Shown here: piece by piece, positions 1 to 64,000 of the stretch
Numbering within the stretch: the first letter of the stretch is position 1
Layout of the letters: the number at the start of each line of letters is the position of its first letter
Source: Sphaerolaimus hirsutus
Lineage: Eukaryota > Nematoda > Chromadorea > Monhysterida > Sphaerolaimidae
Length of the DNA: 64,000 nucleotides
Direction: 5' to 3'
Assembly: GCA_964036195.1 (NCBI GenBank)
Contig: OZ038452.1
Span: 4,644,704-4,708,703 of the forward strand
The notes under the pieces: generated by a model
What the model was told of the DNA's origin: nothing
What the model saw: the letters and a program-made list of their open reading frames with translations, nothing else
Database searches by the model: none
Translations under genes and position numbers: made by a program

Positions 1-897
1 GATGTAAAATGCATATTTGTTAAAACGTGTTTACCTTTACTCGATAAATACGTATACTCGCTTACTGCGTAAATACGTTTACGTTTCCTCCTGGAAAAAA
101 TACCGGTACTCACATACTTTCAAAAAGTACGCGAGTACAGAAAACGTATTTTGAGAGGACAGAAAATGTCATTTTGCAAGACAGAAAGTGACAAACATAA
201 CAAATTTTCCTTAGAAATACTTATCAGGAGAGAAAAACACACCTTTGATGTATTTCAGAGTAAAAATTGAAAAAAGAAAGACCAATTTTTACGTAATTTT
301 TGTGAAAAAAATACTCACTTTTACGTTTTCTGTGCGATAAAATACCCATTTTTACGTTTTCTTGGATAAAATACTCATTTTTTGTTTCCCCAGAGAAAAG
401 TATTTTACTCACCTTTACGCAGTGTAAAAATAAAATACTTTATGTTTTCTGTACTCCGGTGCATAGTTGTTAAGACCTATTTACGTTTACTCAAAAACTA
501 CTTATACTCGAATACTGAGTAAACACGTTTACGTATACTTTGAAAAATAGACCTGTACTCAATTTTACGTATACATTTTGAAAGTACTCGAGTACAGAAT
601 ACGTAGATTTCAAGATTTTTCAAGGCATAGATGGTAAAAAATTGAGACAAAAGCGAAAAATAGGAAAAATATCTGAAAATAGACAAATAACACATGAAAT
701 AGTGAATTCGAAGGTCAAATAGGTGAAAAAGGCACGAAAGCTAGTGATTTTTAGTGAAAAGTTGGGCAAAATTCCTTAAAAAAATACTCTTTTACGTTTT
801 CTTGGCAAAAAAGTATTTTACTCATGTTTACTCACGAGTAAAAGTAAAAAACTTTTACTTTACGTTTTCTGTACTCACGGGGCGAGTAAAAAAATAA
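1..897. repeat. Two or more degenerate copies of a TACG/GTAAA-rich foldback element
   Basis: The stretch is built from repeated words such as GTAAA, TACTC, TTTACG and GAAAACGTA. The words TTGTTAAAACG near position 18 and TTGTTAAGACC near 467 match the inverted ends of the intact hAT-like element at 7342-7873, so this looks like a truncated copy at the window edge plus a second copy. Positions 600-780 also resemble the GATA-repeat family seen at 61600-61820. Small reading frames here are low-complexity artefacts. Confidence 0.6.
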
Positions 898-1697
898 TTT
901 ATCGTCACACGTGGCAGTGTCAACGCAGCTTAAAACGATATACCATCACAAACGTAACTTGGTTCCGAGACACTAACCGAAAATCGAATATTTAATTTAT
1001 TACGTAAGTAGTGCGATACAAATCAATATAAAATAGGTTGAAAATCACTCGTCAATAAAATGTGAAAATGCGCTCGAAACACGAAAGTGACTATTTTTGT
1101 GAAATGTAGAATATCACAACGTACATACCGTATATCCTCGAATAACCCCCTTTTCACTGAGTGAGGGAAAAATAACTCCCCCTCTTTAATGGGTAAGAAA
1201 CACATGTGACATGTCACATTCACAAAAATGTAAAAATGTGCATTACTGTCCGTAAAAAATAATATGCATTTCTTTGCAGCTGATGCTCACCAGTATTGAT
1301 GTTTTTGCTTGAATTACGGCATTCCAATTAGTGATTCATAAACTAAATTCACCCTAATTCTCCAGTAACTTGAACGTGCATATTATTGAAATTCTGACAG
1401 GGAAATAACTCCTCCCCTCGAAATTAAAGCCAGTCAAAAAAGTATGATGAAAAATAACTCCCCTGGGGACTTATTCGAGAAATACAGTAACTACTCTTTG
1501 GCCCGATCAATGATAAAACCTTAATGTTTAATGTCCTAAACTGTTATGTTCAATGTCACCTAACAGCATAACATTTAAATGCAACTGTTCTGCTGCCAAA
1601 AAACATGTACCCAACAAAATTATTGAGGGCCACACGCTGGAGTTTTTATTTTTTCCAATAATTTTCGGATCATTTTTTCAAGAAAACAATAAATGGG

Positions 1698-2091
1698 TAC
1701 CGTATTACCTCGAAATACCCCCAGGGGGTTTATTATTTCCCAAGCAAATTTTCAGGGGGAAGGGGTTAATTCGAAGGGGGTCTATTATTTCGCCAGAAAT
1801 TTTGGTCAATTCCACAGTTACTCAGATGTAGAAAAATCAAACAATTACATAGATGTATGTATTTATAGACATATATAACAATATATACGCATAAACCTTT
1901 CCCTAACGTCACTCAGTCATTGGTTTCAACGTGTGTTCTAAATCATACAGATCACAAACTGCGGTATTTGTCGTGTACAGTCTCTTTACACAATTTGGGT
2001 GGGGGTATTTCGAGAGGGGGTTTATTATTTCCCCGGCCAAGTTTAGGGGGGGGGGTATTTCAAGGGAGGGTTAATTCGAGGTAATACGGTA
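1698..2091. repeat. TACCGTATT-type inverted-repeat element (copy 1)
   Basis: The left end TACCGTATTACCTCGAAATA and the right end TTCGAGGTAATACGGTA are reverse complements. Runs of G and C (CCCCCAGGGGG, GGGGGGGGG) lie just inside. The TA at both outer edges would fit a TA target duplication, as in Tc1/mariner-like MITEs, but this is inference. A fragment of the same family lies at about 1125-1205, and others lie at 4235-4325, 14280-14385, 36640-36670 and 39145-39240. No protein is encoded. Confidence 0.65.
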
Positions 2092-2364
2092 CCCAGTTTT
2101 GTATCCGGTGAGAAACGACAAGTACGTATATACGTTAATACATGAATACACAGACTCATAAAGCACAGTCCTCAAACTACACTCCACACTAGTGATGGAA
2201 AAGCGCCAGAAAAAAATGGCGCCATTACAAACGGGGTCGCCGAGTGACAATGGCGCCACAGAACAAGGGCGCCAAGCGTGAAGCAACCTTTGACGCCCTC
2301 AAATGGACCATCCCACCACTAATTTACACGCAAACAACCCCAGCGGTACAAGTAACAAGTCATT

Positions 2365-2496
2365 TCAAAATCTCTTCAAATCAAATCCTTTTCTCTTGTA
2401 AACACCATCTTCACTCGGTCCACTCGTAACCCCATCGACCAAAAGCAATTGAACTTGGTCCTTTCGTAAATCCGCCAAATTCCATCGGAATGCGCC
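2365..2496 (-). CDS. ZUP1: ZUP1 last exon, with a non-AG 3' splice boundary
   Basis: The exon begins GAFRWNLADLRKDQVQLLLV and ends at a TGA (2367-2365). NLADLRKDQVQLLLVDG aligns with the C-terminal NLKHKQYQILAVEG region of human ZUP1, so these residues should be coding. In-frame joining to exon 12 requires cutting after ...GCCCCTG, where no AG is present. The nearest downstream AG (ACGAAAG, then GACCAA) is also in phase 0, but using it would delete the conserved FRWNLADLRK. Confidence 0.75.
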   Translation of the reverse strand, partial: GAFRWNLADLRKDQVQLLLVDGVTSGPSEDGVYKRKGFDLKRF

Positions 2497-5400
2497 CAGG
2501 GGCAGTCCCAGACCATGTAAAATGTCTTGTAAAATGTCAAGTAACATGCAAAGTGTTTTAAGTCGTGTAAAATGCCCTGCAAAATGGCAAACGTACATTT
2601 GCATTTTTTCCAGGGCATTTTACATAACTTTTGACACTTTGCATGACATTTGGCGTTTTACAGGGCATTTTGTAGGGTTTGGGATTGGCACCAGGGGCGG
2701 CTTTCGCTGTTTTGAATTTTGCAATTTTTGCAAACTTTGGACAATTTCTCGTCGGGTGGACGGGTCAAAAACGATCAGCCTATAAGGACAGTTCACTTCG
2801 GCTGAGTGCAACTTTTCAATGCCCACTATGGTGATTGAGTGGCCTGCATTGAGGGGTGAGTTTTTAAGGTTGATAAAGGTTGAAATTATTGTATTGGCTA
2901 CGATAAAACACATTTCGGAAACAAATAGCCTATTCGTAATGAGAAGTAAAGCGGGGGATTTTTCAAGACAGTAGGCAACATTTTAGAACATTTTAGAACT
3001 TAACTACAATAAAGTATTCAAATTTTTTTACCCATCAATGAAAGTTTAGTAGCAATCAAATATTGTAAAATATATAATAGATATGAATGTAGGCATTATA
3101 AATATTTATATTTATGGATTATAACAATTTTATCTGAATTTTTAGTTGCTTTGTTAGATTCCATGCAAGTGGGTGGAGGTTTCGACAAAATACTTTTCTG
3201 CGTGTATCAAATATACTCCAGTGACTTAACATCTTGCACACGTGGTTCCCGCTTAAAGATATTTTAAAGGCATGCAATTTTCATAAAAGACGAAAAAAAT
3301 TATTGCCGTTACAACGGTTTAGGTCACTCACAATAATACATTTTTACATCATATTTTCACAACAATCACATGCTTCGATTATCATTGGCACTGTTCCAAC
3401 GTAAGACATAAATAACTGCGCGTGCAGTGTCATGTCATTATACACTAGCGTGCAGAATAGTTAAGACTTTTTCGCTGCATGACTAATGTTGCCAAAATTT
3501 CAAAATGGCAAATGTGCCATGTAAAATTTATGTGCTTCTTTAAGGCCCCTTATCTTGGGACTGGGGGACTATTTTGAGAAAAATTTTTTTCAGGTTGTAG
3601 CCCCATCCCCAAACCCAAACATTCTGGAATAGCATCAAAATTGGGCAAGGTGCAAAAGAAGGGGAAGCACCAAAAAGTGTGGTGGACAAAAAGCCCCTGT
3701 TTCCTAGGGGTGAAAAGTCCCAACTATTCTGCACGGTAGTGTAGTACACTGAACAGGTTCAAAAATAGGATACCTTGAAACTGCAAATAAACGGGCGGGG
3801 TGCAGTGGTCGTGTCTTGGACCATGGCCTAGGCGCCAGCCATCGGTGAAGTACTGGTAAAGAAATTCGAATACAGCTGGATGAGTTTTAGATGCCCCAGA
3901 CGGCTGCCGGAAGTCGATTATCGTTACTCTGCACATTAGGGATTAGTGAAAACTTCCACTGTATTTTTTTATGTATGATTATTCCACTGTAGATATCAGG
4001 GACGTATCCAGGATTTTTCCAGGCCGATTTTTCAAAATACAGCTGTGTGACGGAGAAATGCGCGCTCGCGCGCAAAATTTTTACAGTACACCTTCAAAAG
4101 TTGTACAAAAAGTTGCATTTTCAGCAACTTTTTTAGGTCTCGCCCGGGAAGGGGGTGGGGCTGCAGCCCCCCCCGCCCCCCCTGGATACGTCCTTGGTAG
4201 ATATACCTAATATGTATAACAAATATGTGTTGAAGTACCGTATTTGCTCGAATACTTATCCCGCGGAATTATTTTGTTGCGAGACTTTATAAAAGGGGAT
4301 TATTCAAGCGGGAGGTAATTTTTTCGCCACTCGTCGTCAGAATCCATTTTTGGCCCCAAAATTTCTAATCTAAAGCCACGACACAGTGTTAACATGACAT
4401 TCATATTGCGACATTGCGATAATTTGTACACGTGTCGCTATTTCCAGTGCATTACTGCACAGTGCACACACACAGTCATTTTGTTTTGTTACGCAGTTTT
4501 CTCCACTTTCCTTTTTCGTGGTTTTACACTTTTTCAAAAGTGTAAAACCGGACCATGTGAAAAGCTTTTTTACGCTTTTAGTACTCGGGTATTTCGGCCG
4601 GGAAAACATAATAAAGCGTATGGGTATTTTATGAAAGCGTATGCGTAAGCGTAAGTATAAATACCCATTTACCCGGGTATTTCGGGTAAGCGTAAATACG
4701 CTTTTGCAACTCTGATACGTACTATGGACAGTAAAAAAATATTTTATACTAAGTGTGTCAAAAAATATTTTCACTTGTCGGGAAACGGAAAGGTAACAAA
4801 TTTGTTCTACCGGAAAACGGAAAGGTGAAAATTTTTCCTACGGAAAAGCGGAAAAGAAGACGGAAAGTCACGGAAAGACGGACGGAAAACCTTAGTCACG
4901 TGTCAATACAAGAAAATTCAAAATGGGGAAAAGTTCTGCATCGATAACCGAGAAATTTAGACGGCAAGAAAATGAAGAAAGTAAAACTTTTCACACACCG
5001 AACTCCGAAACTGTGCAAAAAGGTGGCCACTTCGGTGGCGCCGATCCACTTTCGCGTAGCGCGCAGCACGCCGCCCAGCTGCTCGGAGCCGGGCGCGTCG
5101 AAGCCCACTGCGGAGGGCCACACCATGGACATTTTGTGGGTTTCGCACCTTTGTGCCTACACACACTGGTTTTCAACTGAAACTTTGAAAACTCATAAAT
5201 CAGCTTTGAACGCATTCGAGTTGACCGGAGTGAGTTAATTTGAAAGCTTATCAACTGTGGTTGAAGATATTGCATTTAAGTAAACTTAACTTAAACACAA
5301 CTTATTTATGAGTATTCAAAGTTTTGGTTGAAAATTATCGTGTGTAGAGCCATTCGCAACAAATTAATTTCCAACCAACTTGACCAGGCCTTTTCAATCA

Positions 5401-8400
5401 GCTCTTGAATCTTTGGAATCGACGGGATCGGAGTCGATTTCAATCCTGAGCGAGTTTTATAAAAAAATGAAAAAGGACATATTTTATAATTGCCGAGTGA
5501 CAAATAAAAAACAAACATTACATTTTCACTGAAAAACGCAGATAACCCCCAGCACCTCACCAGGCCACAATCTCTCCCTATACATTGGGCAATGTGCCAA
5601 GGCGAGCAGTAGCATCTGCAGATTTCTATAGCCGCAGCCGAAACCTCTGTCGGCGGCCGTGCTGCACATGAAACCGGCGGCCGCCTAGGGGCACTCCCAA
5701 ACCCTGTAGAATGCCCTGTAAAATGTCAAATGTCAAAAGGCATGTAAAATGTCATGCAAAATGGCAAACGTACGTTTGTCATTTTGCAGGACATTTTACA
5801 GGACTTATGACATTTTGCATGACATTTGACATTTTACAGGGCATTTTACAGGGTCTGGGAGTGGCACCTGGTCGCTCGTGTGCGCCGACTGCACGTTGTC
5901 GTCCGCCGCGCACAAGCGCTGCAACAAAGGCAGCACGCCTGCAAGGGTGCAAGCGGAATTGACCTCTAAGAATTGTTTTATTGTGTTTTCGGGATCGGAA
6001 TCGGGATCGGGATCGCTGAATCCCGGAAAATATCGGGATTCGGGATCGGGATTGCGTATGAACGGGTGGAAAGATATTTGGACGGTTAGGTAGAAAAATG
6101 GGGTATCTCGTTGAGATGTGTTTGAAGTTTGGTTTTAAAACGATTTCATCGAGTTCTGCATCGCCTTGGCTTTAGCTCGGATGCGAACTCCGAGACCCCA
6201 AAAGTAGATATCCATCACAACGTGCCCACGCAGACTACTTGACAACCAAAATTTCGAAAACTGATAAGTTGGTTTAAAAATCATTCCTGTTCACCAGAAT
6301 GAATTATTTTTTATCTCCATCAATAGCAGTTGGCTACCTAATCCCTTATTCCGGTAAATTCAAATGCGTTTAACACAAATCACAAAAAAATCCACCCCCC
6401 CCCTTTCCAACCCAGTATCGGTCCGGCGGCATCCACCCCAGTATCATGTTCCATTTGCAATTTCAACTTGGCGTCGTGCAACTGGCCCAGGCTCAAATGT
6501 CCGCGCGAGTACATCTGGGGCCAGTTCCGCAAATTCAGAAGTAAAATGGCAAATGCGAAGTGAAATGGCAAAGGCGAAGGGAAATTAGCAAAAGCGAAGC
6601 GAAATTACTTTTTTTACTTCGCTTTTGCCAATTACTTGCCATTCCACAACGCTTTTGCCAATTTTCTTCTCATCTCACTTCGCATTTGCCATTTTAATTC
6701 TCACTTCTCAATTTGCGGAACTGGCACCTGGTCCAAAGCGCTGGTGCCCTGGGCTTTGTAGCTGCAGCGTTCGTCCATGCCGTACTGCTTCTGCAGTTGC
6801 TGCAGTTCGTTCTTGCCGCCCGTCAGCGGCGTGGCGCTTGAGGTTGCAGCGCCTGTAATGAAGAAATAAGTGTATTTTCGATTGGACATTAAACAGGCCA
6901 TTAAATAGGACATTCGAATGTCCACTCCCAGACCCTGTAAAATGTCAAATGTCAGTGTCTAAGGTCATGCAACATGCCCTGTACAATAAAAAATATACTT
7001 TTAGTTTTTTTACTGGTCACTTTACATGACATTTTACACGAATCCTGACAGTTTCATGGCATTTGACATTTTACATGGTCTAGGAGTGGCACTAGATTGT
7101 TTGACTGGCGGGATATATTTATTTACAGATTTTCGAGTCAACAGTGTGAAAAATTGCGTTTATAAAGAAAAAAAATAATCAGAAAAACAGGTGCTTTCAG
7201 CGTGGGGCGCAGCCCCAGCTAAACATCCAAACGACAAACAAAATCGAACCATCAACAGAATCTGCAAAATGAGCATTCACGTGGGCGTCCGCGTCGGCGC
7301 CGAGACGCACGTTGCACACCGGACAGCGGGGCGAATACCTGCAGAGTTGTTAAAAGTATGGATTTTTAAGTAAACGTAAACGTAAAGTATTTATATTTTA
7401 CTCACACATGAGTACAGAAAACTTTAAGTATTTTATTTTTACTTTTACACTGCGTTAAAGGTGAGTAAAATACTTTTTTCAGAGAAAACGTAAAAATGAG
7501 TATTTTTTCTTGGGAAAACGTGAAATGGGTATTTTTCGTGGGAAAACGTAAAATGGGTATTTTTTCACGTAAAAGTGAGTGTTTTACTCGCAAAATACCA
7601 TAAAAATTGGGTGTTTTTATTTATTTTTTACTCTGAAATACATCATAGATGTGTTTTTCTCTCCTGATAAGTATTTATTAGGAAAATGTCCTGTTTGTCA
7701 CTTTCTGTCTGGCAAAATGACATTTTCTGTCCCCTTATAATACTTTTTCTGTACTGTACTTTCAAAAAGTATGCGAGTACCGGTATTTTTTCGGGGGGAA
7801 ACGTAAACGTATTTACGTAGTACGCGAGTACTCGTATTTATCGAGTAACCGTAAATACGTTTTAACAACTAGGAATACCTGAAAAAATGGATAGAAAATC
7901 GAAATTGATAATCACAATGACAATAAAAAACAGTTAATTTAATCAGCGCAAAAAATGTGGGGAAAACACGACAAACTCGCAATCGTCATCGACGGCAGGT
8001 TCGTGTATTTCTGCAAAATGGGCTGCCACTTCATCGGGACTGTTGGCAACGAACGGACACAGTGGGCAGTCGATGCCTGGGGTGAAAAATATACGGGTCT
8101 ATAATTTCTTAAAAGCTTTTGACAAAATCTAAATACTAATGTCAAAAATATTGAAATCACAAATAGGGTTGGAAAAAAAACGTTTTTTTTAACTCGATGT
8201 TTTTTTTTTAAAGCTCCCAGATATGACCTAGTGTCAACATATATAGGTATATCAGACACTGGCAATACTCTGTGATGTTAAATATGACCATATAATGGCT
8301 GTGGAGCCATGGGATAGCATTATAAGTGGTGATTTGTGTCAAAAATATCCATTTTTCGTCGACATATCGTTCGTATATCGCCTTATAGTCGAATGTTTGT

Positions 8401-9992
8401 GACTTCAGGTAAAGTTTGGCACGGAATGGTGATCAAACAAGGTTATAAAAGGAGGTTGTTACTTTGGGAGTGAAGTTACACACTGTGGAGGTACATGGAA
8501 GCACATTACCTCAATATTATATATTACAGCAACATATGTCGGCTTATTCACCCATGGTAGCACATAGAAATGGATGTTTTGATACTAAAAATGCAACAAA
8601 ACCAATGAAAACAACCACCAATGTCAATTTGTGTGTGAAATTGCGCGCTTGCGCGCAAAAATTTTGCAAAATACCTAGTGCTTAGTACTAAAAATTTTGG
8701 CCGATGTTTTTTTTAAAAAAAAAAAATTTCGGACGTCATGTTTTTAAAAAAAAAAAACGTTTAAAAAAAACATCGGCCAACCCTAATCACAAACACCATG
8801 TTCTAAGTAACATGCTGTATTTTAAGCAACATGCTGTATGTAGAAAACAATAGTTCTATTTTTTCGTCAAGTTTTTTTTTACCTACCCTTCTATTGGATG
8901 CTGCCGTTCTGTTTTTTCATCATATTTTCGTGCACTCTTTTCATTTGAACTTCATTTCATTTGAATAAATGAGGAACTCGACGAACATGTTTATATTAAT
9001 TCAAACAAGCAAAATACGAAAACAAATAAAGCTTTCAAATCATCCATTAGAAACTGCCGTAAAATTTTTGAGTGAAAAAACCCAGAACCTTCAGTTTTGT
9101 TAAATGTGCCCTTTTATTGGAGGTATGACGTTGTATTAGAAGAAATGCGGTGAATACGTACCAGCAGAGTTTGCGGCTTGCGGCGCCAAGCCATGCTCAT
9201 CCGACATATGCCTGCAAATGGAAATTTATTTTGCGACAACTATTCAAATTAATAACTAAAAAAATATAAAAAATCAAAATAAACTTAGAGTTTGGAACCG
9301 GAAAGCCCATTTTGTGCCTTCATACACTAGTTTCAATCGAAATTTCGATCAACAGTAGTTTACAGACACCTCATTCTGGTAAAAACAAACGCGTACAAAG
9401 TTGACCTAGGAGTTTCCAAAATTTCATTAAACTGGACAGACAGATCGCCTTACAATGAATGATACCATATTTTGATGAATAAGGTTCACATGAAAAAATG
9501 CACCAAATTCAGCCAAAGAAGAAGCAATTTTAAAAATATGATGAAATAAAAAATTATATTTGTTTTACTTTTAAATAAGATGGGACATGGTAGTTTTCAT
9601 TGCAAGGTGTAATGTCGCTTTAGTTATACAAAACAGGGATTCGTGTGGGGCCACTGAGCCACACCGACACTAATTTACAACTGATACCTCGAAAACCCAT
9701 AAATCAGCTTTGCGAGCACTTCACTTTACTATAAAAACAAATGTAAAATTTACAACAACTGCAGTTGACGGAAACCCCATTCCGGTAAACTCAAAATGCG
9801 TCAAAAGCCTATTTACAAGCTTAAGAAATCCCGCCAGTAAACTAAAACCAGCCAGCCCACAACGATGGGTGCCCATTCCAACCTTTGATACAAGTGCCTG
9901 GCGCGGCCGAAGTGCAGCTGGCACACGGCGCACATGAACACGCTGGCGGCTGGGTCCCCGTCGCACAGGTCCACGTCGACGCAGCGACGCAT
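2365..9992 (-). CDS. ZUP1: ZUP1/ZUFSP homolog: zinc-finger K63-ubiquitin peptidase (13 exons)
   Basis: Exons in order: 9883-9992, 9162-9211, 7968-8076, 7250-7338, 6728-6852, 6412-6514, 5868-5938, 5561-5684, 5380-5445, 4999-5107, 3774-3928, 2692-2843 and 2365-2496. The join is 1395 nt, encoding 464 residues (human about 578). Three zinc fingers lie at residues 21-43, 57-78 and 95-113 (CAVC, CPLC, CPVC). The block LQKQYGMDE precedes the peptidase C78 domain, which contains GFGCGYRNLQMLL (catalytic C236), IPSIPKIQELIEKAW, KWIGATEV, VTIIDFRQPSG, the catalytic H372 in GHSITIVG and D397 in VFDPS. Known role of the family: cleavage of K63-linked ubiquitin chains, linked to DNA-damage responses. The start at 9992 is a choice, and the ATG at 9935 (MCAVC) also fits. 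The exon 3 donor at 7967 is weak. Intron 12 ends in TG rather than AG. Three introns are transposons. Confidence 0.9.
2497..2691 (-). mobile_element. Family A MITE forming the whole of ZUP1 intron 12 (GT-TG ends)
   Basis: On the minus strand the intron starts CTG|GTGCCAATCCCAAACC and ends TCTGGGACTGCCC|CTG. The element runs from one splice boundary to the other (195 nt). Its ends are imperfect inverted repeats followed by TGTAAAATG-type words. CTG is repeated on both sides, which fits a 3-bp target duplication; the longer GCCCCTGG match includes element sequence. Confidence 0.85.
3997..4196. mobile_element. hAT-like MITE, CAGGGACGTA family, copy 1
   Basis: The ends are CAGGGACGTATCCAGGAT and GGATACGTCCTTG, flanked by the exact 8-bp direct repeat GTAGATAT (3989-3996 and 4197-4204). 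The right arm is C-rich, preceded by GCAGCCCCCCCCGCCCCCCC. Inside is the motif GCGCGCTCGCGCGCAAAATT shared with other families. It sits in ZUP1 intron 10 and encodes nothing. Copies are at 20791-21227 and 60537-60927. Confidence 0.85.
5561..5684 (-). CDS. ZUP1: ZUP1 exon 8, the catalytic-cysteine exon
   Basis: This exon is too short to stand out as an open frame and was found by motif. It follows a CTAG acceptor and reads AAAGFMCSTAADRGFGCGYR, then NLQMLLLALAHCPMYRERLW, then PG, before the donor GTGAG. The GFGCGYRN core matches the GWGCGYRN of vertebrate ZUP1 and UFSP-type C78 peptidases, where this cysteine is the nucleophile. It joins in phase 0 to exon 7 and in phase 1 to exon 9. Intron 7, on its 5' side, is an introner. 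Confidence 0.9.
5685..5867 (-). mobile_element. Family A MITE forming the whole of ZUP1 intron 7 (introner)
   Basis: On the minus strand exon 7 ends GACCAG and the intron opens GTGCCACTCCCAGACCCTG. It closes GGTTTGGGAGTGCCCCTAG, directly before exon 8. The 183-nt element has long near-perfect inverted arms made of TGTAAAATGTC, TGCAAAATG and GGCAAACGTACG words, so the whole intron can fold into one hairpin. No other intron sequence is present. Confidence 0.9.
6515..6727 (-). mobile_element. Family B MITE forming the whole of ZUP1 intron 5 (introner)
   Basis: On the minus strand exon 5 ends GGACCAG and the intron opens GTGCCAGTTCCGCAAATTGA. It closes TTGCGGAACTGGCCCCAG, directly before exon 6 (ATGTACTCGCGC). 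The 213-nt element has inverted arms rich in AAATGGCAAATGCGAAG words. CAG flanks it on both sides, consistent with a 3-bp target duplication. Other copies are at 60123-60278 and 62595-62765. Confidence 0.9.
6919..7092 (-). repeat. Family A MITE copy inside ZUP1 intron 4
   Basis: The ends TCCACTCCCAGACCCTGTAA and GGTCTAGGAGTGGCA are inverted, with TGTCAAATGTC and TGACATTTTAC words between. It lies within the intron and does not coincide with splice sites. Confidence 0.75.
7342..7873. mobile_element. hAT-like MITE with GTAAAACG-repeat arms inserted at the ZUP1 exon 4 splice site
   Basis: The ends are CAGAGTTGTTAAAAG and TTTTAACAACTAGG. The exact 8-bp repeat AATACCTG flanks it (7334-7341 and 7874-7881). 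The arms consist of repeated GGGAAAACGTAAAA, ACTTTTTCAG and TTTACGTA words. On the gene strand the duplicated target is CAGGTATT, which contains the CAG acceptor and the first bases of exon 4. One copy of the splice site therefore sits on each side of the element. Confidence 0.9.
8164..8785. mobile_element. hAT-like MITE, TAGGGTTGG family, copy 1
   Basis: The element begins TAGGGTTGGAAAAAAAACG, ends ATCGGCCAACCCTA, and is flanked by the exact 8-bp repeat ATCACAAA. Poly-A/T arms with AAAAACG surround a roughly 500-bp core. The core contains GCGCGCTTGCGCGCAAAAAT and a 73-codon frame that recurs in the copy at 28578-29270. It lies in ZUP1 intron 2. Confidence 0.9.
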
Positions 9993-10051
9993 CGACGAGC
10001 GAAAGACGTTTTTAGGTACCTGGGAGTTTTTGTAGTGTGTTTTGTGCAGTA

Positions 10052-10222
10052 TGGGCCCACACACACCAGTTGACATCGCAAATAAATGTCAACTGAATAT
10101 TTGTTACTTCTTGATTTCAACTTAGTAGAGCATTGTCATTGTTTCTGTTAAGTGATGGTTTAATTTGTTGTGTTATTTAGTTGACATTTATTTGCGATGT
10201 CAACTAGTGTGTGGGGCTTGTG
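10052..10222. repeat. TTGACAT/ATGTCAA inverted element (family E)
   Basis: The left arm, GGGCCCACACACACCAGTTG followed by ACATCGCAAATAAATGTCAA, is mirrored on the right by TTGACATTTATTTGCGATGT followed by CAACTAGTGTGTGGGGC. The core is about 85 bp. Related copies or single ends occur at 15905-16105, 27000-27045, 33590-33725, 35810-36045, 38790-38945, 42030-42462, 45597-45805 and 61010-61212. Confidence 0.75.
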
Positions 10223-10897
10223 TGCGGTGGAATTTGAAGGCTCTATGGCGTAGAAAAAATGTTCTGTGGCGCCTAGCGCGATATTTCAGGACTATACAGT
10301 TAACGCCATTTTTCTCATGGGGATTTGCGTTACTATTTGTTTACAGTATACAAATGCCTACTTAATTAGTAAGTTCAATCAATTACTACACTAGTGTACA
10401 TAGACAAAAGCGGTTAGATAGTGCTGTACATGCTTAGAATTTAAAAAACTGATTTTTCAAACCACATTTCAAGTCTAAAATAATAAATCATTTTTGATCT
10501 CCGTCAACAGCAGTTGACGAGATTTTCATTGCGGTAAACTCAAATGTGTTTGGTTCTTGGTTTTGCGTGAAGCGGTTTGCAGATCAACAAAGCGCGCATG
10601 CTTTACATGTTTCAAAATAATACTCTAAAAAATGAAAGCTGGTAGTTAGCCAAACAAAATGTTCAACTGTTTGATCACAACAGGAGCTGATTTCATTGCA
10701 GACATGGCAATGGACCAAGTTGCCCCTTTCACCAGGCGACAAGCCCGCACCGTGTAAATTGTCAAACGTCATAAATATAACATTGTCAAATGCCAATGTC
10801 ACATAACTTTGACAAATGTCATGTAAAATGTCAAAAATTCGGTGAACTTTTCCTTTTCATCTTGATTGACACTTTGCATGGACAGGACTTCCACCTG

Positions 10898-11024
10898 GGG
10901 GCAGTCCCAGACACTGTAAAATGTCATGCAAAGTGTCAAAAATAATGTCAAGTGCCCTGCAGAACGGCAACCTAGTTAGCTGACTTTTGACACTTTGACA
11001 TTTTACAGGGTCCGGGATTGGCAC
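10898..11024 (-). repeat. Family A MITE, intergenic, with CAG on both sides
   Basis: On the minus strand it reads CCAG|GTGCCAATCCCGGACCC ... GTCTGGGACTGCCCC|CAG. This is the same end structure and the same CAG flank as the intronic copies, but in non-coding DNA. It shows what an unselected insertion looks like. Confidence 0.8.
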
Positions 11025-11525
11025 CTGGCTAGCATCTGTCAAAAATCTGGCTGCGGTCATCTGTTCGGCGCCATCAAATTCATGCGGGTAAAATGGCGCC
11101 ACAGATAACAAATGAATCCCATTGCCACGTCTGCCTTCTTATTACACGCATATGACCATTTTTTCGATTTTATTTGGAACGTCGCCAAAATTGCGGATAC
11201 AAATATTTATATGTACATAATGTTTTAAGGATCCAAAGAAACAACCGGTGGTAAATATTCTGTTGTAAATACGGTGTCCTTAAACACAGTCGTTTACGGT
11301 ATTATAGGATAGGCGAAGCGAATGTATTGAAAAGAGTGTTTTTCTAAAAACCACTTTTCAGATGACAAAGCAATATGTCGGCTTACTTATTTGGATAATA
11401 CTTTTTGAAACGTCAGATCAAAAGAAATCTGTGCAATAAAATATTTGCCACAAGAGCTTGAACTGTTTGCTGCTCACTTCAAAAATAGTTGTTTTTTACC
11501 TCACCACTCGCGGAATTGGCACCTG

Positions 11526-11710
11526 GGGGCAGTCCCAAGCCCTGTAAAGTAAAGTGTCAAATGTAAAGTCAAATGCAAAGTAAAGTGTCAATCAAAACAA
11601 AAAAGAAAATATTTTATTACTGAACTTTGCATGACAATTGACAGTTTACTTTGCATTTGACTTTACATTCGACACTTTACTTTACACTTTACAGGGCTTG
11701 GGACTGCCAC
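11526..11710 (-). repeat. Family A MITE inserted at the end of a family B remnant
   Basis: The arms are GGGGCAGTCCCAAGCCCTG and CAGGGCTTGGGACTGCCAC, with inner repeats of TAAAGTAAAGTGTCAA. CTG flanks both sides. Immediately to the left (11510-11521) is GCGGAATTGGCAC, the terminal sequence of family B, so this copy landed on the CAG|GTGCC junction of an older element. Confidence 0.8.
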
Positions 11711-12058
11711 CTGGTGCTTTTTCCAGTCTAATCAACGAACTTCTTATAAAAGCGAATGTATTCCGGGGGCGGGCACGCATTCAAGCTCTTACGGTAGCTA
11801 TTTGAAAGTAACAAAATAAAATTTCGAACCATTCTGGGCAAGCAAGAACAATCAAACATCGAATGAAAGAAAACCAAATGTGAAAGTGTAGCCAAAAATG
11901 TATGTATTTCAGTTTACAGTGTAAAAAAAACTTTATAATATAATTTACATTTCAATCTATCAATTTACAGAAATATTTTCACGCCTATAAGCCAAGGTTT
12001 GTCAAAAAATTTAATCCAAATTAAAAATACGCAAAATCCCACGGAGACGTAAATACAT

Positions 12059-12181
12059 ACCGTATTTCTTCTAATACAAGGTACACTTTTCCGACAATTT
12101 GGGCCACAAAAAAATGAAAGAAAAGGGCGGTCTCCAATAGAAGGTACCTTCTATCGCCCTTCTATTAGAAGAAATACGGTA
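12059..12181. repeat. Short foldback ACCGTATTTCTTCTAATA
   Basis: ACCGTATTTCTTCTAATACA is mirrored by TATTAGAAGAAATACGGTAT. An inner inverted repeat, AAGGTACACTTTT versus AGAAGGTACCTTCTAT, lies between. A related left end occurs at 55277, inside RBSN intron 4. Confidence 0.7.
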
Positions 12182-13151
12182 TTTATGTCATTGAATGGGA
12201 CCACATATACTCTGGTTACTTTACACCTTGCACGCGTGGTTCCCGCTGGAAGTGTGCCAACGATGGTTAACGCGTGCGAGTTTCATAAAAAGCTGACAAA
12301 ATTGATTGTTGCTCTAATTATTTCATTCATTAAAAGATTCACATCGATAATTGTTCCATCGTTTTATGGAAATCGCATGATTTAACAATCATTGGCACGC
12401 TTCCAACACGAGACATAAATCAGCGCGAGGGCAGAGTATCATGTACGCCGAGTATAAAACAGTTCATGTTAAGTACTCGATTGAATGAAACTATATCAGT
12501 TGTGTATATTTATCATGGTAAAAGTGCTCGATATCCGATATTTCAGATAATTAGCGAAATAATTGATTGATCCCGTTCATGATTGGCAAAAAGCAGATGA
12601 TAGAAAAATATTGCACAAATTATTGACTCCAAAAACAAAGCGTTCTTAACACAATTTTATAAGACTTGCCCATACAAAAATAAAGCATATACAGACTGAA
12701 TGAAGCAAACTGAAAAATGAACTTTGTAATATTACAAACATTTTACATCTTAAATACAAACATTTGTCGAGCATAAAGGCTCTGCGCACACTATTCAATA
12801 CACAACCGAAATTGGGAATATCATCTTTTTTGAGTTTACAAGGATGATGACTTTGTCAAGTAATGTTGACGGCGATCAACAACAATTCATTCTGGTAAAC
12901 TCAAATGATTTCAAAATAGATTTGAGTTTCCAAAATCTCGACCGTGTACTAGTGCGCGCAGCCACAATAAGGCACAGACTATACTACTACGACGGGCGAA
13001 AATAATTCATATAGCTGGCCGAAATAATTTCTACCGAAAGTATCTTATGCCAGGAAAATGGCCAACATTAAATAGTATATTGTTTTACAGAAATATTACA
13101 CATTAAAATTATAGAAAAGTTTCCACAAATCACACAAAATTGTACAGACTG

Positions 13152-13430
13152 AATGGCCCCACACGCTAGTTGACGACGCTCCAAATGTCAACTGGTTCCC
13201 ATCCCAATTCAAAGCTTGCTCACAAACCGACGAACGACGTTTAAATGCAAAGGTGTTGCATCATGGTGCAAAGGAAGCTGTACTGTTGAAAAAATATTGC
13301 TATGTATTTATTTACAAGGCTGCCATGACGTATTTACAATAATGCATAGTGTTACTCGCCAGCAAACTTTGAATTGGGATGGGAACCAGTTGACATTTGG
13401 TGCCGTTGTCAACTAGCATGTGTATGGCTG
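13152..13430. repeat. Long inverted-repeat element (family D)
   Basis: The left arm, CCCCACACGCTAGTTGAC then CAACTGGTTCCCATCCCAAT, is mirrored by ATTGGGATGGGAACCAGTTG then GTCAACTAGCATGTG. The core is about 150 bp. Other copies are at about 24310-24530, 41025-41250, 47828-47993, 54545-54775 and 57300-58065. Arm identity between copies looks high by eye. Confidence 0.8.
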
Positions 13431-14645
13431 ATGCATCAGTGCAGTTACACTGACAGGTGATACCGTTATCACGATGTGTGGAACTTAAAAAAAGTAATGA
13501 CGAAATGTTTAATTGGAACCAACTGTCTAAAAATGGATAAAATATCTGTGGATTGATAGCGCTTGAAAATCGATCACTTAATTCGCCAAAGGAAGACCTA
13601 TACTACACCATATATAATACCTGTATAGTCTACTGACCGCACACTTTACAGTGAAATCCATCAGAAATATCACAAATACATAAAGAACTAAATTTTGTAC
13701 ATTTATCTCATAGAATTACATTGCTTCCACCATCAGTGTACTTGGTACAAAATTTTTCACTTTACTTTATTGAAGAAAATATGGAAAATTGTTTGTAAAG
13801 CATATGGTCCAATCAGTATTCCATTTTCAGGGGTTCAGTAGATTTTGGGCATAGTATTGGCAATTCGAGGGGGTATCAAAAGCGAAAAAGTCTGGGGGCG
13901 GGGCTAAAAATAGCGATTTTATTTTTCATACCTATCTAGGAAGGAAAATTCGCAAAAATGTTGTTTTTTAACCCTTTGGAGAGATAAATACCGCAGTTAG
14001 AATTTGCACCCCTCCTACTGAACCACTGACAATTTCTTGGGGGAAGCAGGAAAAAACGCGAATGCATCAACGCAAAAGTATATATGAATATTCAATATTT
14101 TAATCACCAAAATAGTTTTTTTTCTGTAAACCACAATGTGAGTTTTCTGAAAATATTTACATTATAAATACAATATACAAAACTTGAAATGGATACAAAC
14201 AGAGGAATAATAATTCAAAAGTATCACAATGGCCAAAAGCATCATGCCCACTCACGCGGAAGTAAATCGCCGCCAAATATTTACCGTATATCCTCAAAAT
14301 AAGACACCAGGGGAGCTATTTTTTCGTCAGAAGTTTTTAAGGTGGGTTATTCAAGGGGAGGGCTTATTCGACGATATACGGTATCCTGTATCCAATACAC
14401 TCACATCGGAAAATATACAAAACTCTGTATAGAAACATGCCGCCAGGGGGGCTGTCCCAGACTCTAAAATGTCAAACGTCATGCGAAATGTCAAAAGTAA
14501 TGTAAAATGCCCTGCAAAATGGCACACGTATGTTTGCCATTTTACAGGAAATTTTCCATGACCTCCGACACTCTGCAATACGTTTGACATTTTACACAAC
14601 CCGGAACAGGCACCCGACAGACACGCACTAATCCCCTCAAAATCA

Positions 14646-17600
14646 TCATACATTACCGGGTGGCGTATTATAAACCATCTTCTCTTTATAATAGACCTCT
14701 TCATGTTCCTTGTCGCATATCAGCAACAAGGCGGCGCCGAATATGAACAGGGCGGCGCCCCAGGCCAAGCCGTACGACCAGTCGAATTCCCAGATCGTTC
14801 GCTCCATGTGCGCCATTTCGAAGTAGAAACAGATGGGAAAGGTGAGCAGCGATACTAGGTCGACCAGCACTGCGAGATGGGGGGGGGGATTTATTGTAGT
14901 GTTTTGACCTGTCGTTTGACACTTTACAGGGCATTTTACATGAATTTAGGCACTTTGCACGACATTTTACTTAACTTAGTCAATTTGTATGACATGTGAC
15001 TTTTTACACGGCATTTTACATGACTTTTGACACTTTGCATGACATTCAACATTTTACAAGATCTGGGGATGACCCCTGATACGAGTTTACAACAAACAAA
15101 GCGGCAAAACCTAAGAAAGTCTGAAGGATATCAGGCTGATGGCAAACCGATTTTACATGACATGATCAATTTACCTGGCATTTTATTTTGTATGTGACAT
15201 GTTATAGTATGCCGCCTGGCTTCTAACCGCGAAAACCCAGTGCCCTCAAACTCAGCCACAACAGGATCAACTTATCGGCAAAATTCAAAAACATTCCCAA
15301 AAACTCACCAGCGAACAACGCTATAAACAACGCGATCCTGTAGTACAGGTATTTTCGGTTGAATTGGCGCGATGCCAAGCCGGCGCCAGTCAAAATGGCG
15401 GCGGCGAGCAGCAAGATCACGCCGATCACGAGCAGGGCGGCCACCGCCTTGACGAACACTGCGAACGCAGACATGTTGTGTATTATTATAGTATGTGCTT
15501 GGGCGTGTATTGTCATTTCTGATTGGATTCTATAAATGTGGATTCTACTTCTAAAAGTCGACAAGTCCACAAAATGTGATTTTAAGTTAATCGCATTTTA
15601 AGTTTCCGATCCAATTCCAGGCCCGTGGTGCGTGTCCAATTTGACTCTTTCATGCTTTCCATCAAGTTCCATATGTTGACAATAAAGTGTCAAATTTTCA
15701 GCCCCTGCTCTCAAACCTTTTTGTGAAAAATGGGGTGTCCATAAATTTCCAATTGGTCACAGCAAAACTGTTTTTGGGAGAGAAATGGACTTGTCGACTT
15801 CTTGCACGCGAGAACATTTTTGTTCCCGCAGGCGTTGCGCCTGCCTTATGGGCAATTTATGGACTTGTCGACTTTTAGAAGTAGACACCTCAAATAGGAG
15901 CTACACACACACTTCAACTGGCTGTCAACTGGTTTCCATGTCAATTCTGTCAAGTTTAGTTGACGGGTTGCGAAACGATTTGCGATTGTGGCAATTTCGA
16001 AAACGAATTAATACTGGTAAATTGTATGTGCATTTGAGCAACCTTCCGCGACCAGTGGAATGGAATCCAGTCAACTCGGAAACAACTGAAATGTCAACTA
16101 GTGTGTGCAGGGCAATACACGAAGACATTTCTTGTGGTGGTCAAAGCATTTTTCATATATTTTGTTTATGATGTCAAGTGTGAAAATGTTGTCACGATAT
16201 GTCGTTGACCAATGGTTTGTCTGAGCTAATGTGCCCACACACACTAGTTTTCACCGTGACTTCGTGTGAAAACTGAAATTTCTTCAAATGCAAATTAATG
16301 AACACGATTGAATGATTTCATTGAATTTCAATTTGAATTCAAATTTATGAAAGTTAAAATTTGAAAATTTTACAACTAAAACACATCTAGCGTACAATAA
16401 AAGTAGGCTGAATGTCGCCATGTGGCCATTTCAGTTTTCACATCAGTCACGGTGAAAACTAGTGTGTGTAGGGCCAATAAATCTACTTTGATTCGCGTAA
16501 TTATTTACGTAGAAACGTATGCTAGCTAGAGTCTGTAGAGGTTTTCGTTGTTCTAGAGTTCCTGAAACTACCAGGAAGATGATTAAGGTGCTATTCTATG
16601 GTATAATTTTCTACAGAAGTGATTTTCTACAAACCCCTTTCCAGGCATCGCGGAAATGATAAACAATATTTTATCTTAACCCGCCCCCAAATGTGCATAA
16701 AATCACGATTTAACTCGGTAATGTGAATGTAAATAGTATGAAATGGCTTTCTTACTACAGAAAACACCAGATATATTTCATGAGTCAGACATTTTCGTCA
16801 GAATTTTTTTGTTTACATACTTTCAGCATGTGTCACTATCATTGTTTACGAAGAATGCAATACAAGAAGCGGGGGTTTCTCGACATGACAGCCAATAATA
16901 TCAAATACCGTATTTCCTCGAAATAAACACAAGTTTATTTTTTCAGAGTGAGAATTTTGAGGGGGGGGGGTTAAACGAGGGGGTATTTCGAGGGGGGGGG
17001 GGTTATTATTTCGCCAGAAATTTATTGAAATCCCAGTACTAAACTGTTGTTTGTAACGTGCCCAGACTTCGAAAAATTCGACAAAAACCGCATGTATAAG
17101 ACTCTATAGACTTATCTATTAAGTACGCAGACGGTATAAACCCTGTTCAATATAACACAGTCATTGTTTTAACGTGTGTTCTACGTTTCCCGGAACACGT
17201 TCTCTATACACTTACTTTACGTTCTCTATACACTATATTTGGGGGGTATTTCGAGGGGGGGTATAAACTCAGTGTCCATTTTGATTGGGGGTATTTCGAG
17301 GGGGGGTATTTCGAGGGGGGGGGGGTATTTCGAGGGGTGGTATTTCGAGGGGGGTATTTCGAGGGAGTACGGACCACTTCTAATCATACACGCTTCTCAT
17401 CAAGCCCAGGTGCATCACATCTAATCAGGAACCGCCTCACTTCTAATCAGAATGTAATTAAGCGTTTCTGCCTCACTTCTAATCAGGTACTGCTTCATTT
17501 CTCATCAAAAGTGCATCACTTTTCATCAAAGCTCTTAATTGACCTTTTGCCCCACATCTAATCATGTACTGCATCACTTCTAATCAAGCATTTACTTACC

Positions 17601-20600
17601 ACAATATTTCTCATCAATATTTATGCTGTGCCTATGGTGCTTATCGCATTACCTCACATCAAAGTCAACAAATTCATCTGATCAATTCCATCTGTGTGGC
17701 ACCTGCTTCTTTGTTGCCCTTTGATACACAGTTCATTCGATACTGCAATCACCAATGCCAATATCACTTTTAAGTACACTTGAGCTAAAAATGGAAAGGG
17801 ATTAGCTCATGCAAAGGTTGCACATCTTACACAAGTATTTAGGTTTCCCAGCCAAATTGAATTTTCACGTCATTGAAAGCATGACTGCTTTTTCATTTAA
17901 TTGGGGATGAGGAAGTCATAATGTCATCCCAGGTCCTTCATCGAAAAATGAGCCAATTCTTTACATTGAAAGTCACACACATCCTGGTCACTACTATAAG
18001 TTTAGTAGCAATGGAATTCGTAGTTGGTGATGCGCTAGGCGGCTGATATTGGTATCAAAATATAGCCTAAACATTTATCTACCATTGTGTAAAATTTCAG
18101 CAGTGTAGCTGTATCATACCCCCTTTGAGCGATTTTCAAATGAAATGTGTGTGGTCAAGACTCAAGAGTTCATGAAGTTTTGAAGTTTTGAAAGTTCATG
18201 GGGTGACATTTTTCCACCCATCCAGGTGGATTTGAAAACTGTGAGTAATTCCAAGCTAATCCCTTTCCATTTTTAGGTCAAGTGTACTTAAAAGTGATGC
18301 CGCATTGTGGTATCGAAATAACTGAGTATAAAGGGCAACAAACAAGCAGGTGCCACACCGACATATGCATTTCCCAGGCAATACTAATTGCAACTGGTGT
18401 GGTGCAAAGTGTATTGATCAGATGAATTTTTTGACTTTGATGTGATAAGCACCATAGACACAGCACAATTATTGATGAGAAATATTGTGTAAGTAAATAT
18501 TTGATTAGAAGTGATGCAGTTCATGATTAGATGTGGGGCAGTAGGTCCATTAAGAGCCTTGATGAGAAGTGATGCACTTTTGATGAGAAATGAAGCAGTA
18601 CCTGATTAGAAGTGAGGCAGAAACGTTTAATTATGTTCTGATTAGAAGTGAGGCAGTTCCTGATTAGATGTGATGCACCTGGGCTTCATGAGAAGCGTGC
18701 ATGATTAGAAATGATGCACACTCATTTCGAGGGGGGTATTTCGAGGGGGGGGGGTATTTCGAGGGGGTATATCGAGGAAATACGGTACGTGTGTATGAAT
18801 ACACAAATAGCCCCTGGACAGGATCAAATTTATCGACACTATTTTGACTGAGCTGATAATCTTCACAAATAGAATACTTTGCCCAGTTTCAGCTAAAGAC
18901 AGACTACACATTTACTTATTCTATACATTTAAAAATATGATACAAATTAGATTATTTACAACCAAGTAATGCAGTAATTATTTACTTCACCATAATGCTG
19001 TCCAGAGACTTTTTTATTGCACTCCATTTTTACATACAAAGCTTTTGGAGCATGCAGCTGTATGCAATTACCACTACAATATTACTAATGCAATTTCACA
19101 ACATTCCTTTTTACCTGGAAAATAGGAATTGAACTCAGCTGTGAAGTGTGATGTCAATTTTACTAAGTCACATGACATAAATATTAAAAGCTTAGGAAAA
19201 ATTGCGTGTAACCAAGGTGTCCCAAAAATGTGATCATGTCTCACAATTTTGTTACAATTATTTATCATTCCAGCAAAAGTCATTTACCAACCCCTATAAA
19301 CCCCTAGTACCCGTGCACACTGTATTCAAAAATTCTAAAACATTGAACTAGGCACAATGGAATTACAAAACCAAATTGATCACATTCGAATGGCAAGGTG
19401 TGCAGCACAGTGCCAACCGCCCATTGCATGTTCACTCGTTTTATGCACAATCGGTCACGGTTTATCTCGTCATTTCCGCATTTGTCACATTACACGATGT
19501 AATTCTAACCAGCATGATGTGCTTATATGCACTGTGTGGTCTGTCTGTGTGCCGAATCGTCAAGACCTATCACAAATGCCATAGATGTGTTCAAATGGTT
19601 TTGTTGTGATGAAATGTTGAAATTGATAAAATCAATGAATCACCCAGTTAACCACATATACCCGTTCACCCAGTTAACCACATACAAAAATTGGGAAGGG
19701 GGGGTGGTACTAGTGCAGGGGGTGACTTTATCTCTGATGATGGGGTCGGGTCACCCCCGGCTGGTTTCAGGTCAGATGGTAGACCCCGAAACCTGCAACC
19801 AGCCATAATTTTATACCTTTAACAGCATATTTCTAATGAATTTTCATGCAAAATTTCAGTATTTCAAAATTAATTTCCATTTATCAAATTGGGGATAAAA
19901 ACGTATGGCAGCGCATGGCACCACTCAGGACGTGACAACACGGTTCGTGACGATTTGAGAACACACTGCATGTCCACTCACACTTGTCACTCACTCACTG
20001 TGCAACATGTAGTAAGTGCACGTTGAACATTCTACTCTACTCTTCAGTCCCCATTGGTGGAATGCATGCGCCCAGTTTTGACCTGAGGCAGGACACATGC
20101 ATTGCATGTGCACATATTTACACGACGGTTCAGAACTCGGATTATAAATGCGTTTTGAGTGTTACTCTGTGGTGATCCTGGAATTTTCGTGCAGTCAAGT
20201 CCAGCTGCTAGTGAAAAATGATTTTCATTAGCTGAAATATCACTTATTTTTTTCTTCACTATGAACTATAAAATGCACCCCTTTCAAATTAGCCAGTCGA
20301 AAAAAATAGATTGATACAATTTATAAATGCGATTGGCTGCCGCCCCCTGGCACTACTATGCTCAGCTCACATTACATGCCATTTCGCCGGAGGAAATAGT
20401 GTTCTCGCAATTTGCAAAGTTTGCATAGTCGCGAGAGAGAAAAAAACTTTGAAACGTGTGAATTCATGTTTGAACAACGTTTGAATGTGAGAAAATTGGT
20501 TTCAATTTCCGGCTGTATTCAAAGATCTACGGTAAATACTTTGGCAGCGGGGCGGAAGTTACGCATTGCGCATCCGCCCCAACGTACATTGTACTTTGCA

Positions 20601-23600
20601 TTTGCATCAAATACCTATGCAGATACGCGAGTACACAAGTAAGTATGCATGTATGTACCATGTATTACATGCGGCGGCTGGAACAAATCCCAATGGAACA
20701 TCTGCAACTGCGGCACTAGTAAAAGTCCAGTGCCAAATACGTGCAACTAGGAAATTCTCGACGCACAAGAATGAGGCAATATCTCTCGCGCAGGGACGTA
20801 CGCAGGATTTTTGAGCGGGGGGGGCGGATTGTTTACGGAGCCCGGCGAACGGGGGGGGCGGCGCCCCCCCCCCCCTAAAATTTGGCCCTATTGTAAAGGA
20901 ATGGAGCCTTGGCGCTGGCGCCATTTGTAGGCGCCAGCGCCATGGCAGTATTGGCGTTGGCGCTGGCGCCAACGTATACTCTATAGGTACCGATTTAGAC
21001 CTATATATAGGACTAAGACCATGTTAGACACTTTTATGATGCTTTTTAAGCTCCTGAAAATACACATCAAACAATGGGATGGGGATTTGCGCGCTTGCGC
21101 GCAAAAAATTTTGAAAGTACCTACAAAATCGCTTTAGAAAAGTGCCATTCCAGGCAAATTTTTATGTCCGGCCCGGGAACGGGGGGGGCGGCCGCCCCCC
21201 CCGCCCCCCCCCCTGCGTACGCCCTTGCTCTCGCGGCACCCCCCAGACTTGATGTTTGGGGGGGGGGGCGTTTTTGGAAACAAAAATGATTATTGTAAAA
21301 ATGGGATTTTTTGATGGCAATTGGTAAAAAAAATCACTTTTGCAGTTACGATAAGGAAATCTCGTTTTTACTGTCTAACAATTTTCCCGTAAGTGACAAG
21401 TTTCACACAAAGTTTCAGAGTTTCCTGTCAAAGGTAATGTGACAATTTAATTTCCACCTCACCCCAGAAATGAAAATTTTAAAACCCCTTAAACAATTTG
21501 AAGGCACAACATTCAATCCGATCAAAACCCCAAATTCACGAAAAAAAAGTTTGAAATTTGACGCCAAAATCAGCCAAACAAGTCTAAAAATGCGGTAAAA
21601 TCAGTCACACTGGAGCACAACAAGGTCACATTGAATGCAGCTTAGACGTATTTGTCACTCTTTCAGATGGGAACATGTCCCAAATGTCATAATACACACA
21701 AGAGCAGCTGTCAATGTCATGTGTAATATATTTTAGTTGTTTGCAAAACTTTTGTACTACAGGGTGGACCAGATAGTGAACAGACTTTTTTTTGAATTTG
21801 ACAGATTCGATTATTCTTGCATACAAAAGAACCTGCCTCTCGTCAGATTTACTTTCCTCAGAAGTAGCCTCAAATTTTAAATATTTACAGGGCAAATCCT
21901 GAAAAACATGAAAACAGTTGAAAAACATAAAAAAGCTGACGTCACGATTAGGGTTCAAACGGGATCCCGATCCCGATCCCGGATCCCGTGAAATTCCGGG
22001 ATTTACCAGTCCCGATCCCGATCCCGAAACCCCAATCCCGATCCCGAAATCTAAAAAATACCAATCCCGATCCCGATCCCGAAAATTTTCAAATCCCGAT
22101 CCCGAGAAACTCCCAAGTCCGGGATCCCGATCCCGGAAAAATTAGTGGAAATTATAAAAAGTGAAATAATGACGTTTTTGCATGCAAAAAAGTGGATGCA
22201 AACCCCCAGCGTCAATTTTATGCCACTTTTCTGGCATCCAACAGTGTTTTGAGACCTTTATGAACAACTGTGAATGCCAGAAAAATGGCCAAAATCTCTA
22301 TCCCTAGAACCCAATCCCGATCCCGGAAAAATGACTATCCCAATCCCGATCCCGTGACCCCAATCCCGGCCAATCCCGATCCCGATCCCGAAATCTCAAA
22401 AAAACAATCCCGATCCCGAAACCCCAATCCCGATCCCGATCCCGAAATCTCAAAAAGTCAATCCCGATCCCGATCCCGAAAAGTCAATCCCGTTTGAACC
22501 CTAGTCACGATGGAAACTTTTTGTTGGAAATCCTTCAAAACTGCACCACACGGTAATTTACCTGAGTAGAAAGTGTCATTTTTCCAAACCGGGCTTAATG
22601 CATCTTAAAGAATCAGTAACGGTGGACAAATTTTCTTCTGCCACACGCATCTGTCACACAAACTGAGAAACGAATTAGCGTGGGGATGAAAATTAGCGAT
22701 TTGGCGTTTAATTAGCTTGAAAAATTCACAAATTACGACGGAAGTACGGCATTAAACTGGATTTTACCCAATGTCCCAATTAAATAACTTGAAACTCCAC
22801 CAGTAATCCACGCGCTAAGCTATACAAAATGAAAAAGGGAAATGCGGTTTTATCTTACGACCACCTTCAGATAGGGTTTAAACGGGATTGACTTTTCGGG
22901 ATCGGGATTGGTCTTTTGATATTTCGGGATCGGGATTGGCATTTTTCGGGATAGGGATTGGAATTTTTGAAAAAGTTACCATATTGGAGAATTTTCTCTA
23001 ATTCACTACAAAAATGGGTCTAAAAACGCACATGAGCGCCAGAAAAGAGGCATAAATTGAACATTGGTGGTTTATGTTCACATTTCTTAGTGCAAAATTA
23101 TTGTAAAAAAATGGCACATTTTCCGGGATCGGGGTTGAGGAAAAAGTTTCGGGATCGGGATTCGTTTTTTGAGATTTTGGGATCGGGACCACCAAATCAC
23201 GAAATTTCTCGTGATTCGGGATCGGAATCCCGTTTGAATCCTACCTTCAGATGGATGATTCTCAATAACACGCGAGTAAAAAAACGTGCATCATTGTTAT
23301 GCACATGAAAATCTTCTGTTGCCCGAGATTAACGTCAACAAAATGATCGGCATCCAACACAAAGACTATCCGTAAATACGCGCCGATATGTAACACATTT
23401 TCTAATCCGCAGACGCACCCAGAAACATTTTTCGACTAAATACTACTTTTAAATCAAACCAAGGTTTCAGAGTGTCGAATTTTAAGTGTTTTGACGTAGC
23501 CAAGCTATCGCCGACCAGGAAAACTGTCACACAAATTGAATTCCCGGAAAATAGTCACTTGGTACACCGTCGACATTCGGGAAACTCATATATCTGTGTT

Positions 23601-24754
23601 GAACACATTTGAGTTCACCAGAATGAATAATTTTAGATCTCAATACACACAGTTCAAAACAGATTTGAGTTTACAAATTGCGGTGGCACACTAAATAGTG
23701 TGGGCAGCGACAAAACTGAGCGATTTTTCCATGCAACAGATAAGTATAAGCCGAATATACACGCACAACGCATGGTTGAAAACAATATCGATCGAAAAAA
23801 ATGCAAAAATTCAAAACCAACTCCAATCGAAACGGATCCCAGCGCAACTGCCTCCGGGCGGGGCGCCTTTGATCGTGCCTTGCGCTAGATCTTCAGGATC
23901 TAAGCCTGCAGATATTTCATGACTTTTTATGACCTAGGAGTAACAATTTAAATGAGAGTCACGAGTGATGAGATAGCGAAAGATTTTTAAAAAAGTTGCG
24001 AAATGTTCGAAAATATCTTAAAACTGTATGTACCAACTACCGAGTGAAATTATCGTTGTAACTAGCGGGGCCACTCCCGCATACTGCAGTTTTTCACAAT
24101 CAGATTTTAATAAAAAAAAGAAGATTTTTCGAAAGTCGAACCAGATTTACAAATGCTATGTAAAATGTCAAAAGCGTGGTAAAATGCAAAATACATTTAA
24201 CTAGTCATTTCAACTTTGAATGATACTAGACATTTCAGGTAACACTTTAAAGTGTGCTGGATGGCCGCGTGGTCTGGCCATAGTGCAAACGATAAACTCA
24301 ACTGAGTACCAGAAACAGCAGCCACACAAATTTCAACTTGTTCCGATCCCAATTAAGTTTGCTGACGAATAACACTACGCATTATTGTATACAGATATAC
24401 TTAATGCCGGTCTCGTACATTTTTCAAAACTACAACTCCATTTGCAACATGATTCAACACTTTTGCATTTGAACGCTTGAATTGGAATAGGAACCAGTTG
24501 ACATTTGGCGCTGTGTCAACTAGAGCGCCTAACGCCAAAAAAACCCGCAACCCACTAGTACACTCCTGAAACAGCCCGATCCTCGTAGCACCGGAGGTCA
24601 GCCAATAACTAGTAGCCAAGGCGACCAGCTGCAAGAGCACGGCCAACACGAGGCACACGAGCGCGATCACTTTCAACGGGCGCACCACCGACACAGTTTC
24701 CACTGTGGTCGTCGGTGCGGCTGCAGTCGGCCCGCCGCCGCCCGGCGAACGCAT
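14646..24754 (-). CDS. TMEM47: TMEM47/VAB-9 homolog: claudin-family tetraspan junction protein (4 exons)
   Basis: Exons: 24562-24754, 23834-23905, 15309-15458 and 14646-14869, giving 639 nt and 212 residues (human TMEM47 has 181). Hydrophobic segments: about 28-48 (VIALVCLVLAVLLQLVALAT), a second in exon 3 (AALLVIGVILLLAAAILTG), a third across exons 3-4 (RIALFIALFAGVLVDLVSLL) and a fourth, YGLAWGAALFIFGAALLLIC. Loop 1 has W51, GLF at 60-62, C65 and C85, the claudin-like W-GLW-C-C layout. FDWSYGLAWGA matches FNWGYGLAWGA of TMEM47. Known role: a lateral-membrane protein acting with cadherin junctions. A CAG acceptor just before the ATG implies a 5' UTR exon upstream. The 72-nt exon 2 was found by phase and cysteine matching. 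Intron 2 spans 8.4 kb. Confidence 0.88.
16230..16475. repeat. Inverted element with ACTAGTTTTCACCGTGAC ends
   Basis: GCCCACACACACTAGTTTTC then ACCGTGAC is mirrored by GTCACGGTGAAAACTAGTGT then GTGTAGGGC. It shares the outer CACACACTAGTT block with families D and E but has a different inner arm. Confidence 0.75.
16906..18787. repeat. 1.9-kb foldback element with TACCGTATTTCCTCGA ends
   Basis: The outer ends TACCGTATTTCCTCGAAATA and ATATCGAGGAAATACGGTAC enclose GGGGTATTTCGAGG runs. Inside these, long arms at about 17375-17815 and 18250-18720 are reverse complements, with tandem CATCACTTCTAATCAGG-like words and a shared AAGTACACTTGA block. The loop is about 430 bp. No protein is recognisable. 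It lies in TMEM47 intron 2. Confidence 0.8.
20791..21227. mobile_element. hAT-like MITE, CAGGGACGTA family, copy 2
   Basis: The ends are CAGGGACGTACGCAGGATTT and CTGCGTACGCCCTTG, flanked by the exact 8-bp repeat CTCTCGCG. G-runs and C-runs of seven or more sit inside both ends. The core carries GGCGCTGGCGCC palindromes and GCGCGCTTGCGCGCAAAAAA. Confidence 0.88.
21949..22503. mobile_element. hAT-like MITE with CCCGAT-repeat hairpin arms, copy 1
   Basis: The ends TAGGGTTCAAACGGGATCCC and CCCGTTTGAACCCTA are flanked by the exact 8-bp repeat GTCACGAT. Both arms are tandem CCCGAT units broken by short spacers such as AAAATCTAAAAAATA. The core is about 170 bp with GTGAATGCCAGAAAAATGGC. All open frames here are repeat translations. 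Confidence 0.9.
22872..23243. mobile_element. hAT-like MITE with GGGATC-repeat arms, copy 2
   Basis: The ends TAGGGTTTAAACGGGATTG and TCCCGTTTGAATCCTA are flanked by the exact 8-bp repeat CCTTCAGA. It is shorter than copy 1, and its ends have two or three substitutions, which suggests an older insertion. Confidence 0.88.
23834..23905 (-). CDS. TMEM47: TMEM47 homolog exon 2 (first extracellular loop)
   Basis: This 72-nt GC-rich block stands out within 8 kb of AT-rich repeats. It follows the acceptor ATCTGCAG and reads LDPEDLAQGTIKGAPPGGSC, then AGI, before GTTTCG. It completes codon C65 of exon 1 (T|GC) and passes phase 1 to exon 3 (C|TG). Its cysteine supplies the second claudin-loop Cys. 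Position, phase and cysteine all fit; no alignment was run. Confidence 0.75.
24310..24530. repeat. Family D inverted element beside TMEM47 exon 1
   Basis: The arms contain TTCCGATCCCAATT and AATTGGAATAGGAACCAGTTG, then ACATTTGGCGCTGTGTCAAC. It ends about 30 bp downstream of the exon 1 donor on the minus strand and is degenerate relative to the copy at 13152. Confidence 0.65.
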
Positions 24755-25891
24755 AACTGCACTGTGGGGGGCCCGGGGGCACTGCAGGGGGGGTCTGTTT
24801 GAGGGGGGGTAAAAATTGGAATTGTGCCAATGATGAGATGGGGTTAGATGTAGTTTATTGGTTTGGAAGATAAAATAAAAAGGTGATTTGAAGCTACAGA
24901 GCACGCAAAATGAATCGGAACGATACGAGGGGTCATAAACGGGTCAAACTTCGGGTGGATAGATTCGTATCCAGGGGCAGGCATTTGGCCAGAAAAGAAA
25001 TTCATTTTTGACTAAAACTAGTTTAATGCCACCCAAATGCGACTGTGAAGTGTCACTTTTTACAATTTGTCAATGCAGCATCGCGTAATTATTTTCAACG
25101 ACGAGTAGTGTGTTCCTCGCATTTGACAAAGACAAAAACAACGACAAAATTCGGAAAAACTTCACTCTGAGAACAAATGTGACTATTACAAGTTTTCATT
25201 TTCAGTACAATGGTAAATTTTGGATACAGCAGATACATTTGCAAAAGAGTGCACACAATGCAAGATTAACCTCTTGATAGGATAAAGAATTGTATTTTTG
25301 GTTTAAATATTGAATTCTTTTTGAAACTGGAAGATTGGTCGCTCATAAAATGATCAAGCCTTTCAATGTTTATATTCTGCTTTAAATACTACTTTGATTG
25401 TAAAAGACGTAGTAATGTGTACAATCGTACCAAAGTCCTATGAGTTCACGTGAAAATGGTACGAAATACAGAAATCGATACATAAATGAGAATAAAATAA
25501 ATATCTGAGAAATATGTTAACGGGTAGTTATTATACGATAATCTGTGTATATTCCAAACTTTTCAACGTATATTCGTATAACAACGTTCCAATTTGCGTA
25601 TAAATATTTTGACATGCGAAAGTGACGCATTGATTTGAATCGCCGTGCGTTTTCGTTGCGTAAAATTGATGATCGGCTATTTTAATCGAAAAAAACCCTG
25701 AATCATCACCACCGAAATCTCAACTCAAGTTCGCAGATTGCCGACGGTTTTTATTGCCGACAATTTTTCTAATCGGCCCGTCTACTCATTAAAATACGCC
25801 GCGCCATCTGTGAAGTGCCGTAATAAAACGCAAACGCGTCAAATTTGATCGGCGTCGCCGTAGCTGCAACATAAAGCCGCGCTGAGCATCC

Positions 25892-26094
25892 GGTGCCATT
25901 CCCAGACCCTGTAAACGCCCTGTAAAGTGTCAAAAAGTCATGCAAAGTGTCAAAGTCATGCAAAATGCTTCGTAATATGTTAAATTTTCTCTCCCCCCCG
26001 GTTTTCTGCTATTTCCCAGGGCATTTCCCTGACTTTAGACACTACATGATAATAGACCTTTTCCAGGGCATTTTACAGGCTCTTGGAGTGCCCT
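25892..26094 (+). repeat. Family A MITE upstream of Rho1
   Basis: The left end GGTGCCATTCCCAGACCCTG and the right end CAGGCTCTTGGAGTGCCC are inverted, with TGTAAAGTGTCAAAAAG words between. It is flanked by CCG and TAG, so no clean 3-bp duplication survives. Confidence 0.75.
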
Positions 26095-26439
26095 AGTTTG
26101 CGTTTGTCGGTGCGATACGGGTATTATCGAGGAGCACAGTTTGCCTCTCAGCCAGCGGCACGCGCGCGACCGACGGGCGCATCGAGTGGCTGGTTCGGTT
26201 TTCTCGGTTGTTTTTGACTGGTTTTTGCATAAACCTGGTTTCTCTGCCCTGCGTCAGTTTCTTGTTCTGACCATTATTTTGATTAAACGTTATTCATTTG
26301 TGTTTTGTATTCTGGCTGCGGGAACGAACTTCTTATACAGCTTTTCGTTCGGTAGAAATAGTTCCATACCGTTTGAACGCACAACTTTGTCTGGTAGAGT
26401 TTCACTGTGTGGTGAACCATAACGCCAGAAGTTATCCAC

Positions 26440-26600
26440 AGGGGTATTCCATATTTTGACCCTTCGGGGTTGGATGGGTACGGAATCGCTCCTCTGGGGG
26501 GATAAATAAATAGCTGAAAAAATTTTTGAAAGGGGCTTTGCGGTGGTTCGATATATAAGGCTTTTTCAAGGCAGAAAAATGGTGAAATCTCGAAAAATAA
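26440..26600. repeat. GATA-type dispersed repeat (family F)
   Basis: GAATCGCTCCTCTGGGGGGA, TAGCTGAAAAAATTTTTGAA, GGTGGTTCGATATATAAGGC and GGCAGAAAAATGG recur in the same order at 57400-57560. Pieces occur at 28495-28577, 29703-30045 and 61600-61820. No inverted ends are visible. Confidence 0.65.
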
Positions 26601-26620
26601 GTGAAAATTATGATGAATAA

Positions 26621-39404
<12,784 letters not shown>

Positions 39405-40162
39405 ACACATCATCGTAACACATTTGTGCGCGCGACTCGCAACGCCTAACTTTTTACCACCCCCGCTCCCTAAATCTGCACACACACACACACACGTCTT
39501 ACGATATTTCTCTCGCTTTTGCGTCGTATTTTCTTGCGTCGCATATCCAATACGTTTGACCTTTACCGTAACGATTTTTTTGGATGGTGTAGCGTAGGGC
39601 GATTTTTTTCTACACAATGAAGATTTTCGTTGACATTTTATTTGTGACTTTTGTAATCGGGGAGTAATCAAAAAATAACAAAATAGCCAGAAATCATCTG
39701 TTTGTGATGCGATTAATGTAATGCAAATTTTTGCATGTTTTTCTTTTTGTCATAATTTGATTGGTTCTGGTAAAAATTGCCTAATTTTGTCTGCCTAGGT
39801 ATTTATTTTCACAGTTCGAGCATCATTGCGGGCTGCTTGTTTTATACCAATTTCAAGTAAACCTGTACATTTGCAGTCAAAATACTTGTTCTGTTGAGAT
39901 GTGTGTGGTTATAATTTTGCACAGCTATATGTTTTACATGTGCAAATGTACGAGTTGTCAAACAATATTTTCAAGTTTTTAAACAATTTATTTATAAATA
40001 AGTTGAGCCGACAATGATCGCCTCCGTTGTAAAGTTATCAAATGGCCTCTTGTTTTATTCGTCTGATGATTTTGAATATTTACATGTTCACGTGTGCTTG
40101 CTGCTGGATAAGGTGGATCTTGATGCTGGGTAATCCACTCGTAATTTCAAGTATTTTTACTG

Positions 40163-40363
40163 GTGTCAATCCCAAACCCTGTAAGATGTCAGGTGTCATT
40201 CAATGTGTCGAAAGTCATGTAAAAATGTACCTTTTCCGTTTTGCAGCGTATTTTACATGAGATTTGATACTTTTCATGATATTTGCTCTTTTCCAGGGCA
40301 TTTTACATCACTGTAGACACTTTGCATGATATATCGACATTTTACGGGATCTGGGACTGTCCC
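40163..40363 (+). repeat. Family A MITE, intergenic
   Basis: It runs from GGTGTCAATCCCAAACCCTG to GGATCTGGGACTGTCCC, with TGTCATTCAATGTGTCG-type arms. The flanks are CTG and GTG. Confidence 0.75.
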
Positions 40364-42923
40364 GTGGAATATCAAGTCTACGTATATTGTGGGTCACCCT
40401 GTATTCAATTTTATTTTAGTATATTGATCAGATGTAGAGATCATCAAATTTAAACATAAATAATTTTGTTCTATTTTGATCTAAAAAGTTGGGATGATAA
40501 AAACTTAGCTAGGAAAATATTCAGTATTTCGGTATTATTGGGATTTTTAACGTTCACAACTACGAAATTTTTCTATAACTGAAGACATTTTTACGACCGA
40601 AAGTTCTCAACTTTTGCTGGGTTGTTAAAACAACTGGAGATGGTTTTTACTTGGAATTCATCCAAAAATGTCACGGAACTATATTTCGGTTTGACCTAAA
40701 TATTCCCGAATCTATTTTCCTATTTATTCGCAAATGAAATCTTATGAAATGAAAAATTGTGGAAATTTCATGAGCTATTTTGAACTGAGTATGGTCTATC
40801 TTATCAGGGGAGTGGGCCATAGCGTTTTTATTTTAATTTTCCATTATTTTTTTCTACAGTGACGAATTATTATTGTGGTGAATTAGGTGGCGTGCGTTGA
40901 TTTTCTTTATCGCGATGAGGGGAATGTGCATTGCATTATGATTCCTGGAATTTTTGCCTAAAATACCTATTTAGTACTGAATATTCGGTGTATCGCAATC
41001 GAAATGCTAAATATATTGACCCTACGCACGTGTTGACGACGGCACAAAATGTCAACTGGTTCCCATCCCAATTCAAAGTTTGTTTGGTATTCGAAAAATA
41101 TTGCTATATGTGCAATGATGAGCGAGGCTGGCATGCAGCAAATATAATTGTATACAACGATGTGTGGTCTTACTCCTGAGCAAGCTTTGAATTGGGATGG
41201 GAACCAGTTGACATTTGGTGTCGCTGTCAACTATTGTGTTTAGGGCAAAAATATGGTTTTGCGGGGCGAATGTAATTTCGCACTTTGTGGCACTTTCCAA
41301 GCTTTGTATTTGCAATGCAATCAACTCCTTTTAGCAGATTATTTGTTAACACTTGGCTTCATTATATATATGTGTTTTTGATTTTTCAAGTAGGGTTGTA
41401 TTTTTGCTACGTGAATTTCGCTGTTGCAATTTCTGGACAGATATCAGAAATGAGTTGACATTTTGCAAAATATTTTTTTTTCATTTGAATTCTGATATCG
41501 AAAGCAGACTTTGTTCAGTGCGTGTGATAATTTTCTAATTGGATATATGGGTAAAAAATGCAACGTGGCACCTTAACTAGAGAAATCCATTTATTTAAAA
41601 AACCCGACGCAACTACGAAACACCCTCAGTAGTTTATGAGTGATCTGAAAATTGACAGGCATCGAATGCATGTGATTTTAAGAAAATTACCCGTAAAATA
41701 CGTGAGTTATAATAAAAAACGTGATAGTAGATTTGTTACGAGTACCGAACTTTTTCCTAAGTACGCGTACTGGTAAATACTTTTGATTTTTACCTACGCT
41801 CATAAAATACCTGGGTAAAGTACGTTTTTCTACCCCCGTACCTGTTCTATGTATTTTTGTGTAATTTAGAAAAAAAACATCCATGCATTCGATTCCGTCC
41901 CTAGAAATCCGACTGAATCTGATCAATTAATTATGTTAATCGCTGGCGGAATGAAAAATAAATCTGCTTAGGCCATTATAAAAAGTGACTTCTCATTTTA
42001 GGATTGGAACTTTTTAATATCGGCGCCACCCACGCTGGATGTCAACTAGATTTTAGTGTAGTTTAGGCACCGTTTACACGGATTTTTTGTGACTGACGGA
42101 TGTCTACTTGACCACTTTTTCTCCTTAATATTGAACTTTTTACTTGACTTATTAAACTTTTCATGTGTTGTCGGAGTCGTCACAAAAAATCCGTGTAGAC
42201 GGTGCCTTAGGTCGCAGGACAATTTCGATGTCAATAGACCCAGTTGACTAAAATCAATCAATCAACTAAAATCAGTGAAAACCAGTCGGCCCAGTTGACA
42301 TCCGATAAAAACCGATGTCAACTACGCCGACTGGTTTCCATCATGATTTAGTTCATGGGTTGAAATTGAAGATTGAACTTTAAAATTGTGCCGCGTTCTA
42401 AATTGACCTAAAATCGAGTTGACACCGAAAACCAGTTGACATCCAGCGTGTGTAGAGCCAATATTGCTGCGCGATTGTTTACCGTTTACTAGCTTTGGGT
42501 TTTCTCTCAGTTGTATACTATTTATACACCAAAACAGCTTTCGTAATTGGTTCTACCTGCGGTGTAATGATAATAAAATTGATAAATACATATGACATTG
42601 GAAAAAGTGCTAATGAAACTTGTGTATGTGCGTTCTAAATACTTTGGTGCCATTTTGAGTGTTGACGCGTACAAGCCGGTATGCATATGCATATTTATGC
42701 AAAAAAATTGCAAAATTGTCAATGAAGCGCCACACACAGTAGATGTCAACCATATTTCAGTTGAAGTGAAGAGTAGGGATTTCAACTGAAATCGAGTTGG
42801 GACCGAAACTAGTTGACCTTCGGTGTTTGTGTCGCTTAACTGCCAGTTTTTACCTTCTGTGTGGTTTTGTTTATCCACCTGATAGCATTACCGTTTGTAT
42901 TTATGCTTTCGTGGAGCTGTGGC

Positions 42924-43243
42924 TAGGGTGTCAACTTTCTGTTTTCCGCTTACCGCTGACAAATTTTTTTCAGTTTTCCGGATTGACTTTTCTGGGTTTT
43001 TTTCTGTCTCATTTTCCATTATCCAGCTTAACATTCTGTTTTCTGTTTCAGCCAAACTTGTAAACAGGTTTTCAATTATCCAGCTGCATTTATGCAAATT
43101 TTTGTCATTTCCTGTCAAAATTTCAGCAAATTTTTTCGATTCTCTCCAGCCTTTCATTTTTCCGGCAAAGTGCAAAAAAATCCTTTTTCCGGCAAGAGCA
43201 AAAAATTTCCGTTTTCCGTAAAAAAAGTTTTGTTGACACCCCA
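42924..43243. mobile_element. hAT-like MITE with TTTTCCG-repeat arms
   Basis: TAGGGTGTCAACTTTCTG and TTTTGTTGACACCCCA are flanked by GCTGTGGC and GCGATGGC, a degenerate 8-bp duplication. The arms carry GTTTTCCG and TTTTTCCGGCAA units, the complement of those at 30554-31071. Confidence 0.75.
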
Positions 43244-43720
43244 GCGATGGCCTTTCCATGGCCATTGTTTTTGTTAGCAGGCGTACCGGCTTGTTTACGC
43301 ATTTTCATCACCATATCCTATACCTAGGGTTGGGATGATATGGCTTTTCGATATCGTTATAACTGGGCAGACACGATACTCTACAAACAGATAGGAGTTA
43401 TGTCTTTGGCTGGCAGGCGGCCAGCCGAGATCTTATGGTAGGCGTGATGACGACGAAGTGATGACGTCATGAAGACGACCTGATAGCGAGAGGTGATGAA
43501 GATGACGAAAGTGATGACGTCATGATGGAGTGTTTCCTCCGGGAAAATGTACGGCGTAATGTCATCCGAGTTATATTTGATGTTTTTTGAAGCTTGGTAT
43601 TGATATGGACTCTCTGTATCGATATTCTAACTTCAATTAAAAAATGCTAGATTTCCGATATGAAAAATTGTAAATGTTCTATAATTTTCAAAAAATTTCG
43701 ATATCGATATTCGATACTAC

Positions 43721-45112
43721 CGTATTATTTCGAAATACCTCCATGGGGCTATGCAAACTATAGCAACTGAGCAATTCAAACTAGTCTGTGTAGTTGGGAT
43801 GCAAATTAGCAGTGGTAAATACATCATGTATTAGGGTGTAACCTAATTAGTGTATGTTTTTTTGTGATTTCATAGAAATGCACATTCCTGCGTCCCAGTC
43901 TGTTGTACATTGGCCGATTTTGATGCCCTTTGAGTATGTTGGGGTCTGGGCTATGACGATCTGTTGTGGTTAGCTTGAATAATCCCCCAGTCTCGAGATA
44001 AGGGGGGGGTCGATAAAAAGGTGGTCATTTTGTGTGGTTGATCTGCACATTGACTTTGAAGGTTAATAACTTGGCCATTTCTGGGCCGATTTTGATCGAT
44101 CAAGACTTAAAATGATCGGCAATTCCTGCAGATTTCATTTTTGTAGTCGGATTAGTGATATCTAACTTCCGTATGCCGATTTGACCCGGTTTTTAAACAT
44201 GAAAAAATATTTTTTTTTGAACAGGTTATCGTATACTTTAGACAAAAATAATAAATCTGCCGCAAAAATTATTTCAATATCTCTTTCCAATCAGAAGTTT
44301 AAACTTTCGCCTACAAACCATAAAATAAACGCATGAAGAACATTTCATACAAATAATCGGAGCATAAAAATGAAATCTCCAGGTTATTCTGATCATTTTG
44401 AGTGTTCATTGGTGAAAATAGGTCAAGATACAGAGTTTTGAAGTTGCATAAATCGTTCTTCATGCAGTTGTTCATTTTTATGGGTTGGAGGCCATAGTTT
44501 AAAGCGCTGTAACTTTTGATTGGAAAGAGATATTGAAATACTTCTTGGGCCAGATTTATGCTTTTTGTCTAAAGTATATGATAGCAAGTTCAAAAAAACT
44601 GTCTTGAAAATTTTTTATTATGATAATTTTTCATGTTCAAGAACTGGGTCAAATCGGCATATGATATTTAGACATCACTAATCCAACCACAAAAATTGAA
44701 TCTGCAGGTTTTCCTGATCAATTTAAGTGTTGAACCATCCGAATCGGCCCAGAAATGGCTGTGTTTTTAAGCTTCAAATTCAATGTGCAGATCATCCGTG
44801 TAAAATGACCACCGTTTCATGGACCCCCTTTATCTCGGGACTGGGGTATTATTCGAGCAAACCAAAACAATTTGTCATAGCCCAGACCCCAAACCCAAAC
44901 ATACTCAAAGGGCATCAAAATCGGCCAATGTACAACAGAATGGGACGCAGGAATGTACATTTCTATGAGATCACAGAAAAACATACACTAATTAGTTTAC
45001 ACCCTAATACATTGCATACATGATGTATTTACATCATTTCGGAGGGGGTATTTCGATGGGCGGGTATTATTTCGCCAGCCTATTTCGAGAGGTTAATTCG
45101 AGGTAGTACGGT
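43721..45112. repeat. 1.4-kb foldback element with TACCGTATT ends
   Basis: TACCGTATTATTTCGAAATA and TTCGAGGTAGTACGGTA form the ends. The arms at about 43800-44300 and 44440-45025 are reverse complements, sharing for example CATTCCTGCGTCCCAGTCTG and its mismatched mirror, and TTTGATGCCCTTTGAGTATG. They diverge by scattered substitutions. No recognisable protein is present. Confidence 0.8.
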
Positions 45113-45342
45113 ATATATATATATTTTTCCAACCCTACCTATACTGACTTCTCGCTGGTTCAAACACTGGTTTCACTGCAAGTTCCCGTCTGCGGCCGCA
45201 CTTCTGTCACGTAAAAAAGTGCCTCGTTATCAGTTGGCAGCGTGCCAAAACTCGCGGCTACTGCGCCGCGGCAATGGAATGGGTGCTGCCGCTTTTGTCG
45301 CGCGTCAACAATCGATTGTGCAGCGGCGACGCGGCGTCACAA

Positions 45343-48300
45343 ATGGCCACTAGTAGCTCGGGTTTGATTTCGGTGGAGGCTGTTATTGCCAAGAGAAGGA
45401 AGTATTTGGGGTTGGTTTGATTTTTATGTGGGTCCAGTGTTGTCTACCCCAAAATCAGTTGATGTTTCGTCGCCTTGAGTGAAATCCGTGTTCTTTTTAA
45501 CCCACCACACCCTCAAACGTTGAATAGATGCAAATTGCAAATTTTGTGACCTGTCTCTGGCGGTTGTCATCAATTGCCGCCTCCTTCCATGAAGAGACGA
45601 CACTAGTTGACATCACGAATTCGTGTCGACTAAATAATACAGTAAAAAAATTTATAGCATCGCACTTGACAGAAACCCAATTAGGTAACTGTCACGATAT
45701 AAAATTCACTAGGGATGCACACTGAAGGCACACTAGGTTCACAGAAATCACATAATTAACCAAAATTTAGTTGACACGAATTTCAATGTCAACTAGTGTA
45801 TGGGCCCTGACAGATAGAGATGATCAAAACCACCCACACCCCAAAACATCTCAGCGGCGCGTGCACCATGTTCTACGCCAAGGCGCCGCTGTTCGTGTCG
45901 GCCGCCTCCAAGCAGTACGTGTTCGACGAGCACGGCCACGCCTACCTCGACTGCATCAGCAACGTGCAGCACGGTTCGTTTGATTGGTTGATTGTTGTTT
46001 GTGAGTCAGAGTTTCTCAGAGCTATTTTTTTTCAATGAGTGAGTTTCATTCAGTGAGTTTTCAATATTGGCGGCCCGCACGCTAGTTGACACTTGTGTCA
46101 ACTGGGTGTATTCCCAAACCCTTCCAAGTGTTAAGTGTCAGATGTCGTGTAGAGGGTCAATTTTCATGACAAATGTAAAGTAAAGTGTCATGCAAACTTC
46201 AGTGATAAAATCTTTGTCTGTAATAAAAAAAAAGAAATTTTTTTTCGTTCTGATTGACATTTTACATGACATTTGACACTTTACTTTACATTTTGCAGGG
46301 CTTGGGACTGCCACCAGGTCCGTGTCAACTCAGATACGTGTGTCAGCTACTTTTGTGGGCGCCTATTTAGTATTTTTGGTATCGAGCGATTTTCGCTGTA
46401 GTACCCGATGTCGTAAACTGGTTTGCAGATATAAATGGAAAATTCATAAAACTATGTTTTAAAAATCACACATGCAAGCTGTCAGGCTTTCATCTTGTGT
46501 GAGGGTGCCCCCAAGTATCTACTATATATACCCAAGGGGGCACCCCCTCAGGCCACCCTTGCTGCTGAAACTATTTTTTTCGTGTGTTTTTTTCTGGCAA
46601 ATATAAATGGAAAATCCATACAAATTTTTGTTCAGGCCGGAATTTGATTTATTTATAAAATTGGTTGGGGGTGGTTTAGGCCAATCACAAGTAAAGTAAA
46701 GTAAAACCTAAGTAAAATTAGTAAAGTAAAGAGTAAATTTTTGGTTTGGTTATTTGGTAGCTTTGTAATTATTTGGTCATGCTAAATTATTTTTCACTCC
46801 TTAACTTGCGGAATTGACCCCAGGACATCTAGCTAGACTCAATATTTTTGCCGCTATCTGAACATTTGCCGCAATCTTAACACGTTTTCAGTGGGCCATT
46901 GCCACCCGTCCGTTCGTGAGGCCGTAAGCGATCAAATGGCACGAAGTAATTGCAACTTGCGCTTTTTGGACCCCAGTTTGGGCGAGCTGCTCGAACGACT
47001 TGTTGGCACTCTGCCAAACCCGCTTGATACCGTCTACATGGTCAATTCGGGGTTTGTTTTTTGCCCACTTTTTGAAGCAGCGGTTTGTTTTAGGTTTTTG
47101 AATGTATTTTTTCGTCTGTTGCAGTCCACACGTTTAGTGCAGGCTAGGGTGTCAAAAAGTAGTTTTTTTTTGCGGGAAACGGCAATATATTGCCTGGGAA
47201 AAACGGTGAGTTTACGCCCTATCCACACAGTCCACACCTTATGGTCTACAATAGGATCTTCTAAAATGTGGTCTTACGATTTATCAGCCTTATAAAACTC
47301 CAGTGTATTTACGAAATTATCCATAAATCACTAAAATTATGGTATTAAATATATTTATATTTTTTAATTTCGAACAATTAATTTTCAGATCGGAGAGTAA
47401 TGATTTGGCGCTGAGGTTGGCACGCGAGTCAAATTCCACCGGCGCAACTGAAGTAATTGTGGTAGAACAGTGAGTTGCCCCTTTTTCTATTTATGGGCAA
47501 TATATTTTTGATTGCACATTCGGGATTTCTCTATTTTCACATCCAGAAATCATGTATGTTGTAAATATATTTGTGTGCGCCTATGTGGTTTTTCGTGATT
47601 CAATTGGTCAAAGCCCAGATTTGGGCCAACGTAGAATTTTAAAACAAATCGATCATCGACATTGAAATTCCCGTAACATCCCTAGCCAAAATGTGCGAAC
47701 TAGGGTGACAGAATTTACAAAATGGGAAAGTTTACCGCACCGTACCGTTTACCGTAAACCCCCACCGTTAGTCACCCTCCGTGCAACCCCATATGGCATA
47801 ATGTACGATAAATGTCAACTCGTTATTATGGCCCCACACACACACTAGTTGACATCGACACCAAGTGTCAACTGGTTCTGATCCCAATTCAAAGATTTCT
47901 GACGAGCCAACGAACGACGTTCAGATGCAAACTTTGAATTGGGATCGGAACCAGGTGACATTTGGTGTCGATGTCAACCGGTGTGTATGGGGCCAATCGT
48001 ATGTACACATTGTGGCTGTTTTAAACTTAAATGTGTTTTTCACGCTCGCAGCGCATATCACGGCCACTTGACGTCGACCATAGGCTTCAGTCCGTACAAA
48101 TTCGACAAGATGGGCCCCAGCGCCAAATCAGACTTTGTTCACGTGGTTGGTTCTTTCTAGGTTAGCTGCACAGTTCCGGTCATGCCACAAAACGTGGTTA
48201 CTTTTGAATCCCACGTGGAAGCAGCTTGTAAGTCTCTTAAAAACAGAATATAAAAAAGTCTCTGTGGAAAAACTTGAAAAATATTAATAGATTATTATGC

Positions 48301-50857
48301 TATGTATTTATGCTACCGTATTACCTCGAATTATCCCCCCCCCCTTGAATTAACCCCCCCCTCGAATTAACCCCCCCCCTCAAAATGGGCTGGGGAAATA
48401 ATAAACCCCCCCTCGAAATACCCCCCCTCCGGAATGATGTACATCATGGATGCAATGTACATGATGTATTTATTACTACTTATTTGCATCGCAGCTACAC
48501 TTATACGCTTATTTGTGTACAGATGTACATCTATAGCCCAAATATAACCTACTTTCTCACATTTATTACCGTTTTTGTGTAAGAAAAACCGTACTCTTCA
48601 CTATGAATTTCACGAAAATTTCTGGCGAAATAATAAAACCCCCCCTCGAATTAACCCCCCCCCCTCAAATTTTGCTGGCGAAATAATAAACCCCCATGGG
48701 GGTATTTCGAGGTAATACGGTATATTTTTTATATTTTCTGATATTTTAGAAACTCAGAAAATCTGTCAAAAATTAAATATAATTAAATGTCTCTGGAAAA
48801 TACTGGTAAAAATACAAATATCAAAATGTATTTACATGTACATGATACTTTCCAGGTATATGATTCCAAGATATTTCTTCAATGCTAACTAGGAATGGCC
48901 AAGGTTTTTTTTAAAAGGTTTTTTTTAAATAAAAAACGTTTTATTTAAAGAAAAACCCTGTCGTTGAAAAAAAACTTTTTCGGCCATCCCTAATGCTAAC
49001 CAATCTCACTCTCACACTGACTCCCCCGCCACTCAGGCGCCCTCGCCGAACGTGTTCAGCGGGAAGTTCCAGCTGCCCGACGCCCAACTGCACGACGACG
49101 CGGCGCTGCGCAAAGCCGCGCTGCAATACGCCGCCGAGGTGCAGCTCATCATCGAGAACATCGAGCGGAGCGGCAAGCGCGTGCTCATGTTCATCATGGA
49201 GGCGTTGATCAGCTGCGGCGGGCAGATTCTGCCGCCGCCTGGATATTTGGACGCCGTCGCCAGGTTTGCTTTTTTGGTGACTATTTGGGGTCTGGTGTCG
49301 AGGGGGTTGTAAATTTGGATTGGGGATGGCTGGTGTGTTTGTTTTTTTAAACGCAGGCGTCGAACCGTTTTTTATTTTAAAAAAACCTCAGCAAAAGTTT
49401 TTTTTTGATATTATGCACGACGTATTTTGCAATTTTTTGCGCGCAAGCGCGTAATTTCACATATTCGTTACCATTGGTGGTTCTTTTAATTGTTTTCATA
49501 ACCATCGTTTTTCACCCCTACGCGGGTCAAATCCCGACATTCACTCGAATGCAACAAGTTTGAAAAAAGTTCATTTCAGGTGGATTACTTCTGTTTTCCT
49601 TGCCCAGTTACGTCCGCCAAGCGGGCGGTTTGGTGGTCGTGGACGAGGTGCAAACGGGTTTCGGTCGAGCGGGATCACATTTTTGGGCGTGGCAGACGCA
49701 CGCGCCAGGTTCGATTCCACGTCATTATTTTGAATTTTTGGTATTTTATAAAATGGTTTGTTGAATTTTTTTCAGATTTCGTGCCTGATATAGTGACGAT
49801 GGGTAAGCCGATGGGCAATGGATTTCCCGTCTCTGCCGTCGCGACCACCAGAGATGTGGCAGCCGCGCTTGGAAAACACGTCATGTATTTTAACACAGTG
49901 GGTGGAATTCGGATGGTTTTTGGCTAGGCGGGGCTGGAAAGTTGCCAAAGGAGGGAAAATCAGTCTAAAAATTATTTCGCAGCGGAGTTGTAATTTTTTA
50001 TCATAAATGGCACGTAAAATAATTGACTGAAATAAAAACAAATATTTTCGGTTGAAAGCATCTGCGATGCAACTATGATTTCGTATACCTATCTCGCTTT
50101 ACAAAAGCACAAAACGAGTATATGCATTGCCTGGGCAGTCCGAGCGGGTCCCAGTCCAAGTAATCACTCAAAAAGCGAAAATACGGGTCAAACCAAATAA
50201 AAATAAAAAATTTCAGTTCGGAGGTAACCCGGTGAGCTGCGCCGCCGGTCTGGCCGTATTGAACGTTTTGGAACAAGAGAAACTGCAACAACACGCTCAT
50301 TCAGTTGGGCAGCACTTTCTGCACAGTCTACGCAAACTGCAGAAAACTCATCCACGTATTGGCGATGTTCGGTCAGTGGACCGTTTTGTGCATGTAAATT
50401 GATTCAACACACTTGATTAGGGTTCGGACTGGAGAGATGACGGTATTCGTTGTTTTAAAGATTTGGTGTCCAACATTAGACACGGTATATCGACCTGTTG
50501 TCGATGATTTATGTCTCCGAATTTTTGATAATTTCAAAATTGTCATTTTCAATCAAATCCCTACACCCAAAAAAATCCAATCTTCTCCGCAGCGGCGTGG
50601 GCTTGTTTCTGGGCATAGAGCTCGTCACTGACAAGTCGAGTCGTACGCCAGCTACCCAACTAGCGGCCGATGTGATTTTGGCACTGCGCCAAAATCACAA
50701 CATCCTATTGAGTGCGGAAGGACCAAATGATAATGTGATCAAGATTAAACCACCTATGTGCTTTAGTCATGAAAATGTGGACGAGGTTTGCGATAAACTG
50801 GACAGGGTTTTGACCCAGTTTGATATGATCGCTAATGGGGAAGTGATCAATAATTAG
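45343..50857 (+). CDS. ETNPPL: ETNPPL-like class III aminotransferase (ethanolamine-phosphate phospho-lyase), 10 exons
   Basis: Exons: 45343-45410, 45855-45973, 46892-47051, 47389-47469, 48052-48145, 49037-49263, 49608-49708, 49776-49897, 50217-50371 and 50593-50857, giving 1392 nt and 463 residues (human 499). PLP-fold motifs: [69 protein letters not shown] (D262), TMGKPMGNG (PLP lysine K294), [12 protein letters not shown] and IKPPMCF. The closest family is ETNPPL/PHYKPL (AGXT2L1/2), which degrade phosphoethanolamine or phosphohydroxylysine by PLP-dependent phospho-lysis. Sequence reading favours ETNPPL but cannot settle substrate. An in-frame upstream ATG at 45274 would add MEWVLPLLSRVNNRLC plus seven residues. 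All splice sites are GT-AG. Confidence 0.93.
46105..46316. repeat. Family A MITE (TAAAGTAAAGTG subtype) nested in a family E element
   Basis: GGGTGTATTCCCAAACCCTT and GGGCTTGGGACTGCCACC are the ends. It interrupts a family E unit, whose GCTAGTTGACACTTGTGTCA lies to the left and CCGTGTCAACTCAGATACGT to the right. It lies in ETNPPL intron 2. A family B-like remnant follows at about 46665-46826 (CTTGCGGAATTGACCCC). Confidence 0.7.
47828..47993. repeat. Family D inverted element in ETNPPL intron 4
   Basis: GGCCCCACACACACACTAGT then TGACATCGACACCA is mirrored by TGGTGTCGATGTCAACCGGT then GTGTATGGGGCC. It is a near-complete copy of about 165 bp ending 60 bp before exon 5. Confidence 0.8.
48315..48722. 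repeat. TACCGTATT-type inverted element (copy in ETNPPL intron 5)
   Basis: TACCGTATTACCTCGAATTA and TTTCGAGGTAATACGGTA are the ends, with blocks of CCCCCCCTCGAATTAACCCC just inside. The core is about 170 bp. Confidence 0.8.
48890..48992. mobile_element. Short hAT-like MITE, TAGGAATGG/CCATCCCTA
   Basis: TAGGAATGGCCAAGG and TTTTTCGGCCATCCCTA are flanked by the exact 8-bp repeat ATGCTAAC. It is only 103 bp, almost all hairpin made of TTTTTTAAA and AAAAACG. It ends 44 bp before ETNPPL exon 6. Confidence 0.9.
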
Positions 50858-52860
50858 GACTCAATTGTTACTAAACTCGGCATACATGATACTCTACAAT
50901 GAGTCGCATGACGTCATATCATGCACGCTGTATCCAACCCGTAGAACTCTGTTTTGGTGACTCGTGCTTATGCATACACGGAATGAAACCATTCAATTGT
51001 GCCTGCACAATTCAAATACTCGATCAAAGTGTAATTGAGTTATTTGGCATGATGCCATCCAAGCGTCGTCTGGATGGACAGCATCTGAATAAATACAAAG
51101 CGGGAACGTTTTCCGAATTCAAAATTTTGAATGTAACAAGTTTTCTTCAAAATGAATTGATAGCATGTAACTTTTCTAGATATGAATTAGATTAAACGTA
51201 GGTAAACGTATAATCAAAAATTTGCAGCACCTATCGGCACAAAAATTGGAGTAAACGAGTGCGTAAAGAACAGCACATCTTTATTTTCCTTTTTATTATC
51301 TTTCCATTTTCTTTTTGAATATTTTCATTTCTCGTTCGCTCTACAAGAACAAAATATAACTTTCCGATTTTGTAGAATGATATGTCTGTCGACTATACAT
51401 ATTCACATATTTACGACCCGCTTTTCACATATTTTTTCTACTGTATTTAAGATGTATCGCACTTCGCTGTTCAGTAAGCTGTTGAATTTCATTGACGCTC
51501 AGCGAAGCGAAACATAAGTGGACCAAACTTGTAGAGTATCATGTATGCCGAGTATACCTATTTATTTTTAACTCTTTTAATCACTTAGGATACAAATAAT
51601 TCGCAAAAAAAAATTGTCTTAGGGATTTTTGGCTGTGGGTGGAGTTTTGCATCTTTTTCAGGAACTTGAGCGTAGGTTTCAGTTCCCTCTATTTTTATCT
51701 CATTTTAATAGCTTTTTCAATATTTTTACGTTTTATACACCAGAAAATACTCTAAATGTACTTACATTTATTTCAAAGTTGATCGAAATTGCCCAACCTT
51801 TACAAGTGATTACATTTATGTATTTATATATTTAGTAATTTCATTGATTTTTGCTGCCGGATTTATCATTCCTACCTTACAAGGATGTACTTATCACTGA
51901 AATTTATTTTTTGTGATGGTTCGATGAACTAGTAGAGTTATTATACCATTTTGTTAAATATTCACACGCCAGTTTGGTGTGATAATTTATAAGTTTGTTG
52001 TAGTTTTGTTGCACCAGTTTTTGCCCGCTGTACCGACCTGATGATACTTATGTATTTCATACATGTAAAAGCTAAGTAAGTGGCTGTGCACATTGAAAAA
52101 TCTGTTATTTATTAAAACTCCGGGTATATTTGAAAAATTGATGACATTTTTCGAATTTTCTAAAAAAATCCTGACTTTGAAAAATTCTTCTTGGGTGTAT
52201 GTATATGGGTCATCATCTCATGGGTTCAATGTTCATTTTTCACTTATCGAAAGTTTTTTCAACAGAAATGTTTTTTGTGTGGATGGCCGATGTAATTCAA
52301 GATAATTACATTTATTTATTAGGTTTCACAAATGTTTTTTTTAGTGTATCGGCTATTTCTTTTATGGTCTTTTATGTGGTACATGATAGATCATTTTTTC
52401 ATATTTATATTCATGACACTGCGGTATTAAATTAAATCCGAAAAAGCAGGCGACAACTCTATGCGAATTTACATGTTTTTGTGTTATCAGTTTATATATT
52501 CAGTTTTCAGTAGGAATACTGAATTACTTCAAATTCTAGTTCACGGTTCAAAATGCATGTAAATGCCACTGTGACCTCCATTTGTTTTATGTTTTGGCAC
52601 TATATTTAGATTATCCTTATATTGGGGTATTTCCTTATTGACTTTATCTTTTCTCAAAATTTCCCTCACCAAAAATGATTTATCGCCTCCCCTCACCAAA
52701 AATGTGTCTATTCACCCTGCCCCAAATTCAATTAAAACGCAAAGCATATGAAACTGTGCACTTACCCGCGTGTTGGAACACCTCAAATGCGCCTTACCTT
52801 CTTATTGGATCTGACCCCTGGCGCACTGAATCATTATCATTTTTGCACCCCCCCCCCCAG
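50858..52860. other. Intergenic region between ETNPPL and RBSN
   Basis: AT-rich sequence without recognisable exons, ETNPPL 3' UTR included. Unlike the rest of the window I saw no clear MITE here. The run of nine or more C before CAG at 52851-52860 is the acceptor of RBSN exon 1, so a 5' UTR exon of RBSN should lie in this stretch. Confidence 0.55.
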
Positions 52861-55800
52861 ATGCTGGCGTCGTCCTCGGCGAACATGGCGCCGGACGCGA
52901 ACGAGCAGGACGACATGCGCCAGGGCTTCCTGTGCCCCGTGTGTTTCAGGGATTTGGGCGACGCGGCGGGGTTGAGGCAGCATTTTGATAGGGATCATCC
53001 CGCAGAGACTGATTTGGCTGTGCAGTTGAAGGGTGCGTTTTTGGTGTGGTTGAGTGGGTTTTTGGTGGTTGGTTGCCGTTGCCTCATTGGGCGTAGTTCT
53101 CCGCATGGTTTGGTTAGTTGTCTCTGATTTGAGACTCTTCCCCCCCCCCCGAACCTGTCAAATGACAAATGTGATGCAAATTGTCGAAATATCGAGTATA
53201 CCCCCCCCCCTCAAACTCTTATACAACTCCATAGACTCTTATACATGGTGGTTTTTGTTGCATTGTTCTACGTCTGCATTAGTATTAGTACTGGGATTAC
53301 AAAAAATTTGGCGAGATGATAAACCCCCGTAAAATAAACGGTAGTTTGATGGTTTGACATTTTACATACTTGACACTTTGCATGCCATTTCACAATGTTT
53401 CTGAGTGGCCCCAACCGCACAAAAATGATTGTTTTTATCCCGCATTCTCCCACCTTCAGGTCTATTCGCCAAGGCCAAAGTGCGCATGACTCTCCCCCAA
53501 TCCGACTGGCACATGCGCGGCTTGATGCGGTCCGGCTCGGCCGGCAACGAGCCCACCGACGGCCGGCGCTCCCCGTCGCAGCAGCAGCAGAAGCGCGGCG
53601 GCATCGAACAGCCGCTCGGAGAGTGCACTGATTGGACGGAGGTGTTTCAAAAAGATAGGGACACTTGCATCGATCAGGTTGCCGTGCAGACGAACCAATT
53701 GATTATTCGACTCGATAAATTGGTCAATCATTGTCCCGCGGAATTGTCTAAGAGAAAGGGTGGGTTTTTTGATGGGGGTTAATGTGCCCGAGTAATTTTA
53801 CCTAAATCCTTATTAAATTCGTACTTCAGTTTTTTCCAAACCTGAACGAGTTTTTGAACACACATAGAAAGCAGAAATGTCGATAAAAAATGATAAAAAC
53901 GTCTATTTTCACGCAAGAACAACCAGCACCAGGGTCGGCAGACGCTTTTTAAAAGTAAAATTCTTCGAAAACTCGCTTCTATCACGGTAAAATAAAATCA
54001 CTTTCAACCATCCCCAATCCTTCCTCACTCCCACAATCCACACACTGGCGTTGCGGTACCCGGTACGGTACGGCGAATTTCCTATTTTTCGGTAAACGGT
54101 ACGGTACGGTAAATTTTCAATTTTCCGATACACGGCACGGTACGGTGATTCTGAAAAGCGCGTTACGCGGTACGGTAAATTTCGAAAGTGGCAGTAAACG
54201 GTACGGTAAATTTTCCAAAAAATGCGGTACGGTACGGTAATTTCTGCCACCCTACCCACAGAGTTTGAACGCGAAGCCGTACCGTGGCAAAACGACTCAA
54301 CATGCCCCTCATGCCGCGTGTGCTCGGAACCGTTCAACTTGCTGCGGCGGCGGCACCACTGCCGCCTGTGCGGCACGCTCATGTGCAAACAGTGCAGCGT
54401 GTTCATAACGTTCCTCATGGCTAGGAAGTTGGTCAATCCCGCTGTCGCTGCGGGGTACAGCAGTGAAGTTGGCAGATTTGGAGCCCTGGAGGGTGGTGAC
54501 CCGGTGGGTTTTTTAGGTGGATGTGTGTGGGAGATATTGGCTCTGCACGAACTAGTTGACAAGAGCACCAAATGCCAACTGGTTCCCGTCCCAATTCGAA
54601 GCTTGCAGACGAGCCGGCGTTGCGAATGAAGCTGTATTGTTGAAAACATAAATATTTCGGTGTGTGCAATTTACGAGGCCGATAATGCGTGGCGTTATTC
54701 GTATTCAGCAGCAAGCTTTGAAATGGGATGGGGACCAGTTGACATTTGGTGTCGTCAACTAGTGTGTAGGGCCATTGTAAGTATCGCTATGAACCTTCGG
54801 TTCAATTGAAATTTTCTAAATTTACGCTTCATCTCATTGTGACTCGAGCCTATTGCCCATTTCAAATTTACCACGTTGTTTTCCCTCGCCATGTAAACTC
54901 TTGATCGCTGCGTAATTTGCTCAATTCCCTAACCTTCTAATACTGCCGTCACATGCACGTTTCACATGCCGCATGTAAATCTGCCGCGCATGCCCAGGAT
55001 AACGGCGTGAGTCCGCGTCGCAGAGCGGAGCGCCTGTTGACGGCCGCCGCCGGCGCCGTGCTCAAGCGGGACACTTCCGAGATCAGCGTGGCGTCCTTTT
55101 TTAACCAGGTGCCGCATTGTTGCCGTTTTGTTCGGATTTATTTGGCCGTGGTAAGGCATAACCTAAAACTATTACTACCTGTTGCGGTTCAATGGCTTGT
55201 CTCAGTTGAAACCCATGATTCGAGGCGTCACTAGCACCTGATTTTTCTGCATACCGTAATGCATAATTTTTTGCAATACCGTATTTCTTCTAATACAACG
55301 CCATATCTCCGACAGAAGGAACCTCCAATAGAACGACAGGTTTTGGCACTTTTTACACTCACGAAAAAATAGAACGGCAGGCAGAAATTACGTTGGAAGA
55401 CTGCCAAAACGCAGAAATATGCCAAAAATGAATGGCGAGAATCTTGAAAGTGTTCAAAATGAGTATTAAGAAGCACTATTTTCTTTTCATATCATGTTTT
55501 GATAAATTTATGCTCTGATATTAACAAGTTGATGAAATATTATTTAAAAAGAAACAGTGTGATAATGTTGTGTGAAAAATTCGTGAAGAAAAACGCAGAA
55601 CGGCAGCCTCTAATACAAGGACACGTAAAAAAGTGCATGAAACCCACCCAGGAGGGGGAGTCGCACCTGCGCGTGTGCCCCCGCTGCAAGCAGCTGCTGA
55701 GCCGCCGCGACGCGGTCATCGAGGCGCGCCAGTCGCCGCCCATCATCGTGCAGCTGTACGAGCGCCTGCGCCAGTTCATCGACCAACTCGCCACCACCTA

Positions 55801-58800
55801 CCCGACGTATTGTAGAATGGCGCATAGTTTGGGGTTGGTGCACTTTTGCGTTTTTTTGTGTGTTCGTCAGTTTTTGTGAAGATTTTTGTATTTTGGACAG
55901 TGTGCCGCCGGCCATGTAAACCCGCCGGCCGTGTAGCATCGAAAAATGCCTATTTTTCATGGGGGTTTTTTTTGTCAGTTTTCATTTTTTTAGGTGCGGA
56001 ACACATTTGAGTAAAGTCAAAATGTTAAGAAATTTCATTACTTATCATATCTGACTTCATTCAAATGTGTTCAGCACTTGGGTCTACATGGCCGCGGGGT
56101 AGAATAACATGTCAGCCTACATCGAATTTTGTACGTCCTAAATCATGTTTTTGCGGCGAAAGAAAATTCAGATAAAAAATTAACATGCGCAGCGAAATGT
56201 GTCGTATCAGCTGTAAAAAATTACCTACGCAACCTTTTTTGATAAATAAAATTACCTACGCTGACCGCAAATAATTTTCATTGTGAAATGTGCATGCAGC
56301 CTCGGCGAGTCCATGTATACTCTGCAAGATGCCCAACAGTTGCGGCTGAAAATTATGAATCTCCAGGAACAAATCGACGTTCTCAGGTGAATTTCCACTA
56401 TTTACTTCTCTCAAAAGATTTTTCTCTCACAACAAAGTTCACGCATACAGCAAAAAGATCGAAACTTTCGGCGTGACCGAAAGCGGCGGCAATAGCGGCA
56501 ACTTCAAAGCGGAAATCTCGCCGCGGCGGCAATTGCTGCAGCGCAACGTGCGCATCTACGCGACCAACATTCTAAAAGAGACCATTTTTCACGTGCCCAC
56601 GCTGCCCGACGAACAGCAGTACGTGGGGCTGCAGAAAATGTACAAGGAGCAGATTAGAAGACAGATTGAGGATGAGAGAAGCGAGAGTTTGGCCAGGGCC
56701 AGTGCCGCGGCTGGAGCCGGTGAACAGCTGAGGGTTAGATGGGTTTTTTGAAATTTTAGTGTTATAGGTGCTTGGATCAGGAATGTAGTCGGTGGGGGTG
56801 GGCTGAGATGCTGAAAATGTACGGAATGCTACTATCGTGTAGGAATTTTTGGATATTTTTCAGAAATTGTCAAAGACAATTTCACAGTGAGAATTTTCAG
56901 AGAGATTTACAAAGCACTTCAAGTGTTCTCAGATTTTGTCGAAACCTAACTGTCGTGACTAAAATGTTTAATAAAAAATCAATTTTGCACAAAATATATA
57001 GCTACAGCTTAAGAAAATCATCTTCTCGCAGCCAAACAGCCTGTCCAAGCCGGGCACCGACGTCAAGTCGGCCTACAGCGGCCACGGCACCATTGTGACT
57101 GGCACCGGCGCGGCGGTGTCTTCGAGCGGCGGCTGGTCGGCCGATTATGGCAGCATGCCAGCCGTTTTCCATTACAACCCGTTTGATGAGCAGGATGAGG
57201 CTCAAATTGACCCGGTGCAACAGCAAATTCTGATTATAAAGAGGTGAGTGGCATGAAGCGTTCTCCGAGGTTTGGACTTCTGGGCATGTTTATTGCGGTA
57301 CTACGCACTTTAGTTGACAACAACGACTACAAATGTCAACTGGTTCCCGTCCCAATTCAAAGCTTGCTGGCGAACCCAGGGGTATCTTGAATTTTGACCC
57401 TCCGAGTGGTTGGATGGATAGCAAATCGCTCCTCCGGAGGGATAGATAGCTGAAAAAATTTCTGGGGGGGGGTTGTGGTGGTTCGATATATAGGCTTTTT
57501 CGGGGCATAGAAGGAAGAAAAGGGAGAAAAATCGCCAAAAGCAGGTGTAAAATAGCTCAAAATGGGTATGCAAGAGCATATAGTACTCAAAATAGCTGAA
57601 AATAGGCAGTTAGACGCATGAACCAGTGATTTTGGAGGTGAAAATCTATATATTGGTATGAAAAATAGCGATTTTGAGCGAAGATTGGGGTATAGTTTCT
57701 GAAAAATCGCTCCAGATAGGTAGATAGCTGAGCGATTTGGGGGGGGGGGGGTTTAGGGGGTAGTAGCCCAAAATTTTGGCTCCGGGATAGATAGATAGCT
57801 GGGCGGTTTGGGGGGGGGGGTAACCCCCCCCCCAACCCCCCCCCCCCCCCCCATTCGAGACCCCTGGGCGAACCGTCCACGACGTTCAAATGCAAACGTG
57901 TTTTATCATGTTGCAAATGAAGCTGTAGTGATGAAAAAAATATTGCGGTATGTGCAACGGACAAGGCCGACATGAATTAAATTTATGTGTATATAATAAT
58001 CGTCGGCAAGCTTTGAATTGGGATGGGCATCAGTTGACATTTGGTGTCGTTGTCAACTAGTGTGTGTAGGTCCAAACAATAATATTTAGCACCTTTTATA
58101 GGTTATACTAGGTCTTTTAAAGGGCGTGCACTGATACGCACACGTGCCCGATACGCACATATGCCCGTTTTTTTCACTTGTCACTTTTTCAAGTGATTTT
58201 CAGATATGAATAAAGTGAAAAAAAGTTGCGCAATGACATTAGTAAACTTTTTCACTTCACTCATATCTGAAAATCACTTGAAAATGTGTCAAATGAAAAA
58301 CAATGAAAAATGGCTATTTTTCACTGTTTTTTTCACTTGACACATTTTCAAGTGATTTTCAGATATGAGTGAAGTGAAAAAAGTTCACTAATGTCATTGC
58401 GCAACTTTTTTTCACTTTACTCATATCTGAAAATTACTTGAAAAAGTGTCAAGTGAAAAAAACGGGCATATGTGCGTATCGGGCACGTGTGCGTATCAGG
58501 CCTGCCCCCTTTTAAACTATTCGGAACCAGTTAATCTGTTCGCATATATAGGATTGCCAATGTATGGAGTTATTCATAAATTTTGAGTTCGCAATTTTGA
58601 TTTCCAGCAAAAAAAACAACTACAAGAACATAATTTTTCGCGCGCAGCACCCTGCGGCAGGCGGCCGAGGCCGGGCGTCTGGACGACGTGCACATTTTGG
58701 AGGCCAATCTGCGCGAGTTGGAAGCGGCGCTGAAAGAACGCAGTTTGGACACGCCGCGCACGCCCGCACCTCAGCAGTCGCAACTGGCATCTGATGCTTG

Positions 58801-58801
58801 A
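52861..58801 (+). CDS. RBSN: Rabenosyn-5 homolog: FYVE-domain Rab effector (9 exons)
   Basis: Exons: 52861-53032, 53460-53759, 54262-54503, 54998-55108, 55652-55833, 56300-56386, 56451-56733, 57032-57243 and 58648-58801, giving 1743 nt and 580 residues (human 784). An N-terminal C2H2 finger (C25, C28, H41, H46) is followed by VQTNQLIIRLDKLV. The FYVE domain has CRVCSEPFNLLRRRHHCRLC, with the RRHHCR PI3P-binding signature, and its last pair is CPRC in exon 5. VQLYERLRQFI follows, then one NPF motif (508-510, an EHD-binding site). The C-terminal helix pair, AAEAGRLDDVHILEANLREL, matches the Rab5-binding end. Known role: links Rab4/Rab5 and VPS45 in endosome recycling. The end of exon 3 is uncertain (54503 chosen; 54431 and 54467 are also in phase). 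ATG 52885 is an alternative start. Confidence 0.92.
54050..54254. repeat. GGTACGG-repeat element beside RBSN exon 3
   Basis: Tandem CGGTACGGTAAATTTTC units end in TTTCTGCCACCCTA, an hAT-like right end. The left end (CACTGGCGTTGCGGTACCCG) is a poor match, and I could not verify a target duplication. The right end abuts CCCACAG, the exon 3 acceptor, so element sequence makes up part of its pyrimidine tract. A small related fragment (TAGGGTGACAG ... GTTAGTCACCCT) is at 47702-47780. Confidence 0.6.
54545..54775. repeat. Family D inverted element in RBSN intron 3
   Basis: GAACTAGTTGACAAGAGCAC then CAACTGGTTCCCGTCCCAAT is mirrored by TGGGATGGGGACCAGTTGAC then GTCAACTAGTGTGTAGGGCC. Confidence 0.75.
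57300..58065. repeat. Family D element split by a GATA-type repeat
   Basis: The left arm (TAGTTGACAACAACGACTAC, CAACTGGTTCCCGTCCCAAT) at 57312-57365 and the rest (GCGAACCGTCCACGACGTTC onward) at 57886-58065 belong to one family D unit. Positions 57376-57885 are an inserted GATA-type repeat with long G and C homopolymers. It lies in RBSN intron 8. Confidence 0.75.
58122..58508. mobile_element. hAT-like foldback with GTGCGTATCGGGCACGTG arms
   Basis: The exact 8-bp repeat CTTTTAAA flanks it (58114-58121 and 58509-58516). The arms CTGATACGCACACGTGCCCG and CGGGCACGTGTGCGTATCAG are perfect complements. Inside, CACTTG, TTCAAGTGATTTTCAGATAT and GTGAAAAAAGTT repeat as nested inverted blocks, so nearly all 387 bp can pair. 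Confidence 0.88.
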
Positions 58802-60089
58802 TATGCGATTCTGCCTTGGACATCCGCGCCCGGTGGACATGCGCGCTCAGTGGACATGCGCGCTCAGTGGACATGCGCGCTCAGTGGACATGCGCGCTCG
58901 GTGGACATGCCCGTTGCTGTCGAATGGCTTCGCCAAGCTGGTGCAAATAGCACAAAATGTTGCGACAACGCAAAAGACTGCAATGTGACACAGTAGGTGC
59001 TTGTTTGGCCAGTGCTCTGCCGTAGCGGAAAAATGCAGATAATTGCATCTGTCTTGTCCACCGAGCGCAGATGTCCACAGCTGCTGAGTTGATTTTGAGG
59101 GCTTTCGTGTTTGTTTCTTTTTCGCCGTATTTGCTGTACCTAATAATTACTTTGGTATAGGTAGGTAATACCTTCATTTCTGAATGTTGGGTTAATCATT
59201 GAGTACATTTCAAACAAATAGTAATTAGTCTGCTTGCAAATTCGTGGGGGTTGTGGTAATTTGGTCACTGTCTGTAATAAATTGTGATGACACTTGTCGA
59301 TTCCACATTGAATGCTCAGTTTGCGTGGTACAGTGCTTTACTCTGGACACATTATTTCCAATTAGTCCAATTATTTCATGTCTCTAAATAGTTCAAGAAC
59401 TTAGCACGTATTTACATACAATATCGGTAAACCCAATGATCTAAAGATATCTATAATTAAATAAGAATCAACGTACAAAGGTCCAAAAGTTTTTCGCACT
59501 CTTCCTTTTTACTTTTCACATGCACTTATTTTACAAATAAAATACACATCTGTGTTTATTCCATTCCTTTTGTGTGTGTACAGACAGGCATAATTCCACA
59601 CTAATCGTATGTCATCAGGTCATAATTGTGTCAAATTGTACCTCAGGGTTTTAGATTTTGAACCTCTAATTAAATATTTTAAGGGTAGAAATGGAGCCTT
59701 TTACACACTAAAAATATAAAAACTAGAAATTGAAAAGTATACTATACTGTCTATACTTGATGAGATTTGAGGTCACACTAAATCCCTGATGTATTTATTT
59801 ATGTAATTTTTAAGTGTGTCATTTTGGAGAAGTATAACACATTCATTTTGTGCACAACGACTATTGACCATAATTCATGCAATAAAAGAACTCATTGTGA
59901 ATGAAGTTGTAGAAAAAAGTAATAAATATTTGGGCCGCCCAGGATGTCCAGTTTCGTATGTCGGAATGTTTTTACATGTGCAAATGTTTATCAAAAGCTA
60001 CTTGAACGTTTGAATTTATTCTAGAATTACACCTTGCAGTCCGTTCTCGTTTTCAGTCCTTAGCTCTTCACAACAACATTTAGTTCAAA
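58802..60089. other. Intergenic region between RBSN and ACAA2
   Basis: RBSN 3' UTR, then AT-rich sequence. At 58828-58918 there is a tandem GGACATGCGCGCTCAGTGGA array of about five copies, with a reversed relative (CCACCGAGCGCAGATGTCCA) at 59059-59078. I saw no exon and no clear MITE. A short pyrimidine-rich stretch around 60040-60075 lies before the ACAA2 start. Confidence 0.55.
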
Positions 60090-63000
60090 ATGACTTCTGC
60101 CGCTAAGAGAGGTACGTTTCTGGGGCCAGTTCCGCAGGTGGAAAAGTTAAGAGTTAAAACTTAAGAGTTGAGTAAAATAACAAATGACAAGTTATGAGTA
60201 GAGTTAATAGTTAAGAGTTGAGTAAACCAACAAATCATTTTACTCAACTCTTAACTTTTCCACTTGCGGAACCGGCACCTGGTTTGCATTTTGGTTTTTC
60301 GTTGATCTTGAATTGTATCGATCCGCCGTAATAATGATCCTAGGTAGATAGTGTAGTCTGCACTAGTTCACAGTAATTTCGGAAACTAAAATGAATAGTT
60401 TTTAGAGCATCTGAGTTGACCGGGATGCACCGGCTAGCAACGGTAGTTGATGAGCTGACATCAGAGTCATTCAGGTTAACGGAAAGCAAACTTATCAGTT
60501 TCCGAAATTTCAGCCGTAAACTATTATGCACAGCCACAAGGACGTGGTCGGGGGGGCGGCCGCCCCCCCCCTTCCCGTGTCCGACCAAAAAATGTGCCAG
60601 AAATGGCACTTTCAGACGACGATTTTGTCGACAGTTTGAAAAAAAATTTGCGCGCAGGCGCGCATTTTCCCTTCACAACATATATTTTCGGCTGACCGGT
60701 CTCTGCGGCCTCAAAGCCAGTGAAAATGGACTCAATTCCTGTCCATGCCACTCTATATGCCTGTAAAATACAGACATATACTGGAGTTTTGGCACCAATG
60801 CCAACGCCACTGGCGCCATGGCGTGGCGCCGACGAACGGCGCCAACGCCATGGTTCGTTCCCGGCCCCGGTTCGCCGGGCTCCGTATACAATCCGCCCCC
60901 CCCTCACAAATCCTGGCTACGTCCCTGCAGAGCCACAACGTAAATAAAATTTGAGAATAGCAAAATTGGTTTATCGCGTTTGGACAACAATTTTGCGTGA
61001 TGGTACCACGCATTATGTCAACTGATTCTCACGTCAATTCAAATTGTAGTTGACGGATCGCTGTACAATTTTCGCGTCAAGTGCATACGCGGCAATTTGT
61101 AAAAATGCTCTCAATTTTGCATTCGAAAATGGTTTGGCGACCAATCAACTAAAATCTGAATCTACACCGGTCGGCCCAGTTGACACCTGTCATTGTGAAC
61201 TTGTGTATGTAGGGCAAATTGGCTCCACATAACTCATTCCCCATCACCCCCCCCCCCGCAGCCGTGTACATAGTGTCAGCCAAGCGCACGCCGTTCGGCT
61301 CCCTGGGCGGCAAGCTGGCGGGCATGTCCGCCACCGACCTGACAGTCCACGCCGCCAACGCGGCCGTGCGCGCCGCGTCCATCGAGCCCGGCCACGTGGA
61401 CTCGATGGTCGCCGGCACGGTGATCCAGTCGTCCCGCTGCGCACCTTACCTGGCCAGGCACGCGGCGCTGCGTGCCAAGTTGCCCCTGGGCACCCCCTGT
61501 TTGCTAGTTGGAAGGAGATGCGCATCGGGCTTCCAGGCGGTTGTGACCGCGGCGCAGGTTTGGGGTTTGGCTATTTGTTGAGATTGGTTGTGCTTTTTCA
61601 GCCTGTGGAAGTCTGGAAAGGTAGAAAAATCGCTGAAAATAAGCATATAACACCTAGTATTGAAAATGTGCAGTTGGTATTTTGAAGGTGAAATGGCAAA
61701 AAGGTACGAAATATTCGCGCTTTTGAGCAAACATTGGGGTAAAATTTCTTTAAAAAATCGCTCGTCGAAAATCGCTAATTAAGTAATCGGATAGCTGGTA
61801 GTTGTGGGGGGGGGGGGGTAACGCCACATACATACTTTACCCATGCTTAACCCCCCACATCATTTCGCCAAAATCCAGGAAATCCAACTGCACGAGGCTG
61901 AAGTGGTGCTGGCTGCGGGCGTGGAGAGCATGTCACAGACTCCCTTCGCCGTGAGAAACATCCGCTTTGGCACCAGGTGCCACTCCCGCACCTTGGAAAA
62001 TGCACTGTGAAATGTCGAGTGACATGTCAGAGTGTCTGAAGTCATGGAAAATGGAAAATGTCATGCAAGGTGTTAAAAGTCATGTAAAATGTCCCGTAAA
62101 ATAGCAAGCAATATTTGCCATGTTGCAGGGCATTTGACATGACTTTATACACCTTGCATGGCATTTGACATTGCATTTTACATGACTTTGCACACTTTAC
62201 TTGACATTTGACATTTTACATGGCATTCTACAGGGTGTGAGACTGCCCCAGATTGGGTATGAAATACGAACTGGAAGACACTTTGTGGGATGGCCTCACC
62301 GATCATTATATCAAAACTCCGATGGGCGTCACTGCGGAGACTTTGGCGGAGAAGTACAAGGTGACTAGAGAGGAGGCCGACGAATTGGCGCTGCGCAGTC
62401 AGACTAGATACAGATTGGGTTGGTTTGACTGGCGGGTGTCTAAATATTCGATCTTTTAGGGTGGTCGATTTAAAATATCTGGATTTTTTATTCGATGAAT
62501 TTTCAAAAAAAACCGGGGTTTTGCTAGAAATCGCTCAAAAAATCGATCGCCAGTTATAAGCGAGAGAGTTCAGTTGAACGTATGGACTATCCATGTGCCA
62601 GTTCCGCAAATTGAGAAGCGAGAAGTAAAATGGCAAATGCAAAGTAAATTGGCAAAAACGAAGTAGAATGGCAAGTGAATTGGCTAAAGCGATGTAAAAA
62701 ATAAAAAGTAATTTCTCTTCGCTTTTGCCATTTTACTTCTCACTTATCAATTTGCGGAACTGTCGCATATCGAACATTTTCAAACAATCATGAGTATCCA
62801 AACAAAATATAGTGTAGGTTTTGGATAATGGATTACGGGCACTTGTAAATATTGTAAAATTTTGTAAGAAAGATGGAAATCTGTCGTATTGAAAGAATTC
62901 ATACGGTTGTAACCCTAACCTGGGCTGAATGATGACTAGTTGGCTTTATGGCCCTTACGAATTTAGGACAATTAAAACGTTGTATTGTAGCGCAGTTAAA

Positions 63001-63962
63001 TATCAAGTGAGTTGCTCACCTAAATAGTCATGGAACAATAAGGTAAAAACGGACATTTCATCGTTTACTTTAATAAATAAGTCTGTCGTCTGCGTTTACA
63101 TAAAAAAAAACATCAAAAAGCCCCCCCCCCCCCACCCCTCACAAAACCCCATACGCACCCCAATTTCAGCGAAGAACGAGGGCCGTTTCGAGCAGGAAAT
63201 GGCCCCGGTGGAAGTGAAATCGCGCAAGGGGGCGGAGCTGATGGACTACGACGAGCACCCGCGCGACACCACCGCCGAACAGTTGGCCAAGCTCAAGCCC
63301 GTCTTCAAGAAGGACGGCGTGGTCACCGCCGGCAATGCCTCTGGTGCGTGGGGAGGGGGGGTGGGGGGCAGTACCTGGTAAATGGCAATGTCATGCAAAG
63401 TGTCAAAAGTCACGTAAGATGTCCTGGATATAGTTAAATGACATGCAAAGTGTCAAAAGTCACGTAAAATGTCTTGGACATTGTTAAATGACATGCTAAG
63501 TGTCAAAAGTCACGTAAAATATCCTGGACGATGTTAAATGTCATGCAAAGTGACTAAAGTCGTGTAAAATGTGCTGTAAAGTGGCAAACGAGCAGCAAAA
63601 AGAAGTAAATTTGTTATTTTACACGGCATTTTACGTGACTTTTGACACTTTGCGGGACATTAGACATTTTCCAGGGAGTGGCAGCGCCAGCGGTGCATTT
63701 ACTTCTCTCAACCACCCAACTTCCCACCCAATCTCATTCTACACACCATTCTACCCCCTCAGGCATCAACGACGGGGCGGCCGCTCTGCTGCTGGCGAGC
63801 GAGGAGGCGTGCAAGCGCTACCATCTGGAGCCGCTGGCGCGCGTGGTCGCCTGGCGCGCCATCGGCTGCGACCCGCACATCATGGGCATCGGGCCCGCCG
63901 AGCCCATCAGACACGTGCTCAAGAGTGTGGATATGACTTTGGACCAGATGGATTTGATTGAG
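60090..63962 (+). CDS. ACAA2: ACAA2-like mitochondrial 3-ketoacyl-CoA thiolase, 5' part (6 exons, continues beyond window)
   Basis: Exons: 60090-60111, 61262-61557, 61879-61976, 62252-62418, 63170-63343 and 63763-63962 (phase 0, donor GTGGGG follows), giving 957 nt and 319 residues. The remaining roughly 75-80 residues should include the NEAFA and CIGGGQG catalytic motifs and lie off the window. Matches: [20 protein letters not shown], the nucleophile C94 in RRCASGFQ (NRLCGSGFQ in human), [57 protein letters not shown] and [11 protein letters not shown]. The enzyme cleaves 3-ketoacyl-CoA to acetyl-CoA in the last step of beta-oxidation. As in human ACAA2 the N-terminus is short (MTSAAKR). RRCA instead of RLCG beside the nucleophile is a small departure. 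Intron 3 is a transposon. Confidence 0.94.
60123..60278 (-). repeat. Family B MITE in ACAA2 intron 1, opposite orientation
   Basis: GGGGCCAGTTCCGCAGGTGG and CCACTTGCGGAACCGGCAC are inverted, flanked by CTG on both sides (CAG on the minus strand). The arms are TTAAGAGTTGAGTAAAA units. It begins 11 nt after the exon 1 donor. Read on the gene strand it cannot provide its own splice sites. Confidence 0.82.
60537..60927. mobile_element. hAT-like MITE, CAGGGACGTA family, copy 3
   Basis: CAAGGACGTGGTCGGGG and ATCCTGGCTACGTCCCTG are flanked by CACAGCCA and CAGAGCCA, an 8-bp duplication with one mismatch. It contains GCGCGCAGGCGCGCATTTTC and GGCGCC palindromes, as at 20791-21227. It lies in ACAA2 intron 1. 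Confidence 0.85.
61600..61825. repeat. GATA-type repeat fragment in ACAA2 intron 2
   Basis: GAAAGGTAGAAAAATCGCTG, AAAATAAGCATATAACACCT and ATTGGGGTAAAATTTC recur in order with the copies at 57520-57720 and 610-780. It ends in a G-run. Confidence 0.6.
61977..62251 (+). mobile_element. Family A MITE forming the whole of ACAA2 intron 3 (introner)
   Basis: Exon 3 ends GGCACCAG, and the intron opens GTGCCACTCCCGCACCTTGG. It closes TGTGAGACTGCCCCAG, directly before exon 4 (ATTGGGTATG). The 275-nt element fills the intron. CCAG occurs at both borders. Splicing joins AG|A for Arg and restores [11 protein letters not shown], as in other thiolases. Arms of TGTCAAATGCC, AAAGTCATGTAAAATGTC and AATATTTGCC units are complementary. 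Confidence 0.93.
62595..62765 (+). repeat. Family B MITE in ACAA2 intron 4, with CAT on both sides
   Basis: GTGCCAGTTCCGCAAATTGA and TCAATTTGCGGAACTGTCG are inverted, with exact CAT on each side. This shows that the 3-bp duplication is real and not limited to CAG. The arms have AAATGGCAAATGCAAAG units, as in ZUP1 intron 5. Confidence 0.85.
63365..63680 (+). repeat. Family A MITE with tandemly expanded left arm in ACAA2 intron 5
   Basis: GGCAGTACCTGGTAAATGGC starts the left side and TTTTCCAGGGAGTGGC ends the right. A unit of about 60 bp (ATGCAAAGTGTCAAAAGTCA then CGTAAAATGTCCTGGA) is repeated about four times, which is unusual for the family. It is internal to the intron. Confidence 0.75.
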
Positions 63963-64000
63963 GTGGGGTCATAGCTGAAATCGGGGGTAGCATTTTAGGG

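Follow-up and report, generated by a model that had tools for sequence, protein, structure and literature searches.

How new introns arise in animals is an open question, and the stretch of DNA analysed here (64,000 nucleotides, hereafter the window) raises it in a concrete form: in this one 64-kb window three GT-AG introns, lying in two conserved genes, are each exactly one MITE, and the elements come from two MITE families with similar ends. The question raised by the locus is whether the third intron of ACAA2, which consists of such an element, arose when the element entered a coding sequence, and our results suggest that it probably did. We read this intron as an introner, that is, as a MITE that was inserted in coding sequence and has since been spliced out, with at least two further cases in ZUP1 (one each from families A and B), and we give this reading a probability of about 0.8.

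An earlier, sequence-only reading had proposed that ACAA2 intron 3 is exactly one MITE, that nothing but the transposon and a CAG lies inside it, that the exon borders are fixed by conserved FGT and RLG residues and that two CAGs are present at the site, and all of these points stood up in our analysis. The ZUP1 cases, the CWG/NuwaI link and the GT...TG copy described below go beyond that reading. The spliced ACAA2 model is a single open frame of 318 codons to the last exon inside the window, Pfam finds Thiolase_N and Thiolase_C in it, and it matches the mitochondrial 3-ketoacyl-CoA thiolase 4c2j with E = 4.8e-109; the intron 3 junction is gapless in that alignment, FGT-R-LG lying against FGT-K-LG of 4c2j. 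The borders of the intron read ...GGCACCAG|GTGCCACTCCC...GACTGCCC-CAG|ATTGGG at 61976/61977 and 62251/62252, with CAG|GTGCCA as donor and CTGCCC+CAG|A as acceptor. The MITE occupies 61977-62248 and the remaining bases, 62249-62251, are a CAG, which forms the two copies of a duplication together with the CAG at the exon end (61974-61976). A profile made from four non-coding family A copies reaches both ends of the intron, with its first position at 61977 and its last at 62249, and covers the ACAA2 copy in two pieces (E = 8.6e-5 and 8.1e-26), while the coverage given by a fuller family A profile (seven copies) is there by construction, since that profile includes the ACAA2 copy. The inverted repeat arms of the element span most of its length. 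For its RNA, flanked by 20 nt at either end, the predicted folding energy is -143.9 kcal/mol (z = -11.6), a value as low as this being reached by 0 of 100 shuffles. There are three AGs in the last 60 nt of the intron and the terminal one alone keeps the frame. In local matches to other copies this element shows 62-88% identity, a level that leaves room for older insertions.

The identity of element and intron, with its duplication and a restored reading frame, is found at three GT-AG sites (Table 1). Its recurrence in a second gene and in a second MITE family supports the interpretation as an introner that had been put forward for ACAA2. The second gene, ZUP1/ZUFSP, occupies about 2.4-10 kb of the minus strand and is identified by its joined exons, which match 7oje (6.5e-50) and 6ei1 (1.4e-46); Pfam finds Peptidase_C78 (6.3e-39), and the nine exons, when joined with removal also of a further element that is flanked by CTG (hereafter the CTG copy), give one open frame of 344 codons. 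At the family A intron of ZUP1 (5685-5867) the duplication consists of a CAG in the exon (5868-5870) and a TAG at 5685-5687; the last 60 nt hold four AGs, one of which, the terminal one, keeps the frame, and when ZUP1 is aligned to 7oje and 6ei1 a two-residue gap lies close to this junction. At the family B intron (6515-6727) both copies of the duplication are CAG (6728-6730, in the exon, and 6515-6517), the last 60 nt contain no AG besides the terminal one, and the junction is gapless in both alignments. The further AGs that precede the terminal one in the family A introns include a CTACAG 18-19 nt upstream, which looks usable as an acceptor although on this reading it is skipped, and splicing may therefore be leaky or differ.

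Table 1. Positions of exons, introns, MITE copies and duplications in the window (+, forward strand; -, minus strand).
Feature	Position	Strand	Description
ACAA2 exon 3, upstream flank	61879..61976	+	thiolase alignment, open frame
Upstream CAG duplication copy	61974..61976	+	last 3 bases of ACAA2 exon 3
ACAA2 intron 3	61977..62251	+	phase 2, GT-AG; one family A MITE and one duplication copy
Family A MITE in ACAA2 intron 3	61977..62248	+	272 bp, GTG end first
Downstream CAG duplication copy	62249..62251	+	last 3 intron bases; putative source of the 3' splice site
ACAA2 exon 4, downstream flank	62252..62418	+	thiolase alignment, open frame
ZUP1 intron	5685..5867	-	phase 0, GT-AG; family A MITE 5688-5867 and duplication
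ZUP1 intron	6515..6727	-	phase 0, GT-AG; family B MITE 6518-6727 and duplication
Family A MITE 2500-2691 splitting ZUP1 coding sequence	2497..2691	-	CTG duplication (2692-2694, 2497-2499)
Family A MITE	10898..11024	-	CAG/CAG; upstream of ZUP1, same strand
Family A MITE	11526..11710	-	CAG/CAG; apparently nested at the end of another MITE
Family B MITE	60123..60278	-	ACAA2 intron 1, antisense to the gene, CAG/CAG in its own orientation; not an exact intron
Family B MITE	62595..62766	+	inside ACAA2 intron 4 but not coextensive with it; CAT/ATA at its sides, no CWG duplication
Diverged family A MITE	63365..63689	-	within ACAA2 intron 5 (63344-63762), not exact; contrast case

Copies of the two families were located with profiles that match about 15 places in the window for family A (seven copies) and about three for family B (two copies). 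The 18 MITE copies counted here (15 A, 3 B) are profile matches merged by hand, some of them partial, from which family A cross-matches on B copies and a short match at 53155-53189 were excluded. The seven-copy and two-copy profiles contain the copies under discussion, and repeat profiles without them were made as a check. The family A profile based on the four non-coding copies matched 5867-5688 and 2691-2499 end-to-end. For family B, a profile from the single copy 62595-62766 matched 6518-6727 (E = 2.5e-17 and 4.2e-25, one match for each strand, as the element is palindromic), whereas one built on 60123-60278 alone missed this ZUP1 copy, so that family B copies have mainly their ends in common. 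Copies with clean ends measure 127-272 bp and the diverged copy 325 bp, and all are non-coding. Exact end patterns, one for each family, gave 0 matches to viral contigs, and a tRNA scan and an Rfam scan (gathering threshold) of the window gave 0 matches as well. Four of the 18 copies lie in coding sequence, where its length would lead one to expect 1.7 (P = 0.09 for an excess); this expectation rests on a hand-made estimate of 6.1 kb of coding sequence with borders set by eye. Harmful insertions should be depleted in coding sequence, and the lack of such depletion therefore fits removal of the elements at the RNA level.

The ends of the elements and the bases next to them point to the type of transposase that may have mobilised them. 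Clean copies, with the GTG end first, have the form CAG|GTGCCA...GCCC(C)|CAG, and the element ends in the MITE families are GGGGCAGT / GTGCCA, one starting GGG(G)CAGT and the other GTGCCA. Among 14 tabulated copies, five are flanked by CAG/CAG, one by CAG/TAG and one by CTG/CTG, while seven are without a matching CWG pair (including 40163 with CTG/GTG, 46105 with CTG/CAG and 62595-62766 with CAT/ATA); the inverted-repeat search pattern itself contained CWG, so that CWG flanks were partly selected in these counts, but agreement between the two sides was not. CAG/CAG is also present at three copies outside coding sequence (10898-11024, 11526-11710 and 60123-60278). The NuwaI group of PHIS (PIF/Harbinger-ISL2EU-Spy) has been described, in the part of the source available, as making CWG duplications, demonstrated by empty sites, as occurring mainly in animals and as having TIRs that usually start with GGG (PMC4482050). 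The copies in the window resemble this group as it is presented there in their 3-bp CWG duplication and in the GGG(G)CAGT end, the hosts of NuwaI being mainly animals; unlike NuwaI, they have a second end that starts with GTG and are non-coding MITEs, and introns are not mentioned in the part of the NuwaI description available (PMC4482050). Of the DDE transposase and Myb/SANT protein that mark autonomous copies of this group, Pfam gave no match up to 0.01 in 10 long reading frames of the window, and for this reason the assignment to NuwaI rests on the duplication and partly on the ends. Mobilisation by a NuwaI-type (PHIS/Harbinger-like) transposase is thus our suggestion for both families.

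These features can be put together in a mechanism. A transposase that uses CWG would insert the MITE into an exon at a CAG and duplicate this CAG. The GTG end following the CAG would then create the donor CAG|GTGCCA, the element carrying the 5' splice site, and the duplicated CAG after CTGCCC would provide the 3' splice site. Splicing would take out the element with one copy of the duplication, so that the mRNA would be unchanged and the uninterrupted codons restored. MITEs of this kind could become introns on landing in genes because their ends and the three duplicated bases already resemble splice signals, and the mechanism is simple and testable because the same CAG would be both duplicated by the transposon and read by the spliceosome. 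Judged by their anatomy, the MITE introns are probably spliced in vivo, and each element is likely to have entered an exon that had no intron at the site. CAG|G is a proto-splice site, and the target choice of the transposase could be what produces it.

A wider proposal, which we regard as tentative and rather doubtful, is that a CWG-targeting lineage of the NuwaI type acts as a general intron maker in an animal, its CAG target being the proto-splice site, and that insertions at CTG are tolerated through GT-TG or hairpin-guided splicing. Under this proposal, an insertion at a sense-strand CAG with the GTG end first would arrive with both donor and acceptor and, if the proposal is true, the old observation of proto-splice sites would be linked to the target choice of a transposase.

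The MITE introns were compared with other introns of the window. Among 22 introns with fixed borders, MITE coverage is 98-99% in four (ACAA2 61977-62251 and ZUP1 5685-5867, 6515-6727 and 2497-2691), partly by construction as the profiles contain those copies, whereas it ranges from 0 to 78% in the other 18, the borders of which were set by eye. This set leaves out ZUP1 intron 2 (phases misfit by eye), Rho1 intron 3 and PHYKPL intron 2 (donor unfixed), as well as the later PHYKPL introns, the RBSN introns and the intron of the TMEM-like gene. Donor position +5 is C in all four MITE introns (GTGCCA) and G in 17 of the 18 others (Fisher P = 7e-4, in which the four MITE introns share their donor by descent and are not independent), and the pyrimidine fraction of the 17 bases before the acceptor is 0.41-0.53 in the MITE introns against 0.59-0.88 in the others. 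The donors of the 18 other introns, which belong to ACAA2, ZUP1, Rho1 and PHYKPL, are GTTNG in 10 and GTGCG in two, and seldom GTRAG. Regarding ZUP1 exons 2 and 3 (7338-7973, minus strand), no in-phase GT-AG pair could be found by eye, which may point to an unusual border, a micro-exon or an error in the sequence.

Exonic DNA transposons are known to be removed from mRNA, as with maize Ds, Tc1 of C. elegans and SOS splicing, and this removal is often imprecise or concerns recent insertions. For SOS splicing, Zhao et al. 2025 are said to describe the excision of DNA transposons from RNA in animals, which depends on the pairing of inverted repeats in a hairpin and not on GT-AG. Unlike in these cases, removal of the elements in ACAA2 and ZUP1 would be exact by anatomy, but an SOS-like or Amoebophrya-like recognition of the hairpin could still act in place of GT-AG splicing, or in addition to it, although we consider this unlikely. 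All four elements in coding sequence are predicted to form long hairpins, with z between -8.4 and -14.2, in which the exon ends come close together; on the other hand, long inverted arms give any MITE such a fold, and in three of the four the GT-AG ends are exactly where they are needed. Evidence for hairpin recognition also comes from the CTG copy of ZUP1 (2497-2691), which has a GT donor, ends in TG and is without a terminal AG, the nearest AGs being 29 nt inside its end and 36 nt beyond it. Exact removal of this copy restores a frame ...KPPL|GAFRWNLADLRKDQ... that continues through to the stop, with a gapless junction in the alignment, and the C-terminal frame of ZUP1 behind it is intact and conserved. 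Of 25 in-frame GT-AG pairs for this copy, 12 have a donor before the exon and are meaningless, and two others were scored as proteins along with the exact removal. Against 6ei1 the exact version is the best of the three (162.3 bits versus 160.6 and 154.1), but against 7oje the versions score 173.2 (exact), 173.1 and 171.2 bits, and the one that nearly equals the exact removal, at 173.1 bits, uses GT-AG splicing with a donor 44 nt upstream and an acceptor inside the copy. The CTG copy could be accounted for by an unusual acceptor, by removal under the guidance of the hairpin, by an altered isoform or by a damaged allele, and it represents a natural experiment on whether the element can be removed without a terminal AG.

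A different possibility is that the introns are ancestral and the MITEs entered them later, deletions having then removed all of the original sequence on both sides. We find this improbable. Both families do also occur in larger introns whose ends they do not match, namely introns 1, 4 and 5 of ACAA2, and non-exact MITEs are found in the ZUP1 intron 6853-7249 and in PHYKPL intron 1 as well. However, this requires deletions that ended precisely at the element plus duplication, on both sides, in three introns and in two families. Insertion into an older intron would leave original bases behind, and the fact that none is left at the three GT-AG sites supports the introner reading. A further possibility, very improbable, is that the genes here are damaged and that certain of the insertions, the CTG copy in particular, represent disrupting or polymorphic alleles. 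Each of the four elements adds a stop codon if read through, and the CTG copy is without a terminal AG. Once the elements are removed, however, the downstream frames, that of the ZUP1 C-terminus among them, are open and conserved despite the copies being diverged, and such damage would not explain why the other three have exact GT-AG borders.

The introner reading that we prefer has several counterparts in described systems. A survey counted 27,563 introner-derived introns in 175 of 3,325 genomes, and the available part of it gives introners for two groups only among animals and land plants, both of them animals, with copepods named (PMC9860276). The elements of the window resemble the introners of this survey, as characterised there, in a mutual similarity that reaches both splice borders, TIRs with duplications, one carried splice site and an unchanged length of the product (PMC9860276). 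In the 64-kb window, the similarity of the family A introns ACAA2 61977-62251 and ZUP1 5685-5867 extends to both borders, as does that of 2497-2691, but the latter without AG, and family B contributes one exact intron, 6515-6727; judged on sequence, the protein is unchanged after removal and the signatures of TIR and TSD are present. They differ from the introners presented in that survey in their apparent animal host, CWG duplication and NuwaI-like ends (PMC9860276). Introners with their own 5' site that rely on the insertion site for the 3' site have been described, and the example shown for this same mode has 4-bp duplications and no TIRs, unlike the copies here (PMC9860276, Fig. 2C and its legend).

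In fungi, PIF/Harbinger is among several transposon classes detected within gained introns, and the fungal case is similar to ours in tying a Harbinger-type transposon to intron gain, but CWG duplications or an exact identity of element and intron are not described in the sections of that paper available (PMC8476143). Hairpin introners of Amoebophrya, according to the accessible part of their description, have intron ends with inverted repeats and exon borders spanned by direct repeats of 3-5 nt (PMC7789003). A hairpin joining the exon borders is a feature in common with our elements, above all with the CTG copy of ZUP1; however, Amoebophrya is a dinoflagellate and its introners, as presented there, were defined among non-GT-AG introns, whereas three of the four elements here have GT-AG (PMC7789003). 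The open-licence literature searched contained no NuwaI-type introner, and the only paper in it that combined introners with Harbinger was the fungal one (PMC8476143). The mode with a carried 5' site and the link between Harbinger and intron gain have both been described already, and neither is therefore new here; as far as the literature searched shows, what is new is the duplication of CWG, the likeness of the ends to NuwaI and the host, apparently an animal, as the earlier reading had it and as fits the genes.

Other elements were observed in the window. Upstream of Rho1, a family A copy at 25893-26095 has the ends GT and CCCTAG and is possibly a 5'-UTR intron, and the same may be the case for the family A copy that, with its CAG/CAG, spans 10895-11027 upstream of ZUP1 and in the orientation of that gene. 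Another inverted-repeat family (...GTCAACTGGTTCCC[AG]TCCCAATTC...), which looks like a separate type of transposon, is present at 13192-13389, 41056-41207, 54579-54738 and 57340-58033, with arms that continue outside these intervals; these four places were considered as CWG families and rejected, as their CTG...CAG lies within a longer palindrome. Finally, a large inverted repeat at 58120-58500, with units such as GATACGCACACGTGCCC, is apparently another MITE-like element.
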